Assembly (NCBI GenBank): GCA_020852275.1
Contig: JADZBE010000014.1
Coordinates: 1-64,000 of the forward strand
Length of the DNA: 64,000 nucleotides
Direction of reading: 5' to 3'
Source: Phycisphaerales bacterium
Lineage (GTDB): Bacteria > Planctomycetota > Phycisphaerae > UBA1845
Shown: in pieces, positions 1 to 64,000 of the stretch
Layout: each line of letters starts with the position of its first letter
Numbering within the stretch: the stretch's first letter is position 1
Program-made: the position numbers and the translations under genes
The notes under the pieces: model-generated
Seen by the model: the letters and a program-made list of their open reading frames with translations, nothing else
Databases searched by the model: none
Told to the model about the DNA's origin: nothing

Positions 1-229
1 AGGGGTCGAGGAAATTCCGGTCGCGGCTTCGTCGCAACGAAGGTCTCCTCCGCCCCTCGCGGGGCGGCCTGGCTTGCGACCTGACATCCACGGGTTCCGG
101 TCGCCGAGGCGACCTCCACCCGTGGCTACATTCCTGCGCCCCTGTCGGGGCGGCGATGCGTCCACCAGAAGTGTCCCGCACCCCCCAGACGGCGGTGCTC
201 CCAGCATCGCTTTTCCTCGGCGCGGCTTC
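1..229. repeat. non-coding stretch with REP-like hairpins
   Basis: No gene is seen here. Three strong palindromes follow one another: 51-66 (CGCCCC/GGGGCG), 88-125 (outer arms CCACGGGT 88-95 and ACCCGTGG 118-125, inner arms GGTCGCC/GGCGACC) and 137-152 (CGCCCC/GGGGCG). The density of hairpins without T-tracts looks like a REP/BIME-type intergenic repeat rather than a terminator. What lies upstream is outside the window. Confidence 0.5.
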
Positions 230-263
230 ATTCTAAGATAGCGCCTGGTCGTCAGGCGGAGCA

Positions 264-512
264 GCTTCACGGCGAAACGGGGTTTCAGGGCGGAGCCGTT
301 TCAAGGCATGGCCGTCTCACGGCAGGGCGCCGTTTCAAGGCGGAGCGGAGTTTCGAACCGGAGCGGCTTCACGGCGGAACGGGGTTTCAAGACGGGACCG
401 TTTCAAGGCCGAGCCGTCTCACGGCCGAGCTGTTTCAAGGCCGAGCCGTCTCGCGGCAGAGCTGTTTCAAGGCCGAGCCGGCTTACGGCAGGGCGCGGTT
501 TCAAGGCGGAAC
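264..512. repeat. 16-bp tandem repeat array upstream of the liv operon
   Basis: Units alternate between GTTTCAAGGCCGAGCC and GTCTCACGGCMGAGCT. From 400 to 479 the period is exactly 16 bp over five units (400, 416, 432, 448, 464); degenerate units extend back to about 264 and forward to about 512. The array ends at the Shine-Dalgarno (GGAG, 514-517) of the substrate-binding protein gene, so it must lie in that gene's promoter or 5' leader. An open frame through it is low-complexity and is not treated as a gene. Confidence 0.75.
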
Positions 513-526
513 ATGGAGACTGACTC

Positions 527-1648
527 ATGACACGTTGCTCTTACGGGCTGGCGGCGGTGTTGACGGCGGTTTCGACGTTGGCATGGGCGGAGGATCCCAT
601 CAAGATTGGCCACCTCGCCAGCCTCACCGGCGCGGAGGCAAACTTCGGGCAGAGCGCCGACCACGGAATCGCCATCGCCGTGGACGAGCGCAACGCCGCG
701 GGCGGCGTGCTCGGGCGCAAGGTGCAGGTCGTCACCGTGGACGACCAGTCCAAGAACCAGGAAGTCAACAACTGCATGATGAAGCTCATCCAGCAGGACA
801 AGGTCTGCGCCATCGTCGGCGAGATCGCCAGCGGCAACACCATCGCCGCCGCGCCGGCCGCGATGCGCTTCAAGATTCCGCTGGTCACGCCCGGCTCCAC
901 CAACCCGGAGGTCACCCGGAAAGGCGACTACATCTTCCGCATCTGCTTCACGGATGATTTCCAGGGCAAGGCCATCGCCGGCTTCACCGCCAAGACGCTG
1001 CAGGCCAAGAACGCCGCGGTCATTACGGACCAGGCGGCGGCGTACAGCATCAACCTGTCCAAGACGTTCAAGGAGGAGTTCGAGAAGTTCGGCGGCAAGG
1101 TGGCGATCGAGGTCAGCTACAAGAAGACCGACAGCGACTACAACGCGCAAGTGAACCAGGCGCTGCAGTCCAAGCCGGACGTGCTCGTGCTCACCGGCTA
1201 CTACACGAATGTCGGGAACATCGTGAAAGTCGCGCGGGCGGCCGGGTTCACCGGACCGTGCGTCGGCGGGGACGGCTGGGACTCGGACACGCTGTATCAG
1301 ATCGGCGGCAAGGCGCTGGACAACTGCTACTTCACCAACCACTACTCGCCGGAGGACAAGGACCCGCGCATTCAGGAGTTCATCGCCAAGTACAAGAGCC
1401 GCTTCGGCACGATCCCGGACGCGATGGCCGTGCTGGGCTACGACGCGGCGCTCGTCACGATGGACGCGATCCAGCGTGCCGGCGCGCCGGAGGGGACGAA
1501 GATCCGCGAGGCTCTGGCGACGACCAAGGACTTCAAGGGCATCTCCGGCTCGATCACCATCGACAAGGACCGCAATGCGCAAAAGGGCATCGTCGTCGTG
1601 GGGATCAAGGACGCCAAGCAATATCTGAAGGAAGTGTGGAAGGAGTAG
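527..1648 (+). CDS. livJ: ABC transporter substrate-binding protein (LivJ/LivK family)
   Basis: Periplasmic binding protein that captures branched-chain amino acids or related amides/short-chain acids for an ABC importer. The 373-residue product starts with a signal peptide (hydrophobic residues 6-20, cleavage likely after ALAWA-type Ala21) and continues with the type I periplasmic fold start IKIGHLASLTGAEANFGQ, typical of Peripla_BP_6/LivJ proteins, which are usually 370-390 residues. GGAG nine bases before the ATG supports this start. LivH and a LivM-LivG fusion follow on the same strand, which supports the role. The family also includes urea and amide sensors, so the true ligand is not known. 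The 5' leader consists of tandem repeats. Confidence 0.85.
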   Translation: MTRCSYGLAAVLTAVSTLAWAEDPIKIGHLASLTGAEANFGQSADHGIAIAVDERNAAGGVLGRKVQVVTVDDQSKNQEVNNCMMKLIQQDKVCAIVGEIASGNTIAAAPAAMRFKIPLVTPGSTNPEVTRKGDYIFRICFTDDFQGKAIAGFTAKTLQAKNAAVITDQAAAYSINLSKTFKEEFEKFGGKVAIEVSYKKTDSDYNAQVNQALQSKPDVLVLTGYYTNVGNIVKVARAAGFTGPCVGGDGWDSDTLYQIGGKALDNCYFTNHYSPEDKDPRIQEFIAKYKSRFGTIPDAMAVLGYDAALVTMDAIQRAGAPEGTKIREALATTKDFKGISGSITIDKDRNAQKGIVVVGIKDAKQYLKEVWKE

Positions 1649-1736
1649 GCGGGGGATGCGAGCCGCGGGTTCGAAATCCGCGCGGGTGGGGGACGCAAGG
1701 AGCGAGACGCGGCGACGATTCGACGGGAGTGACTGA

Positions 1737-2660
1737 GTGCTCGACTGGCTGGTTCCTCAGACGATCGGCGGGCTGACGCTGGGGGGCGTGTATGCGCTGA
1801 TCGCGCTGGGTTACTCGCTGGTGTATGGGGTGCTGCGCCTGATCAACTTCGCCCACGGCGACGTGTACATGGTCGGCGCGGTGGTCGGCTTCTGGGCGGC
1901 GCGCGGGCTGGGTTGGGACGGGACGGCGGACGACCGCGTCAGCCCTCTGGCGATGCTCCTGATGCTCTGGATTTCGATGGCGGCCTGCATGGCGCTGGGC
2001 TACGTCATCGAGCGCTTCGGATACCGCCCGCTGCGTCGTGCGCCGCGGCTCAATTCGCTGATCACCGCGATCGGCGTCTCCTTCCTTCTGGAAAACGTGT
2101 TTCAGCTTCAGGGCGTGTTCGGCGCCAGCCCGCGCACCTTTCCGGAAACCACGCTGCCCAGCGCCGCGATCTCGCTGGGCGGCTTTAAGGTCCGCTACGA
2201 GCAGATCATCATCCTCTTCGGCTCCATCCTGTTCCTGCTCATCTGCCGGCACGTCATTCTCAAGACGCGCGTCGGGCTGGGCATCCGCGCCACCAGCTTC
2301 CATCACGACTACGCCCGGCTCATGGGGGTCAACGTCGATCGCATCACGTCGATGACCTTCATGCTCGGCTCGGCGCTGGCCGCGGGCGCGGGCGTCGCCG
2401 TCGGCATGTATCAGCATCAGATCGACCCGCTCATGGGCGTGAACGCGGGGCTGAAAGCGTTCACCGCGGCGGTGTTCGGCGGCATTGGCAGTCTCAGCGG
2501 CGCCGTGCTCGGCGGGTTCATCATGGGCCTTTCGGAGACCTATATTGGCGGCAGCTCGCTGAGCGACTTCCGGGACGCCTTCGCATTCGGGCTGCTCATC
2601 CTGATTCTGCTGGTCCGCCCGGGCGGACTGCTTGGCTCCAGGGCAGCGGAAAAGGTTTGA
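1737..2660 (+). CDS. livH: branched-chain amino acid ABC transporter permease LivH
   Basis: Inner-membrane permease, one of the two transmembrane halves of the importer. It is 307 residues, the normal family length, opens with a GTG codon and has about eight hydrophobic segments. The N-terminal QTIGGLTLGGVYALIALGYS and the later NAGLKAFTAAVFGGIGSLSGA loop are characteristic of LivH; the latter is the cytoplasmic loop that docks on the ATPase. It lies 88 bp downstream of the binding-protein gene and 7 bp upstream of the preferred LivM-LivG start, so the three are one transcription unit. Solute specificity is inferred only from the family. Confidence 0.9.
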   Translation: MLDWLVPQTIGGLTLGGVYALIALGYSLVYGVLRLINFAHGDVYMVGAVVGFWAARGLGWDGTADDRVSPLAMLLMLWISMAACMALGYVIERFGYRPLRRAPRLNSLITAIGVSFLLENVFQLQGVFGASPRTFPETTLPSAAISLGGFKVRYEQIIILFGSILFLLICRHVILKTRVGLGIRATSFHHDYARLMGVNVDRITSMTFMLGSALAAGAGVAVGMYQHQIDPLMGVNAGLKAFTAAVFGGIGSLSGAVLGGFIMGLSETYIGGSSLSDFRDAFAFGLLILILLVRPGGLLGSRAAEKV

Positions 2661-2667
2661 GCGCCGC

Positions 2668-4587
2668 ATGAAGCAACGAGCCACCAATCTCGCCATCCTG
2701 CTGGCCGCGTTCGGCGTTCCCCTCCTGGGGCAGGCGATGGCGGACCGCGGCGAGTGGAGCTTCTACACCCAAGGCATCCTCTACAAGATCGCCCTCAACA
2801 TCACCTTGGCGGTGGGTCTGAGCCTCATTATCGGTTTCGCCGGGCAGTTCTCGCTCGGACAGGCCGGGTTCATGTCGCTCGGCGCGTTCTTCTCGGCGCA
2901 ATTCACGGGCCGGTACGTGATGTCGTGGGTTTCGGGGATGGACCCGGCGTGGCTGGACAGCGGAGAATTCACGGCGGTGCTGCTGCGCACCGGGCTGCTC
3001 GTGGCGTCGATGTCCGCGGGCATGCTCGTGGCGGTCGTCGCGGCCATCATCATCGGGCTGCCGACGCTTCGTCTGCGCGGCGACTACCTGGCGATCGCCA
3101 CGCTCGGCTTCGGTGAGATCACGTACAACCTGCTGCTTATTTATCTCCAGCAGTACAAGTTCGATACTGCGTGCTACATCCCGTCGGAATTGGCCTTCAT
3201 GTCGAGGACGGTCAACATCGCCTCCTCGTGGACGGTGGCACTGCTGGCGATCCTGGTGGCGCGGAACCTGGTCAGCTCGACGTGCGGGCGCGCGCTGCCC
3301 GCCATTCGTGAGGATGAGATCGCCGCGGGCGCCGTCGGCATCCGCACGACGCGTTACAAGCTGCTGGCGTTCGTCGTCGGGTCCATGCTGGCGTCCTGGG
3401 CGGGCACGCTGGAGGCGCACCAGACCGCCACCGTCAATCCGGGCAGTTACCGCTTCGACCGGTCCATCGAGATGATCGTGCCCGTGGTGCTCGGCGGATC
3501 GGGCAGTTTGACCGGCTCGGTGCTCGCGGCCGGCATCTTCACCTACCTTCTCGAAAAACTGCGCGACCTGCCCAGCGGCATGCAGCAGTATCGCACGATC
3601 GTCTACGCGGCCGTGCTGGTGCTCATCATGGTCCTCCGTCCGCAGGGGCTACTGGGGCGATGGGAGCTGGGCGACCTGCTCCGTCGGCTGCGCGGGAATG
3701 GGCCTTCGGCGGGAAAATCGAGGGCGATTCCGCAGTCCCCGGCGAAGGACGATGGCCGCGCGGCCGCGTCGCCGAGCCACGCGATCGTCGCCGCCGGATC
3801 ACGGGCGCGCGGCGCGGGCGACCTGCTGGCGTGCGAAGAACTGACGATCCGCTTCGGCGGGCTGACGGCCGTGTCGTGCTTCAACATGCGGCTGGGGGAT
3901 GGTGAAATCGTCGGCTTGATCGGTCCCAACGGCGCTGGCAAGACGACGTGCTTCAACATGATCACCGGCGTGTATCAGCCCACGTCGGGGAAGATCGCCT
4001 TGGGCGGGATGTCGGTGCTGGGGTGCAACACGGCGCGCATCAATCATCGCGGCATCGCCCGCACCTTCCAGAACATCCGCCTCTTCGCGGAGCTCAGCGT
4101 GCTCGACAACGTTCGCGTGGCCATGCACGCGCACCTGCGGACCGGAATCCCCGCAGCGGTGCTGCGCACGGCGAAGTTCTATCGCGAGGAGGGCGAGGTC
4201 CTGGCCGCGTCGATGCGCCTGCTGGACATCTTCGGTCTGCGCTCCGTCGTCGAGGAAGACGCGGGCAGCCTGCCGTATGGCGCTCAGCGCCGGCTGGAGA
4301 TCGCCCGCGCGCTGGCGACGCGGCCACGGCTCCTGTGCCTCGATGAGCCGGCGGCGGGGATGAACCCGGTGGAAAAGCAGGATCTGATGAACCTGATCCG
4401 CCGACTGCGGACGGAGTTCGATGTGACGATCCTGCTCATCGAGCACGACATGAAAGTGGTCATGGGCGTGTGCGAGCGGATCCTCGTGCTCGATCACGGC
4501 GAGACGATCGCGACCGGAAAACCCGAAGAAATCCGCGACAACCCGAAGGTCATCGAGGCCTACCTCGGCGAGCCGATGAAGGTCTGA
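2668..4587 (+). CDS. LivM-LivG fusion: permease plus ATP-binding protein
   Basis: A single 639-residue polypeptide joins the second permease (about residues 1-335, LivM-like, with NITLAVGLSLIIGFAGQFSLG near the start) to a LivG-type ATPase (about 390-639). A charged, low-complexity linker separates them. The ATPase has a Walker A GPNGAGKTT near residue 420, the signature-like LPYGAQRRLEIARALA near 535 and Walker B LLCLDEPAAGMNP near 560. ATG 2668 is preferred; an in-frame TTG at 2632 would overlap livH. Such M-G fusions are known in this transporter family. LivF, the second ATPase, is not downstream: the next gene is convergent. Either LivF is encoded elsewhere or LivG acts as a homodimer. 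Confidence 0.88.
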   Translation: MKQRATNLAILLAAFGVPLLGQAMADRGEWSFYTQGILYKIALNITLAVGLSLIIGFAGQFSLGQAGFMSLGAFFSAQFTGRYVMSWVSGMDPAWLDSGEFTAVLLRTGLLVASMSAGMLVAVVAAIIIGLPTLRLRGDYLAIATLGFGEITYNLLLIYLQQYKFDTACYIPSELAFMSRTVNIASSWTVALLAILVARNLVSSTCGRALPAIREDEIAAGAVGIRTTRYKLLAFVVGSMLASWAGTLEAHQTATVNPGSYRFDRSIEMIVPVVLGGSGSLTGSVLAAGIFTYLLEKLRDLPSGMQQYRTIVYAAVLVLIMVLRPQGLLGRWELGDLLRRLRGNGPSAGKSRAIPQSPAKDDGRAAASPSHAIVAAGSRARGAGDLLACEELTIRFGGLTAVSCFNMRLGDGEIVGLIGPNGAGKTTCFNMITGVYQPTSGKIALGGMSVLGCNTARINHRGIARTFQNIRLFAELSVLDNVRVAMHAHLRTGIPAAVLRTAKFYREEGEVLAASMRLLDIFGLRSVVEEDAGSLPYGAQRRLEIARALATRPRLLCLDEPAAGMNPVEKQDLMNLIRRLRTEFDVTILLIEHDMKVVMGVCERILVLDHGETIATGKPEEIRDNPKVIEAYLGEPMKV

Positions 4588-4609
4588 GCACGCGCGACAC
4601 AGCCCCCAA

Positions 4610-4680
4610 CCGAGCCGCGCCCCTTCGCCCGAGACCCGCCGTTCGCTGTCGCTGCCATCGTTGTCAGGGGCGCGGCTCGG
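4610..4680. repeat. inverted repeat between convergent genes (possible bidirectional terminator)
   Basis: Perfect 14-bp inverted arms, CCGAGCCGCGCCCC at 4610-4623 and GGGGCGCGGCTCGG at 4667-4680, enclose 43 bases. The arms belong to the GCCGCG... repeat family found elsewhere in the window. The element lies between livMG (stop 4587) and the 20-heme cytochrome gene, whose last codons (MPEPRP and stop) are read from the right arm. It could form a hairpin at the 3' ends of both transcripts, but there is no T-tract, so terminator activity is unproven. Confidence 0.55.
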
Positions 4681-7600
4681 GCATGCGTTCCTCAAGGACC
4701 GGACGGCGGTGGAAGAACAGGAATCGTTCGAGCGCTGCTTCGCCGTGACATTGCGTGCACAGATTCGGCGCGATGAACGGACGCAGCATCGGCTGCATCG
4801 ACCTGCGGAGAACAGACGGAACATCGTTCGCCGCGACATCCTGCGGGCCCTCGCCGCTATTCAAGCCGGAAACATCCTCTGCGTGGAATCGGCCGTGCGT
4901 CGCGTGGCACGTCGTGCAGGAGATGCTGCCCGCGGCGCCGGGCATTCCCGCGTCATCCGTAAGGGGCATGAAGCCCGGCGCGCCGGAGGGAACGGCGCTG
5001 GTGATTGTCAGCGCGGGATGGTCGGATCGACCCGGCGCTGCGGCCGGACCGTCTTCGCGGTGGCACTCGATGCACCAAGCGGGGCCGGGCGGCGCTGCCA
5101 TGAGACTCGCTGCGGACTGACCCAGCTTCAACTCAGTCCCCGCGCCCTCGACGGCATGAACCGCGTGGCACGGTCCGCAGGTCTGACGAGGCGGTAGCGC
5201 GGCAGAGAGCGCCGTCGCGGAGTGCAGGCTTGCGGGGACGGTATTCGCGGCGTCGTGGCAGCGGGCGCACAACGTCGCGGGGTCGGCGTCGTCGCTGTGT
5301 CGAAGCATCGCGTGGTCTGGATCACCGCCGGCGTGGGGATCGTGACAGGTTCCGCAGGAGACGCGACCCGGCGCGCAGCGTCGCCCGCGTTCATCAAACA
5401 GCGGAAGCGCGGCATCCGCCGGCCGCGTCGGCGACGCCGGGACCAGCGTGAGCGGATGAAGCAGCTCGCGCGCGGGCGACGCGGGGAGGCGCCCTGCGGT
5501 CTGATGGCATTCGAGGCACAACCCCTCCGCGGTCGTCGGCGTGGAATCGGCGGCCCGCCACAGCGCGAGCCGAGGCTGACCATGCACGCCGTGACAGAAC
5601 CCGCAGCGCCCGGTGCGATCAGCCCCGGCGCCCTGGCCGTTGCGCCAATTGGGATTGTCGAGGAAGTCGTGCGGACCGCCGGTCATGGCCGTCTTCTCGG
5701 CATGACACGCGGCGCAGAGATCATCCGGGGAGGCCCGGAGAAAGTCGGCGTGCCGGTCGGCGTGCGGGTCATGACAATGCGTGCAGCGCAAACCCCTGTC
5801 GTCGCGTGAGGCGGACGCGGACCGGCCTGACAAGGCCAGGAGCGGCGCGAGACGATCCGCGTCAACGTCCGTGGGGTGCGCGAACGGAAGCCCGCGCCGA
5901 AACGGCGAGCATCCGTCCGGCTGGTGACAGGTGATGCAGCGTTCCGCGCCCATCGTGCGCGCGGCGGCGGCCTGTGGGGTCGCTGCCAGGGCATCCTCGA
6001 CGGACCCGCGCGCGTCGGCGTGAACGGCATGACAGGCGCTGCACGGACCGGATTCCTCCGCCGTCCGGCCGAACGCGTTTCGTTCCTCAGGCGCCGTCAG
6101 GCGCAGGTCATGCGCCGTGCCCATCACCGACTGCTGCCCCGCGTGACAGGTCCGGCACAAGGCCCCGTCGCAGGAGGAAGTCACCAGCAGCGCGTCCGGC
6201 GCGGGAGCGGTGTGCATCTTGTGGCACGCAAGACAACCGCTGGTCCGCGCCCATGTGTCGCGCACGCCCAGCTCGCGCAGGGCGTCGCGCTGAAGCGGAT
6301 CCAGCGGCGCGGAGGTCGGATGCAGCGACGCGCCCCGTGCGACTTTCGCGCCGATCTCGCCCCCGGCACCCGCCCCGGCTTCCATGCTCAGTCCCCCCGC
6401 CAAGCCTTGCCCCTTCGTTTCGTGGCACTGCAGGCACAGCGTGTCAGCCGGACCGTCCACGGCGAGCAGCGCGTCACGCGAAGAGCCGTGCGGCGTGTGG
6501 CAGTCGAGGCACGCCGCGCCTCTTGCGGCATCCAACTCGGCCCGCTCGCGCGCCGCACGCGCCGGCTCGCGTGCAGAAACCGTCCGCTCGCGCGATGGAC
6601 CCGACGTCTGCGGCGCTGCGGTCCCCGGCTCCGCGGGTGCCGCCGGGCTGATCTCGATCGGGTGCATCCCGCTCGCGCCGGCCGCGCCGATGTCCGAATG
6701 GCAGCGCATGCACAACTCCGACGGGCTGCTCTGCACGCGCAGGAAGACGGCCTCCTTGAGCATGTTGCCCGATCCGCCGCGTGTGTGCGCGCTGTGACAC
6801 GTGCGGCAGACGACCTGGCCCGCCACCAGAGGAAGATCGGCTGGGACATTCATGCCCGCCGGCGGCGTTACGCCGGATCCGTGCCCGTGATCCTGCCAGA
6901 CGCGGCGGCGCGAGTCGGTCACCGAGCCGTCGTGACAGGAGAGGCAGTTGTCCTCGCGGCTGACGAGCGGATGCTCTGGCGGGTTCTCAGGCAGCGTGAT
7001 CAGTTCCGTCGAACGCCCTTCTGAGAGCGACGGCGTCCACTCGATGTGACACACCACGCACGCCTGCGGCTGGCGCTCGACGGCGGCGCGGGGCGTCGCG
7101 CGGCGCGACGGGGCCTTGACGTTCTCGCTGATTTCCACCTTGACCACGCGCCCGGCGCGGACTTCGACGACGTATGCATGGCCCGTCGCGTCCAACGCCA
7201 ACCCGGAGGGCGAGTCGAATTTCATCGGCCCGCCCTCAGGCTCCCGGAGCACGTCGATAAACTCCCCCTCTTTCGTGAAGACGGAAACGACGCCCAGCCG
7301 GCCATCCGCCGCCCAGACGCGCTGCGCGGAATCCCAGGCCACACCCTTGGGCCGGAAGAGCTGCCCCGGCTCGACGCCAAAGCTGCCCGCCGCGCCGTTG
7401 CACGTGCCGTCTTCCTGCCACAAACCCACGCGACCGTTGATCACGTCGGACACGCACAAGTTTCCTCGTCCGTCGGCTGCGATCAGAAAAGGGTGATCGA
7501 ACTGCCAGCGCGCGGGGCCCGCGGATCCGATCACCGCCGCCGCGCCGCTGGTCAGATCGACGCGCAGGAGATGATGCTGCTGATTGTCCACGACGAAGGC

Positions 7601-8152
7601 GAACTGCTCGTCCGTCGAGAGCGCGAGGTCGGTGACGTCCTCTCCTCCTTCGGTGGAAGCTGGAACGGGCAGCATTCTCGCCCAGCGTCCGTCCGCCTCG
7701 CAGGCGACGAGGCGGCGATGGTCCGTGTCCGCGATCCAGAGTCGGCCCGAGCGATCGAACGTCACACCGACGGGGCGGCCGAGGCTGTCGTCGCCGTCTG
7801 AAGTCACGAGCGCGGAGATTGCGCCGTCCGGAGAGAAGATGACGACGCGGTCGTTGACGCCGTCGGCCACGGCGACGCGCCCATCCGAGGCGACGGCGAC
7901 ATCGGAAGGCAGGCGCATCAGGGCGTCGTCGGGCGCGGAAAACGTCTGCACGATGCGGCCGGTGAAGCGGTTGAATGCGTCTTCCCGGTTCGGTTCAACC
8001 GCATTCAGCGTCGGCGCGGGCACGGACGCGGCACGAGCCGCCGCCGCATGGACCGGCACGGCGCCGGGCGGCGCGGATTGCGCAAGCGCCAAGCCGGCGA
8101 GGAAGGCAGACCCGAAGGTCGCCACCCGCCGCCTCGTGGGAGGTGGGCTCAT
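4664..8152 (-). CDS. secreted 20-heme c-type cytochrome with N-terminal NHL propeller
   Basis: Predicted periplasmic or cell-surface electron carrier of 1162 residues. After an N-terminal export signal (hydrophobic around 12-24), residues about 75-342 form six NHL-type blades (e.g. LPSDVAVASDGRVAVADGVN, RPVGVTFDRSGRLWIADTD). From Cys365 onward there are 20 CXXCH heme motifs, the first CVVCH at 365-369 and the last CTQCH near the C-terminus. Many are in the paired spacing of the doubled-CXXCH (Paired_CXXCH_1) family. The start overlaps the stop of the upstream triheme gene by ATGA, indicating translational coupling. The final codons fall in a palindromic repeat. The electron acceptor cannot be told from sequence; an NHL domain suggests docking to a partner protein or surface. 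Confidence 0.88.
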   Translation of the reverse strand: MSPPPTRRRVATFGSAFLAGLALAQSAPPGAVPVHAAAARAASVPAPTLNAVEPNREDAFNRFTGRIVQTFSAPDDALMRLPSDVAVASDGRVAVADGVNDRVVIFSPDGAISALVTSDGDDSLGRPVGVTFDRSGRLWIADTDHRRLVACEADGRWARMLPVPASTEGGEDVTDLALSTDEQFAFVVDNQQHHLLRVDLTSGAAAVIGSAGPARWQFDHPFLIAADGRGNLCVSDVINGRVGLWQEDGTCNGAAGSFGVEPGQLFRPKGVAWDSAQRVWAADGRLGVVSVFTKEGEFIDVLREPEGGPMKFDSPSGLALDATGHAYVVEVRAGRVVKVEISENVKAPSRRATPRAAVERQPQACVVCHIEWTPSLSEGRSTELITLPENPPEHPLVSREDNCLSCHDGSVTDSRRRVWQDHGHGSGVTPPAGMNVPADLPLVAGQVVCRTCHSAHTRGGSGNMLKEAVFLRVQSSPSELCMRCHSDIGAAGASGMHPIEISPAAPAEPGTAAPQTSGPSRERTVSAREPARAARERAELDAARGAACLDCHTPHGSSRDALLAVDGPADTLCLQCHETKGQGLAGGLSMEAGAGAGGEIGAKVARGASLHPTSAPLDPLQRDALRELGVRDTWARTSGCLACHKMHTAPAPDALLVTSSCDGALCRTCHAGQQSVMGTAHDLRLTAPEERNAFGRTAEESGPCSACHAVHADARGSVEDALAATPQAAAARTMGAERCITCHQPDGCSPFRRGLPFAHPTDVDADRLAPLLALSGRSASASRDDRGLRCTHCHDPHADRHADFLRASPDDLCAACHAEKTAMTGGPHDFLDNPNWRNGQGAGADRTGRCGFCHGVHGQPRLALWRAADSTPTTAEGLCLECHQTAGRLPASPARELLHPLTLVPASPTRPADAALPLFDERGRRCAPGRVSCGTCHDPHAGGDPDHAMLRHSDDADPATLCARCHDAANTVPASLHSATALSAALPPRQTCGPCHAVHAVEGAGTELKLGQSAASLMAAPPGPAWCIECHREDGPAAAPGRSDHPALTITSAVPSGAPGFMPLTDDAGMPGAAGSISCTTCHATHGRFHAEDVSGLNSGEGPQDVAANDVPSVLRRSMQPMLRPFIAPNLCTQCHGEAALERFLFFHRRPVLEERMPEPRP

Positions 8153-9372
8153 GGCGCGGGAGGCTCCTGCGTGCCGGGTGAACGGCCCGGCGTATGCGTG
8201 TCGCCCGCTTCGCCCGGGGGATTGTCACCGGCTTCGTCCGGCGGCGGAGACGCGCCCGCTGCATCGTCCTGCGGGCGCATGAACCTCGGCAGATAGAAGG
8301 GGCTGCCCTCGGAAATGTGCTGGATCATCCGCACGACGATCGAGCCGGTCAGGTCGGCGGTGCGTTTCTCCGAGTACCCCAGTGATTTGAAGTCAACCAG
8401 ACCCGACGGCGCGTGGCAGTCGCTGCACTGCAGCGTTTGGGGTCTGCGCAGGGGATGAATCTCCGCCAGCAGCGCCGCCCTGGCGGCCTCATCGAGCCTG
8501 TCCCGTTCCGCGACAAATCGCCGCACCTGTGATTCCACACCGGGGTGGGCCAGCACCGGCGACCTGGACGCGCCGTCCACCAGCGCCAGCTTGGCGCCGT
8601 ACTCGCCGCGGAAGAAATGCGGAACGACTTCCAGCGCCGTGTGGATCATGCCCGTGTACTCGTCGCTGCCCGACGTCGTGCCCGCAAGATGGTCGGCCAG
8701 CGTGCTGAGAATCTTCCCATTCTGCGCCGCCGCGTCGGCCTCGCGCAGCAGATCAATCAGCCGCAGGCGGTCGGTTTCCGCGTCGCGGGCCGTGTGCTTC
8801 GGGGCGGTCATGTCCAGCAGCAGCGCATGCGCCGCCAGCACGCTCGGCGCGCCCCGTGCCGCCCCGGTGGCGGGATCATACCACATGACGTCCAGCGGGC
8901 GACTCTCGCTTTGGAGGTGGCAGACGCCGCAGTGAATGCTGGTGGCGTGCATGTTCAGGAACGCCCGCGTCTCCTTTCGGCCGGCGTGGGGCAGGGCGGG
9001 GTGGCAGCCGCTGGTGGTGCAGTTGTTGGCGCGGTCCGGCTGGATCCAGGTGTCGAGGCGATGGTAGTGCGCCAGCGGCGCGCGGGCGTGCTCGACCGTC
9101 TCCAGACCCGCCCAGGCGCGGCGATCGGTCTCCAGCGTCGTCGTATCCAGCCGGCGGGGCCATTGCGTCACCTGTGCCGGCGGCGGCGCCGACACCATCA
9201 GCGAGACGGCAAGGTAGCGAAACGCCCGGTATGACGTGTAACCGATGAGGGCGATCAGGGCGACGGCGTAACAGCGCAGCGTGAGCCATCGCGCCGTGCG
9301 CCCCGCCCAGGCAAGTAATCGCGCCGCGCGGCCACGTGTTGCACCGCCGCTTGTCGTTGGAGTCGTTGTCAT
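8149..9372 (-). CDS. membrane-anchored multiheme cytochrome c (three heme motifs)
   Basis: A 407-residue protein with one N-terminal transmembrane anchor (about residues 32-60, CYAVALIALIGYTSY region) and a periplasmic domain. Heme-type motifs are CTTSGCH (118-124, a CX4CH form), CGVCH (148-152) and CSDCH near residue 335. The C-terminus is Pro/Gly-rich. Start ATG 9372 overlaps the stop of the upstream cytochrome b fusion (ATGA), and its own stop overlaps the start of the 20-heme gene in the same way, so the three are made from one message. The topology suits an intermediate that passes electrons from the membrane cytochrome b to the soluble multiheme partner. A longer reading frame continues upstream but is only the shadow of the neighbour. 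Confidence 0.8.
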   Translation of the reverse strand: MTTTPTTSGGATRGRAARLLAWAGRTARWLTLRCYAVALIALIGYTSYRAFRYLAVSLMVSAPPPAQVTQWPRRLDTTTLETDRRAWAGLETVEHARAPLAHYHRLDTWIQPDRANNCTTSGCHPALPHAGRKETRAFLNMHATSIHCGVCHLQSESRPLDVMWYDPATGAARGAPSVLAAHALLLDMTAPKHTARDAETDRLRLIDLLREADAAAQNGKILSTLADHLAGTTSGSDEYTGMIHTALEVVPHFFRGEYGAKLALVDGASRSPVLAHPGVESQVRRFVAERDRLDEAARAALLAEIHPLRRPQTLQCSDCHAPSGLVDFKSLGYSEKRTADLTGSIVVRMIQHISEGSPFYLPRFMRPQDDAAGASPPPDEAGDNPPGEAGDTHTPGRSPGTQEPPAP

Positions 9373-11327
9373 GCGCCGCCTCCCGCGTGATGCGTGGCAA
9401 GTCCGAGGTCGCGGGCGGCGTCCTCCACGAACTCCGCGTGCCCTTCGACCAGTTCGCCGATCGGCGTCGTTCCGGTCAGCGTGGCGGGCGACAGCGGGAA
9501 GACGTGCGGCGAGAGCATGACGTTGTACGTGTGCAGGATGCCGACGTGAATGAGCGCGAGGAAGGCCTCGTACGTGTGCGCGATGCCCGCCAGGTTGAGA
9601 ATTCTCCCGGACAGCACGTGCGACGCCAGTTGCTCGCCCCACAGCAGCACGCCGGTGACGCCGAGGATCATCGTGCCCCAGAAGACGCCGATGTACTCGA
9701 ACTTCTCCTTCAGCGCGAAGCGCCCGAACTTGGGCCGGTCGGGACGCAGAAAGCAGAGATATTGCAGCAGGTGCAGCGTCTTGCGCGCGTCGTCGAGGGT
9801 CATCCACATCGGCAGGGCGATGAACGTCCGCAGGAATCCGCGCGGCGTCACGCCCGATGAAGCGGATCGAGAACGGACCCACACGAGCGCAAGGGTGTAG
9901 CCCATGTGTCCGAGGAAGCCGACGACCAGCAGGATGCCGCAGACGTGGTGAATCAGCCGCGCGGCGCCGAGTCCGCCGAAGCCCGCGATCAGCCACGCCG
10001 CCCACGGCTCCGCGGCGAACTTCATCGGAAAGCCGGTCAACACCAGCAGCACGAACAACGCCGCGAGCGTCCAATGCTGGATCCGCTGCGACACGCTGAA
10101 GCGGACCAGCCGCCTGCGACCTTTCGAGCCGTCCATGAGCTGGACCGCCAGCTCGCGCACCTGCTCGTCGCGCGGCGACTCGCGCCCCACCGCCAGTTGC
10201 AACAGCTCCAGAAGCGACAACACCATCGACGGACCGAACGTCATCACCGTCAGAATGATGAACGCGGCCGCGAGAAGGTACTCCAGCGATCCGTGCGCCG
10301 TCGGCAGGTCGAGGTGCACGCCCATGTCGCCGATGCTCGGGGACGCGCCCGGGTGACATTCAACGGTGCCGCAAGTGGAAGCGATGCGGCTTTCGTTCGC
10401 CGGCGACTGCGGCGCCGTATGCGGCACGATCGCATGGACGCTTCCGCCGCGCGTCGCATGACAGGACAGGCAGGACGCCGTCGATTCGTCGCCGAGGAGG
10501 GCGGCTTTGCCGTGGAAGGTGCGCATGTAGCTGGCGACGGTGTCGGTCAGGCCGAGCGTTTCCAAGACCTTGGCGTCGCTGTGGCAGACGGAGCAGACCT
10601 GCGCGACTTCAAGCGTCGGGCGCGCCGGCTGAAGCCGCGCGGAGACGTGGCGCAGGGCGTAGGCGATGTTCACGTCGAGGGGCTGCTCGTGGCAGGCGCG
10701 GCAGCGGTGCATGGCCTGGTCGCCGAACAGGGCGAGCTGTGGAAGAGTCTTGCCCGCGTCGCGAAAGACCGGCTCGTCGTGGCAGTAGAGGCAGGCGGAT
10801 TGGTCCTTCTCCAGAAGCGCGCCGCTGGTGAACGTCAGCGCCGTGAGGTCCTCCGGGCGGTGGACGCTGCCAGCGAGCGCGTCGCCGATCCCCGCGTGCG
10901 TGAAGCGCTGCACGCTGCCGCCGGGGTTGGCGAGATGGCAGGCGCGCGTGCAATCCACCCGCGCCACGGGGCCGTGTGGCACGACGCCCACGCCGTCCCC
11001 CACGTGACAATCCGTGCAGGCCAGGCGCCCGTGCGGACCGGCCAGCGAATGCGAATAATCGGGATCGACGAAGAAAACGTGCAGGCGATCCAGCTCGCGA
11101 TCGTAGCGCGACAGGCCTCGAAACTGGTGACAGAGCAGGCAGTTCTCCGGATCGGGCGATTGCGCGCTGACCGTGGGCGCGATGCCGATCAACACCGCGC
11201 CGAGCAGCAGCGCCGCCCTCCGCAAGCTTGCGCGGCGTGAGCCTGCTGCCTCCGCACCGCATGCGCAACACCGGCCGGCCGGTGCCCGCGTATCACCAAC
11301 TATCCCGCGTTCCCATGCCACGTCCAT
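9369..11327 (-). CDS. multiheme cytochrome c fused to a membrane cytochrome b
   Basis: A 652-residue protein with a signal sequence (about 36-55, ending TVSAQ) and a periplasmic heme domain. The heme domain has six CXXCH motifs (CLLCH, CTDCH, CLYCH, CRACH, CSVCH, CLSCH) plus two expanded ones, CTRACH (CX3CH) and CGTVECH (CX4CH). The C-terminal half (from about residue 350) is a multi-helix b-type cytochrome with membrane His residues (RIQHWTLA, RLIHHVCGILLV, GHMGY, GIAHTYEAFLALIHVGILHTYNV), like NarI/FdhG/b561-type quinol oxidases. The likely role is quinol oxidation coupled to periplasmic heme reduction. This is the first cytochrome gene of the operon; GGGGGA precedes the ATG. Confidence 0.82.
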   Translation of the reverse strand: MDVAWERGIVGDTRAPAGRCCACGAEAAGSRRASLRRAALLLGAVLIGIAPTVSAQSPDPENCLLCHQFRGLSRYDRELDRLHVFFVDPDYSHSLAGPHGRLACTDCHVGDGVGVVPHGPVARVDCTRACHLANPGGSVQRFTHAGIGDALAGSVHRPEDLTALTFTSGALLEKDQSACLYCHDEPVFRDAGKTLPQLALFGDQAMHRCRACHEQPLDVNIAYALRHVSARLQPARPTLEVAQVCSVCHSDAKVLETLGLTDTVASYMRTFHGKAALLGDESTASCLSCHATRGGSVHAIVPHTAPQSPANESRIASTCGTVECHPGASPSIGDMGVHLDLPTAHGSLEYLLAAAFIILTVMTFGPSMVLSLLELLQLAVGRESPRDEQVRELAVQLMDGSKGRRRLVRFSVSQRIQHWTLAALFVLLVLTGFPMKFAAEPWAAWLIAGFGGLGAARLIHHVCGILLVVGFLGHMGYTLALVWVRSRSASSGVTPRGFLRTFIALPMWMTLDDARKTLHLLQYLCFLRPDRPKFGRFALKEKFEYIGVFWGTMILGVTGVLLWGEQLASHVLSGRILNLAGIAHTYEAFLALIHVGILHTYNVMLSPHVFPLSPATLTGTTPIGELVEGHAEFVEDAARDLGLATHHAGGGA

Positions 11328-11375
11328 TCCCCCGAAGTCCGAGCCGCCGTGCGCGGCGCGGGCCGGACGTTGCCA

Positions 11376-12161
11376 TCACATCGACCCCGTGCGCCCGCCG
11401 TCGATCGTCAGGTTGATCCCGGTCACGTAGCTCGCCTCGGCGGACGCGAGGAACGCCACGCCCGCCGCGATCTCACGCGGGGAGCCGAACCTGGCCATGG
11501 GCGTCCGAGCTTTCATGCCCGCCATGATTTGCTCCGTGGAGGTGCCCTCGTGCCTGGCGCGGGCATCGATCAGCCAACCCAGACGCGCCGTCTCCGTGTA
11601 CCCCGGCAGCACGTTGTTGACCGTGATTCCCAGCGGCGCGACTTCCATCGCCCACGTCTTCGCCCAGTTGGCCACGGCGTTGCGGATCGTGTTGGACACG
11701 CCGAGTCCGGCGATCGGCTCCTTCACCGAGGTGGAGATGATGTTGATGATGCGCCCGTAGCCGCGCTCCTTCATGCCCGGCAGCAGCGCCTGCGCGAGAA
11801 GCTGGTTGCAGAGAACGTGCCGGGTGAAGGCGTCCAGAAACGCCTGCGGCTGCGCCTGGGTGATCGGTCCGTGCGGAGGTCCGCCCGTGTTGTTGACGAG
11901 AATCTCGATCGGCCCGTGCGCCGCGACATGCGCGACGACACGATCGCGCACCGAGGTCGGCTCATCAAAGTTCGCAACGACGCAGGCGTGCCGCTGGTCG
12001 CGCGGGCGCGCCAGTTCCGCCATCACGCGCCGCAGGGCACTCTCATCGCGCGCCGCCAGCACCACCGTCGCGCCCTGCTCGGCCAGCACCTCCGCGCACG
12101 CCCGGCCGATGCCCTGTGTGCTCCCGCAGACCAGCGCTGTCTTGTCGTGGAGATCAATCAT
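11376..12161 (-). CDS. short-chain dehydrogenase/reductase family protein (atypical active site)
   Basis: A 261-residue Rossmann protein of normal SDR length. It has a cofactor loop GSTQGIG (13-19), the NNTGG motif (90-94), the IISTS strand end with the active-site Ser (about 143-145) and the C-terminal SYVTGINLTIDGG signature. The usual catalytic YxxxK after the Ser is not present: the equivalent stretch reads GVSNTIRNAVANWAK (about 154-168), with Ser/Asn where Tyr is expected and Arg in place of Lys. A divergent SDR subgroup with this substitution exists, so activity may be altered rather than lost. The gene ends 48 bp before the cytochrome b fusion on the same strand; co-transcription is possible but a functional link is unproven. 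Confidence 0.82.
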   Translation of the reverse strand: MIDLHDKTALVCGSTQGIGRACAEVLAEQGATVVLAARDESALRRVMAELARPRDQRHACVVANFDEPTSVRDRVVAHVAAHGPIEILVNNTGGPPHGPITQAQPQAFLDAFTRHVLCNQLLAQALLPGMKERGYGRIINIISTSVKEPIAGLGVSNTIRNAVANWAKTWAMEVAPLGITVNNVLPGYTETARLGWLIDARARHEGTSTEQIMAGMKARTPMARFGSPREIAAGVAFLASAEASYVTGINLTIDGGRTGSM

Positions 12162-12247
12162 GGCAGTGGGATAACGCAGCGTTCCGGCATCGGCAAGCTC
12201 GTAGCGACCTCAAACTCGCATGGGTCAACCGACAAGACTGCGATCTT

Positions 12248-12380
12248 CAACCGAGCCGCGCGCACCCGGAAGCGGTTCCGAACGCACAACCGAGCTGCGC
12301 CCGTTCAGAGCCGCGCCCTTAAGGAAGCGAATTCTGACGCCCGGAAGCGGAAACGATCCCTTACGGTCGCGGCTCGGACA
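12248..12380. repeat. cluster of GCCGCG-family palindromic repeats
   Basis: The 422-bp gap between the SDR and the enolase-superfamily gene holds no convincing gene. It contains several copies of the dispersed element: CCGAGCCGCGCACCCGGAAG at about 12251-12270, GAGCCGCGCCCTTAAGGAAG at about 12308, and the reverse orientation CCCTTACGGTCGCGGCTCGG ending near 12378. Opposed copies could form a large hairpin. Short open frames through this stretch are repeat-derived. Confidence 0.65.
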
Positions 12381-12583
12381 AGATGCAAATCCCAACGAGG
12401 CACTAGATCCGACCGCTTCCTGATGAACGCGGCGCAGTAAGACCCCACCTTCACGGTCGCGGAACCGACCCCCCACTTTCGACTCGTGCCCCTCCCTGCT
12501 TGCAAGCTGCGTGCCACCACAGGTCGATCCCGCCATGGCCGTCGTGACATTTCAACTTCTTCCCCGGCAACCTGGCCGCGCGA

Positions 12584-13978
12584 TCAACCCAGGTGAAGCT
12601 CAATCGGCGGCGGATCCGACAGCATGGCCAGCGTACGCTCGTCCACGCCGGCGCCCCAGCCGAAGCCCGTCACCGCGGGGGGCTTCCCCGCGTAGCCGAA
12701 CTTCAGCGAACGCCGCGTGACGTCCTTCGTCAGCAGCCGCGTCCCGAAGCACCCCTCGGCCCACTCGACGTGAGGACAGACCTCCAAGAAACGAAGCCCC
12801 GCGCCGGAGAGGATGCTCGTCTCGCCCACCATGCAGCCGAGTTGAATCCGGGCGCCGCCGCGCCACGCCAGCGACGCCAGCCGCAGCGACGCCAGCATCC
12901 CTCCGCACTTGCTGAGCCGGATGTTGAACACGTCGGCCACGCCCAGCTCCATCAGCCGCTGCGCGTCCTGCTGCGTGACCAGCGACTCGTCATGAATCAG
13001 CGGCCATCCGATCTCGCCGCGCAGCGCCGGCAAATCCGCCTCGCCTCCGCGCGGCAGCGGCTGCTCGATGCCGGCCAGCGCGAGGACGTTGGCTCCCGTA
13101 GAGCCGCGCCCGCTTTCAGAGCCGCGCCCGTCAGGAAGCGCATTCTTCACCTCGCCCGCGGTCGCGAAATCCTTCCAGCGCACCAACCGCTCCCGCGCCT
13201 GCGTCGGCGTCCACGCTCCGTTGGCGTCGAGCCGCAACGTCGCGCGCCCTCGCGCGATCGCTCGACCGATCTTTCGCAGCACCGCCCGCAGCCTCTCCTC
13301 ATCCCCGTCGTCGCCAACCTTGAGCTTGAAGTCGCGCAGCCCGCCGAGGCGCATGAGCCGCAGTTGCCGCAGCGTCCGCCCCAAATCGCCGGAAGCAAGC
13401 ACGCCGCTGAAGCGCGGATGTGCGGCGCGGGAAGATGAACCGGATGCGGCGCGCTTGCCGGCGCGACCGGAGGCGCCCGCCGGTCCTGCGAACGTCAGTC
13501 CCATCCAGCCCGCCACTTCAGCCATGCTCCGGCGAAAGTGCCGCAGCGACGCATCGAGCAGCGCCAGCTCCACCCCCGCCCGCGCGGAAGGGAAGCCGGC
13601 GCCTGCGCTCAAGTCGCTCGGGCTCGTTTCACCCAGTAGCGCCGCCCCAACCCGCTCCGCGGAGTCCCTCCCCCACGGCAACGCCTCCAGCGCCTCCAGC
13701 GCCGCGCTGAGCGAATCCGCATGAAAGGCCATCACCGCGTCGAGGAGCGGACCCTGCATCGCGCGCAGCGCCGACTCGCGGTCCTCGCCTGTCACGTAAG
13801 GGCGCGGCAGCGTCTCGCCATACCCCACGCCTCCGCCGGCCAGCTCGACTTTCACCACGATCGGATCGGCGAAGGACCGCGTCGCCCGCGCGTGCTCCAC
13901 CGCGCCGCGCAGCGGAATCCGCAGCGGATACAGCGTCATCCGTCGAACAATGGCCGGCGCGGGCAAGTGACTCCTCAC
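12584..13978 (-). CDS. enolase-superfamily enzyme (mandelate racemase/muconate-lactonizing type)
   Basis: Predicted Mg2+-dependent racemase, epimerase or cycloisomerase acting through an enolate intermediate. The barrel carries the expected residues in order: acid/base lysines in FKLKVG, metal ligands in LRLDANGAW, GIEQPL and IHDESL, the second lysine in IRLSKCGG, and a C-terminal GCMVGETSILSGAG strand. This pattern fits the MLE/dipeptide-epimerase branch. At 464 residues it is about 100 longer than usual because of inserts, one being residues about 279-294 (ALPDGRGSESGRGS), translated from two tandem copies of a dispersed repeat. The start is uncertain: GTG 13978 is listed; TTG 13966 (after GAGGAG) or ATG 13939 are alternatives. 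Substrate unknown. Confidence 0.75.
   Translation of the reverse strand: MRSHLPAPAIVRRMTLYPLRIPLRGAVEHARATRSFADPIVVKVELAGGGVGYGETLPRPYVTGEDRESALRAMQGPLLDAVMAFHADSLSAALEALEALPWGRDSAERVGAALLGETSPSDLSAGAGFPSARAGVELALLDASLRHFRRSMAEVAGWMGLTFAGPAGASGRAGKRAASGSSSRAAHPRFSGVLASGDLGRTLRQLRLMRLGGLRDFKLKVGDDGDEERLRAVLRKIGRAIARGRATLRLDANGAWTPTQARERLVRWKDFATAGEVKNALPDGRGSESGRGSTGANVLALAGIEQPLPRGGEADLPALRGEIGWPLIHDESLVTQQDAQRLMELGVADVFNIRLSKCGGMLASLRLASLAWRGGARIQLGCMVGETSILSGAGLRFLEVCPHVEWAEGCFGTRLLTKDVTRRSLKFGYAGKPPAVTGFGWGAGVDERTLAMLSDPPPIELHLG
13100..13142. repeat. two tandem GCCGCG-family repeats inside a reading frame
   Basis: Two copies, GAGCCGCGCCCGCTTTCA and GAGCCGCGCCCGTCAGGAAG, lie end to end within the enolase-superfamily gene. 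Read on the coding strand they keep the frame and add a Gly/Ser/Arg-rich peptide between the metal-ligand Asp strand and the GIEQPL strand, probably a surface loop of the barrel. Confidence 0.75.
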
Positions 13979-14191
13979 TGCGTTTCGAGAATGGAAGCCT
14001 CATCGTTGTGCCGCGAACCTCTTCCGCAGCCTTGCGGAGTATTCCCAGCCTTTGCTTCCGGGTCCAGTCGGCAGGGGTCGATGCGGATCCTTGATCCGCG
14101 CTCCGGGATAGTCCAAGCCGCCGGCCTGCGGTAAGCTCAAGCGGACGCGAATACACAAGGACAGGGCACGATCACACGAGGAGGTTTCGCC

Positions 14192-15229
14192 ATGCCGCGT
14201 CCCGTTACGCTGTTCACCGGTCAGTGGGCCGATCTGCCGTTTGAGGTCATGTGCGAAAAAGCCGCCGCCTTCGGCTACGACGGCATCGAGCTGGCCTGCT
14301 GGGGCGATCACTTCGACGTCGCTTCCGCCAAGGACAGCGACGACTACTGCAAGAAGCACTGGGCGACCCTCACGCGGCACAAGCTCGGCTGCTACGCCGT
14401 CAGCTCGCACCTCGTCGGGCAGGCCATCTGCGACCGCATCGACGAGCGGCACAAGGGCATTTTGCCGCCGCACGTCTGGGGCGACGGCAATCCGGAAGGC
14501 GTCAGGACGCGCGCCGCGGCGGAGATGATGGACACCGCCCGCGCCGCCAGGCGGTTCTTCAACCTGGCGCCGCAGTCCGTGCGCCAAGGACTGAAGCGCG
14601 TGGTCGTCAACGGTTTCACGGGCAGCAGCATCTGGCCGCTCGTGTACTCCTTCCCGCCGAACCTGCCGAAGCAGATTGACGACGGTTACGCCGACTTCGC
14701 CCGGCGCTGGCGACCGATTCTCGACGCCTTCGACCAGTGCGATGTGCATTTCGCGCTGGAGGTACATCCGACGGAGATCGCTTTCGACCTCGTGTCCGCC
14801 GAGCGGGCGCTGCAGGCCGTGGGGAATCACCCGCGCTTCGGATTCAACTACGACCCCTCGCACTTCGGCTATCAGGGCGTGGATTACGTCGCGTTCATCC
14901 GCCGCTTCGGCCCGCGCCTCTTCCACATGCACGTGAAAGATGTCTGGTGGTCGCCGACGCCCACGCCGATTGGCGTCTTCGGCGGGCACGCGGACTTCGG
15001 GCACGCGGACCGATACTGGGACTTCCGCTCGCCGGGGCGCGGGCGCATCGACTTCGAGGCCATCATCCGCGCGCTCAACGCGGTCGGGTATGACGGTCCG
15101 CTCTCCGTGGAGTGGGAGGATGGCGCGATGGACCGCGAGCACGGCGCGCGCGAGGCCTGCGCGTTCGTGCGCCGGCTGCAGTTCGCCCCGTCGGCGGCAG
15201 CGTTCGACGCGGCGTTTGCGCGCGAGTAG
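14192..15229 (+). CDS. sugar phosphate isomerase/epimerase family protein (TIM barrel)
   Basis: A 345-residue cytoplasmic protein of the xylose-isomerase-like TIM barrel (AP_endonuc_2) superfamily. Family features include the start [29 protein letters not shown], the metal-ligand strands [12 protein letters not shown] and [22 protein letters not shown], and the C-terminal [13 protein letters not shown]; these hold the Glu/Asp/His ligands for a divalent metal. A clear AGGAGG eight bases upstream sets the start. It is divergent from the enolase-superfamily gene. Related proteins isomerise or epimerise keto-sugars or inositol derivatives; the actual substrate cannot be deduced. No signal peptide. 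Confidence 0.85.
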
Positions 15230-15320
15230 GTTCCGCCGGAAGTTCGGCGCGCCAGGTGCGTCCCTCCCAAACGTCAGAGCAGTCACGAAGGCGCAGCGGA
15301 TGCCGGCCTGACGCACGTTT

Positions 15321-15953
15321 TCAGACCGTTTCCAATTCGAGGACGTACTTCTCCTCAACGACATTCACGCCCCACATGCGTCCGGGTCTCTCTTCGGCTT
15401 TCGCAAAGCCAAAGGTGCGGTAAAGCTGAGCCGCGGCGGTCAGGGCGCTGACCGTCCAGAGGTGGATCGCCGGGTAGCCGCTGAGGCGGGCGAATTCGAC
15501 GGCCTCCGTCAGCAGCCGCCGCCCCAGGCCCGCGCCGCGCGCCGACGGGTGAACGAGAAACCACCGCAGTTGCGCAACCTCATCCGCCGCTTCCTCGCGC
15601 GTCACCGCGGGACGACGGCGGAGGCTGTCCGCAGCACCGGGCTTCACGGCGGCTCGCTCAGCGCCATGTGCACGCGGAGGCGCGGAATGCCCCAGTCCCA
15701 TGTGATCGCGGACGCCGCCTGAACCCGCGCCCACAATGGCAATGCACCCCACAGGCTCCTCCCCGCGCTCGGCGACCCACAGCCGATCGCGCGGCGAAGC
15801 CCGCTTGACAAACTCCGCCATCGGCCCGGCCACGTAGGCCTCGAAGCTCGGATCGAAGCCGTATTCGCTCGCGTAGAGCGTGCCATGAAGTCGGACGACC
15901 GAGCCAAGGTCGCCGGGGCGCAGGTCATGGCGGACGGTGATGGGTGACGTCAT
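15321..15953 (-). CDS. GNAT-family N-acetyltransferase
   Basis: Acetyl-CoA-dependent acetyltransferase of 210 residues. The acetyl-CoA loop is HPSARGAGLGRRLL, followed by AVEFARLSGYPAIHLWTVSALTAAAQLYRTFGF, the usual C-terminal half of the fold. The N-terminal half (ITVRHDLRPGDLGSVVRLHGTLY) also fits. Between the strand VGCIAIVGAG and the strand EVAQLRWFLV there is an insert of about 45 residues rich in Arg, Ala and Pro that is not part of the standard fold. AAGGGA eight bases before the ATG supports the start. The acceptor (amino acid, peptide, protein or antibiotic) is unknown. Confidence 0.85.
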   Translation of the reverse strand: MTSPITVRHDLRPGDLGSVVRLHGTLYASEYGFDPSFEAYVAGPMAEFVKRASPRDRLWVAERGEEPVGCIAIVGAGSGGVRDHMGLGHSAPPRAHGAERAAVKPGAADSLRRRPAVTREEAADEVAQLRWFLVHPSARGAGLGRRLLTEAVEFARLSGYPAIHLWTVSALTAAAQLYRTFGFAKAEERPGRMWGVNVVEEKYVLELETV

Positions 15954-16010
15954 CAGGGGGTTCCCTTGCAGGTTGTCAATCGCCTCAGAAGGATCGCATG
16001 ATCCGCCGGC

Positions 16011-16081
16011 AGAGCCGCGCCCGTCAGGAAGCGGTTCTTGGGCTTGCCAGGCATGACCGCTCCTTGACGGTCACGGCTCGG
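16011..16081. repeat. GCCGCG-family palindromic repeat pair
   Basis: A right-facing copy, GAGCCGCGCCCGTCAGGAAG (from about 16011), faces an inverted copy, CCGCTCCTTGACGGTCACGG, ending in CTCGG at 16081. The pair can fold into one imperfect stem of about 25 bp. It lies between the 5' end of the acetyltransferase gene and the 3' end of prpB. No gene lies between 15954 and 16170. Confidence 0.75.
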
Positions 16082-16170
16082 ATACGTGGCGGCAGCAACG
16101 GGACATTACCTGTGCGATTCTGAAACGCTCGTGCGTCTGCCCGCAGGCTCGAAGTCATTCGTCAGACGTG

Positions 16171-17019
16171 CTACTTCATCGAATCATACCCGATCAGATC
16201 ATACAACTCCTGCCGCGTCTGCATCCGATCGACGAGATCGCGCTGAGTGCGGTCCTGCTTCAGCACGCGCAGCGCGCCTTCCATCGCCTTCATCGCAAGG
16301 CGCTGGAGCGTCACCGGGAAGATCACCAGCCGGTAGCCGATGGCCGCGAATTCCTCGACCGTCAGCATCGGCGTCTTGCCGAACTCCGTCATGTTGGCGA
16401 GCAGGACCGACGGCACGTCCCGGGCGAAGCGGGCGAACTCCTCCTTCGACTGCAGCGCCTCGGGAAAGATGCCGTCCGCGCCGGCCTTGAGATACAGGTG
16501 CGCGCGGCGCACGGCGTCGTCGTACCCCGTCACGCCGCGGGCGTCGGTGCGCGCGAGGAGGAAGAAATCCGGCGACGACTTCGCGGCGGCCGCGGCGGCG
16601 AGCTTCTCGCACATTTCGTTTTCCGGCACGAGCTTCTTGCCGTCCAGGTGCCCGCAGCGCTTGGGAAACTCCTGATCCTCCAGGTGAATCGCGCTGACGC
16701 CGACGCTTTCCAGCTCGCGCACGGTTCGCGCCGCGTTGTCCGGCCCGCCGTAGCCTGTGTCCGCGTCCATGAGAATCGGGATGGACGTGACCGACGCGAT
16801 CCGCGCCGCGTGCTCGCGCGCCTCCGTCAGCGTCATCAGCCCCACATCCGGCACGCCCCCCACGCTGTTGGCCAGCACCGCGCCGGACAGGTACATGGCC
16901 TCGAAGCCCTCGCGCTCGATCAGCCGCGCGGAGAGGGCGTTGATCGCGCCGGGCAGGCAGAGCCCGGATCGCTCGATGAGCTTTCGGAGTTGTGCTGACC
17001 GTTGGGCCGAACCTGACAT
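16171..17019 (-). CDS. prpB: methylisocitrate lyase
   Basis: Cleaves 2-methylisocitrate to pyruvate and succinate in the methylcitrate cycle of propionate breakdown. The 282-residue product matches the PEP mutase/isocitrate lyase superfamily with the PrpB-specific KRCGHLDGK loop (about 120-128), the Mg-binding DADTGYG (85-91), IHLEDQ (112-116), FFLLARTDA and LANMTEFGKTP, and the C-terminal TRQELYDLIGYDSM. Start 17019 is chosen because AAGGAG lies six bases upstream; an ATG at 17037 would add six residues and place that Shine-Dalgarno inside the gene. No prpC or prpD is adjacent. Related oxaloacetate decarboxylases exist, but the KRCGH loop favours PrpB. Confidence 0.88.
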   Translation of the reverse strand: MSGSAQRSAQLRKLIERSGLCLPGAINALSARLIEREGFEAMYLSGAVLANSVGGVPDVGLMTLTEAREHAARIASVTSIPILMDADTGYGGPDNAARTVRELESVGVSAIHLEDQEFPKRCGHLDGKKLVPENEMCEKLAAAAAAKSSPDFFLLARTDARGVTGYDDAVRRAHLYLKAGADGIFPEALQSKEEFARFARDVPSVLLANMTEFGKTPMLTVEEFAAIGYRLVIFPVTLQRLAMKAMEGALRVLKQDRTQRDLVDRMQTRQELYDLIGYDSMK

Positions 17020-17195
17020 CTGCCTCTCCTTGGACATGCAGGCCGCCTGACCTGCTGCGACCGCCGGTCTCCTAGCGCCACGGTCACCTTCGCTGGTTCA
17101 CCGCGACATTCCTGAGGCGCCAGTCGTCCCGACAGGCATACGTTGCACCGGCGCATCAAGGTCGCCATTCATGCTTCGCACACTGTTAGATTCCA

Positions 17196-18257
17196 TCACG
17201 GCGTCCCGTACACGCGCAGCCGCGCCCACACCGGGTAATGGTCCGACAGGTTCCGGTCGCAGTGGCCTTCGTCGCACATCTGGTTCCCCGCCAACGGAAT
17301 CAACACCGCGTAGTCGAGCGGGTCGATGCGGACACGGCCGTTGCGGCTGTCGCCGATGAGGATGTAATCCAGCCGCCCGCTGGGACCGTCCCCGTTGTCC
17401 GGGTAGAAGTAGCGCGTCAGCGTGTTGTTGTCCTGGTCCCAGGTGTAGGTGTAATCCTGCACATCGGGGTCGTGCGCCACGTCGCGCAGGTTTGCGCCGG
17501 TGAGCATCAGGTCGGTGAACGTCGTGCTGTATTCGTCGATCTTGCGGTCCTCGCCGTACACATTGTAGTCGCCGATGGCCACCACCGGGCGCGAGGGGTG
17601 GTCCGCCTGGTACTCGCGGATGCGCTTGGCGAGCTGCTTCATCTGCTTGCGCCGCGCGACGATGGCGCTGTCGTAGTAGTCCGACTGCATGTGCGTGTTG
17701 AACACGCCGATCGCCAGCCCGTCCTTGAGGATCGTCGCTTCCAGCCAGCCCTTGGCGGCGAAGAACTCGAAGCCCGCGCCGTTGTGATACTCGCGCTGGC
17801 GGGCGTCGAGCATTTCGAAGCGGCTGCGCATCGCCAGACCCGAATGCTCGAGATTCCCCTTGTACTTGAAGCCGGTGAACGAGCAGCACATCGAGTCGTC
17901 ATAGTGGAATCGCAGGTACGGACGCCAGATGTCGTCGTCGTCCCACACCTCCTCATACGCGATCCAGTCGAGATCGCCCATCCACGTGCGGCTGATCCAG
18001 TCCGCCCGCGGCTGGTCCGCCCAACTGTCCACGAACGAGTCGCCCGCCAGGTGCGTGTTATACGCAACCAGCTCGAACGTCGTCTCCGCGGCCGGGCCGG
18101 GACCGTTGTCGCCAGCGTCGATCGCCAGCGCCATCGCCGCGCGATCGTCAGCGCCGGGATCATCCCCTTCGCCGAGGACGATCTTGTCGCACCCCGCCGA
18201 AGCGAGCAGCGCCCCGCCGCACCACGCCCACGCACGCCCCATGATCCCGCGTTTCAT
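17196..18257 (-). CDS. endonuclease/exonuclease/phosphatase-family lipoprotein
   Basis: A 353-residue exported protein with a lipobox (LLASAGC, about 17-23), so it is probably lipid-anchored. The mature part has the EEP fold: FELVAYNTHLAG at the first strand, an early acidic metal ligand in IAYEEVWDDDD, VVAIGDYNVYGED for the D-x-N catalytic pair, and the terminal LSDHYPVWARL with the catalytic SDH. Similar secreted proteins are DNases, sphingomyelinases or inositol phosphatases; the substrate is open. GGAGG seven bases ahead of the ATG supports the start. It appears monocistronic. Confidence 0.82.
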   Translation of the reverse strand: MKRGIMGRAWAWCGGALLASAGCDKIVLGEGDDPGADDRAAMALAIDAGDNGPGPAAETTFELVAYNTHLAGDSFVDSWADQPRADWISRTWMGDLDWIAYEEVWDDDDIWRPYLRFHYDDSMCCSFTGFKYKGNLEHSGLAMRSRFEMLDARQREYHNGAGFEFFAAKGWLEATILKDGLAIGVFNTHMQSDYYDSAIVARRKQMKQLAKRIREYQADHPSRPVVAIGDYNVYGEDRKIDEYSTTFTDLMLTGANLRDVAHDPDVQDYTYTWDQDNNTLTRYFYPDNGDGPSGRLDYILIGDSRNGRVRIDPLDYAVLIPLAGNQMCDEGHCDRNLSDHYPVWARLRVYGTP

Positions 18258-18375
18258 GCCCGGCCTCCGACCACGTTCCCCCTGGATCCTGCACTCGATG
18301 CGCAGAGTCGGTCATCCTACCGCACCGCGAAGCCCGCTCCAAAGGGTGCTCCAGATTTGCATGGCACAAAAGAAA

Positions 18376-18412
18376 AGCCGCCGGGACGCTTGTTGAGCGT
18401 GACCCGGCGGCT
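18376..18412 (-). terminator. Rho-independent terminator of the Cys-rich protein gene
   Basis: Arms AGCCGCCGGG (18376-18385) and CCCGGCGGCT (18403-18412) pair perfectly, with an inner ACGCT/AGCGT stem. On the minus strand the hairpin is followed by a TTTTCTTTTG tract. It begins 29 bases after the stop codon of the minus-strand gene at 18441. Confidence 0.8.
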
Positions 18413-18440
18413 GGATGTCATGGGCGCAGCAGGCTCCGTC

Positions 18441-20750
18441 TTACGGCGCCGTGCACGTCTTGGTCACGCAGATCAGCGGGCAATCCTCCAGGCAGGCCGT
18501 GTGGTCGCCGGCGGAGATGCCGCTCCACTTGACCACCACCTTGCCGCGCGCGTTGACCGTGCCGGTGCGCACGTCCGTTCCGTCAAGCACCACGACGATG
18601 GTCGTACCGATAGGCAGCGTCGTCTTCACCGTCGCCTTCAACTGGAACGCGCCGCCGCGCTCCTTGCACTTGCCCACCAGGCTGGTGATCTTTGCGCAGT
18701 TGATCGTGCACACGTCGCCGTCCGAGCAGGATACGCCGAACTCCCGCGGTCTGCCGCCCTGCGCGAAGCACTGCGCCTCGGCGAGATCCAGGCAGGAGCC
18801 GTCGTCGAAGCAGCACGCCGGCACGGGCAGCTCGCACACCGCGTCCTCGCAGGCGACGCCCTTGTTGCGGGGAATGCCCGGCGCGTCGAGGCAGTCGAAC
18901 GGCGGCAGGAACGTGCACGATCCGTTCTGCAGACAGCATGCCACCGGGTCGATGCAGTTCACCGTGTCGCACGTCGTCCCCTGACCCAGCGGAACGCCGC
19001 CGTTGGCCAGGCACTCGCTGCGCGGCAGCTCCGAGCAGCTTTCATTGAAGAAGCAGCACGCTTCCAGACCCTCCGCGCACTCGACGATGGCGCAGCCCGA
19101 TCCGTCGCCCATCGGCGTTCCGCCCTGCTCCCCGCAGGCGAACGCGCTGGTCTCGATGCAGGCGCGACCGTCGTCGAAGCAGCAGGCCTGCGGCGGGCAG
19201 TTTGCCTCGCTGCACTGCTGGTCCGGCGAGAACGAGCCTTCCAGGTGCGTGCAGGTGAAGTCGCTGGTGTAGAAGCAGCGCCCGTCCGCCAGGCAGCACG
19301 CGCCGTATTGCGCTTCCTCGCTGCACGGGGCCGGGAAGTCGCTGCACAGCTTGCCATAGCCGTAGAACTTGTGCTCCGGAAGCTGCTCGCAATCCTCCGG
19401 CGAGAGCATGTCGCAGCGGTCAAAGCCGTCCAGCGTCCAGCAGCACACGCCGGTGCAGTGCGGGTCGAGCGTTTCGCAGGCCGTCCCCTCGCCGCGCCAC
19501 GTGCCGCGCAGGCTCTGGCACAGCGTGCGCGAGACGTCCTCGACGCATCCTTCCTTCACGCAGCAGGCGCCGTTGCCGCAGTCCGGGAAGATCGTCGCGC
19601 ACTCCGTGTCCTCGCCGCGGAAGAAGCCGCCCAGCGCGGCGCAGTGCTCCGGCGTCGATCCGTCCAGGCACGTGCCGTCCGTGAAGCAGCACGCCCCCTG
19701 CACGCAGCTCGTGTCGCAGGTCGTGAAGTGTCCCATGTACGTTCCGCCCGCGTCCTCGCAGGCGAATTTGTTCAACCCGTCCTGGCAGCCCACGTCGAAG
19801 CAGCACGCCCCGTCCGGCAGCGGGCAACCCTGCTCCCAGTATTCCAGCGCGTCCTCGCAGGTCACGCCCGGCGCGGTGAACTGACCCGCGCACAGCTCCT
19901 CAAACTCCGACGTACACTCCCACTCCCCGCCCGTTTCCACGCAGCACACGCCCTGCTGCTTGATGCACAGCTTCAGCGAGTACGCGCCGGAGCTGGCCGG
20001 CGAAACTTCCAGATCATCCGGCAGCGGCGGCGCCAGCGAACCCCCCGTCAGCCCCAGCGTGTTGCCCACGGAGAACGGACGCGGATACGTCCGGTTGTCG
20101 CGCCCGTACGCCACCGTGCGCCCCGTGCCCCACGCGCACGCGACGAAATATCGCTTCCCCGCCAGCAGCGGCACCGGCTGCGGCATCTGATGCTCGTCCA
20201 CGAACACGCCGCTGCAGTAGAACGTCGGCGTGCCGGCCCCGGCGACGCGGACGATCACTTCCTTCACCTTGGCGTAGATCCCCGGCTCGGCGTCTTTCTC
20301 TTCAAACACGTTGAAATAGACGTCGAAGGACTCGTTGGTCGGGATGTTGAGTTGCATGCAGAACTCGGTGAGTTGCGCCGGCTCAAGAACTTCATAGACG
20401 TTTCCGCGGTATCGCGGCGCGCCCGAGAACACGGTGATGTACTCGCCGGTCTGCTCGCAACCCTCGCCGCCGGCGAGACCGGGTCCATCGCCTTCGTCGC
20501 AAGAGTCCACCGTGATGAAAGGCAGCCCCGCGTCCGGATCCCCGGAGACTGAGGGCGGACTGCTGCCCGCCGAAGAAGACGACGCCATCGCCGCAGCCGC
20601 GGGCACGGCCGCGCCGCGCGCCGCACAAGGCAGCAGCACCGCGCACGCCGTCAGCCATCCCACGATCGTCCGCCCCGTGCGAATCCGCGATGCCCCGTGC
20701 GTCCGCGCCCCCAGCGCCGACGCGAGCTTCTTTCCTCTCAAGCTGTCCAT
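18441..20750 (-). CDS. secreted protein with ten Cys-rich repeats
   Basis: A 769-residue exported protein of unknown function. A signal peptide (TIVGWLTACAVLLPCAARGA, about 30-49) is followed by a region of about 200 residues without repeats. Ten repeats of 38-48 residues then follow the pattern ACC-x-DGSC...C...GG...G-x-G-T-x-C...C, for example GACCFTDGTCLDGSTPEHC. A C-terminal domain of about 95 residues resembles a small beta-sandwich. Six or so Cys per repeat suggests three disulfides each. Such ACC-DGSC repeats are common in planctomycete secreted proteins. Start 20750 has GGAGGG just upstream; an open frame reaching 20909 is repeat DNA. A terminator follows. Confidence 0.78.
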   Translation of the reverse strand: MDSLRGKKLASALGARTHGASRIRTGRTIVGWLTACAVLLPCAARGAAVPAAAAMASSSSAGSSPPSVSGDPDAGLPFITVDSCDEGDGPGLAGGEGCEQTGEYITVFSGAPRYRGNVYEVLEPAQLTEFCMQLNIPTNESFDVYFNVFEEKDAEPGIYAKVKEVIVRVAGAGTPTFYCSGVFVDEHQMPQPVPLLAGKRYFVACAWGTGRTVAYGRDNRTYPRPFSVGNTLGLTGGSLAPPLPDDLEVSPASSGAYSLKLCIKQQGVCCVETGGEWECTSEFEELCAGQFTAPGVTCEDALEYWEQGCPLPDGACCFDVGCQDGLNKFACEDAGGTYMGHFTTCDTSCVQGACCFTDGTCLDGSTPEHCAALGGFFRGEDTECATIFPDCGNGACCVKEGCVEDVSRTLCQSLRGTWRGEGTACETLDPHCTGVCCWTLDGFDRCDMLSPEDCEQLPEHKFYGYGKLCSDFPAPCSEEAQYGACCLADGRCFYTSDFTCTHLEGSFSPDQQCSEANCPPQACCFDDGRACIETSAFACGEQGGTPMGDGSGCAIVECAEGLEACCFFNESCSELPRSECLANGGVPLGQGTTCDTVNCIDPVACCLQNGSCTFLPPFDCLDAPGIPRNKGVACEDAVCELPVPACCFDDGSCLDLAEAQCFAQGGRPREFGVSCSDGDVCTINCAKITSLVGKCKERGGAFQLKATVKTTLPIGTTIVVVLDGTDVRTGTVNARGKVVVKWSGISAGDHTACLEDCPLICVTKTCTAP

Positions 20751-21252
20751 AGTCCCTCCGATGCGCGAAGATCCCCGCGATGCGCGAGGGTCCCCTGATG
20801 CGCGATGATCCCCGCGATCCGCATGGCGGCATCCGCGAGGCGGCTTGCTTTCCCCGATCCCCTCAGCGTCCGGGTTGCCCGACACCCCCAAAGGCAACTC
20901 GCGCGACACGTTCCGCCTTCGATTCTACTCTCTGCCCCCGCCAAAAGCGAAACCCGCCGCCCTTATCAGAGCCTTGCGGGTTCCGAGTTCAAGATGCTAT
21001 CCGACGGCAGGAATTGCCGCACCAAGTCCGCGCACCCCGTCCGCGCGCCGCCGAGAGATCACCCTTCGCGGCCTGGCGCAGCGCCCACCGACGGAACCTC
21101 GGCCGCCACTCTATCCTTGCATCGCAGCATCCGAAGCCGCGTCCGAACCCTGCCCGCCGACCCCACCGACGTGTCCAGCAACTGCACCTCCCCAAGCGGT
21201 TATCGGCGCCGCAACTACCCGAGTCCCCGAGTCCCCGAGTGCCCGATCCCCG
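20751..21252. other. non-coding stretch with short tandem repeats
   Basis: There is no gene in these 502 bases between two minus-strand genes. Units GATGCGCGANGRTCCCCNC start at 20760, 20779 and 20797 (18-19 bp period), directly upstream of the Shine-Dalgarno of the Cys-rich protein gene. Near 21221-21245 the octamer GAGTCCCC repeats about three times. An AACCCGC/GCGGGTT pair at 20951/20976 could form a modest stem. Confidence 0.5.
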
Positions 21253-24200
21253 TCAGTCCGAATACGCGTCCGAGTACGAGCCGACCACGCGCTGACCCAC
21301 CGACGCCGGCTTCGACTTGCCCAGCAGCGACGGGAAACGGTCCAGCGTTTCCTCGAAACGGATCGCACGCTTGTCGAGTTCGCCCAGCCGCGCGGCCTCC
21401 GCCGGGTCGATGTAACCGCCGCCGTCGAAGTCCGCATTGCCGCGGATCGTCCCATACAGCGTGAACACGTGCGATCGCGTCGTCGTCCAGTCGCTCATCG
21501 CCGCCAGCAGCGCCACGGCCTCGCCGTAGTTCTCCTGAACGAACGTGTAGCCATTCACGGGGAGCTGCCGCCCGTTGACGCCGAGGTCGAAGCGGAACCC
21601 CGTGTACGCCGAGCCGAGCCGCGGCGACGCGGCGACGTTGCGCACGTTGGCGAGTTCGCCGACCGTCATCAGACCGGTGCCCCGGCGGTGCTGCGGACCT
21701 TCGGCCGGGCCCTGCCCCGTCCAAGTGCGACCGCCCGCGTGGGCGCCGGGGGCGCCGTAGTTGCCCGACGTTTCCAGGGAATCGTCAACGCCGTCGCCGT
21801 CGATGTCGGTCCATTCCTGCGCCGCCGTCGCCTCGCGATAGCCGGCGATCGCCTTAGCCAGCCGGTAGCCGACGGGATACGTCGTGTAGGCGTCTAGCTG
21901 CATGTCGTTGCGAAGCTCCCCGTCGGTCAGCAGCGCGTAACGCAGCGCGTTGTGGACCGCCGGCTTGAGCACCCAGCGCACCTCGTTGCGGCCGTCGCCG
22001 TCGGAATCCACCCCCGAGTCGTACGGATCGAAGAGGTACGGCAGCGGCATGGCCGACATCTGCGACACCGGCAGCCCCGACATGACCGACCACGGCGCGG
22101 AGTTGAGGTTGATGCGTCCGTTGACGCGGAAGCCGCCTTCGTCCACCACGGGCTTTTCATACTCCGGATCGACCACCGTCTCCAGCGGCAGCGCGGTGAA
22201 GTAATCGAACACCGTCTGCCCCCACGGAAGTTGCTTCAGCCCGCCGGGCTGCTCCTCGTTGGAGCCGGCCGGATCCGCATGATGCGGCGCCAGTGTGATG
22301 GGATTGCCCTGCAAGTCGACGCCTTCCACGCCGTTGTCGAACACCGGCAGCCGCCCGTTGTCGATCTGCCCCTTCTCGCCCGCGAGCATCCGCGTGAACG
22401 CGCCGTCGCGCAGGTTCGCATAACGCATCATGTACAGCATCGAAGCCGTCGTCGGATACGCCGCTTCGAGACTGCCCGTGTCGGCAAACTCGACCTCCAC
22501 GTCGCGGATGGCCGTGAGGTTCGCCATCCCGACCGCGACCGAGTCGTCGTCCGTGTTCTTGCCGTTCTCGAAGCCCAGCGAGTGCTGGCATTTGCCCGCC
22601 CCGTCGAACGCATTGAAGTCGCCGTCCGGCGCTTCCCCGATGGACGCCATCCAGCGGTGCTTGGCGCCGGGGCGCTCCGTGGGATCCAGCGCCCAGTAGT
22701 ACGGGTCAATCTGATCGTCCGACGCGCGCCGCATCCGGCGCTCCATTGTGTACGCATGGGGCTCCCAGTCCTCGGTGCAGTCGGGAATCGTCACCTTGGT
22801 CGCGATGTTCGCGCCGTTGACCTCGAACGCGTCCACCGCGTGGAACGCGCCGTCGTATCCGGCGTTGAACCGCACGAGATAAATCGTGTCGCCGTTCTCG
22901 AACTCCAGCCACTGATCGGAGAAGTCTTTGGTCTCATAGTGCGCATACGGCGGACGCTGACATTTCTCGGTGTTCCAGAGGATCGAGCCGTTGGGTCCGC
23001 CCTGCTCATCACCCCACGCAACGCCGAAGTACCCGTCGGGCCGCGCCTCCACTGGAACGCCGGCCATCGTCTGCGGATTCGGGAGGAATGCCGGTCCGCC
23101 GCTGTCGAAGCGGTAGAGCTTGCCGTTCTCGAAGCTTTGGCCGCTGACGACGTACAGTCCGTACCGGCTCAGATCGAACACTGCGTCCCTGTACGGAGAA
23201 AACAACTCCACGGCGTAGGCCTTGGCGCAGGGATCGGTGCCGCCATTCCGCTCGACAAACACGGCCGTGACTTCCGTGATATACGGCTGGCGCTCCAGGC
23301 CGTGCGCGGATTCTGGAATGCCCAAGCCGCCGCCTTGCGCGTCCACCGCTTCGATCACCTGTCCGAATTGCGCCGAGCCGGGGTTGCTGACGCGCAGTGG
23401 CACGGACGTCGAGGGATCGTCGTACAGCAGGTCCTCATAGCCCGGGCGCGTGCGACCGTCCGTGTCCTTCACCAGGTGCGCCGCGTCCCAGCCCTGGTCG
23501 GCGAAGTCGATCAGGTTCGCGGTCATCGACGCGGCCAGATACGCCACGAGGTCGAACCGGTCCGCCGTGCCGCCGCCGTCATAGTCAAAGTCATCGAGGT
23601 CGCGTCCGCCGAAGGCTGGCGACGGGACTCCGGTGAACTCGCCGTCGTCGAAGAACGGCGGGAGCGGATCCTCCATCGCGTAGTTCAGCAGCATGCGCGT
23701 GAACGTCGCCTGAATCTGCGCGACCGCCGCGCCCGCCTTGGCCGCGTCCGCCGGGTCCACCGCGCCGCCGACGGCAAGCTGCTGCTGGAGGTAGTCGATG
23801 GCATTCACGCCGGTGGGAACGTCCGGTTTCGCGAACGCGCCCAGCAACTCCTTCTCGACCCACGGCAGGGACATCAGCAGCCGCCCGCCGAGGTTCGCTT
23901 CCATCGCCCCGTCGCCGTCGAAGTCCGGGCAGCTCGACACGTCCGCGACGCCGTTGCCGTCCACGTCCACGCACGGGTACTGGTAATACGCCAGGAAGGG
24001 CAGCGAGCTGCGCACCTTCGGATCGGCGCTGGACTCGTTCTGAATGTACCGCCGGCGCATCACGTCGGTCAGGTCGCGCCCGCCTTGTCCCTGAACATAG
24101 CGCGAGAAGAGGTCGTCGTGGCTGACGGTCGTCACCCAGCGCCGGCGGTCGTAGAACATGCCGTTGCCCACGCCGGTGGAGGTCTGCCGCGTGCTGAGCA

Positions 24201-25386
24201 CGTTGTGCAGCCACACGTCGCCGCCCTGGTCGTACGGCTCGTCAAACGTCATCGACCACCAGTGATGCTGCCCCTGCGCCAGCAGCGGCAAGGGAAGCAG
24301 CAGCTTGTCGCCCAGCTCGCCCGGGTCCGTGCCGTAGTCGATGTCGGGAATGAACGGGTTGCCCGTCAACTTCGTCGGCGGCAGCACGCGCGAGGGAACC
24401 AGCCCGCCGCGGCGCCGCAGCGGCGGCTCCTCCACCGCGGACGAGTATTCACGCGACAGCATCCCGGCGCGATCCACCGTCGGCCTGACCTTGTAGTCGT
24501 CGGCGAGCAGCGTGTTGATCAGCAGCGGATGCGCGCTGCTCAGGTTCACCATCGCGCCGTGATCGACGACGGTCATGCCCACGCCCGGCTCGCCCGCGGC
24601 GTTGATCGGATCGTTCACCAGGCGCTTCAGTTCGCGCACCTGCTCGTCGGCGATGCCCAGCGAACTGAGCCGGAACTGCCGCGCGTCGTTGATCCCGTCC
24701 CCGTCGGAGTCCACCCAGTCCACCATGCCGTCCGGCGTCCAGACGTCGTTGCCGCGGTAGTTGTAGTCGCCCCACAACTGGACCGGGTTTCCGTTGGCGT
24801 CCTCCCAGTCCCAGATCCAGTCGGAGTTGTCGATCACGCCGTCGTTGGAATCCACGAACTTCGGCGCGGTCAGCGGAATGCGCACGTCCACCTTGCCGGG
24901 CCAGAACTGCTCATTCGTGGGCAGCGCCGCGGGAGCCTGGAACGGCTCGCGCGATACAAAAGCCTCCATGTCCGAAGCCAGCACCGAACCGCGACCGCCC
25001 TGCCAGAGGGCGTTGACGTCGGCCGCCGTGGCTTCCGGCTGGCCGAGGAGCGAATGCACGCCCAGCACCTCGCCGTAGGTCGGCTGAATCACCTCGCCAT
25101 TGCCGCGCAGCAGACCATCCGTCTGCTTCGAAGCGTAAGCCACCCCCCCGTCGCCGATCACGTCGCTGATGAGCGCCTCGCCCACCCGGCTCACAACGGA
25201 GCCGATGGCCGTGTCGCGGTCCACGCGCTCCTGCTGAATCTGCAGGCTCTGCGCCTCGAAGCGCATGCTCTTGAGGAACACGACGCCGACGACGAACAGA
25301 ATCCCCAGCAGCGCCACGACCACCACCAGCGCCACGCCCTCGCGCCGCCAGGCCCGCGTGCCCCGTGCCCGGGTTGACTTCATCAT
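21253..25386 (-). CDS. giant GspK-like minor pseudopilin
   Basis: A 1377-residue protein with a pilin-like N-terminus: a basic stretch, then EGVALVVVVALLGILFVVGVVFL, followed by a predicted long helix (SLQIQQERVDRDTAI). About residue 1090 it has RINLNSAPWSVMSGLP, close to the INLNTA...VL element of GspK. Several DxDGDG-type acidic loops (e.g. DSDGDGINDARQF, DFDGDGAME, DIDGDGVDD) could bind calcium. GspK is normally about 330 residues, so about 1000 extra residues are inserted between the membrane anchor and the conserved domain. ATG 25386 is preferred because GAGG lies eight bases upstream; an upstream ATG exists at 25425. It follows a GspJ-like gene and probably caps a type II secretion or pilus-like fibre. 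Confidence 0.75.
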   Translation of the reverse strand: MMKSTRARGTRAWRREGVALVVVVALLGILFVVGVVFLKSMRFEAQSLQIQQERVDRDTAIGSVVSRVGEALISDVIGDGGVAYASKQTDGLLRGNGEVIQPTYGEVLGVHSLLGQPEATAADVNALWQGGRGSVLASDMEAFVSREPFQAPAALPTNEQFWPGKVDVRIPLTAPKFVDSNDGVIDNSDWIWDWEDANGNPVQLWGDYNYRGNDVWTPDGMVDWVDSDGDGINDARQFRLSSLGIADEQVRELKRLVNDPINAAGEPGVGMTVVDHGAMVNLSSAHPLLINTLLADDYKVRPTVDRAGMLSREYSSAVEEPPLRRRGGLVPSRVLPPTKLTGNPFIPDIDYGTDPGELGDKLLLPLPLLAQGQHHWWSMTFDEPYDQGGDVWLHNVLSTRQTSTGVGNGMFYDRRRWVTTVSHDDLFSRYVQGQGGRDLTDVMRRRYIQNESSADPKVRSSLPFLAYYQYPCVDVDGNGVADVSSCPDFDGDGAMEANLGGRLLMSLPWVEKELLGAFAKPDVPTGVNAIDYLQQQLAVGGAVDPADAAKAGAAVAQIQATFTRMLLNYAMEDPLPPFFDDGEFTGVPSPAFGGRDLDDFDYDGGGTADRFDLVAYLAASMTANLIDFADQGWDAAHLVKDTDGRTRPGYEDLLYDDPSTSVPLRVSNPGSAQFGQVIEAVDAQGGGLGIPESAHGLERQPYITEVTAVFVERNGGTDPCAKAYAVELFSPYRDAVFDLSRYGLYVVSGQSFENGKLYRFDSGGPAFLPNPQTMAGVPVEARPDGYFGVAWGDEQGGPNGSILWNTEKCQRPPYAHYETKDFSDQWLEFENGDTIYLVRFNAGYDGAFHAVDAFEVNGANIATKVTIPDCTEDWEPHAYTMERRMRRASDDQIDPYYWALDPTERPGAKHRWMASIGEAPDGDFNAFDGAGKCQHSLGFENGKNTDDDSVAVGMANLTAIRDVEVEFADTGSLEAAYPTTASMLYMMRYANLRDGAFTRMLAGEKGQIDNGRLPVFDNGVEGVDLQGNPITLAPHHADPAGSNEEQPGGLKQLPWGQTVFDYFTALPLETVVDPEYEKPVVDEGGFRVNGRINLNSAPWSVMSGLPVSQMSAMPLPYLFDPYDSGVDSDGDGRNEVRWVLKPAVHNALRYALLTDGELRNDMQLDAYTTYPVGYRLAKAIAGYREATAAQEWTDIDGDGVDDSLETSGNYGAPGAHAGGRTWTGQGPAEGPQHRRGTGLMTVGELANVRNVAASPRLGSAYTGFRFDLGVNGRQLPVNGYTFVQENYGEAVALLAAMSDWTTTRSHVFTLYGTIRGNADFDGGGYIDPAEAARLGELDKRAIRFEETLDRFPSLLGKSKPASVGQRVVGSYSDAYSD

Positions 25387-25404
25387 GTTGTCCTCATGTC
25401 GCAT

Positions 25405-25573
25405 CGTGCTTCGTGCCTCGTTCAACGTGCTTCGTGCTTCGTGCTTCGTGCTTCGTGAATCGTGAATCGTCCCAGTCCGCTTCGCTTTCAGCTTTCGACG
25501 TTTCGACTTTCAGCTTTCAGCGTTCGGCGTTTCAGCTTTCGACGTTTCAGCTTTCGACGTTTCAGCTTTCGAC
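25405..25573. repeat. short tandem repeats between two pseudopilin genes
   Basis: The intergenic DNA is composed of repeats. A 7-mer CTTCGTG recurs about six times near 25408-25460. The 15-mer CAGCTTTCGACGTTT starts at 25489, 25533 and 25548, with a partial unit at 25563. The repeats are T-rich and lie just after the stop of the upstream GspJ-like gene on the minus strand. They look like slippage-derived intergenic DNA. Confidence 0.7.
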
Positions 25574-25580
25574 TTTCACT

Positions 25581-27149
25581 CTATTGCCCCACCGGGATCA
25601 CCATCACGTGCCGCACGGGCCTGTCCAGCCGACCCAGGTCGTCCATCACGTCCACCGTGATCCGCAGCGCCGTCGGGAAGAACGGGTCCGGCCCGACGGT
25701 CAGCGCCGGGTCATCCCAGTCAGGCGTCGAGCACGTCCCGGACACGGTGCGCGGGAACCAGTACATCCCCATCGCCGACGGCGCGTCCGGACCGTACACC
25801 CCGACCGGGTCGAACCGGCACGGCGCCATCTGCGTGTCCGTGCTCACCAGCACGTCGTGCATCTCCATGAACGCCTGCCGCCGCTGCCGGTCCTTCTTCT
25901 CGTCGTAGTATTTCTCTTCGTCTTCAAGTGTCTTGAGAAGGTTGACGTCCTTTTCCATCTGCGTGTCGAACCAGACGACGTGGTCGCCCGTGCCCAGCAC
26001 GCCGTCCGGATAACCATAGGGAGCCATCAGCGACCGGTCGTCGAACGTCCACTCCACCTTGAACGAGCAGCAGTGCGACAGCAGGTATCCCGCAAGTCCG
26101 CCCTGCTCGGCGAGCGCCGCGGGGAGCGTCCCGTCCAGCGTGCTGCGCCCTTGCGACGGCTTGACCAGCCAGTCGAACAGGTGGTCCCACGTCTGTCGCG
26201 GGCCGTCGTACTGCGGACCGTCCAGACCGGAATCCGGATCCGTCAAAGGCCAGGGAATCGCGTCCCGGAGGACGACGCCGTCGTAGTCGAAATTGTACAG
26301 CACGTCCGCATAGCCGTTGAGCACGGCGTAGTGGTCCGGGTCGTCCGGCTCGTTCTCCATCGCGTCGATCGGATCGACCAGCCTAAGCCCCTGCCCTTCG
26401 TCATACTTGCGCCAGCGGATCGAGTAATCGTTGTCGATCGGGTCGCGGTAATTCTTGTCGTCCCGCGGCGGAGCGGCGCTGGGCATCAGCAGCAAAGCCC
26501 GGCGCGACATGTGCCAGTCGCGTGCGGGAACCTCGGTGGCGGTCGCGTCGTCGTCGGTGGCGCTGGGAAACGCGTCCTTGTCCGGGTTCCATTGCTCCTG
26601 CTTGTAGCCCCTCTTCTTCGAGGCGTCGGGCTTGTACTCGCACGCATTGACGTGCCCGTACACGACGAACTGCGAATTGGACGAGGCGCCCGGGTACGTG
26701 GCGCTTGTGCCCCAGCGCGAGGTGAAGAACGCCAGCATGTCCGCGCGCGGCGGAACGAGATTCCCCGCGGCATCCTCCCGCTCGGGATCGGGAAGGTGCG
26801 GGTAGCCGTCCAGCGGATCCTTCCCGCCCGTGCCCGCGTTGTCCGCGTCGCGCCCCTGCGGCGTCCAGTACGCCTTCACCGGTCGGCCCACGGCGACGAG
26901 AATCGAGTTTCGCGGAGAGACGTAGCGAAGGTCCTCGCGCAGCGACTGCTCCAGCGCCCGGACGCGCTGGTTCACCGTCGCCAGCGCCGTGGCCTGCCCG
27001 GTGGACTTCACCGTGATGGTGAACACCTGCCCCGCCAGGAGCATCATGAGCGCCAAGATCGCCACGGCGACGACCAGCTCCGAGAGGGTGAACCCCGGGC
27101 GCGTGCGACCCCGATGGGTAACGGCAGGATGGATACGTCGCCGTTTCAT
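25581..27149 (-). CDS. large pseudopilin with type IV prepilin N-terminus (GspJ-like)
   Basis: A 522-residue secretion-system or pilus minor subunit. The prepilin peptidase site is RPGFTLSELVVAVAILALMMLLAGQ (about 18-42): Gly before the methylated Phe, Glu at +5, then a hydrophobic helix. The remainder has no recognised domain and is rich in Asp, Pro and aromatic residues; its C-terminal LRITVDVMDDLGRLDRPVRHVMVIPVG resembles GspJ-type ends. GspJ is normally about 200 residues, so this protein is more than twice as long. Start 27149 has AAAGGCG upstream; the open frame to 27281 lacks support. The GspK-like giant follows 194 bp downstream, giving a two-gene pseudopilin operon. Confidence 0.78.
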   Translation of the reverse strand: MKRRRIHPAVTHRGRTRPGFTLSELVVAVAILALMMLLAGQVFTITVKSTGQATALATVNQRVRALEQSLREDLRYVSPRNSILVAVGRPVKAYWTPQGRDADNAGTGGKDPLDGYPHLPDPEREDAAGNLVPPRADMLAFFTSRWGTSATYPGASSNSQFVVYGHVNACEYKPDASKKRGYKQEQWNPDKDAFPSATDDDATATEVPARDWHMSRRALLLMPSAAPPRDDKNYRDPIDNDYSIRWRKYDEGQGLRLVDPIDAMENEPDDPDHYAVLNGYADVLYNFDYDGVVLRDAIPWPLTDPDSGLDGPQYDGPRQTWDHLFDWLVKPSQGRSTLDGTLPAALAEQGGLAGYLLSHCCSFKVEWTFDDRSLMAPYGYPDGVLGTGDHVVWFDTQMEKDVNLLKTLEDEEKYYDEKKDRQRRQAFMEMHDVLVSTDTQMAPCRFDPVGVYGPDAPSAMGMYWFPRTVSGTCSTPDWDDPALTVGPDPFFPTALRITVDVMDDLGRLDRPVRHVMVIPVGQ

Positions 27150-27354
27150 GTGCAATCGCCTTTTATTAAGCGAAAGTGTATTCTTGACCCGGTTTTCCCC
27201 GATTCCCCATGCCGCTGCACGGCCCGCCGGCTGGGAAGCCGGGTGTATTATTGTCAGACACAAGTGTCGGTCCAGCCCCAAGTTCCGCTATTTCGCCGGA
27301 TTTGAGGGTCGGATGGGGCCCGGTGGCGAATCCTCGCCAGCGGGAGCCGCTGCC

Positions 27355-27427
27355 CGTCATTCCCGCGCCGGCGGGAATCCAACGTTCTGGCGATGCGCCC
27401 TGGACCCCCGGCTGCGCGGGGGTGACG
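27355..27427. repeat. palindromic CGTCATTCCCGC-type dispersed repeat
   Basis: The left end CGTCATTCCCGCGCCGGCGG and the right end GGCTGCGCGGGGGTGACG are imperfect inverted repeats, each with its own internal hairpin (CCCGCGCCGGCGGG and CCCCGGCTGCGCGGGG). This matches a class of short palindromic elements starting CGTCATTCCCGC seen in many bacterial genomes. Only one copy is seen in this window. It lies between the pseudopilin operon and the 29-bp array. Confidence 0.65.
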
Positions 27428-27460
27428 ATTTCCATGCCTGAGTTCGGGTCCCGAGGCACA

Positions 27461-27642
27461 CTGCTCACAGAGCAGTGGCACACTGCTCGCCGAGCGGGGG
27501 CGCGACTGACATTGCTCGCAGAGCGGCGTGACGTCTGACACTGCTCACAGAGCAGTGGCACACCGGAGACTGCTCGCAGAGCGGGGGCATGCAGGACACT
27601 GCTCACAGAGCAGTGGCACGTGTGGCGCTGCTCGCCGAGCAG
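27461..27642. repeat. 29-bp periodic array of small hairpins
   Basis: Seven copies of a 15-base core, CTGCTCACAGAGCAG or the variants CTGCTCGCMGAGCRG, start at 27461, 27483, 27512, 27541, 27570, 27599 and 27628. From the second copy on the spacing is exactly 29 bp. The core is a palindrome (CTGCTC/GAGCAG with a 3-base loop). The 14 bases between cores vary but usually begin TGGCAC or GGGGC. The array ends 66 bp before the ddl-like start. Core and spacer are too short for CRISPR, and no cas genes are present. Confidence 0.8.
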
Positions 27643-27708
27643 TGGGAGGCCGAATAGGATCGGCCTGCGTTCGGAGACGTTGACGCCTTCACGGAGCGAC
27701 ACGCGGTC

Positions 27709-28695
27709 ATGAGCAAGCGCCTGACGGTTGGACTGACGTACGATTTGCGCGACGACTACTTGGCGATGGGCTACTCGCAGGAGGAGACGGCCGAGTTCGA
27801 TCGGCCTGATACGATCAACGCCCTCGACGGCGCGCTGCGTGAGCTGGGTTACAAAACCACCCGCATCGGGCACATACGCGAACTGGCGCGGCGGCTGGTG
27901 ACCGGGGAACGGTGGGACATCGTCTTCAACGTGGCCGAGGGGCTGCGCGGCGTGGCGCGTGAGGCGCAGGTCCCCGCGCTGCTCGATGCTTACGACATCC
28001 CTTACACGTTCTCCGATCCGCTGGTGCTGGCGCTGACGCTGGACAAGGCGCTGACCAAGCGCGTGCTTCGCGACCTCGGCGTGCCGACCAGCGACTTCGC
28101 CGTCGTGACGTGCGAGGAGGACGTGAACCGGGTGCATCTGCCGTATCCGCTGTTCGCCAAGCCGATCGCCGAGGGCACGGCCAAGGGCATCGACGTGCGA
28201 TCAAAGATCGACGGGCGAGATCAGCTTCGCGCCAAGTGCGGCGACCTGCTGCGGACGTTCAAGCAGCCCGTGCTCGTCGAGCCGTTCCTCTCCGGACGCG
28301 AGTTCACCGTCGGCCTCACGGGCACGGGCGCGGAAGCCGTCGCGGTCGGGACGCTCGAGGTCGTGCTCAAGGAAGGCGCGGAGCCGTTCGGGCACACGTA
28401 TCACAACAAGGAGCACTGCGAGACGGTCATCGGCTACCCGCTGGCGGACGCCGTGTCCGCGCGAGAGGCGGAGCGCATCGCCCTCGAGGCCTGGCGCGGG
28501 CTGAACTGCCGCGACGGCGGGCGGGTTGATCTGCGGTGCACCGCCGAGGGGCGCATGAACGTGCTCGAACTCAACCCGCTGGCGGGGTTGCACCCGTCGC
28601 ACTCGGACCTGCCCATCCTCTGCACGGCCGTGGGACTGCCGTACATCGACCTGATCCGCAGGATCATGGATTCGGCGCTACGCCGGCTTTATTAA
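27709..28695 (+). CDS. D-alanine-D-alanine ligase-like ATP-grasp enzyme
   Basis: A 328-residue cytoplasmic ATP-grasp ligase resembling Ddl, which joins two D-Ala for peptidoglycan precursors. The N-domain has FNVAEGLRGVAREAQVPALLDAYDIPYTFSDPL, close to the Ddl E-G-x-x-GE...ALLE...IPYTGS motif. ATP-grasp features include the lysines in LFAKPIAEGTAKGID and the metal-binding LRCTAEGRMNVLELNPLAGLHPSHSDLP near the C-terminus. In textbook Ddl the last motif is N-x-x-PGMT-x-HS; the altered LNPLAGLHPSHS leaves room for a related dipeptide ligase. The start is ATG 27709 with GGAG about 12 bases upstream. It follows the 29-bp hairpin array; the next gene is 29 bp downstream. Confidence 0.78.
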   Translation: MSKRLTVGLTYDLRDDYLAMGYSQEETAEFDRPDTINALDGALRELGYKTTRIGHIRELARRLVTGERWDIVFNVAEGLRGVAREAQVPALLDAYDIPYTFSDPLVLALTLDKALTKRVLRDLGVPTSDFAVVTCEEDVNRVHLPYPLFAKPIAEGTAKGIDVRSKIDGRDQLRAKCGDLLRTFKQPVLVEPFLSGREFTVGLTGTGAEAVAVGTLEVVLKEGAEPFGHTYHNKEHCETVIGYPLADAVSAREAERIALEAWRGLNCRDGGRVDLRCTAEGRMNVLELNPLAGLHPSHSDLPILCTAVGLPYIDLIRRIMDSALRRLY

Positions 28696-28724
28696 ACGGC
28701 GCCTACGGTCGATAATGCGCAGGC

Positions 28725-29381
28725 ATGACTCGAACCCGTCGATCAACCTTGCGCGGCCGCTGCGGGCGAAGGATTTTCGCGCTCGCGGCTGTCGTGAACT
28801 TGTCGGTGTGCGCCATGATGGGGCTTTGGTCATGCCTGGTGGCCGGCGGATGCGCGGCGGGCGGATGGCTCAACGGATCGGCCTCGCTGGGCGGGGACAC
28901 GGTCGGCGAGCGCGGAACGGTCCGCGTGCTGTTCATCAACAACACGCCGCACCGCGCGATCTTCACCGCCGGCGTGTACGACCCGTCGGACCAGGACACG
29001 AATCCCGAGTTCGTGCAGTTCAGCGCCAACACGTCAGGATCGGTGCTCGAAGGGAATGCAAGCAGCGCGATCATCGAGCTGCCCTGCGCCCGCGCGATCA
29101 GCGTCGGCACGCGGGGGCTGCTCGATCTGGTGGAAGCGAACAACGACGCCGCTGATCTCGAGGCGGCGGCGCTGATCGAAGGCGTCGGATTCTCCTCGGC
29201 GGCGCTCGGCGAAGACGGGGACGACGAAGCGGACCAAGGTTTGGCTTCGGCAAAGGCGTTCTTCATCGGGTCGGACTTTCCGTGCGACGCGCTGCTCATC
29301 GTGCGGTTCGAATTCAACGACCTCGGCCCGGAGCCGTTCCTCATCGACTTCTCGTACATCCCTTCAGAAAACACGCGGTAG
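28725..29381 (+). CDS. small secreted protein of unknown function
   Basis: A 218-residue protein with an Arg-rich N-terminus, a hydrophobic segment (IFALAAVVNLSVCAMMGLWS, about 17-36) and a Cys at a plausible lipobox (VAGGC, about 39-43). It is probably an exported or lipid-anchored protein. The mature part contains VRVLFINNTPHRAIFTAGVYD and AFFIGSDFPCDALLIVRFEFND, suggesting a beta-rich fold. I do not recognise the family. It lies 29 bp after the ddl-like gene on the same strand, so co-transcription is likely. There is no clear Shine-Dalgarno; an internal ATG could be the real start. Confidence 0.6.
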   Translation: MTRTRRSTLRGRCGRRIFALAAVVNLSVCAMMGLWSCLVAGGCAAGGWLNGSASLGGDTVGERGTVRVLFINNTPHRAIFTAGVYDPSDQDTNPEFVQFSANTSGSVLEGNASSAIIELPCARAISVGTRGLLDLVEANNDAADLEAAALIEGVGFSSAALGEDGDDEADQGLASAKAFFIGSDFPCDALLIVRFEFNDLGPEPFLIDFSYIPSENTR

Positions 29382-29706
29382 CGCCACAGGCCGGAATTCC
29401 GCAGCGTACGCGTTGGGATCGCGAAACTCTGCTTCGCACCCTGCCGACCCCCAGGAACGTCTCCAATCGCCTCGCCAAGTACCTCCCGTACTGGGCTTAG
29501 CCATGTGACGGGTATGTGACTGGCTCCATGGCCTTACCTCCGGTCTCCACCTCTACGACCGATAATTCCTTTCCCCTTCCCTTTTCCTTGCCTTTTCCTT
29601 GTTTTTTCCTTGCGGCCTCGCCCCTACCCCTCATGTGACTCGCTCCCATGCACCCTCGCGGAACGACGGGCTTGCCATCAGCGGCGGGCTACCCAAGCTC
29701 GATGGG
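29382..29706. other. non-coding stretch, pyrimidine-rich
   Basis: No gene is supported in these 325 bases between two convergent genes. Around 29568-29613 the plus strand is a long pyrimidine tract with CCTTTTCCTTG-like repeats, capable of slippage or triplex formation. No hairpin-plus-T-tract terminator is evident. Confidence 0.5.
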
Positions 29707-30609
29707 CTATCCGGCAATCTCACCGTCGTTCAGCCGTACCTCCGGGTCGATCAAGATGCACGCCTCCCGGGTTGAAACGCCGCACGTCACGGGGAGGGTT
29801 CCGAAATACTCGCCGTCCGTCTCGACCGGGGCGGCATCCGCCGACGTGATGCGGATCGTCCGGCCGGAGGCGTACACAATGCCCTCTCGGTCGAGGTGGC
29901 GGCGCCAGAGGATGTCGGCCGCGTGTTGGAGCAGCTTGGTGCGCGATCGACACGGGAACGCGCACACGTCGAGCCGCCCGTCGCAGAACGACGCCCGTCC
30001 GAGGATGCGCATCCCCATCGAGTATCGCGGCAGGTTGCCGACGAACGCGAAGCCCGGCGCCTCGAACACCGCCCGCCCGTCCACCTCAACGAGAAGCTGC
30101 GGAAAGCGGTGATGCACGAACGCATCCCACAACGGTCCAGCATAACTGACGTGGCTGATGTGTCCCTGGCGGCGCTCCACAAGACGCCGCACGACCTCCG
30201 CGTCGAACCCCACGCCCGCGACGATCAGAAACCGCCGCCCGTTGGCCAGTCCCACGTCGAGGTCCGTCGCCGTGCCGCGCAGCAGCGTGCGCACCACGCC
30301 GTCCGGATCCGACGCGCAGCGGAACTCCTTGGCGAGGATGTTCTCCGTCCCTGTCGCCAGCACCGCCAGCGGCGTCCGCCGCCCGGCCAGCCCGTTGATC
30401 ACGTCGCAGAGCGTTCCATCGCCGCCGGCCACAAGGATCGCGTCCGCGTCCACCGCGCCCGCCGCCAGCTCGGCCGCGTGCCCGGCGCGCTGCGTCTTCA
30501 CCCAGTGAAAAGCGACGCCGCGCGCTTCCAGCCGCAGGCGAACCTCCTCCAGCCGCTCATCCGCGTGACGGCGACCGGAGACCGGGTTGGAGATGCAGAC
30601 GATGTTCAT
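29707..30609 (-). CDS. diacylglycerol kinase/NAD kinase-like lipid kinase
   Basis: A 300-residue protein of the DAGK catalytic family (YegS/DgkB-like), which phosphorylates diacylglycerol, sphingosine-like or other lipid alcohols using ATP. Motifs are the N-terminal NIVCISNPVSGRR phosphate loop, ILVAGGDGTLCDVINGLAG with the defining GGDGT, LAVLATGTENILAKEF in place of the common PLGTGNDFAR, and GVGFDAEVV. The C-terminal half is the beta-sandwich with ETDGEYFG. ATG 30609 has GGGAG at good spacing; the frame extends to 30651 without support. It appears to stand alone on the minus strand downstream of the zinc-ribbon gene. Confidence 0.83.
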   Translation of the reverse strand: MNIVCISNPVSGRRHADERLEEVRLRLEARGVAFHWVKTQRAGHAAELAAGAVDADAILVAGGDGTLCDVINGLAGRRTPLAVLATGTENILAKEFRCASDPDGVVRTLLRGTATDLDVGLANGRRFLIVAGVGFDAEVVRRLVERRQGHISHVSYAGPLWDAFVHHRFPQLLVEVDGRAVFEAPGFAFVGNLPRYSMGMRILGRASFCDGRLDVCAFPCRSRTKLLQHAADILWRRHLDREGIVYASGRTIRITSADAAPVETDGEYFGTLPVTCGVSTREACILIDPEVRLNDGEIAG

Positions 30610-30702
30610 AACTCCCGATGGCGGCCCCATGCCTGAATAAGGGGTCGGCATCCTCGCGGCAGGCCCGCTGGTTTGGCAAGCACCCCACCCGCATTTCGGC
30701 CC

Positions 30703-31692
30703 TTATCGCAGGAGGAACGGCACGATAGACGCAAACATGGCCGCCAGGATGGCGATGAGCTGCGCGGAAATGGCCACGCCGAGCGCGTGACGCATCCCGA
30801 TGTAATGAGCCAGCCCCTGGCGGATGGACCACGTCGTGCTGAGCATGTACCACCACAGGCAGAGGGTCATGAACAGGACGGCAGCATTCTGCGTCCACGC
30901 CGGGTAGATCCAGCCGGATTCAATGTTGACGCAGCACGAGAAGCTCATGGCCGTGACAAGCAGCCACGGCGTGCAACCGTAGGCCCAGATCCGCACAAGG
31001 TGGTGGAGCTTCAGCCCCAATCTGCGCATGGACTGCGTGAACAAGAGGAGGGACAGGCCCAAAGCGCACATCCAAGTGACCAGCGGCAGGACAAGCTCCC
31101 CTTCCCCGTAGGCGCCGATTCTCATGCCGGTCAGCGTGTTGAAGACCGTGTCCAAAAGCGGCGCGGTCGGCGAGAACACCCACCACTCGTAGATTGCATC
31201 CACGAGCTGACTGATCAGGAAGCCGGAGATCCACGCGAGCCAGACGCCGACCAGGTTCAGCAGAACATACCCGAGCAGCGGCATCACCCGCGGCGCATGG
31301 TGCAGTCGAACCGTCCGCCACAGCCTTCTCGGGCGCAGCGTCATCCGCCACGTGCGGTACGACGATCTCACGAACCGGCTCTTCCACCAGTATTCAAGCA
31401 GCGGCAGCTTGCGCCGTTGCCGCTCCAGCAGGGCCTCCTCCCAGGTAAACGGCGAACTGCACTCCGGGCAGCGGTCCACCGTCAGGCCGAACAGCCGGTA
31501 TCCGCACGTCGAGCTTATCAACTCGTCAACGGGGACAAGGTCCGCCCAGTCGAACGTCAGCGCGCATTTCGGGCACGTCACGTCCGATTGCCCGTGAAGG
31601 TCCGTGCCGCAGCGCGGGCAGCCGACGGGGAACCGGACGAGGCTCCAGTCCGGAGGCGGCGCGTGCGTCGCTGCTGCTGAATCCGTGCTCAT
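30703..31692 (-). CDS. zinc-ribbon multi-pass membrane protein of unknown function
   Basis: A 329-residue protein. The first 80 residues hold paired cysteines CPRC (25-28), CPKC (40-43), C63 and CPEC (74-77), which should bind zinc in two ribbons. From about residue 125 on there are five or so hydrophobic segments (e.g. PLLGYVLLNLVGVWLAWISGF, LVLPLVTWMCALGLSLLLF), giving a membrane domain like Yip1/DUF-type proteins. No enzymatic motif is visible. The start codon overlaps the stop of a 10-codon leader frame, which in turn overlaps the mfd stop, so it seems translationally coupled to mfd. Confidence 0.65.
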   Translation of the reverse strand: MSTDSAAATHAPPPDWSLVRFPVGCPRCGTDLHGQSDVTCPKCALTFDWADLVPVDELISSTCGYRLFGLTVDRCPECSSPFTWEEALLERQRRKLPLLEYWWKSRFVRSSYRTWRMTLRPRRLWRTVRLHHAPRVMPLLGYVLLNLVGVWLAWISGFLISQLVDAIYEWWVFSPTAPLLDTVFNTLTGMRIGAYGEGELVLPLVTWMCALGLSLLLFTQSMRRLGLKLHHLVRIWAYGCTPWLLVTAMSFSCCVNIESGWIYPAWTQNAAVLFMTLCLWWYMLSTTWSIRQGLAHYIGMRHALGVAISAQLIAILAAMFASIVPFLLR

Positions 31693-31721
31693 GAATGCCG
31701 TTCCGTTGAATCGGTGCTCAT
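31689..31721 (-). CDS. 10-codon leader ORF linking mfd to the zinc-ribbon gene
   Basis: The frame MSTDSTERHS begins in an ATGA overlap with the mfd stop (31718-31721) and ends in an ATGA overlap with the start of the next gene (31689-31692). Its first five residues, MSTDS, are the same as the first five of the zinc-ribbon protein: the 15 bases around both start codons are a near-perfect duplication. It may be a remnant of a start-site duplication or a re-initiation bridge. No independent function is implied. Confidence 0.4.
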   Translation of the reverse strand: MSTDSTERHS

Positions 31722-34700
31722 GGGCGCACCAGCTCTCCCGACGCGCGGGTCGCGGCTTTCACCATCATCCTGCGCAGCACGGCCGTCAGTGTCCCCGGCT
31801 CCATGTACTTCGGCGGCAGGCGCAGGTGGACAGTCTGTGCGTCGGGCATGCGCACCGTGCCCGGCGCGCCCTCGAACACGGCCTGCGCCGCGGACATTTT
31901 TCCGATCGTGAACACCACGTCCGGTCGGCGCAGGATGATCGAGCGGATGCCGAAGGCGGCGGCGCGGACGCGGAGTTCGACGAGTTCCATGAGCTGCGTG
32001 ACCTCCTTGGGCGGCGAGCCGAAGGCGTCCGCCAGGTCGCGCTCGAGCTGCTGAAGGTCCGGCAGCGTCGGGCAGGACGCGATGCGCCGATACGCCTCGA
32101 TCCGCGCCCGCTCGGAGCCGATGTACGACTCGGGAATGTGCGCCACCACCTCCAGCTCCAGGTGCACCGGCGGCGGCAGGGGATCCGGCTCGTTCTTCAT
32201 CCGGCGCACCGTCTGCTCCAGCATCTTGCAGTACAAGTCGTACCCGACGGCGGCGATGTGTCCGCTCTGCTCGGCGCCGAGGAGGTTGCCCGCGCCACGG
32301 ATTTCCAGGTCGCGCATGGCGATGCGAAAGCCCGCGCCGAGGTCGCTGAACTCCTCGATCGCCTTCAGCCGCTTGACCGCCTTGGGCCTTGCCGGCTTGT
32401 CCTGCGGCAGCAGCAGATAGCAGTACCCGCGATGCTTCGACCGCCCCACGCGCCCGCGAAGCTGGTGCAGGTCCGCCAGCCCGAACCGGTCCGCGTGGTT
32501 GATGAAGATCGTGTTTGCCGAAGGAATGTCGATGCCGCTCTCGATGATCGTCGTGCACACCAGCACGTCGGCCTCGCGGTGCGCGAAGCGGAACATCACG
32601 TCCTCCAGCTCGTGCTCGTGCATCTGCCCATGCCCGTAAAGCACGCGCGCGTCGGGCACGATGGCGCGCACATGATCGGCCATGGCGTGGATCGAGCGGA
32701 CGTAGTTGTGCACGAAAAAGACCTGTCCTTCGCGGTTCAGCTCGCGCAGCACCGCCTCGCGCACGAGGCCGTCGGAGAACGGCACCACCTGCGTGGCGAT
32801 GCTGCGGCGGTCCATCGGCGGCGTCTGAAGCGTGCTGATGTCGCGCAGCCCGGTCATGGCCATGTGCAGCGTGCGCGGGATGGGCGTGGCGGACAGCGTG
32901 ACCACGTCCACCGTCTCGCGAAGCTGCTTGAGGCGCTCCTTGTGCTCGACGCCGAAGCGCTGCTCCTCGTCGATGACCACCATGCCCAGGTCGGCAAAGC
33001 CCACGTCCTTGCTGAGCAGGCGATGCGTGCCGATGACCACGTCCACGTGCCCTTTGCGCGCCGCCTCGATGAGCTTCTTCTGCTCGCCGCCGGTGCGGAA
33101 GCGCGAGAGGCACCCGACCACGAACGGATAGTCGGCGAAGCGCTCGCGGAACGTCTCGTAGTGCTGTTCGGCAAGGATCGTCGTGGGAACCAGAACCGCG
33201 ACCTGCCGCCCGTGCTCGACGACCTTGAACGCGGCGCGCATCGCCAGCTCGGTCTTTCCATAACCCACGTCGCCGCAGACGAGGCGGTCCATCGGTCGCG
33301 GGCGGCAGAGGTCATCCTTCAGCTCACGCGCGACGACGATCTGGTCCTCCGTTTCCTCGTAGGGGAAGGCGTTCTCGAACTCGCGCTGCCAAGGCGTGTC
33401 CGCGGGATAGGCCGTGCCTTCCGCCGCGGTGCGCATCGCCTGAAGGCGGAGCAGCGAATCGGCCATGTCCTCGACGGCGGCGGCGACGCGCTCCTTGGTC
33501 TTCTTCCAGCGCTTGCCGCCCAGCGTCGAGAGAACGGGCTTGTGTCCGCCGGCGCCGATATATTTCTGAACCAAGTCCACCTGCGACGTGGGAACGAAGA
33601 GCTTGGCCCCCTCGGCGAACTCGAGCACGAGAAACTCTTCGAGCTTGGCCGACTCGCCCTTGCGCATCGTTTCCATGCCGGTGAACAGCGCGATCCCGTG
33701 CGTGGCGTGCACGACGTATTCGCCGGACTTCAGCTCGACCCAGGATTCGATCGCCCGGCCCGTGTGGACGCGGCGCAGGCGGCGGCGGTGCTGGTAACGG
33801 TGGAAGATTTCGTGGTGCGGCAGGACCATCGTCTGCGCGCGCGTCCATTCGAAGCCGCGGTGCATCCGGCCCAGGTGCAACTCGATCGCGCAGGCACGCT
33901 CGCTCGCACTGGACGACTTGCTCGCAGCTCCCGCCTCGCCCGAACCCGACGACTCGCCCCTGTGCCCGGCGAGCAGCTCGCGCAGGCGATCCCGCTCGCC
34001 GTCGTTTTCACAGATCACGTGGATGCGCCGCGTCTGCGCGAGCCGCAGCAGCTCGGCCACGGCGTCCTCCGACTTGCCCTCAAACCGCGTCACGGACCGC
34101 ACGCCGAAATCGACCGTCGTCTCGCCGCGCACGGCCGCGCTGCCGAAACGCGAAAGATGCACCTGCCGCAGGCGCTGCGTGGCCGCGAACACGTCTTCGA
34201 CCGGAAACACGCCGGGCACGGCGCGGCCTTCTTCAAGCCGTCGCAGGTAGGTTTGCGCCAGTTCCCCGATCTCCGACGGGTTATCGAGTACGACGACGGC
34301 ATCATCCGGAAGATATGAGATCAGGTCGGCAACCCCGAGATCAGGCGCTGCGGCGGCCTTCATGGCCGTGAGCGTGAGCATCCTCAGCGCTTCGCCGGAG
34401 CGTTGCGTGCCGACGTCGAACCGGCGGATGGCTTCGACGCGGTCGCCGAGAAACTGCACGCGCATCGGTTGCGGCTCGCCCGGCGGGAAGACGTCGAAAA
34501 TGTCGCCGCGCTGTGCCGCATCCCCGGGCGACTCGACCAACTCCAGCCGCTCGTAGCCGTGCTCGACACACCACGCGAGGAGGTCGAGCGGATCGGCCTC
34601 GTCGCCGACGGTCAGCACGCGCGCCGACGCGCGCAGGGCGCTGCGCGGGGGCGTCGGCTGCATCAGCGCCTGGATCGGCGCGACGATCAGCGACAGCCTT

Positions 34701-35134
34701 GCCGGCGATCCGGTGGGTCCGGCGTCCGGTTCTCGTCTGCGCCCCGCGGCTCGGTCGCCTCCCGCGTTTCGTTCGCGCACCGCGTCTGGCTCACCCCCCA
34801 CGGCGTCGATCAACGTCAGCACGCGAAGGCGCTCGGCCTCGATCTCCGCTCCTCCCGCGCCCTCGCCGGGGCGCGCCTCCCAAGCGGGGAACAACATGCA
34901 CCGCGATCCCGCGAACAACTCCGCGTCGTCGAGCGCGTGGTCGGCTTCTTCAAGGTGGGCCGTAACGTAGAGGATGATCCGCGTGGAGTGCCGCGCGAGC
35001 AGCGCCGCCGTCATGGGCGCAGAGGATCCCCACAGCCCGCCGACGTGGACCACCCCCCCGGAGAGGTCGTCGATCCGCCGGGCCAGCGCCAGATGCTCCG
35101 AATCGTCAGTGACGCCTCGAATCGAAAGGGTCAC
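31718..35134 (-). CDS. mfd: transcription-repair coupling factor Mfd
   Basis: DNA translocase that removes RNA polymerase stalled at lesions and recruits UvrA. From GTG 35134 the protein is 1138 residues, matching the usual 1150. Order: UvrB-like domain (VVHVGGLWGSSAP onward), RNA polymerase-interacting region around VELKSGEYVVHATHGIALF, then the RecG-like helicase with Walker A CGDVGYGKTELA near 620, DEEQ box VVIDEEQRFGVEHKE near 720, SATPIPRTLHMA, the GRVGRSKHRGYCYLL motif, and the C-terminal TRCF domain (HIPESYIGSERARIEAYRRIA). The start is uncertain: an ATG at 35212 is possible, but the long open frame upstream to 35857 lies inside the epimerase gene. An insert in the N-terminal domain is rich in Arg/Ala/Gly. 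Confidence 0.93.
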   Translation of the reverse strand: MTLSIRGVTDDSEHLALARRIDDLSGGVVHVGGLWGSSAPMTAALLARHSTRIILYVTAHLEEADHALDDAELFAGSRCMLFPAWEARPGEGAGGAEIEAERLRVLTLIDAVGGEPDAVRERNAGGDRAAGRRREPDAGPTGSPARLSLIVAPIQALMQPTPPRSALRASARVLTVGDEADPLDLLAWCVEHGYERLELVESPGDAAQRGDIFDVFPPGEPQPMRVQFLGDRVEAIRRFDVGTQRSGEALRMLTLTAMKAAAAPDLGVADLISYLPDDAVVVLDNPSEIGELAQTYLRRLEEGRAVPGVFPVEDVFAATQRLRQVHLSRFGSAAVRGETTVDFGVRSVTRFEGKSEDAVAELLRLAQTRRIHVICENDGERDRLRELLAGHRGESSGSGEAGAASKSSSASERACAIELHLGRMHRGFEWTRAQTMVLPHHEIFHRYQHRRRLRRVHTGRAIESWVELKSGEYVVHATHGIALFTGMETMRKGESAKLEEFLVLEFAEGAKLFVPTSQVDLVQKYIGAGGHKPVLSTLGGKRWKKTKERVAAAVEDMADSLLRLQAMRTAAEGTAYPADTPWQREFENAFPYEETEDQIVVARELKDDLCRPRPMDRLVCGDVGYGKTELAMRAAFKVVEHGRQVAVLVPTTILAEQHYETFRERFADYPFVVGCLSRFRTGGEQKKLIEAARKGHVDVVIGTHRLLSKDVGFADLGMVVIDEEQRFGVEHKERLKQLRETVDVVTLSATPIPRTLHMAMTGLRDISTLQTPPMDRRSIATQVVPFSDGLVREAVLRELNREGQVFFVHNYVRSIHAMADHVRAIVPDARVLYGHGQMHEHELEDVMFRFAHREADVLVCTTIIESGIDIPSANTIFINHADRFGLADLHQLRGRVGRSKHRGYCYLLLPQDKPARPKAVKRLKAIEEFSDLGAGFRIAMRDLEIRGAGNLLGAEQSGHIAAVGYDLYCKMLEQTVRRMKNEPDPLPPPVHLELEVVAHIPESYIGSERARIEAYRRIASCPTLPDLQQLERDLADAFGSPPKEVTQLMELVELRVRAAAFGIRSIILRRPDVVFTIGKMSAAQAVFEGAPGTVRMPDAQTVHLRLPPKYMEPGTLTAVLRRMMVKAATRASGELVRP

Positions 35135-35253
35135 GCGGGTTTCATAAGCGATGCGCGATCGGCAGGCAAACGTGCAGCGCGGAACTTCGGCGCGCCGGCA
35201 GGGCAACCGCATTCCAAGGCCAGCCGGGCGCGCGGCGACTTGCTTGCTCAGCG

Positions 35254-36207
35254 TTATTCCGAGGCGAAGAGATCGGTCAAGGCGTCCGACAAGTGCGGAA
35301 AGCGAAACTGAAAGCCGCGATCCTTCAGGCGTTGCGAAACCAGGTAGCGCCCGTAGAGGGCCAGCTCCGGATCCGTGCGCAGCAGCAGCGGCGCGCCGAG
35401 ACGGACCATCCACGCGAACGCGGGCAGCCCGATGCGCACGCCCAGGGTCTTGCGCAACTCGCGCATGAAGGCTCGCTGCGGAAGCGGGTTCGGCGCCGTG
35501 GCGATGTACGCGCCTTCCATCGTCGCGTCCGTCAGGGCGCATTCGAACAGGCGATTCATGTCGGCTTCGTGGATCCAGCTCATGCCCTGCGCGCCGCAGC
35601 CCACGGTTCCGCCCAGCCCGAGTTGCGCCAGCATCCGAAGCCGCGCCAGCGCGCCGCCGCCGGCGCCTCGATCGCGCCCGATCACGAAGCTCGGCCGGAG
35701 CACGACCCACCGCTGCGCGGGAAGCACGCTCGAGTGGAATGCCTCTTCCCACGCGCGGCCGATGGTCGGCGCGAACCCGACGCCGAAGGGAGAATCCTCG
35801 GTGCAGATGACCTCCGGAGGGTCGCCGTAAATATGAGCGGTGCTCATCTGCACCCACACGGGCGGGGGCGAGGCGACGTGCCGCAGCGCTGTTCCCAGGA
35901 CGCGCGTCGCTTCCACGCGCGATCGGAGGATTTCATCCTGATGGTCCGGAGTCTTGACGCAGTCCACGGTGCGACCGACGAGATTGACAAGCCCCGCCGC
36001 GCCGTCGAGTTCACGACTCCAATCGCCGAGGGTGCGGGCATCCCACGGCACGTGCCGCCACGGACCGGAGACTTTCGGCGCGCTGCGGGAAAGCAGAACC
36101 ACTTTCGCGCCGCCGGCGGAGAGGTGCGTCGCCAGCGACAGCCCCAGGAAGCCGCTGCCTCCGGCGATGACCACTGGACTGAACGGCGCCGGGTCTTTCA
36201 TCCGCAC
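35254..36207 (-). CDS. TIGR01777-family epimerase (SDR-type, YfcH-like)
   Basis: A 317-residue NAD(P)-binding protein of the extended SDR type. The Rossmann start [19 protein letters not shown] (about 11-29), the active-site region [11 protein letters not shown] with Tyr in the YG position, [14 protein letters not shown], and [13 protein letters not shown] are typical of the TIGR01777 family, with its DUF1731 C-terminal tail ([11 protein letters not shown]...[18 protein letters not shown]). Members are linked to cell division (SulA-like) or sugar metabolism, but no reaction has been established. GTG 36207 with GGAG seven bases upstream sets the start. It is flanked by hpt and mfd on the same strand. 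Confidence 0.85.
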
Positions 36208-36234
36208 AGTATATCTCCGGTTTGGGCGCGGAGG

Positions 36235-36774
36235 CTACCGCGCCTCCTGCGTGAGCACGGCGATGTACGGCAGGTTGCGGTAGTGGTTGTCGTAGTCCAT
36301 CCCGTAGCCGACGACGAATTCGTCTTCAATGTCGAAGCCGACGAACTCCACCACGACGTCGCGCGGGGCCTTGTTCGGCTTGCGCAGCAGCGTGGCGGCC
36401 TTGATGCTGCGCGGTCCGCGTCGCGCAAGTTCCGACCGCACGAGGCGGATGGTCTTCCCCGTATCGAGAATGTCATCCACGATCAGCACGTCCTGCCCGC
36501 GCAGATCCGCGGCGATGTCCCGCGTGAGCCGCGCCTCGACGGACTCGGTGGCCTTGCCGGGGTACGAAGAGACCGTGATCAGTTCAAGCCGCATCTTCAC
36601 CGGCATGTGCCGGATCAGGTCGGCCAGAAAGATGATCGCCCCGTTGAGGATGGTGACGAGGGTCAGGTGCCCGTCGAGCGCGGGGTACGACGCGACAATC
36701 TCGCCGGCCAATTCGCGGATGCGCCGGTCGAGCTGTTCGCGCGAAATGAGGATGCGAGCGATGTCCTTCTCCAT
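36235..36774 (-). CDS. hpt: hypoxanthine phosphoribosyltransferase
   Basis: Purine salvage enzyme converting hypoxanthine (and usually guanine) with PRPP to IMP/GMP. It is 179 residues, normal for the family. It has VTILNGAIIFLADLIRHM, the flexible loop with SSYPG (69-73), the PRPP-binding VLIVDDILDTGKT (96-108), and KPNKAPRDVVVEFVGFDIEDEFVVGYGMDYDNHYRNLPYIAVL, the purine-binding end. Start ATG 36774 matches family N-termini (MEKDIARILIS). The open frame continuing upstream translates repeat DNA and is excluded. The stop is 27 bp ahead of the epimerase gene on the same strand, so co-transcription is likely. Confidence 0.93.
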   Translation of the reverse strand: MEKDIARILISREQLDRRIRELAGEIVASYPALDGHLTLVTILNGAIIFLADLIRHMPVKMRLELITVSSYPGKATESVEARLTRDIAADLRGQDVLIVDDILDTGKTIRLVRSELARRGPRSIKAATLLRKPNKAPRDVVVEFVGFDIEDEFVVGYGMDYDNHYRNLPYIAVLTQEAR

Positions 36775-36860
36775 GGGCACATTGTAACGACAGCGGCGTT
36801 GCGGGCGATTGCAGGCCCATCGCTTTTTCTGGGCCGCGCTTTTCCATGCCGCACCTTGCA

Positions 36861-37012
36861 CAGCCGCGCCTTTCAGAGCCGCGACCGTGAGGGAGCGAGT
36901 GCCGCCGCATCGGTTGCGGGTGAACTCTCTCAAGAACGTGCCCGCCCGGGATGCGGCGAGACTCGCTTGCTGACGCGCGCGGCTCTGTCAGCGCCGCGAC
37001 CGTGAGGGAGGG
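36861..37012. repeat. GCCGCG-family repeats between hpt and glgX
   Basis: Copies occur at 36861-36897 (a partial copy, then GAGCCGCGACCGTGAGGGAG) and at 36991-37012 (GCCGCGACCGTGAGGGAGGG), both in the same orientation. They fill most of the 271-bp gap between the hpt start and the glgX stop; no gene is seen. Confidence 0.7.
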
Positions 37013-37045
37013 AGTGTTCCCGTCCCCATCCAAGACCAGCCGCCT

Positions 37046-39322
37046 TCAGGAGTCGTCGGGGGCAGATGCCAGCAAATTGGTGGAGAACGCGCGCAAACGC
37101 AGCACACCGGGGATGGCGCCCTTGCGGTCGGATCGCCCCACGGAGCTTATTAGTTGCGTCCACGTGCGGGCGAGGGCGAGCGACGGCAGTTGGAAGCGGA
37201 CGGCGCGGGCGTTTGCATTGAGCAATAGCAACAGGGTCCGGGCGTGGGAGGATGAAGATATATGTTCGTGTCGCAACATGCCGAGGGCGCGGAGCGCCGG
37301 GTCGTGCCAGTCAGCGGGCGTCAATTCCCGGCCATCGGGCCGCAGCCATGTCACGTCCTTGATGCCGCACTCACAATGGCATTGACCTGTGAGAAATGAA
37401 GCGCCTCGAAGGAGCGGGTAATTGCGGCGCAGCGCGAAGAGTTGACGCGCATAGGCGAGCAGGCTCGGCGCTTCTGCGTTCCAGCCGGACTCTGCACTGC
37501 TCCCTTCTTGTGAGGAAACTGCTTCGGAATCGCTTTGGCATTGCGACCCTCCCGCAGACTCTGTTGCACAACCGAGCCGCGACCGTGAGGGAGCGAGGGT
37601 CTCGCTCCGAACCGGCGGGTTCTGAAACAGCGTCTCAGCCCCTTCCCGGGGGGGAGGGGGATGAATGCCTGCTGTCACACATGGCCAGTGCAGCCAGGAG
37701 GTTTGATTGTCCTGGCAGTAGGCGTTGTTGTTGCCTTGCTGGGATTGTCCCAGTTCGTCGCCGGCGCGGAGCATGGGAACGCCCTGAGCAAGAGCGACGG
37801 TGGCGAGCATGTTGCGCCGGGCGCGATCCCGCAGGCGGATGATGCGCCGGTCGCGGGTCGGACCTTCCACGCCCCAATTGCAACTGGCATTGTCCTGCTG
37901 GCCGTCGCGGCCTTCCTCGCCATTGTTGTGGTTGCGGCGATTCTCATAAGTGGTCAGATCCTGCACTGTAAAACCGTCGTGGCAGGCGACATAGTTCATT
38001 CCGGAAAGCGCCGAGCCCTTCGCGGCGAAGACGTCGCTGCTTCCGGTCAGTGCATAGGCCATCCCCGCGGCCTGCCCCGCGTCGCCGCGCCAGAATCGGC
38101 GGACCGTGTCGCGGAAGCGATCGTTCCATTCGGGCCATCCGCGCGGGAATCGGCCCAGCGCATAGCCGTCGGCCTGCGCGTCCCACGGCTCGGCAATCAG
38201 CTTCACGCCGGAGAGCACCGAGTCTGCCGCCATTTCGGCGATCAGCGGATGATCCGGATCGAAGCCGTGTTCGCCCCTTGCCAGCGCGGAGGCGAGGTCC
38301 AGCCGGAAGCCGTCCACGTGCATTCGCTCCACCCAGTATCGCAGCGCATCGAGCACGAGCCGCCGCGTCGCGGAGTGATTCGTGTTGAGCGTGTTGCCGC
38401 AGCCGGTGACGTTGATGCAGCGCCCTTCCGCGTCGAGCCGGTAGGAAGTCGCGTGGTCCAGCCCTCGCAGGCAAAGCGTCGGTCCGGTCTCGTCGCCCTC
38501 GACGGTGTGGTTGAAGACCACGTCGAGAATCACCTCGATCCCGCGGGCGTGGAACGCCTGCACCATCTGCTTGAACTCGACGACCTGCTGCCCGCGGTCG
38601 CTGGAGGCAAACCGCGCGTCCGGCGCGAAGAAGCCGATCGGGTCGTAGCCCCAGTAGTTGGTCAGCCCTTTCTCGATCAGCCAGCGCCGCGTCAAGGCGT
38701 GCTGCACGGGAAGCAGCTCGACGGCCGTGACGCCCAGGGCGCAGAGGTGATCGAGGATGGGCGGGGCGCACAGGCCCAGGTATCGGCCGCGATCCCGCGG
38801 CGGCACGTCGGGATGGAGCATCGTCGTGCCTTTGACGTGGCACTCGTACAGGAGCGTATCGGACCAGGGCGTGCGCGGCGCGCGGTCGTCGCACCAGTTG
38901 AAGGCGTCGTCCACCAGGACGCTGCGCGGCACGAAGAGAGAGCTGTCGCGGTCATCGCGCGTGGTCGGCTCGGCGTTCGGCAGTCGCCGCGCGTCGCACA
39001 CCGCGTCGTCCCAGCGGATGCAACCCGCCACGGCGCGGGCGCGAGGATCGAGCAGGAGCTTGGCGGGATTGAATCGCAGCCCGCGGCGCGGGTCCCAGGG
39101 GCCGTGCGCGCGGAGACCGTAGAGCTGCCCCGCCGAAAGCCCCGGCGCATGCGCGATCCACTCCCCGTCGGCGCGGCGCACCAAGGGGATTCTCCGGGTC
39201 TCATGCACGCCGTTCTGATCGAACAGGCAGAGGTCGATGCGCTCCGCGGTCTCGGAGAAGACGCGGAATTCATGCGCGCTGAGTGGACCTTCGGCGGATG
39301 CGGCGTCTGTCTGGTGGCTCAT
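37046..39322 (-). CDS. glgX: glycogen debranching enzyme GlgX (isoamylase-type)
   Basis: Hydrolyses alpha-1,6 branches of glycogen limit dextrins. The 758-residue product has an N-terminal CBM48-like domain and a GH13 barrel: VILDVVFNHT (264-273), catalytic nucleophile Asp342 in VDGFRLDLASAL, general acid Glu378 in LIAEPWD, and Asp449 in CHDGFT. NNGEEGRDGQQDNASCNWG and GDELGQSQQGNNNAYCQDN are GlgX signatures. Residues about 551-617 are a Ser/Glu/Pro-rich insert not found in the family, part of which (around 576-584) is translated from a dispersed repeat. The insert precedes LLAYARQLFALRRNYPLLRG, where the normal sequence resumes. No other glycogen genes are adjacent. Confidence 0.9.
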   Translation of the reverse strand: MSHQTDAASAEGPLSAHEFRVFSETAERIDLCLFDQNGVHETRRIPLVRRADGEWIAHAPGLSAGQLYGLRAHGPWDPRRGLRFNPAKLLLDPRARAVAGCIRWDDAVCDARRLPNAEPTTRDDRDSSLFVPRSVLVDDAFNWCDDRAPRTPWSDTLLYECHVKGTTMLHPDVPPRDRGRYLGLCAPPILDHLCALGVTAVELLPVQHALTRRWLIEKGLTNYWGYDPIGFFAPDARFASSDRGQQVVEFKQMVQAFHARGIEVILDVVFNHTVEGDETGPTLCLRGLDHATSYRLDAEGRCINVTGCGNTLNTNHSATRRLVLDALRYWVERMHVDGFRLDLASALARGEHGFDPDHPLIAEMAADSVLSGVKLIAEPWDAQADGYALGRFPRGWPEWNDRFRDTVRRFWRGDAGQAAGMAYALTGSSDVFAAKGSALSGMNYVACHDGFTVQDLTTYENRRNHNNGEEGRDGQQDNASCNWGVEGPTRDRRIIRLRDRARRNMLATVALAQGVPMLRAGDELGQSQQGNNNAYCQDNQTSWLHWPCVTAGIHPPPPREGAETLFQNPPVRSETLAPSRSRLGCATESAGGSQCQSDSEAVSSQEGSSAESGWNAEAPSLLAYARQLFALRRNYPLLRGASFLTGQCHCECGIKDVTWLRPDGRELTPADWHDPALRALGMLRHEHISSSSHARTLLLLLNANARAVRFQLPSLALARTWTQLISSVGRSDRKGAIPGVLRLRAFSTNLLASAPDDS
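37570..37599. repeat. GCCGCG-family repeat inside glgX
   Basis: One copy, AACCGAGCCGCGACCGTGAG followed by GGAGCGAGGG, lies within the glgX frame. It is read antisense to the repeat as LAPSRSRLG. It sits in the non-conserved insert between the catalytic barrel and the C-terminal part, so the frame is kept and the core fold is probably not disturbed. Confidence 0.75.
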
Positions 39323-39443
39323 GGAAAACCGTCGGCGAACCGGTCCGTCTCATTTCATCTGCTGCGGCTGGGCAGCGATTTCCTGGATGAGAGCTTACAA
39401 CCCGGAAGGGTGAATGCACAGGTTGGGATTCTGTGCTCCTTGC

Positions 39444-39550
39444 ACCGATTGGGAAACCGGTGCCACATTCACCGGTTGGAAGCCGGTGCCACACTTCACC
39501 GGTTGCAAACCGGTTCCATACTTCACCGGTTGGAAACCGCCGCCACACTC
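39444..39550. repeat. 27-bp tandem array with palindromic core
   Basis: Four head-to-tail units begin at 39444, 39471, 39498 and 39525, each 27 bp (the last is 26). The consensus is ACCGGTTGGAAACCGGTGCC followed by ACACTTC. The core ACCGGTT-GGA-AACCGGT is self-complementary. The array lies about 120 bp upstream of the glgX start codon, in the 367-bp gap between glgX and the metalloprotease gene. Confidence 0.8.
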
Positions 39551-39577
39551 AGACCCTTCCGCGCAGGGAACAAGAAA

Positions 39578-39609
39578 GCCCCTCATGATCGCCTTGGATC
39601 ATGAGGGGC
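39578..39609 (-). terminator. Rho-independent terminator after the metalloprotease gene
   Basis: A perfect 13-bp inverted repeat, GCCCCTCATGATC (39578-39590) and GATCATGAGGGGC (39597-39609), has a 6-base loop. On the minus strand it is followed by TTTCTTGTTC. It lies 81 bases past the stop of the metalloprotease gene. Confidence 0.75.
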
Positions 39610-39689
39610 ATCGTGGTCCACAGGTGCCTTTCGAAGGATAAGGCCGCGAGAAAAACTCCCTCGCCCTCATCCCGCCCGACGCGCTCCGC

Positions 39690-42600
39690 CTACTTGCCTC
39701 CCGTCGGACGCATGAACGACACGCCTCCTCCACCGCCGCCGCCGAACTCGTTCAGCTCCGGCGCGAGCATCCGCTCGATGCGCGACTTGCAGGCCGTCAG
39801 GTGCGCCTGCGAGGCGAAGTCCGCCTTGTTCGCCGACAGGATCTTGTCGATGTCCGCGGCCGTGCGCTTCAGCGAGTACTGCACCATCGCGTGCAGGTCC
39901 GGCGAGATGGCCGAGCCGGGCTGCGAACGGACAAGCGGCTCGACGACGCCGAGATACTCGCGCTGCAGCGACCGGCGCACGCTGGAGAGGAACGGGTTGC
40001 CATCGTTCCACGTCCCGTCGGTGAGGCGCTTGAGGTTCGTCGCGTCCGACCAGCAGGCCTTCTCCAGACGCTGGATGTACTCGGCGGCGGTGAACTTGTC
40101 GCTGCCGTTGGCTTTCAGCTCCGCGTCGTGGATGCGGCGCAGCGTGTTCGGGAACCAGCGGTCGAAGAGATTGGACCACTGGAGCGAGGCGATGGTGGCG
40201 TGCACCGGGAAGTCCACGGTCATCGTCGCGTCCATGCCGTCGTGCCACCACCGCGGCGGCGCGAGGTGATTGAGCACCTTTTCGTCGAACGTGAAGAACT
40301 TGTCCGACAGCACCGTCTCCTCCAGGAAGGTCATCGCGCGGCGCTGCGTCTCCGCATCGATCATGGTGAACGGCGTCGGCGCCGCTCCGTCGCCGCGGTG
40401 CGAGCGGGAGAAGTACTGCCCGCCGATGTACCGCCCGACGAAGTCCAGCACCCGCGCCCGCTGGAACACCAGCGTCATGTACGTCTGCGTCAGGTGATAC
40501 CAGCTCTCGCCGTCCTTCACCGCCCAGGTGAGCACGTCGGCCATGCGCTTGTCCATCAGCGTCGTCTGCTCCTTGGCCCAGTCGATGGGGTTCTTGGTGC
40601 AGTCGAAGCGGTTGACGCGCGGGTCGGCGCCGAGCATCGAGGCATCCTCGTCGGTGGCGTACGCCAGCTCCGGCTCCGCGGCGCGCGAGGCGATCTGCTT
40701 GAGCATCTCCTCCTCGCCCGACGGCGCGCCGGCAAACGACGCCGCGCCGCCCGAACCGCCCGCCGCAGAGGCCGCCATGCCCGCAGCGCCCGCGTCCATC
40801 ATGACGCTCGCATCACCTGACTCGATCGCCTTCCTCGCCTCGGGAGGAAGCTGCGCCAGCACTTCGGCCGGGATGTTCCTGGCATCGGTCGAGCCTGCAG
40901 CGGGCGCCGCAGTCTCGCCGGCCTTCTCGGCCTTCTTGCCGCGCTTGCCCTCGGGCTTGTCCTTCGGCTCCTCGCCGGCGCCGGTCGCGGCCCCGTCTTT
41001 CGCGCCCTCCGCGTCCTTGCCCTTGAAGTTGGCGTCGAACGGGCGGTAGCCGTACTCGATCGCCCAGTAGTCATACGGGCCGATCGTCGGCGTGATGAAG
41101 CGGTGGTCCTTCGTAAGATCCGCGAAGAACAGCGCGGGGTTGTAGTCCATCACCGAGCCGGTGGTGGCCTCGTTCTTCTTCGCGCGCGCCTTGATTTCCT
41201 CGAGCGTCCAGACCGAGCTGGCGATGAAGTTGTGCCGCAGCCCCAGCGTGTGCCCGACCTCGTGCATGACGACTTCCTTGATGACCTCGTAGAGGAACTC
41301 GTCCTTGCGCTCGCGCGGAGCGGTGGCGAGCAGCGCGCCGGCGTAGGCCATCTGCTGCTTCATGCCTTCGACGTAGTCGCAGACGGCGCATCCGTTGGCG
41401 CGGGCGCGCTTCTGCAGCATCGCGTGCGCGTCGAGCTTCGGCTCGTCGCGGAAGCTGAGCGTTTCCCAGTCGCGTGTCGGACGCCGCCACTGCGGATACG
41501 CCGCCAGGAACCGCTCCAGCACCGGGTCGGACAGCTTGCTCGTCACCAGCGCGTCGGGCGTCAGCGTGCCCATCTCCGTCTCGAAGAAGCGGACCATCGA
41601 GTCGTCGAACACGATGTCGGCGTCGTAAATCTGCCCGGTGAACGGGTTGGCGCGGTGCGGACCCATCGCAAAGCCGCCCCCGGTCACAATCCAGCGGAAG
41701 AAGCTGTAGCGCATGTCCTCCGGGTCGAGGTTGCGCCACTCGTTGTCGTCGGTCTGCTGACGGACCTCGACGGCGTTCAGGAAACCGCACTTCTCGTAGG
41801 CCTTGTTCCATTCGAGGATGCCGTCGCGCACGGCGCGGCGGAACTGCACGGGCACGGTCTTCTCGATGTAGTAGATGATCGGCTGCTTCGGCTCGCACAG
41901 CGCCAAGCTGGGGTCGCGCTTCACAAGCTGCCAGCGGTCCACGTAGCGATTGAACAGGTCGCGCGATTCGACGGACTTGGACCAGTCCTGATTCGCGGTG
42001 AGGAAATAGCCCACGCGGTCGTCGGCGATGCGCGGCTGATAGTCGGACTTGGGCAGCTTCCAGAAGCTGTAATGCACGCCCGTTTTCCCGTAGGAGCCGG
42101 GCGGCGAACCTTGCGACGTCGCCAGGTCCACGCCGATTTCGACGTTCAGCTCGAACGTCTTCTTCTTGGTCCAGCGGCTCAGACCAGGGTTGATCCCGCC
42201 GGCGCCCGTGCCGCCGAAAAACGAGTCAAACCCCTGCGACATCCAGCCGATGTCCGCGAAGTCGCTCTTGAGCAACGCGCCGAAGTCGATCACCGGATCG
42301 CCGCCGGGCGCCTTGGTCAGGATCGGCACGGCCACGCGGATGCGGTCGGGGTACGTTCGCTTGACGGCGTCGTCCACTTCCTCGTTCTCATTGCGGACAT
42401 AGCGCGTCTCCGGCTCGACCAGCAGAAGCTGCTTGCCGAAAATCTCCCACTTCACCACGCTCTGCGCCAGCGGGAAGCCGGTGAAAAAGCCGCCGGCCGT
42501 CACGCTCGTGGAGATCATGAACTGCTCGCCGAGGAAGCTCGATGGGATCTGGCAGAGGAGTTTTTCAGGGTCTTTGTCCTTGGCATCATCGCCGTAGGAC

Positions 42601-42845
42601 CACAGCGTCAGCAGCCCCTTCTGCGCGACCATGTCCTTGGTGACGTCCTTGAAATCGGGGAACTCCTCGTCGCCGCCGCCGGGCTTGCCCGGGCCTTTCA
42701 TCATCATGCCCGAGACGACCTGGCTGAGGTCCAGCGCCTCCTCCTTGTTGCCCGCATCCTTCGGCGCGTCTTTCGGCGGATCGCCGAGCACCGGCTGAAG
42801 GGCGAGTACGGCGACCCCCAGCGCCAACCACAGTTGCCTTCTCAT
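39690..42845 (-). CDS. secreted zinc-dependent metalloprotease (DUF5117/DUF5118-type)
   Basis: A 1051-residue exported peptidase. A signal peptide (LWLALGVAVLALQPVLG, about 4-20) is followed by the large N-terminal domains typical of this family. The active site VVMHEVGHTLGLRHNF has HEVGH at 528-532, giving the HExxHxxGxxH zinc motif of the metzincin type. After that, residues roughly 610-720 are a low-complexity Ala/Gly/Lys/Glu stretch that interrupts the otherwise conserved sequence. AAGGAG ahead of ATG 42845 sets the start; an open frame to 42911 is not supported. It appears monocistronic, with a hairpin terminator behind it. The natural substrate is unknown. Confidence 0.85.
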   Translation of the reverse strand: MRRQLWLALGVAVLALQPVLGDPPKDAPKDAGNKEEALDLSQVVSGMMMKGPGKPGGGDEEFPDFKDVTKDMVAQKGLLTLWSYGDDAKDKDPEKLLCQIPSSFLGEQFMISTSVTAGGFFTGFPLAQSVVKWEIFGKQLLLVEPETRYVRNENEEVDDAVKRTYPDRIRVAVPILTKAPGGDPVIDFGALLKSDFADIGWMSQGFDSFFGGTGAGGINPGLSRWTKKKTFELNVEIGVDLATSQGSPPGSYGKTGVHYSFWKLPKSDYQPRIADDRVGYFLTANQDWSKSVESRDLFNRYVDRWQLVKRDPSLALCEPKQPIIYYIEKTVPVQFRRAVRDGILEWNKAYEKCGFLNAVEVRQQTDDNEWRNLDPEDMRYSFFRWIVTGGGFAMGPHRANPFTGQIYDADIVFDDSMVRFFETEMGTLTPDALVTSKLSDPVLERFLAAYPQWRRPTRDWETLSFRDEPKLDAHAMLQKRARANGCAVCDYVEGMKQQMAYAGALLATAPRERKDEFLYEVIKEVVMHEVGHTLGLRHNFIASSVWTLEEIKARAKKNEATTGSVMDYNPALFFADLTKDHRFITPTIGPYDYWAIEYGYRPFDANFKGKDAEGAKDGAATGAGEEPKDKPEGKRGKKAEKAGETAAPAAGSTDARNIPAEVLAQLPPEARKAIESGDASVMMDAGAAGMAASAAGGSGGAASFAGAPSGEEEMLKQIASRAAEPELAYATDEDASMLGADPRVNRFDCTKNPIDWAKEQTTLMDKRMADVLTWAVKDGESWYHLTQTYMTLVFQRARVLDFVGRYIGGQYFSRSHRGDGAAPTPFTMIDAETQRRAMTFLEETVLSDKFFTFDEKVLNHLAPPRWWHDGMDATMTVDFPVHATIASLQWSNLFDRWFPNTLRRIHDAELKANGSDKFTAAEYIQRLEKACWSDATNLKRLTDGTWNDGNPFLSSVRRSLQREYLGVVEPLVRSQPGSAISPDLHAMVQYSLKRTAADIDKILSANKADFASQAHLTACKSRIERMLAPELNEFGGGGGGGVSFMRPTGGK

Positions 42846-43639
42846 AGATGAAACTCCTTTCAACAAGACTTGTTCCAAGTTTTCAGGCGGTCGATGTGCG
42901 ATGCCTGACACGATGGTGAAACTGAATGAGAAACGAAAAAACTCCTTGTTCCGCGGTGCGCCTTGTGGGACGCGCCGCGGGATGCCGTGCCGTTTACTCG
43001 CGGCGGCGCCGTGCGGATCGGATTGTACACCGTGCGGTTCGGTCTGGCGTATCGAACTCGTCGAAAGGCAGTCTTTCTTTTTGCATCACAGAGCCGCGAC
43101 CGTCAGGGAGCGAACCATCTGCATGAGAGAGCCGCGACCGTCAGGGAGCGAACCGCCGTCGCCCTGTGCCGGAACCGGTTCTGGAGACATCCGGATGCAT
43201 CCACCCGTACGCGGGTCGCCTGCGAACGCTCGCGGCTCTCAAAAGCACGCGCCCGCGCGTCCCAAATGAGACACGACGCGCCGAAACGCCGGGGATCACA
43301 AGCATGGCGGCGCGACCTTCGACCTCACCCCCGCGATTCCTGCCGCACAATGGCTACCATCCTAGTCGATTCAGGTTGCTCTTGCCGAGCCGGACGCGGT
43401 CAAAAGCTGTATTGGGCCGAGCGCGACCGTATTCTGAAGCACGCGCGAGCTGCGGGGGGCGTGGCACGGTCTTGCGCATTCGCCTGACCGTGGCGGTTCG
43501 GGATCCCGACGCCTTGGCTCGCTCCACGGGTCCGCTGCTGCGGACCCGTGCCACCCGGCGCGGGGCCGTGCGACCCGCCTCTGATCCAGCCGACCGGGTG
43601 TCTAGGCGTCCGCGGGCTTGGGGGGTAGCATTCCGCCCG
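42846..43639. other. non-coding stretch with GCCGCG-family repeats
   Basis: A 794-bp divergent intergenic region between the metalloprotease and parA. Two tandem-like copies of GAGCCGCGACCGTCAGGGAG start at about 43090 and 43129, separated by 19 bases. The rest shows no conserved frame; open frames here are in-frame extensions or shadows. Promoters for both flanking genes must lie within it but could not be picked out. Confidence 0.6.
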
Positions 43640-44542
43640 ATGCGGCGGCTGGTCATCATGAATCAGAAGGGCGGCGTGGGGAAAACCACGACGACGGCCA
43701 ACCTCGGCGGCGCGCTGGCGCGCATGGGGTGGCGCGTGCTGATGGTCGATCTCGACCCACAGGCGCACCTGTCCATCCACTTCGGCTTCGATCCCGAGCA
43801 GGAGGCGCCCACCATTTACGACGTGCTGACCGGCGACGCCAAGGCCGGCGACGTGCTGTTCCGCAGCGCGGAAGGCGTGACCCTCATTCCCTCGTGCGTG
43901 GACCTTGCCGCAGCGGAAGTGGAGCTGGTCGGCCACGCGGATCGTCACGCGATCCTCGTCCGCGCCATCGACGCTCTGGACGAGCCGTTCGACGCCGTGC
44001 TCATCGACTGCCCGCCGTCGCTGGGACTCTTGACGCTGAACGGGCTGACGGCGGCCTATGAAGTGCTGATCCCGCTTCAACCGCACTTCCTGGCGCTTCA
44101 GGGGTTGATGAAGCTGGGGCAGACGGTGGCGCTGGTGCGCGAGCGGCTCAACCCGATGCTGCGCATCGCGGGCGTCGTCATCTGCATGCAGGACACGGGC
44201 ACGCTGCTCAGCGCCGAGGTGATCCACGGGCTGGAGCAGATCCTCGAAGCTCAGCGGCGGGCGGGCAACGCCTGGTCCGACGCCCGCATCTTCCACACGC
44301 GTATCCGCCGCAACATCAAGCTCGCTGAATGCCCGAGCCACCAGGTCTCCATCTTCGAGTACGCCGCCAAGAGCAACGGCGCGCTGGATTACGCGGCGCT
44401 GGCGCACGAGATGTTCGCCGCGGTGGAAGTCAAGGAACTTGTCGCGGCGGACGTGGCGGCCACGATTCCCATGCCCGCGCCTCGGACCGAACCGGTTCCC
44501 GCCGTGGAGGTGCCCATGTCCCGTCAGGCCGCAGGCGCATAG
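43640..44542 (+). CDS. ParA-family ATPase
   Basis: A 300-residue Walker-type ATPase of the ParA/Soj/MinD family. The deviant P-loop is KGGVGKTTTTANLG (10-23), followed by RVLMVDLDPQAHLSIHFG (Walker A') and AVLIDCPPSLGLLTLNGL (Walker B). The C-terminus IRRNIKLAECPSHQVSIFEY...GALDYAALAHEM is typical of ParA. ParA proteins segregate chromosomes or plasmids, or position cargo such as secretion and chemotaxis complexes. No parB is adjacent; the downstream neighbours are VanZ-like and type II secretion/pilus-like genes. ATG 43640 is chosen; the open frame to 43166 is non-coding repeat DNA. Confidence 0.88.
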   Translation: MRRLVIMNQKGGVGKTTTTANLGGALARMGWRVLMVDLDPQAHLSIHFGFDPEQEAPTIYDVLTGDAKAGDVLFRSAEGVTLIPSCVDLAAAEVELVGHADRHAILVRAIDALDEPFDAVLIDCPPSLGLLTLNGLTAAYEVLIPLQPHFLALQGLMKLGQTVALVRERLNPMLRIAGVVICMQDTGTLLSAEVIHGLEQILEAQRRAGNAWSDARIFHTRIRRNIKLAECPSHQVSIFEYAAKSNGALDYAALAHEMFAAVEVKELVAADVAATIPMPAPRTEPVPAVEVPMSRQAAGA

Positions 44543-44554
44543 GCGGGCACAGCG

Positions 44555-44953
44555 ATGCTTCGACTCCGTTTCAGCTTCCGTTCCGCTTCCACGCTGCGAG
44601 TGCTTTGGCTGGCCTACTGGGTCGGGATGGCCGCGGCGATGCACACGCCCGTGCCCGGGCGGCTGCACCTGCCGGTTGCCGGCGGCGACAAGATTCTCCA
44701 TTGCCTGATGTACTTCCTGCTGACGATGCTCGGGGCGCGGGTCATGATGCTCGGCAGCGGGCTGACGAACCGGCGGTTGGCGATGTGGGGCGCGGTTTAC
44801 CTGGCGTATGCGGCGCTGGACGAATTCCTGCAACCTCTCACCGGCCGCACCGCCTCGGTGAACGACTGGCTCGCCGACGCCACAGGGATCGTGCTGGCAA
44901 GTTCGATCCTCAGCACGCAGACGGCGCGGTCGGACGACCTTGAGGGGAACTGA
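44555..44953 (+). CDS. VanZ-like small membrane protein
   Basis: A 132-residue integral membrane protein with about four helices. Family marks are GGDKILHCLMYFLLTML, YAALDEFLQPLTGRTASVNDWLADATGIVL (the D-E-x-x-Q and D-x-x-A-D-x-x-G pattern of VanZ-like domains) and a short polar C-tail. VanZ confers low-level teicoplanin resistance in enterococci, but this family is widespread and its biochemical role is unknown. It begins 12 bp after parA on the same strand and is probably co-transcribed with it. Confidence 0.82.
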   Translation: MLRLRFSFRSASTLRVLWLAYWVGMAAAMHTPVPGRLHLPVAGGDKILHCLMYFLLTMLGARVMMLGSGLTNRRLAMWGAVYLAYAALDEFLQPLTGRTASVNDWLADATGIVLASSILSTQTARSDDLEGN

Positions 44954-45390
44954 CGGAACGCGGGGTTCGAAGACCCCGTGGGACCGCGGCGATTTCGGAT
45001 TTCGGATTTCGGATTCCTGTTCCAGATTTCCATTTCAAATTTCAGATTTCAGATTGCTGTTCCAGGTTTCGGTTTCAAATTTCAGATTTCAAATCTGAGA
45101 TTCTGAATTTCACATCCTTGGACAACGCACCATCCTCCACGCACCATCCTCCACGCACCACGGTCTACGAAACACCGTCAACGCCAGCCCTCCACGCACC
45201 GCCGTCCACGCACGCATGGGAACAGACTCGGATACGCGCGCCCGCGCAACAGCTCATTCAGCCCGACCTCGCAGATCCGCTCCAAGGGCGGATTGCCAAT
45301 CTCGGGAAGTTCTCCCGCCGCATAACATCCGCGCCCATTGCCCGTCTGAATCTGTCGCGGCCAGACAACCTGTTGCAACGGCGGGCGACC
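44954..45390. other. non-coding stretch with low-complexity repeats
   Basis: No gene is supported in 437 bases. A CGGGGT/ACCCCG stem (44961-44978) follows the VanZ-like gene. From 44992 to about 45112 the DNA is AT-richer, built of GGATTTC and CAGATTTC repeats. At 45127-45165 the unit CACCATCCTCCACG recurs. An open frame through this DNA merges with the following GspF gene but is not considered coding. Confidence 0.55.
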
Positions 45391-46584
45391 ATGAATCACT
45401 ACGACTACTCGGCGACGTGTTCGACCGGAGCGGCCATGCGGGGGACGATCGAGTCCGCGGATGAACCGGCGGCGCTCGATCTGCTTCGCGGGATGGGTTT
45501 ACAGGACGTGGCGGTCACGCGCGCGCGGACGCCTGCCCTGCGCAGACCTCTCGGCGCGGACGACTTCATCTTCTTCAACGAGCAGCTCGCGGCGCTCGCC
45601 TCCAGCGGAATCGCGCTGGAGCAGGGGCTGCGGCACCTGGCCAAAGACATCGACTCGCCTCGATTGCGGCACACGATCGACGACGTCGCGGCCCAACTGG
45701 AGCGCGGCGCGCCGCTCGATGAAGCCGTCGCCCGCGAGGCGGGCAACCTTCCGCCGCTCTACGGTCGCGTCATCCGCGCGGGACTGGCCGGCGGGCATCT
45801 CTCCTCGACGCTGCTGAACCTCTCGAACCACCTGCGTTTCCTGACGCACACGCGCCGCCTGATCGTGCAGGCGCTGGCGTATCCGGGGATGGTCTGCCTG
45901 CTGGCGGGCGGGATCCTCTGCGCGATCCTGATCTGGGTCGTGCCGAGTTTCGAGGACATTTACCTTGACTTCGACGTCCAACTGCCGCGCATGACGTCGC
46001 TGTTGATTCTCATGTCGCACTACCTGCCGGAAATTCTTGTCGTGCTCGGCGTGGCCGCGGCGGCGGTGGTACTCTTCTATTTGTTCACGCTCGCGACGGC
46101 CGGCGGACGAGCGCTTCGGGAAAGGGTGGTCGTGGGCCTGCCGCTGCTGGGTCGGCTGGTCTTGGACTCGATGCGCGCGCGGTTCCTGCGCGGACTGGCT
46201 CACGGGGTCCAGGCGGGACTGCCGCTGCCCGAGGCGCTGCGCCTCTCCGCCGAGGCGATGGGCAGCTCGGCCGGACTGTCCGAGGCAGAGGCGGTGGCGC
46301 GAGTGGTGGAATCCGGCGGGACGGTGATGGACGCGACGCGCAAGACGAAGTTCGTCCCGCCGATTCTCGGTTACGTCCTGCAAGTTTGCGCGACGCCGGC
46401 CGACGCGGAACAGGCGCTTATCCAACTCGCCGAAGGGTACTCCTCCCGCGCGGAACATGCCCAGCTCGTCATGCGCACGTGGCTGCCCCCCGCGGCCATC
46501 TTCGTAGTGGGAGCGTTCATCGCGCTGAGCATTCTCGGCGTGTTTCTACCTTTGGTAAGTCTTGTGGAATCCGTCTCCGGTTGA
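45391..46584 (+). CDS. type II secretion/type IV pilus inner-membrane platform protein (GspF family), copy 1
   Basis: A 397-residue polytopic protein that forms the inner-membrane platform on which a secretion or pilus ATPase acts. It has the two T2SF repeats, LGADDFIFFNEQLAALASSGIALEQGLRHLA and MRARFLRGLAHGVQAGLPLPEALRLSAEA, with hydrophobic segments at about 168-190, 220-245 and 370-390. The N-terminal MNHYDYSATCSTGAAMRGTIESADEPAALDLL is the normal GspF start, so ATG 45391 is chosen over the upstream open frame. It heads a tight plus-strand cluster with a second GspF and three pseudopilins. No GspE, GspD or major pilin gene is adjacent. Confidence 0.88.
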   Translation: MNHYDYSATCSTGAAMRGTIESADEPAALDLLRGMGLQDVAVTRARTPALRRPLGADDFIFFNEQLAALASSGIALEQGLRHLAKDIDSPRLRHTIDDVAAQLERGAPLDEAVAREAGNLPPLYGRVIRAGLAGGHLSSTLLNLSNHLRFLTHTRRLIVQALAYPGMVCLLAGGILCAILIWVVPSFEDIYLDFDVQLPRMTSLLILMSHYLPEILVVLGVAAAAVVLFYLFTLATAGGRALRERVVVGLPLLGRLVLDSMRARFLRGLAHGVQAGLPLPEALRLSAEAMGSSAGLSEAEAVARVVESGGTVMDATRKTKFVPPILGYVLQVCATPADAEQALIQLAEGYSSRAEHAQLVMRTWLPPAAIFVVGAFIALSILGVFLPLVSLVESVSG

Positions 46585-46605
46585 TCGGGACGGGCGAGGC
46601 GAATC

Positions 46606-47835
46606 ATGGCCGACGTCTTTGCCGTCATCATTCTTGTTCTCATCCTGCTGGCGATCCTCTGGCTCGTCCTGCGCCTGCTCTCCGCCGTGATCGGCACGTT
46701 GGGCTGGGCGGCCGGAGGCGAGGCCGGCGGGATGCTCGTCAAGGGTTTCCACTCGAAGGGCGGACGATACCGGCGCACGGCGGACCTCGAGCGCGTGATC
46801 GGCATTCTGTCCCTGGCGGCTCGTCAGAACCTGCCCCTCGCGGAAACACTGCTGGCGGCGCTGCCGGGCGAGTCCCGGCGCGTGGCGAACATGCTGGACC
46901 AGGTCGCCGACCGGCTGGCGATGGGGCGCAGCCTTTCGGAGGCCATGCGCTGGGGCATCAGCAACTGCCCGGAGCTTTTCGTGCAACTGATCCGCGACGC
47001 CGAGCGCACGGGCGCGCTCGCCGATGCGCTGCGCGACATCGAGCGGTGCCTCGCCGATCGCCTCTTCGACGGCCCCCAGCGGACGCCGCCGGCGCTGGTG
47101 TTCGCGGCGCTGACGCTGCTTTCAGGCGTCTGCATTGTCGGCGGCGTGATGTTCTGGATCATTCCGAAATTCAAGGAAATCTTCGACGACTTTGACGTCC
47201 CCTTGCCTTCGGCGACCCGGACGTTGATTTCCGCCGCATACGGGGCCTTCGTGGCCAGCCCGATCCTGCTCGGGGTCGTCGGCGCGATGCTGCTTGTAGC
47301 GGTGACCGGTCTGGGTCGCCGCCGCGGAGGCCGGCCTCGGTTTTTCGCCCGGCTCATCGGCGCGGTGCGCAGCATGATCCCCGGCGTTCGAACCGTGGAC
47401 TACGGGTTGGGCATGGCAGCCGTGACTCGGCGCATCGCGCTGCACGTGCGCGCCGGACTTCCGCTGCACCAGCTTGGCCCGCTGGAAACCGCGCTGCGAC
47501 CGACCAACGCGCTGGGCGCGAGGGTCGCTCGATTCATGGACGACGTGCGCCGCGGAGACGCGCCGCACGAGGCCGCGGCACGCGCCCGGCTGGGTGAAGT
47601 GTTCGTCTCCGCCTGGCGCATGATCGAGCGCGGCGAAGAGCCGCAGGCGGTGCTCGATCACGCGTCGCGCTATTACCAGGCCCTCGGCGAGCGCTGGATG
47701 GACACCCTCGGCGTGGTGCTCGCGCCGCTCGCCACGGTGGTCGTGGCCGCCGGTGTGGGCCTTGTCGCCTACTCCTTGTTCATCCCGCTCGTTCACCTCA
47801 TCAACGGCGTCATGGAAGGCATGGTGTGGACATGA
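46606..47835 (+). CDS. GspF-family platform protein, copy 2
   Basis: A 409-residue membrane protein. It starts with a hydrophobic helix (FAVIILVLILLAILWLVLRLLSAVIG), followed by a T2SF repeat (LERVIGILSLAARQNLPLAETLLAAL...GISNCPELFVQLIRDAERTGAL), then transmembrane segments around 162-185, 215-235 and 380-400. Compared with copy 1 the N-terminal cytoplasmic domain is replaced by a membrane helix and the second repeat is weaker. It starts 21 bp after copy 1 and its stop overlaps the next gene's start (ATGA). Two platform paralogs in tandem may form a heteromeric base or serve different fibres; which is not known. Confidence 0.82.
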   Translation: MADVFAVIILVLILLAILWLVLRLLSAVIGTLGWAAGGEAGGMLVKGFHSKGGRYRRTADLERVIGILSLAARQNLPLAETLLAALPGESRRVANMLDQVADRLAMGRSLSEAMRWGISNCPELFVQLIRDAERTGALADALRDIERCLADRLFDGPQRTPPALVFAALTLLSGVCIVGGVMFWIIPKFKEIFDDFDVPLPSATRTLISAAYGAFVASPILLGVVGAMLLVAVTGLGRRRGGRPRFFARLIGAVRSMIPGVRTVDYGLGMAAVTRRIALHVRAGLPLHQLGPLETALRPTNALGARVARFMDDVRRGDAPHEAAARARLGEVFVSAWRMIERGEEPQAVLDHASRYYQALGERWMDTLGVVLAPLATVVVAAGVGLVAYSLFIPLVHLINGVMEGMVWT

Positions 47836-48230
47836 GAGTTGCACAAACACGCCGGCGGCCGGCGTTCCTGCTCGTCGAACTCATCGTCGGCACGGCCATC
47901 CTCGGCCTGCTCATGCTGGCCGTGAGCCGGCTCGTGTCGGATTACCAGAGCGCGGTGCGATCGCAGCTCCTTCGCGCAAGGCTTAACAATGTGGCGCAGG
48001 CGAGGTTGGAAGAGATCCGGGCAGGGGTGATTCCACTGGAGAACGCCGTTCGCTCGGAGGACGACGACACGAGTGTAGAGATCGTCGTTCGTGACGCGGA
48101 AGGCGACTGGGCGCCGCTGAAGTTCGTCGAAGTGACCGCCTCCGCCCCGCTGCGGCATGATCGAGTGCTTCGCGCGGCCGTGCGCGCCTACGTCGCATCG
48201 CCGCAGGCCACGCGGGAGGCGCAGCCATGA
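47832..48230 (+). CDS. pseudopilin with prepilin-type N-terminus (GspI-like)
   Basis: A 132-residue minor pseudopilin. The basic leader RVAQTRRRPAFLLVELIVGTAILGLLMLAVSRLV contains the prepilin cleavage-methylation helix with Glu at +5 relative to the mature Phe, although Ala replaces the usual Gly before it. Short size and gene position between GspF and a GspJ-like gene suggest the GspI role. ATG 47832 overlaps the GspF stop (ATGA) and its own stop overlaps the next start (ATGA), so the block is translationally coupled. A GTG two codons earlier is possible. Confidence 0.75.
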   Translation: MRVAQTRRRPAFLLVELIVGTAILGLLMLAVSRLVSDYQSAVRSQLLRARLNNVAQARLEEIRAGVIPLENAVRSEDDDTSVEIVVRDAEGDWAPLKFVEVTASAPLRHDRVLRAAVRAYVASPQATREAQP

Positions 48231-48922
48231 GAGTGCGATTCCAGCGAACCCCCGGGGCGGGCATCCGATCGCACGATCGCCGGGGAATCGTGCTGGTGGA
48301 GATGCTCGTCGTGGTCTTCCTCGTTTCGATCGGTGCGGGCCTGGCCGCGATGGTGTTCGAGTCCCTGCTGGACGCGCAGTCGGTGACCGCGCGTTTCTCC
48401 AACCGGCTGGCCGTGCTGCACAGCTTCGAGACGGCCCTGCGGCGCGACGTCCGCCGCGCGGAGCGCATCGAGTTTCCGGCGGTCGCCGGTGAGCCTGCGG
48501 ATGTCGATCGATTGCAACAGCTTGTGCTCCTCTGCGGAGACGCGCGCGTCGTGTATGCACTGCGCGACTCGCGCGTCACCCGCTCTGCCGTCGGACCGGT
48601 TCCTTCGAGCCTCGCCTGGGACGAGACGCTCGGGGCGGTGAGCCTGCAACCGGTGCAGGATTCGAGAGGCCAGACCGTGGGCATCAAGGCGCGGGTCACC
48701 TGGGCAAGGCAGAATCGCGAGGATCCTCATGTGAAGCTGACGTTCGAGGTCGTCGCGCTGTGCGCGGGCGAGTCTTCACCGGAGGAACCCGGCGAGACCG
48801 CGGCCGCGGTTTCGGGCAAGCCCACGTCCGATGAGGCTCGCCACGGCGCGGACGAGAAGGCCGGCGAGGAGTCAACTGAGGAGCCAGGTGGGCAGTCAGG
48901 TAAGGAGCCGGGCGATGAGTAA
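48227..48922 (+). CDS. pseudopilin with prepilin-type N-terminus (GspJ-like)
   Basis: A 231-residue minor pseudopilin, close to the usual GspJ size. The N-terminal DRRGIVLVEMLVVVFLVSIGAGLAAMVF has Gly before a hydrophobic residue and Glu at +5, the prepilin peptidase and methylation signature. The body is predicted beta-rich and ends in an acidic, repeat-like tail (EEPGETAAAV...GGQSGKEPGDE) of about 45 residues that is unlikely to be structured. The start overlaps the previous stop by four bases, and the last eight bases overlap the next start. Confidence 0.75.
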   Translation: MRVRFQRTPGAGIRSHDRRGIVLVEMLVVVFLVSIGAGLAAMVFESLLDAQSVTARFSNRLAVLHSFETALRRDVRRAERIEFPAVAGEPADVDRLQQLVLLCGDARVVYALRDSRVTRSAVGPVPSSLAWDETLGAVSLQPVQDSRGQTVGIKARVTWARQNREDPHVKLTFEVVALCAGESSPEEPGETAAAVSGKPTSDEARHGADEKAGEESTEEPGGQSGKEPGDE

Positions 48923-49412
48923 GCCAAGCCATCCGCGCGTGTGGGTTTCGCAGCGCGGCACCCACTCGGTGCAGACCTGCCCGCCGCACTCTCGTCGACG
49001 GCACGCCCGTGCGTTAAGGCTTCGCTCGAAAGCCCGAGGCTCGCGCCGCGCGGTCGTGCTCGTGTTCGTGCTTGCGGCGCTGGTGCTGGCCGCGGCGCTG
49101 ATGGCCGTGATTGCGGCGGGCCTGCGACAGCAGGGGGCGTACGCGGGACTCGACGCCGACCAGCGGCTGCTGCGCAACATCGCGGACAGCGCGCGAGCGT
49201 GGGCGGATGTGCATCCGGAGGTTTGGACTGCGAGCACGCCCACCACGCTGGACCCGCGGTCGCTTGCGCCGGGCGAGGGCGAGGGCGAGGGCGCCATCGA
49301 GCTTACGCCCGTCTCAACGAATTCCGCCGCGCGCCGGCTGCGCGTTCACATCACGCTGCACCACGGCCGGCGCGTGCTCGAACGCACGTGGGAATACCCG
49401 GCGAAACGGTGA
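48915..49412 (+). CDS. small GspK-like pseudopilin or membrane-anchored pilin-associated protein
   Basis: A 165-residue protein with a long basic leader (residues 1-43) and one hydrophobic helix (AVVLVFVLAALVLAAALMAVIAAGL). The soluble domain begins QQGAYAGLDADQRLLRNIADSARAWADV, resembling the start of GspK/PilX-type proteins. The Glu expected at +5 in pilins is missing, as it often is in GspK. ATG 48915 overlaps the end of the preceding gene by eight bases. A short GEGEGEG run lies in the middle. This closes the plus-strand cluster. Confidence 0.65.
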   Translation: MSKPSHPRVWVSQRGTHSVQTCPPHSRRRHARALRLRSKARGSRRAVVLVFVLAALVLAAALMAVIAAGLRQQGAYAGLDADQRLLRNIADSARAWADVHPEVWTASTPTTLDPRSLAPGEGEGEGAIELTPVSTNSAARRLRVHITLHHGRRVLERTWEYPAKR

Positions 49413-49730
49413 GCCGACGGCGGGCCACGCGCGCCGCGGAGCGAAGCGTGCCCCTCAGTATCAGATTCACTCCAGTGATGAATCTTCGCCGGCGTTTTCT
49501 TTCGGGGTCGCCTCGCCGGGGGGCGCGCTCCCCTCGCGGAATGGACGGGTTTCTTCATCCCCTTTCGGAGTACGAGTGCAGAACGTCCCGGAACGTCCGC
49601 ACGACCCTTGCGCTACCCAGCAGAGGCCGATGAAGACTCGCTTGCCGCGTGGTCCATATCCCGGCGCGCAGCTCATTCGGCTGCGCGCAATCCGAGACGT
49701 CGCGTTCACCGGCGCGTCGGACTTTGGGAA
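49413..49730. other. non-coding stretch between convergent genes
   Basis: These 318 bases separate the end of the pseudopilin cluster from the end of the PAS/GAF/receiver gene. I see no conserved frame, no strong hairpin with a T-tract and no repeat of the families described elsewhere. Confidence 0.4.
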
Positions 49731-51479
49731 TCAGGCGGTCGCGCCTTTCAGGGCAGTCCGGATTTCGCTGAGGAGCTGGTCCACCTTGAACGGCTTGAAG
49801 AGCACGGCGTTCAGCCCTTCGTGGTTGGCGCGAACGATGGCGTGGTTCGGATCGTAGCCGAACCCGGTCATCAGGATCACCGGCGTGTGCGCGTTGGCCG
49901 CCCGCGCCGCCGCGAAAATTTCGTAGCCGTTCTTGCCCGGAAGGCGGATGTCCGAGAGCACAAGGTCGAACGCCTTGCCGGAGATGTGGTCCACGGCGGC
50001 CTGCCCGTCGCACGCCACGGTGACCTCACACCCGTATCCCGCCAGCACGTCGCGGACGGTCTCGCGGATGATGTCCTCGTCGTCGGCGATGAGCACGCGC
50101 TTTTCGCGCAGCACCGGGTCGAAGCGGGCCACGCGCCGGTTGCGCGGCAGGATCACGCCCGGCTGGGGCGAAGTGATGCGCGAAAACGCATCGCGGATGC
50201 CGACCACCGTCTCCGAGATCGCGCCCAGCCGCGTGCGCAGGTCGTCCAGGCCGATGTAATCTTCCTTCAGCGTCTCGATGCCCGTCAGCACGTCGTTGAC
50301 CGGACCGAGCACTTCCGCCTTCACGTCCTGACGCAACTGGCCGGTCGTCGTGTGGCGCTCGGTGACGAGCAGCTCCAGCGTGTGCAGGGCGATGGCGATG
50401 TACCGCCCGAGGATTTCGGCGAACTGGCGGTCTTCCTCGGTGAAGGCGGCCAGCCGGTCGCTCTCGACGTTGAACACGCCGACAAGCTGGTCGGTCAGCG
50501 TCAGCGGCACGGTCAGCGATGACTTCGCATCGCCCAGACCTTGAATGTAGTACGGGTCCTTGGCGACGTCGGGGCACAGGTAGCTCTGCCCGGTGGCGGC
50601 GACGTAGCCGCTGATGCCGTTGCCCTCCGCGCCGGCGTAAATGTCGATGCCGCGCACCTCCGACGGCATGCCCGACGCCAGCGCCAGCTCGAGCTTGTTG
50701 TTCTTCCGGTCGAGCACGAACACCGCGATGTGGTCGAATTGCAGCAGTTCGTGCGCGTAGCGCATGACCTTCTGCTCGAGCAGCGCGAGCCGCTCCGCCA
50801 CGTTGAGGCGCGTGAGCTGCTCGGCGTCGATGCGCACCAATTGCCGCCCGGCATTGTCGATGGCGTTTATCCTGGCCTGAAGGCGACGGGCGTAGGTGGC
50901 ATTCGTTACATATGCGCTGAAACCCGTCAGCGCACCCGCGTCGTCGAACAGCGGGGAAATCGTCGCCTCGTGCATTTCGCCGGCGTCGGTCATCAGGTCG
51001 AATCGGCGGGGAGCGATAAGCGGGCGGCCGGGTGAAGTCGAGCAGGGGGTCGGGGCGTTGCGGGCGTCGGCAGAATCGGTCGGGCAGGCAAGCGTGTCAG
51101 GTTTCGAGGGGGCAAGCTGATCGAGCATCTGGAGGCATTCGCGATGCACCGCCGGTTCAAGCTCCGCCGTCGGCGTCGATCCCGGCGCGCTGCGCCCGAT
51201 GATCCTCGCCTGCGCGTCCAGCGTCAGCAGCAACGACGCCGGCGCCTCGCCCACCGGCGAGACCTGCGGCGGGCGTTTCATGCCCATCAGGAATCGCAGC
51301 AGGTTGCCGTCGCTGACGACGACATCGTACTGCCGATCCTTCAGCGCCTGCGCGGCCTCGGACCAGTTGGTCACCCGCGCACACGCGCCGCGGGCTTCGA
51401 GGCGTTCGGCGAGTTCGTCGATGCCCTCGCACCGCCCCAGCAGCAGGAGGTTCAACTGCGTCGTCATGATGTCGTTCAT
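49731..51479 (-). CDS. PAS/GAF sensor with C-terminal receiver domain, no kinase
   Basis: A 582-residue cytoplasmic signalling protein. N-terminal LNLLLLGRCEGIDELAERLE...YDVVVSDGNLLRFL looks like a receiver-type fold with an Asp, followed by a PAS-like segment (LLTLDAQARIIG...ATISPLFDDAGALTGFSAYV). A GAF domain (LLQFDHIAVFVLDRKNNKLELALASG...GNGISGYVAATG...SSLTVPLTL) comes next, then a long helical linker. The C-terminal 120 residues are a full receiver domain (KRVLIADDEDIIRETVRDVLA, phospho-acceptor in FDLVLSDIRLPGKNGYE, Lys in LFKPFKVDQ). No HATPase or His box is seen, so it is a receiver-output protein needing a partner kinase. Start 51479 is a choice; 51467 and 51539 are alternatives. Confidence 0.78.
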   Translation of the reverse strand: MNDIMTTQLNLLLLGRCEGIDELAERLEARGACARVTNWSEAAQALKDRQYDVVVSDGNLLRFLMGMKRPPQVSPVGEAPASLLLTLDAQARIIGRSAPGSTPTAELEPAVHRECLQMLDQLAPSKPDTLACPTDSADARNAPTPCSTSPGRPLIAPRRFDLMTDAGEMHEATISPLFDDAGALTGFSAYVTNATYARRLQARINAIDNAGRQLVRIDAEQLTRLNVAERLALLEQKVMRYAHELLQFDHIAVFVLDRKNNKLELALASGMPSEVRGIDIYAGAEGNGISGYVAATGQSYLCPDVAKDPYYIQGLGDAKSSLTVPLTLTDQLVGVFNVESDRLAAFTEEDRQFAEILGRYIAIALHTLELLVTERHTTTGQLRQDVKAEVLGPVNDVLTGIETLKEDYIGLDDLRTRLGAISETVVGIRDAFSRITSPQPGVILPRNRRVARFDPVLREKRVLIADDEDIIRETVRDVLAGYGCEVTVACDGQAAVDHISGKAFDLVLSDIRLPGKNGYEIFAAARAANAHTPVILMTGFGYDPNHAIVRANHEGLNAVLFKPFKVDQLLSEIRTALKGATA

Positions 51480-51701
51480 CTTCCCGTGCCCCGACCCCGC
51501 GCCTTCCCCCAAAGCACACCTCACGAGATTATAGTCCATCGACCGCGCGTTTCTCGTTTCCCCACCGGTGTGAGGTATAGACCCGAAAGAACCCATCAGG
51601 ATAGCATCCAGGCCCCTGCGACTTCAAGTCCATGATCGGGTTCCTGCGGCGGCAGGCAGGGCAACCACATTCTGCGGCTGTCGAAGCGGGGACCGTCCAT
51701 G

Positions 51702-52400
51702 TTACTCCAGCCGAAGCCGATAACCCACGCCGACCTCCGTCAGCAGATACCGTGGCTGGGAAGGCTCTTTCTCCAACTTCTGTCGAAGTTGCCGTACAAA
51801 CATGCGCAGATAAGTCGATTCCTCCGCGTAACCCGGTCCCCAGACTTCGCGCAGCAGTTGACGCTGCGTCATGACCATCCCTGCGTGCCGGGCCAGCGTC
51901 GTGAGCAGTTTGTACTCCAGCGGTGTCAGGTGCACTTCCTGCCCGCACCGCGTCACGACGCGACGAGGCAGGTCGATCACGATGTCCCCGGCGACAATCG
52001 TCGCATCAGCCGATGGCTGGGCTTGGCGCGCGGCGTGACGCATCGCAACGCGAACCCGCGCAATGAGTTCGCCGACACCAAAGGGCTTCGAGACGTAATC
52101 ATCCGCGCCGGCGTCGAGGGCCGCGATCTTGTCCTTCTCCTGCCCACGTGCGGAGAGGATGATGATCGGCACGGCGGACCACTCGCGGACACGCCGCACG
52201 ACCTCGATGCCGTCGATATCCGGCAGGCCGAGATCGAGAATGATGACCTCCGGCCGGTTCTGTGACGCTTCGAGGATGCCTCGCTGGCCGGTCTCTGCTT
52301 CCACGAGTCGCCATCCGGCGGCATCGATGGACGGCCGAAGAAAGCGCCGGATCGGCAGTTCATCTTCCACAAGCAGGACGCAGGCCGGCGTGACGCTCAC
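51702..52400 (-). CDS. kdpE: KdpE response regulator
   Basis: A 232-residue OmpR-class regulator that activates kdp transcription when phosphorylated by KdpD. The receiver has VLLVEDELPIRRF, the phospho-acceptor Asp56 in VIILDLGLPDIDG, and YVSKPFGVGELIARV. The DNA-binding winged helix is LTPLEYKLLTTLARHAGMVMTQRQLLREVWGPGY...YLRMFVRQLRQKLE, ending in RYLLTEVGVGYRL. The PxxxF(K/R)xxL pattern matches KdpE. The start overlaps the kdpD stop by four bases (ATGA), so the pair is translationally coupled. Confidence 0.95.
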   Translation of the reverse strand: MSVTPACVLLVEDELPIRRFLRPSIDAAGWRLVEAETGQRGILEASQNRPEVIILDLGLPDIDGIEVVRRVREWSAVPIIILSARGQEKDKIAALDAGADDYVSKPFGVGELIARVRVAMRHAARQAQPSADATIVAGDIVIDLPRRVVTRCGQEVHLTPLEYKLLTTLARHAGMVMTQRQLLREVWGPGYAEESTYLRMFVRQLRQKLEKEPSQPRYLLTEVGVGYRLRLE

Positions 52401-55138
52401 ATCATGGTCTCCAAAGTGCTCGTGGGCGAAGTTTGATCTGCTGCGGCCGAGTCACTGGCGCCGCTGAACCCTGGTGGCGTTTCCGGAGTAACGGGCAGGG
52501 TGAACCAGAATCGGGCGCCTCCCCCCAGCCTGTTCTCAGCACCCATCTGACCGCCATGCAACCTCACAACGGCTTCGCATATCGCGAGTCCCAATCCCGA
52601 GCCCGAGCGGTCGCCGGAAGGTCGATGCCGCACGAACCGGCGGAAGATGTCTTTTTCGGTGCCTGGTTGCAGCCCCGGCCCTTCGTCCATCACTTCGACG
52701 AGAATACCGTTCGTAGCGGAAGAAGCTCGAACCGTAACGGTGGAATCCGACGGTGTGTAGCGGGCTGCATTCTCCAGCAGGTTGCCCAGCACTTCTTCGA
52801 TGAGCGGTCCGTCCACCTGGAGCAGCGGGAGATCTCCGGGAATGTCCGTCGTCACAGGACGCGGGTGCAGCGCCGAGCTGAGCCGAGTCAAGGCCGCGCC
52901 GACCAGTTCGTCCAGCGGATACCAGTCCTTCTGAAGCCGGAACCCGGCCGCCTCCAGCCGCGTCATGTCCAGCAACTTGCCGACGAGTTGGTTGAGTCGG
53001 CCCGCTTCCTCAGCGATGGACTGGGCCAACTCGCGCCGCGCCGTCCCCGTCAGTTGCGCTGGGTCATCGACGAGGGTGCTGGCGGCTCCCGCGATCGCGG
53101 CCAACGGCGTGCGAAGGTCATGGGACACACAGCTCAACAACGAACTGCGTACGTGTTCAGTCTCCGCTTCGCGTCGGGCTACCTCCGCCTCCGACGCGAA
53201 CGCTGCGCGCTCCATCGCAATCGCAAGCTGCGTCGCGAACGTTTCCAGCATGTGCCTTTGATCCGGCTCCAACGGGGACTCAGGGCGGCGCGGGCGCATG
53301 GCGAGCACCCCCAGCGGTTTTCCGGAGGCGATCAGGGGCAAGTAGATCGCTTGCGACGCTGGCAGCGTCTCCGTGCTCCAGCCGGCCCACTGCCTGTGCT
53401 CAAAGACCCACTGCGCCGCGGTTCGCTCGTTCGTGAGTTCCGCGGCGAACTCGCCAGACTGGGCGACGGCCGCGAGATGCCCCAGCGAATCCGGGATGAG
53501 AATGACGGTATCTCCCTGGAACACATCGGCGACGTGCTTGGCGGCGACGCGGGCGAGCGAATCGGCACTGGCCGCGGCCGCAAGCTGGCGACTCATGAAG
53601 TACAAGGCGAACGTACGGTGATAGCGCGTGCGCATGCCTTGGGCTTGCCGGCGCACGCGTTGAGCCAACCCGCTTACGACCAGGGCTGTGACCAGGAGGG
53701 CAATGAACGTGATGAAGAGCGTCGGATCATGGATCACGAACGTGTAATACGGCTCCGTGAACAGAAAATTGAACAAGAAGGCTGCGAGCACGGAGCCCAA
53801 GACGGAAGGACCGACAGTGTACCGCGTGGCCACGAACACCACGCCTGCCAGGAAGATCATCGTGAGGTTCACGGTAGGCACGTAGGGTCCGGCGATCGCG
53901 GCCAGAATGGTGCAAACGGCAATTACGCCGGTTGCGGCTGCGTACGCCTTCCAATCCACTTGGCGGCGGTCCGTGGAGGCACGGGCGGCCACGACGTCCT
54001 CCGGCTCGCCCTTGACGACGTGCACATCGATTTCGCCGCTGCGGCGGATCAGTTCATCGACGATGGAGCCACGCAGCCATTCGCGCCAACGCGGCAGCGT
54101 CGGCTTCCCGACGACGATCTTGGTGACGTTGTGGCGGACCGCGTATGCCAGGATTTCATCGACCACCCGATCGCCGGAGAGGACAGTCGGCTCCGCGCCC
54201 AGGCGCTCGGCGAGCTTCAGGTTGCGCCTGACCTGGGCCGTGGCAATTTCCGATTGTCCAGGCGTCTCAATACTGACTGCAAGCCATTCGGCCTGGACCG
54301 CGGCCGCCATGCGGCGCGCAATCCGGATAACACGCGCTGATAGCGGACTCGGTCCGACGCAGACGAGGATGCGCTCGGACGTGGCCCACGGCCGCGTCTC
54401 GCCCCGCCCCGCACGTTCGACGCGAACCTGCTCGCCGACTCGGGCCGCCGTTTCCCGCAACGCCAACTCGCGCAAGGCGACGAGGTTCTCGCGACGGAAA
54501 AACTGTTGGACAGCCCGCTGCACTTGGTCGGCGACGTACACCTTCCCTTCTCGCAGCCGCTCGAGCAGGTCATCCGGCGGAATGTCCACCAGTTCGATCT
54601 CATCGGCGCGCTCGATCATCGAATCCGGGACCGTCTCATTGACCGAAACGCCGGTGATTTGGGCGACCACGTCGTTGAGCGATTCGATATGTTGGACGTT
54701 GACCGTTGTGTAAACGTCGATGCCTGCGTCGAGGATTTCGAGCACGTCCTGGTAGCGCTTGGCGTGGCGGAGGCTCTCCGCGTTCGTGTGGGCGAGTTCG
54801 TCGACCAGAACCAAGCCGGGCCTGCGAGCCAGCACAGCATCGAGATCAAGCTCACGCAGCCGTACGCCGCGGTAGTCAACCCACAGTGGTGGCAGTTCCT
54901 CCAGACCCACCTTGAGGGCGTCGGTCTCTGTCCGCTTGTGCGTTTCAATGTAGCCCGCCAGAACATCCGTCCCGGACTGTCGCCGCTCCCGCGCCTCCTG
55001 GAGCATGGCGTAGGTCTTACCCACCCCGGCGCACATGCCGAAGAAGACCTTGAGCCGACCATGGCGCGGCTGCGGTTCCTCGGCTTGCGCCCGGGTAAGC
55101 AAGGCATCGGGATCGGGCCGTGATTCGGTCACGCGCAT
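52397..55138 (-). CDS. kdpD: KdpD sensor histidine kinase
   Basis: A 913-residue membrane kinase sensing K+ limitation or osmotic stress. Domains in order: the N-terminal KdpD domain with P-loop GMCAGVGKTYAML (34-46) and LAGYIETHKRTETDAL; a universal stress protein-like domain (about 253-380); four transmembrane helices of DUF4118 (about 398-493, with NFLFTEPYYTFVIHDP); a GAF-like domain (about 510-645); the His box SCVSHDLRTPLAAI with His673; and HATPase motifs NLLENAARYTP, DEGPGL and GSGLGLAICEAVVRLHGG. This is the full-length form. It is downstream of the kdp pump genes but separated from kdpB by about 1.8 kb holding small genes. Confidence 0.95.
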   Translation of the reverse strand: MRVTESRPDPDALLTRAQAEEPQPRHGRLKVFFGMCAGVGKTYAMLQEARERRQSGTDVLAGYIETHKRTETDALKVGLEELPPLWVDYRGVRLRELDLDAVLARRPGLVLVDELAHTNAESLRHAKRYQDVLEILDAGIDVYTTVNVQHIESLNDVVAQITGVSVNETVPDSMIERADEIELVDIPPDDLLERLREGKVYVADQVQRAVQQFFRRENLVALRELALRETAARVGEQVRVERAGRGETRPWATSERILVCVGPSPLSARVIRIARRMAAAVQAEWLAVSIETPGQSEIATAQVRRNLKLAERLGAEPTVLSGDRVVDEILAYAVRHNVTKIVVGKPTLPRWREWLRGSIVDELIRRSGEIDVHVVKGEPEDVVAARASTDRRQVDWKAYAAATGVIAVCTILAAIAGPYVPTVNLTMIFLAGVVFVATRYTVGPSVLGSVLAAFLFNFLFTEPYYTFVIHDPTLFITFIALLVTALVVSGLAQRVRRQAQGMRTRYHRTFALYFMSRQLAAAASADSLARVAAKHVADVFQGDTVILIPDSLGHLAAVAQSGEFAAELTNERTAAQWVFEHRQWAGWSTETLPASQAIYLPLIASGKPLGVLAMRPRRPESPLEPDQRHMLETFATQLAIAMERAAFASEAEVARREAETEHVRSSLLSCVSHDLRTPLAAIAGAASTLVDDPAQLTGTARRELAQSIAEEAGRLNQLVGKLLDMTRLEAAGFRLQKDWYPLDELVGAALTRLSSALHPRPVTTDIPGDLPLLQVDGPLIEEVLGNLLENAARYTPSDSTVTVRASSATNGILVEVMDEGPGLQPGTEKDIFRRFVRHRPSGDRSGSGLGLAICEAVVRLHGGQMGAENRLGGGARFWFTLPVTPETPPGFSGASDSAAADQTSPTSTLETMM

Positions 55139-55210
55139 ATCCTACCTTTTTACGCTTGAAGCGCGAATCGAAAGGGGATCGTTCATGCGGTGCAGGATTG
55201 CGTGATGTCC

Positions 55211-55477
55211 CTAGCCGCTACCTCGAAGGGAGAGCAGGTGCCCGCACTGCGGGCAGAACCGTATCGCGCGCTCCGAGCTCATGCACCTCGATGTACCTGC
55301 CAATGACGGAACGGCGTGGGACCGGCGGCGTCCAGCATCAAAGAGCAGCGCCAGGAGCACCGCAAGACAAACGGCGGCGCAGAAGAGGGTCGTGCCCCAT
55401 CCCAAACCCTGCGGAACCGCCGCGTGAAGCGACGTGGAAGGGGGTACGACCCCGAGGATACCCGCGAGCACAAACAC
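55211..55477 (-). CDS. small membrane protein with zinc-ribbon-like tail
   Basis: An 88-residue frame with GTG start. It has two hydrophobic stretches (LAGILGVVPPSTS and TTLFCAAVCLAVLLALLF) and a C-terminal CPQCGH that could bind metal. It lies in the kdp locus between the 28-residue hydrophobic ORF and kdpD, on the same strand and 13 bp after the former. There is no strong Shine-Dalgarno. Coding status rests on position and hydrophobic pattern only. Confidence 0.45.
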   Translation of the reverse strand: MFVLAGILGVVPPSTSLHAAVPQGLGWGTTLFCAAVCLAVLLALLFDAGRRRSHAVPSLAGTSRCMSSERAIRFCPQCGHLLSLRGSG

Positions 55478-55490
55478 GGAGAATCGCCGC

Positions 55491-55577
55491 CTATCCCTGG
55501 AGCTGGCTCATCGGAATCTGTAACAGCCCCGTGATCAGGAAAACCAGGACTTCGAACAGCAGGTCAATAAAGAACAT
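55491..55577 (-). CDS. 28-residue hydrophobic peptide in the kdp locus
   Basis: A single predicted transmembrane helix, MFFIDLLFEVLVFLITGLLQ, followed by a short polar tail IPMSQLQG. GAGGAG lies six bases upstream of ATG 55577, and the Shine-Dalgarno overlaps the stop of the beta-barrel gene (stop at 55592), which suggests translational coupling. Size and shape recall small Kdp subunits (KdpF type), but the sequence is not KdpF. The function is unknown. Confidence 0.55.
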   Translation of the reverse strand: MFFIDLLFEVLVFLITGLLQIPMSQLQG

Positions 55578-55591
55578 AAACATCTCCTCAA

Positions 55592-56566
55592 CTAGAAACG
55601 CCAACAGAACCCAATGCCCGTAAAGAAATCGGGCGCCTCCTCGTTCAGTCCAAACCCGGCCCGCACGTCGATCTGGAAGTTGTCCTCGATCAGGATCACC
55701 GGACCGAAGTTGATGTTGTGCTGGCAATCGCTTCCGCGCGTGCTCGGGTACAAACCGTAATACTCCACGAAGCCGCCGAGGTTCGACGTGAACTGATAGT
55801 ATGTGGCCAGCGACGCGCCGGATTGAAAGAAACGCCCGTCGCCGTCACTGATCCACGTGGCCAACCCCACCCCGTACACGGTCCATTTGTCGGTCAGGGC
55901 GTAGTTCCACGCCAGCCGCACCTCGGGATCGACGTCGCCGGTGGATTTGCTGTCGGACCCGACGGGGATTGAGATCGCCGGAATGATCGAGAGATTCGGC
56001 ATCAGGCCCTGTTGCTTCAACAGCGGCGATTTGAAACCGACGCTCATGTCCGTTGCCCCGTCATCGTGGTCCTCGCGCGTGATGTGCCGGCCGGCCCACG
56101 GGCTGACGTCCTCGAAGTGCGAAGCGGTCAGAGACATTCCCGTCCATTTGACCCGCAGCTCAAAGTTCTCCAGGAGGCCCGTGCGCAGCGAGAACTCGCC
56201 GATGGTGTGGTTGGCGAGGCGCGTCGAGCGCTCGTGGTCGTAGGTGAACGTGTAGCCGAACTCCAGATGCGAGTACCCGCGGGGCACGAGCGAATAACTG
56301 TCGGAGAAGCCCGGACGATCGCTGCTCATCGGCCCGACCTGCGTGGGCCGGTTGAAGATCCAGAACCCCTCGGGCTGCTGGGTGGCTGTCTCTTCGCCCG
56401 CCGGTCCCTCCCTCTTCGGCTGCTCTTGGGAGTATCCAAGATCAAACGCGCTCGCCGGAGCTGGTTTCGCCGCGGGCTGAGTCGTAGCGCTCTCCTGCGC
56501 CGCCGCGCCGCGCGTGAAGGCGATTCCGATCAGCGCGAGAGCGCAAGAGCCACGAAATGACCGCAT
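55592..56566 (-). CDS. exported beta-barrel-like protein (MetA-pathway/DUF3187-type transporter)
   Basis: A 324-residue protein with a signal peptide (FRGSCALALIGIAFTRGAAAQ, about 3-23). Its mature part is aromatic- and Gly-rich with alternating hydrophobic strands: GYSHLEFGYTFTYDHERS, FELRVKWTGMSLTASHF, LSIIPAISIPVGSDS, TDKWTVYGVGLATWI, and a terminal Phe (CWRF). This is typical of outer-membrane beta-barrels grouped as phenol MetA-pathway transporters, whose function is mostly unproven. ATG 56566 is preferred; the frame reaching 56866 lacks support. It lies within the kdp transcription unit, between kdpB and kdpD. Confidence 0.7.
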   Translation of the reverse strand: MRSFRGSCALALIGIAFTRGAAAQESATTQPAAKPAPASAFDLGYSQEQPKREGPAGEETATQQPEGFWIFNRPTQVGPMSSDRPGFSDSYSLVPRGYSHLEFGYTFTYDHERSTRLANHTIGEFSLRTGLLENFELRVKWTGMSLTASHFEDVSPWAGRHITREDHDDGATDMSVGFKSPLLKQQGLMPNLSIIPAISIPVGSDSKSTGDVDPEVRLAWNYALTDKWTVYGVGLATWISDGDGRFFQSGASLATYYQFTSNLGGFVEYYGLYPSTRGSDCQHNINFGPVILIEDNFQIDVRAGFGLNEEAPDFFTGIGFCWRF

Positions 56567-56652
56567 GGCATCACCGTCCTTGTTGAAAAAGCACGCCCGG
56601 AGGGGCGGCGCGTGGTTGGCGCGCCGCCCACGGGCCTCGTCGATCCGCCGCG

Positions 56653-56817
56653 CTACTTCTGCGCGGGCTTCTGCGGGTTGCCCGGCGTGCCAACCGATGG
56701 CGCCCCCTTGGCCGGCGTCGTATTGGGCGCCGAGGGCTTGGGTTGCTGTGGTGGCTTGGGCGTCTGGCCGGGTTTGGCCGGCTGACCCGCATTCGATTGC
56801 GTGTGCACTTGCGTCAC
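56653..56817 (-). CDS. 54-residue Pro/Lys/Ala-rich ORF in the kdp locus
   Basis: A GTG-started frame, MTQVHTQSNAGQPAKPGQTP and so on, is made almost entirely of Pro, Ala, Lys, Gln, Thr and Gly, with G or C at nearly all third positions. It has no hydrophobic segment. It lies 101 bp after kdpB and 86 bp before the beta-barrel gene start, on the same strand. It may be a small disordered protein, but composition alone cannot exclude chance; the ribosome binding site is weak. Confidence 0.35.
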   Translation of the reverse strand: MTQVHTQSNAGQPAKPGQTPKPPQQPKPSAPNTTPAKGAPSVGTPGNPQKPAQK

Positions 56818-56918
56818 TCCATGCCCGTTCAGGTTTCGGGCGGACCCGGACCGGCGTCAGCGCCAACGAGGCGTTGTCCCCGGACCGAACATAGTTAAAT
56901 CAGTCATGGCGTACCTGC

Positions 56919-59150
<2,232 letters not shown>

Positions 59151-59189
59151 TTGGTTAATACCGCAAACTCCGCGTCATCCCAATGCAGG

Positions 59190-59750
59190 CTAGGGTCCGG
59201 TCTCTGCATCGAGGGCCAGGTTCAATTCCAGCACGTTGACCAGCCGGTCCGGCGTGAGCGGACCGCCCGGCGAGAACGCGTGATTTCGGATCAGCGATTC
59301 GACTTTTGAGGGAGCCACTCCGCGCGCGCCGGCCACGCGCACCGCCTGGTACAGCGCCGCATGTTCGGTAATGTGGGGATCCAGTCCGCCGCCCGAGGCC
59401 GCGGCCAAATCGGCGGGGAGCGCCTTGTCCGGTGTCGCGCCGTACTGCTCCACCGTCTTGGCGGCGCGATCGGTCAAGTCGGAACTCGTCGGCGACTTGT
59501 TGCTCCCGGCGGCGCCCGAGGCGTTATAGTCCGGCGCCGACGGTCGAGGCCAGAAGTACCCGGGCTTCTCGAACTTCTGAGCAATAAGCCGGCTGCCCAC
59601 GATGGTTCCGTCGCCCCGCGTGATCAATGAGCCGTTCGCGGTAACCGGGGTGCAGACCTGGGCCACCCCGAGGATCACCGCTGTATACACGCCGGCGCAA
59701 ATCAGCAGGCTCACCCCCGCGATGCGCAAACTGGCCAACAAAGTCTGCAT
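59190..59750 (-). CDS. kdpC: KdpC subunit of the K+-transporting ATPase
   Basis: A 186-residue single-span membrane protein that stabilises KdpA-KdpB. A signal-anchor helix (IAGVSLLICAGVYTAVILGVAQV, about 9-31) is followed by QKFEKPGYFWPRPSAPDYNASGAAGSN, the KdpC signature, then ASGGGLDPHITEHAALYQAVRVAGARGV and the C-terminal VNVLELNLALD. Start 59750 agrees with family N-termini. It lies 19 bp after kdpA and 39 bp before kdpB. Confidence 0.95.
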   Translation of the reverse strand: MQTLLASLRIAGVSLLICAGVYTAVILGVAQVCTPVTANGSLITRGDGTIVGSRLIAQKFEKPGYFWPRPSAPDYNASGAAGSNKSPTSSDLTDRAAKTVEQYGATPDKALPADLAAASGGGLDPHITEHAALYQAVRVAGARGVAPSKVESLIRNHAFSPGGPLTPDRLVNVLELNLALDAETGP

Positions 59751-59769
59751 ATGGGTTTCCAATACACAA

Positions 59770-61446
59770 CTAGGGCATGAACTGAAGGTGCTCGACGATG
59801 GGCCCCAGCGCGCCCGCCGGGAAAAACGTAAGTGCCCCAATGATCGCGATGACCGCCGTCAGCATGACCGCAAACGTGCCGCCCTCGACGCCCAACGTGC
59901 CGGCCGACTGTGCCGTCGGTCGCTTGGAGGCCAGCGACCCGGCGATGGCCAGCGGGAGGAGGATCGGGATGAACCGTGCCAGGAGCATCACGATGCCGGT
60001 GGCGATGTTCCACGGCGGGGTGTTGTCACCCAGCCCTTCGAAGCCGGAGCCGTTGTTTGCAGTGGACGAGCTGAACTCGTAAAGCATTTCGCTGAAGCCG
60101 TGGGCGCCGCCGTTGTTGAGCGTTTTCGTCCCCCAGGGCGTCACCGCGAACAGGGCGGAGGCGCCGAGGATGAAAAACGCGTGCGCCAGCATGGCGACGG
60201 CCGCGAGCTTGACCTCGCGCGCCTCCACGCGGCGGTTGAGATACTCCGGCGTCCGTCCGACCATCATCCCCGCCAGAAACACGGCCAGAATGACGTAGAC
60301 GAACATGTTGATCATGCCCACGCCGACGCCGCCGAAGTCCTCGTTCAGCCACATCCCGATCAGCGGCATCAGCCCCGTCATCGGATTCAGGCTGTCGTGC
60401 ATGCAGTTGACGGAGCCGTTGCTGGTGGACGTGGTCACGACCGCCCACAGGGGCCCCGCCGCTGTGCCGAAGCGCAGCTCCTTGCCTTCCAGGTTCCCGG
60501 TGCTCTGTTCGATGGGCAATGCGGTGAAGGCTTGCGTCGGGGCCGACTCGAACCAGGCCGCGCATGCGATCCGCATCGACATCAGGGCAAGCATCACGCC
60601 GAACACGACCGCAGCATGACGGAGGCGACCCACGATCCGTCCGAACATCCACACGCACGCCATCGGGATCAGGATGATGGAAATCGTGGACAGCACGTTT
60701 GTCCAGAACGTCGGGTTCTCGAACGGATGCGCGCTGTTGGGACCGAAGAACCCGCCGCCGTTCGTGCCGAGTTGCTTGATCGCCAGGAACGCCGCCACCG
60801 GACCCCGGGCGATGGTCTGCGTCGCGCCTTCCAGAGTCGTGGCTTGCGCCGCGCCTTGCAGCGTCATGGGCATCCCGCCCAACACCACCAGGGTCGCGAC
60901 CAGCACCGCGGCCGGCAGCATGATCAGAAAGGTCGCGCGCTGCACGTCGAGGAAGAAATTGCCGGGCGCCCGGCCGACCAGCCCTCGTGCCATCGCCGCC
61001 AGCGCGGCCAGTCCAACCGCCGGGGTCACGAATTGGAGCCACATCAGCGCGCAGAGCTGCGACAGATAGCTCATCGTCGATTCGCCCGAGTAATGCTGCA
61101 AGTTGGTGTTCGTCGTGAATGAGGCCGCCGTGTTGAAGATCAGGCTGCCTTCGATGGCCTTCATGCCGTCCGGATTGAGCGGCAGGTACTGCTGCAACGC
61201 CATGACACCGAAGCTCACGGCGAAGATGATCACGTTGAACGCGAGCAGCGTGACCATGTAGCGCTTCCAGCCCTGCTGCTCTCGGCCCAGCCTGCCGGTC
61301 ACGCGCTCAAAAAGCCGGTCCAGGGCACGGCGCCGCGCCCCGACGACCGCGGGGGGATCCATCGCCCATTTCATGTACCGGCCTAGCGGCCATGACAGCG
61401 CGGCCGAGCCGCCGACGATGAAAACAATGAAAATGACTGCACTCAT
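59770..61446 (-). CDS. kdpA: KdpA, K+-channel-like subunit of the K+-transporting ATPase
   Basis: A 558-residue polytopic membrane protein that binds and translocates K+. The four selectivity-filter loops of the SKT superfamily are visible: TTNTNLQHY (from 111), GTNGGGFFG (227-235), TSNGSVN (about 343) and ANNGSGFEG (about 466). Length and the FNVIIFAVSFGVMALQQYLPLNPDG segment are normal for KdpA. It starts 13 bp after a 31-residue ORF that itself overlaps kdpF, and is followed by kdpC. Confidence 0.96.
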   Translation of the reverse strand: MSAVIFIVFIVGGSAALSWPLGRYMKWAMDPPAVVGARRRALDRLFERVTGRLGREQQGWKRYMVTLLAFNVIIFAVSFGVMALQQYLPLNPDGMKAIEGSLIFNTAASFTTNTNLQHYSGESTMSYLSQLCALMWLQFVTPAVGLAALAAMARGLVGRAPGNFFLDVQRATFLIMLPAAVLVATLVVLGGMPMTLQGAAQATTLEGATQTIARGPVAAFLAIKQLGTNGGGFFGPNSAHPFENPTFWTNVLSTISIILIPMACVWMFGRIVGRLRHAAVVFGVMLALMSMRIACAAWFESAPTQAFTALPIEQSTGNLEGKELRFGTAAGPLWAVVTTSTSNGSVNCMHDSLNPMTGLMPLIGMWLNEDFGGVGVGMINMFVYVILAVFLAGMMVGRTPEYLNRRVEAREVKLAAVAMLAHAFFILGASALFAVTPWGTKTLNNGGAHGFSEMLYEFSSSTANNGSGFEGLGDNTPPWNIATGIVMLLARFIPILLPLAIAGSLASKRPTAQSAGTLGVEGGTFAVMLTAVIAIIGALTFFPAGALGPIVEHLQFMP

Positions 61447-61459
61447 GGATGTACCCCGG

Positions 61460-61555
61460 TTACTTGCGGGGCTCCGTGCGAGCTACGACTTGCGTCAAAC
61501 CCGCCAGCGCCGCGAAGCACGCCAGACCGAGCATCAGGTAGAGCAGGACCATCAT
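61460..61555 (-). CDS. 31-residue hydrophobic micro-ORF between kdpF and kdpA
   Basis: MMVLLYLMLGLACFAALAGL forms a single helix, followed by a basic tail TQVVARTEPRK. Its ATG overlaps the kdpF stop (ATGA), and kdpA begins 13 bp later, so it would be translated with the pump. Its size is like KdpF but the sequence differs; it may be a second small accessory subunit. Confidence 0.65.
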   Translation of the reverse strand: MMVLLYLMLGLACFAALAGLTQVVARTEPRK

Positions 61556-61644
61556 TGGAACGACTCCGGCTTGAGCATCGCGACGAACAGGTAGATGAAA
61601 AGCAGCAGCGCCACGATTCCACAAACGAGGTACCAAACGGTCAC
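61552..61644 (-). CDS. kdpF: KdpF small subunit
   Basis: A 30-residue single-helix membrane peptide. The GTG-started frame reads MTVWYLVCGIVALLLFIYLF, then VAMLKPESFQ. This matches KdpF (about 29 residues; pattern YL-x-C-G-I-x-A-LLL-x-x-YL-x-x-A-ML-x-PE-x-F). KdpF stabilises the KdpABC complex and lies against KdpA and KdpB. It heads the operon; the next ORF overlaps its stop codon (ATGA). Confidence 0.88.
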   Translation of the reverse strand: MTVWYLVCGIVALLLFIYLFVAMLKPESFQ

Positions 61645-62153
61645 GAGAAGTTGCTCCCTTCATGAAATCACGCACGACGCTCAACTCTAGGTCACGTACG
61701 ACTCTCAACAGGCGAGCGGCGTTTGGCGACAACGATGCGCGACCACTCTGCCCGGCGCGCTGTTTGTCAAACACGCGTCTCGGCTGTCATTGAAAGCGTA
61801 CAACGTCGCATCTCAGGATGCTGTATCATTCACTGCGAGCGCCGTAAGAGACGTGTAAGGCACGGGCGTCCATCGTCGGCACGTCCGGCGGCGGTCGGAT
61901 GCCGCGATTCCTGGGGGCAGCCTGAGCGACCGCGCAGTCAGAGCTTGGAGCGGGTCAACCCACCCACGAAGGCCAAACCCCTGCAGCTCTTGGGGCTGGG
62001 TTTGTTCGCCGCCGCCGCTTCCAAAGTGCGGAGTTTTCGATAGAATGGACTATGCGATATGACGTTAAGTAGAGTATGGGCGAACACTAGCTCTACTTGA
62101 GCAAGGACGCGTAGATTCGTAAGTCACTGTTAATGATATACTTACAACGTTTT
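61645..62153. other. non-coding stretch between the kdp operon and tRNA-Gly
   Basis: About 500 bases without a supported gene. The left part must hold the kdp promoter and KdpE-binding region, but no operator could be defined. The right part (62040-62153) is markedly AT-richer than the rest of the window and contains a perfect 8-bp inverted repeat, AAGTAGAG (62067-62074) and CTCTACTT (62091-62098), plus a GTAAGT/ACTTAC pair around 62119-62145. Confidence 0.55.
62137..62142 (+). promoter_or_regulatory. candidate -10 box for tRNA-Gly
   Basis: TATACT lies 11 bases upstream of the mature tRNA 5' end, within the AT-rich stretch, fitting a short tRNA leader. No clear -35 hexamer at 16-18 bp could be found, so this is tentative. 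Confidence 0.35.
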
Positions 62154-63412
<1,259 letters not shown>

Positions 63413-63425
63413 TGTTTGACCGATC

Positions 63426-63728
63426 TTATCGCGGGTTCTCGTTCGTCACTCGGTCCAGGAAGCGGTCAAGCTCCACGCGGCGGTAGAAGACGCTCTTGGA
63501 GACCTGCGTTCCTCGCAGCAAACCTGCCGCCCGGTAACGGGTAAGCGTTTGATGAGGGTTCTTCAAACCGGCAATCGTATCCAAGCGAAGGTACCGAATG
63601 GCCTCGGCCTCGGTCAGCAAGTCGGGGCATGGCGTCGGTGGGACGCCGTTTGGCCCGGTTGCCGTTGGTAGCGGTTGTTCGCCGTCCCCGGGGACGTCTT
63701 GCAATACTTGCAACCGTTCAGCGTTCAT
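63426..63728 (-). CDS. excisionase-like helix-turn-helix protein
   Basis: A 100-residue DNA-binding protein of the excisionase/MerR-like type. The C-terminal half contains LLTEAEAIRYLRL, then HQTLTRYRAAGLLRGTQVSKSVFYRRVELDRFLDRV, the winged-helix pattern of phage excisionases and HTH_17 proteins that pair with integrases. A strong AAAGGAG upstream of ATG 63728 sets the start; the frame continues to 63806 without support. It is directly upstream of the integrase on the same strand, which supports a role in controlling excision. Confidence 0.8.
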   Translation of the reverse strand: MNAERLQVLQDVPGDGEQPLPTATGPNGVPPTPCPDLLTEAEAIRYLRLDTIAGLKNPHQTLTRYRAAGLLRGTQVSKSVFYRRVELDRFLDRVTNENPR

Positions 63729-63783
63729 CGTCACTGCTCCTTTCCATACTCGGCGTTGGATTCCGAAACCGCACCTTCGCGGC

Positions 63784-64000
63784 TCATTGACTCGCGGACT
63801 TCGCACCTGAATCGTCGGTCGCTCTCAGGACGAGGTGCTCGAATATCTTGTTCGCCACCAAGGCCAGCTTGGGCAAGTCATCCGGGCGCAGGTAGCCTGT
63901 GCTCTTCCACTCGCCGCTCCGTTCGTCGCGGTAGCGCTTCTCGATTCGAACCGAGTGCTGCACGACGGGACGTCCATCGAGCGTTGAGGTCTTGCCCCAA
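63784..64000 (-). CDS. partial gene in the integrated element (C-terminal 71 residues)
   Basis: An open frame enters from the right edge and ends at TGA 63784-63786. The visible part is hydrophilic, with HSVRIEKRYRDERSGEWKST followed by GYLRPDDLPKLALVANKIFEHLVL, and has no membrane segment. It resembles small proteins often found near integrases in mobile elements, but I do not recognise a named family. It lies 55 bp upstream of the excisionase-like start. Confidence 0.6.
   Translation of the reverse strand, partial: WGKTSTLDGRPVVQHSVRIEKRYRDERSGEWKSTGYLRPDDLPKLALVANKIFEHLVLRATDDSGAKSASQ

Follow-up and report, generated by a model that had tools for sequence, protein, structure and literature searches.

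A multiheme operon of an uncultured planctomycete as the probable inner half of an extracellular electron transfer conduit

Three genes of an uncultured planctomycete, here called A, B and C and read in that order on the minus strand, probably encode the inner half, in inner membrane and periplasm, of a conduit for extracellular electron transfer that resembles the porin-cytochrome type; the likeliest outer-membrane modules are encoded by a gene set on another contig of the same genome (C11). The window, that is the whole stretch of DNA analysed, comprises 64,000 nucleotides of contig JADZBE010000014.1 (GCA_020852275.1). The reading is supported by the FdnI-like domain of A, the matching of heme motifs to invariant histidines, the fusion of A to B in some relatives, the co-occurrence of A with C and with a putative barrel, one-strand clusters in relatives, a decaheme of the OmcA/MtrC family beside A in one relative (L036), and the barrel clusters on contigs C11 and C24 of the window's genome. 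Counting against it are the operon without an outer-membrane gene, a barrel that matched nothing in Pfam or PDB, three A-bearing genomes in which no barrel was detected, and same-genus relatives whose C copy is not beside A-B.

Operon layout and heme motifs

Gene A (9369..11327, minus strand; 652 aa) encodes a multiheme/cytochrome b fusion with a CbcL/MtrH/MtoC-like architecture and eight heme c motifs, gene B (8149..9372, minus strand; 407 aa) an N-terminal helix followed by a triheme domain predicted to be periplasmic, and gene C (4664..8152, minus strand; 1162 aa) a predicted exported protein with an NHL propeller and a 20-heme cytochrome domain. Both junctions are ATGA overlaps, at 9369-9372 (A/B) and 8149-8152 (B/C). 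Motif conservation was scored in 18 sequences for A, 17 for B and 6 full-length sequences for C. Because the motifs are conserved in relatives of all three proteins, the total of 31 (8+3+20) is not due to chance; 28 are canonical and 3 are not, namely a CX3CH and a CX4CH in A and a CX4CH in B. The earlier note's claim of three linked genes with 31 heme-type motifs was borne out.

No outer-membrane gene was found within the operon, so that on its own it does not form the membrane-to-surface conduit that had been suggested as possible. A narrower reading is supported, in which an oxidoreductase moves electrons between quinol and the periplasm and works together with a large cytochrome that carries them. 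A scan for promoters and terminators gave nothing that exceeded chance. The short-chain dehydrogenase directly upstream of A on the same strand (11376..12161, minus) is probably not part of the system. Elsewhere in the window, the size and helix count of the genes at 51702-61446 (minus strand) suggest a Kdp operon for potassium transport.

Genes A and B

The predicted periplasmic octaheme domain of A (10308..11150, minus strand; residues about 60-340) holds six CXXCH motifs, one CX3CH (CTRACH, 126) and one CX4CH (CGTVECH, 319). All eight were kept in the 18 sequences, with one motif in differing spacing in L032, and the alignment of relatives gave exactly eight further invariant periplasmic histidines (99, 118, 144, 156, 227, 272, 298 and 338). 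The membrane domain (9513..10277, minus strand) is composed of a leading helix and an FdnI/b561-like four-helix unit, with five invariant histidines (418, 460, 474, 584 and 599). It matched the b561/hydrogenase family of Pfam (PF01292) at 32.1 bits, above the cut-off of 30.1, and a profile search matched it to E. coli FdnI (1kqf_C) at 6.6e-8. Foldseek, run on the AlphaFold model of an A-B fusion from a relative (L034), aligned the cytochrome b domain to the same structure with a TM of 0.75 on the target. Hydropathy analysis of A returned a signal peptide and four helices, while a fifth (about 584-603, with two invariant histidines) fell under the cut-off; A probably has five helices after the heme domain, or six with the signal peptide. 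At E 0.1 neither A nor B gave a match to the NapC/NirT domain PF03264, an NrfH match in A was weak and far under the cut-off, and A had no match when searched against plasmids.

With its FdnI-like membrane part, A shares its architecture with the CbcL/MtrH/MtoC quinol oxidoreductases. It fits their published description as proteins in which between 3 and 23 heme motifs (3-23) are joined to an FdnI/HydC-like domain that has conserved histidines; they are reported from 15 phyla including Planctomycetes, and six membrane helices are usually predicted for them (PMC6295460). The proposal that the complex is of an undescribed type therefore does not hold for A, given the FdnI match by both profile and fold. 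The likeness extends to an N-terminal multiheme c domain whose eight motifs lie within the described range, to the b-type membrane domain and to cytochrome genes that often adjoin. Unlike CbcL with its nine CX2CH motifs, A has eight, including CX3CH and CX4CH, and it is further set apart by a constant triheme partner and an NHL/20-heme neighbour.

That partner, B, was found next after A wherever the extent of the contig shows it. Its start was set at the ATG at 9372, which is supported by relatives; the mechanical open reading frame began 329 codons too early. B carries two CXXCH motifs and one CX4CH (CTTSGCH, 118), and in the 17 aligned sequences these three motifs are accompanied by four invariant extra histidines. 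Its N-terminal helix was recognised by eye and lies under the hydropathy cut-off. In three lineages (L030, L034 and G047; fusion loci L030, L034 and L008/L092) B is fused to the C-terminus of A, an arrangement which would place that terminus in the cytoplasm and let the helix of B cross the membrane again.

Some further arrangements of A-type genes were observed. At L030:3-6408 an A-B fusion lies immediately upstream of separate A and B genes, as tandem copies of the module, and many genomes of the family carry 11-19-heme proteins fused to an A-related cytochrome b of about 30% identity (L009-L020).

Gene C and predicted heme coordination

C had been described as a secreted 20-heme protein. 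Its 20 CXXCH motifs stood, but an NHL beta-propeller had been overlooked (7118..7972, minus strand; residues 61-345; Pfam NHL 1.4e-14), which was modelled by AlphaFold2 with a pLDDT of mostly 80-95. The heme domain (4709..7060, minus strand; residues 365-1148) has, next to the 20 motifs, exactly 20 other histidines that are invariant in the six full-length sequences, the window's included. Judging by eye from its N-terminal sequence, C would be exported. Its NHL and heme parts are separate genes in L029, L035, G046, G047 and G050. In the relatives of the same genus (G009-G011) the C homologue lies apart from A-B; the gene preceding it in G010 (L085), considered as a ResB gene, proved to be an ABC transporter.

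With one invariant extra histidine for each motif in A (8/8) and C (20/20), all hemes of these two proteins look bis-histidine ligated. Together with the four extra histidines for the three motifs of B, this argues for six-coordinate hemes that would serve electron transfer rather than catalysis. There was no sign of an open or lysine-ligated catalytic heme in A, B or C, as no CXXCK was present and the invariant extra periplasmic histidines at least equalled the heme motifs in number. A reading of A and C as catalytic cytochromes (HAO, NrfA or OTR) was rejected on these grounds. AlphaFold gave confident structure only for the cytochrome b domain and portions of B in the L034 fusion and for the NHL propeller in C, and did not resolve the heme domains of either.

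Putative barrel and clusters with the probable outer half

On contig C11 of the window's genome a putative barrel is followed by 11-heme, 4-heme, NHL and 8-heme genes (G000:C11:92000-103000, L054), where a divergent 8-heme gene was also seen. It is putatively assigned as a barrel from its beta-alternation, with z values of 3.3 and 4.4 against at most 1.2 for the other proteins tested, from a C-terminal Phe in most type-1 copies, and from its gene context. It had no match in Pfam or PDB, and the MtrB/PioB model PF11854 matched nothing in the window's genome.

In a relative of genus g32 (G047) one strand carries, in order, two 8-heme genes, the barrel, NHL, 11-heme (in two frames), 4-heme, NHL and 8-heme genes, the A-B fusion, and the NHL and 20-heme parts of C. 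G046 repeats this order on one strand from the barrel onward, with A and B unfused, and in G050 an order of the same type is spread over a contig break. The 11-heme gene lies in two overlapping frames in two g32 genomes (L091:16390-18338 and L119:9724-11482) and is intact in G050 (L089); a frameshift, an assembly error or a real split would each account for the broken copies. Electron flow beyond the periplasm, as the earlier note had it, is made likely by relatives whose clusters join these genes to the putative outer-membrane barrel, and the C11 set is most likely the greater part of the outer half that the operon lacks.

A second barrel cluster, on C24 (L051, L052), holds a putative barrel, NHL proteins, 4-, 5-, 11-, 12- and 13-heme genes, ResB and CcsB; a divergent NHL/17-heme protein was also noted on this contig. 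Its 12-heme gene is a paralogue of C (47% identical over 789 aa), and the presence of this paralogue and a barrel beside the ResB/CcsB genes could indicate that the partner of A-B-C is the C24 cluster, or both clusters together, and not only the C11 set. We consider this somewhat unlikely, since the barrel that adjoins A-B-C in G046, G047 and G050 is of the C11 type, at about 42% identity versus 23-27% to the C24 type.

Two other kinds of gene were recorded in these surroundings. Genes for 11-19-heme/cytochrome b fusions adjoin the barrel cluster at L093/L126. A NapC/NirT-type gene with 7+1 heme motifs, three predicted helices and an ImcH-like layout lies on contig C20 of the window's genome (L055:3886-5538), and a gene of similar layout was found at L124:4482-6113.

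Proposed electron path and its direction

In the reading we favour, A would exchange electrons with the quinone pool through its FdnI-like pair of b hemes and pass them to its own octaheme arm in the periplasm. The triheme protein B, which would be anchored in the membrane and kept close to A (in some relatives as one fused protein), would relay them to C. From C they may pass over the periplasm to outer-membrane modules whose genes lie elsewhere in the genome; the barrel, 11-heme, 4-heme, NHL and 8-heme proteins of C11 are the likeliest of these.

Outward flow is assumed here by analogy with CbcL. The same chain could run inward, with extracellular Fe(II) or some other donor supplying electrons that reach quinone by way of C, B and A. 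In FdnI itself, quinone reduction takes place at the cytoplasmic face. Inward flow has been proposed for MtoC, and relatives of CbcL/MtrH/MtoC occur in Fe(III) reducers and Fe(II) oxidisers alike, with no feature of the sequence that tells the direction (PMC6295460). The window's genome also has the ImcH-like protein, a type so far known only from metal reducers, and we regard inward flow as unlikely.

Distribution and co-occurrence

Distribution was determined in 248 genomes of the class, each at least 85% complete. An orthologue of A was found in 30 of the 248, C in 32 and the C11-type barrel in 53, with the weaker barrel matches including the C24 type. C was present in 29/30 genomes with A versus 3/218 without it (Fisher 2.6e-33, kinship ignored), and at the genus level in 22/23 versus 3/162. 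The barrel accompanied A in 27/30 genomes versus 26/218 without A, again with kinship ignored; the A-bearing genomes in which it was not detected are G059, G069 and G100. Within genus g32, A, C and the barrel are all present in G046, G047 and G050 and all absent in G048 and G049. By the coordinates listed, A and C are no more than about 6 kb apart on the same strand in 15/29 genomes. Metagenomes of wastewater, groundwater, fen and subsurface are the source of the relatives, most of which are uncultured. At L036:6555-8912 a decaheme of the OmcA/MtrC family is divergent from A (NCBIfam, 267.6 bits, above the cut-off of 209.3).

These patterns bear on a further possibility, in which A-B is a general hub between quinol and periplasmic cytochromes for soluble periplasmic reductases, C is a periplasmic electron store and nothing crosses the outer membrane. 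The operon without a porin, the three genomes without a detected barrel, the A-B genes with neither C nor barrel nearby in L025 and L032, and the 8-9-heme neighbours in L026, L027 and L032, whose weak cytochrome c552/c554 matches could mark soluble partners, would suit it; the strong association of both A and C with the barrel, the barrel in the one-strand clusters of G046 and G047 and the OmcA/MtrC-family neighbour in L036 make it unlikely.

Comparison with known systems

A conduit composed of A-B-C and the C11 set would resemble MtrCAB, Pcc, PCC3 and Uet in combining a barrel with periplasmic and outer cytochromes and an inner-membrane partner. CbcL relatives elsewhere adjoin mtrAB/mtoAB (PMC6295460), the periplasmic proteins of PCC3 carry 21-27 hemes, and Uet includes the NHL proteins UetHI (PMC10734462). 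It would differ from them in a barrel that the MtrB/PioB model misses, in the fusion of NHL to a 20-heme protein, and in a quinone enzyme that sometimes lies inside the same cluster.

Multiheme cytochromes also stand beside NHL-repeat proteins in Desulfovibrio ferrophilus, in Dethiobacter and in Geoalkalibacter, where the locus further adjoins a putative quinol-oxidising cytochrome (PMC9769857, PMC10376724, PMC12016550); compared by description, the NHL proteins there are separate genes, unlike in C. Similar by description are porin-multiheme clusters reported as novel from freshwater members of a neighbouring phylum, Verrucomicrobia, in which a porin of a new type is combined with cytochromes that have eight hemes or are extracellular (PMC5615132). 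Mco of ANME archaea, a membrane cytochrome b with a 7-11-heme cytochrome that is a proposed entry to extracellular transfer (PMC9012536), shows the same pairing as A, whereas its cytochrome b is of the VhtC type, its genes are separate and the cell envelope is archaeal.

The enzyme type of A is thus already known, as are NHL-cytochrome and porin-cytochrome loci in other organisms. Four features are new as far as we found: a triheme protein as constant partner, the fusion of NHL and 20-heme domains, the division of the cluster between contigs in the window's genome, and a barrel family that matches nothing in the libraries searched; a search of open-access papers returned no description of the A-B-C/barrel set in Phycisphaerae.

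Implications

Tentatively, and at somewhat less than even confidence, Phycisphaerae and some relatives may hold complete conduits from quinone to the cell surface that form a lineage of their own and evolved apart from Mtr and Pcc. Such conduits would have a distinct barrel family, structural NHL-propeller proteins and a CbcL-like enzyme for which the triheme partner is obligate, and the window would encode the inner half. Such a conduit would add a barrel family outside Mtr/Pcc, and its markers (A+B, C and the barrel) would let the part that uncultured relatives play in iron, humic and electrode chemistry be predicted from their genomes.
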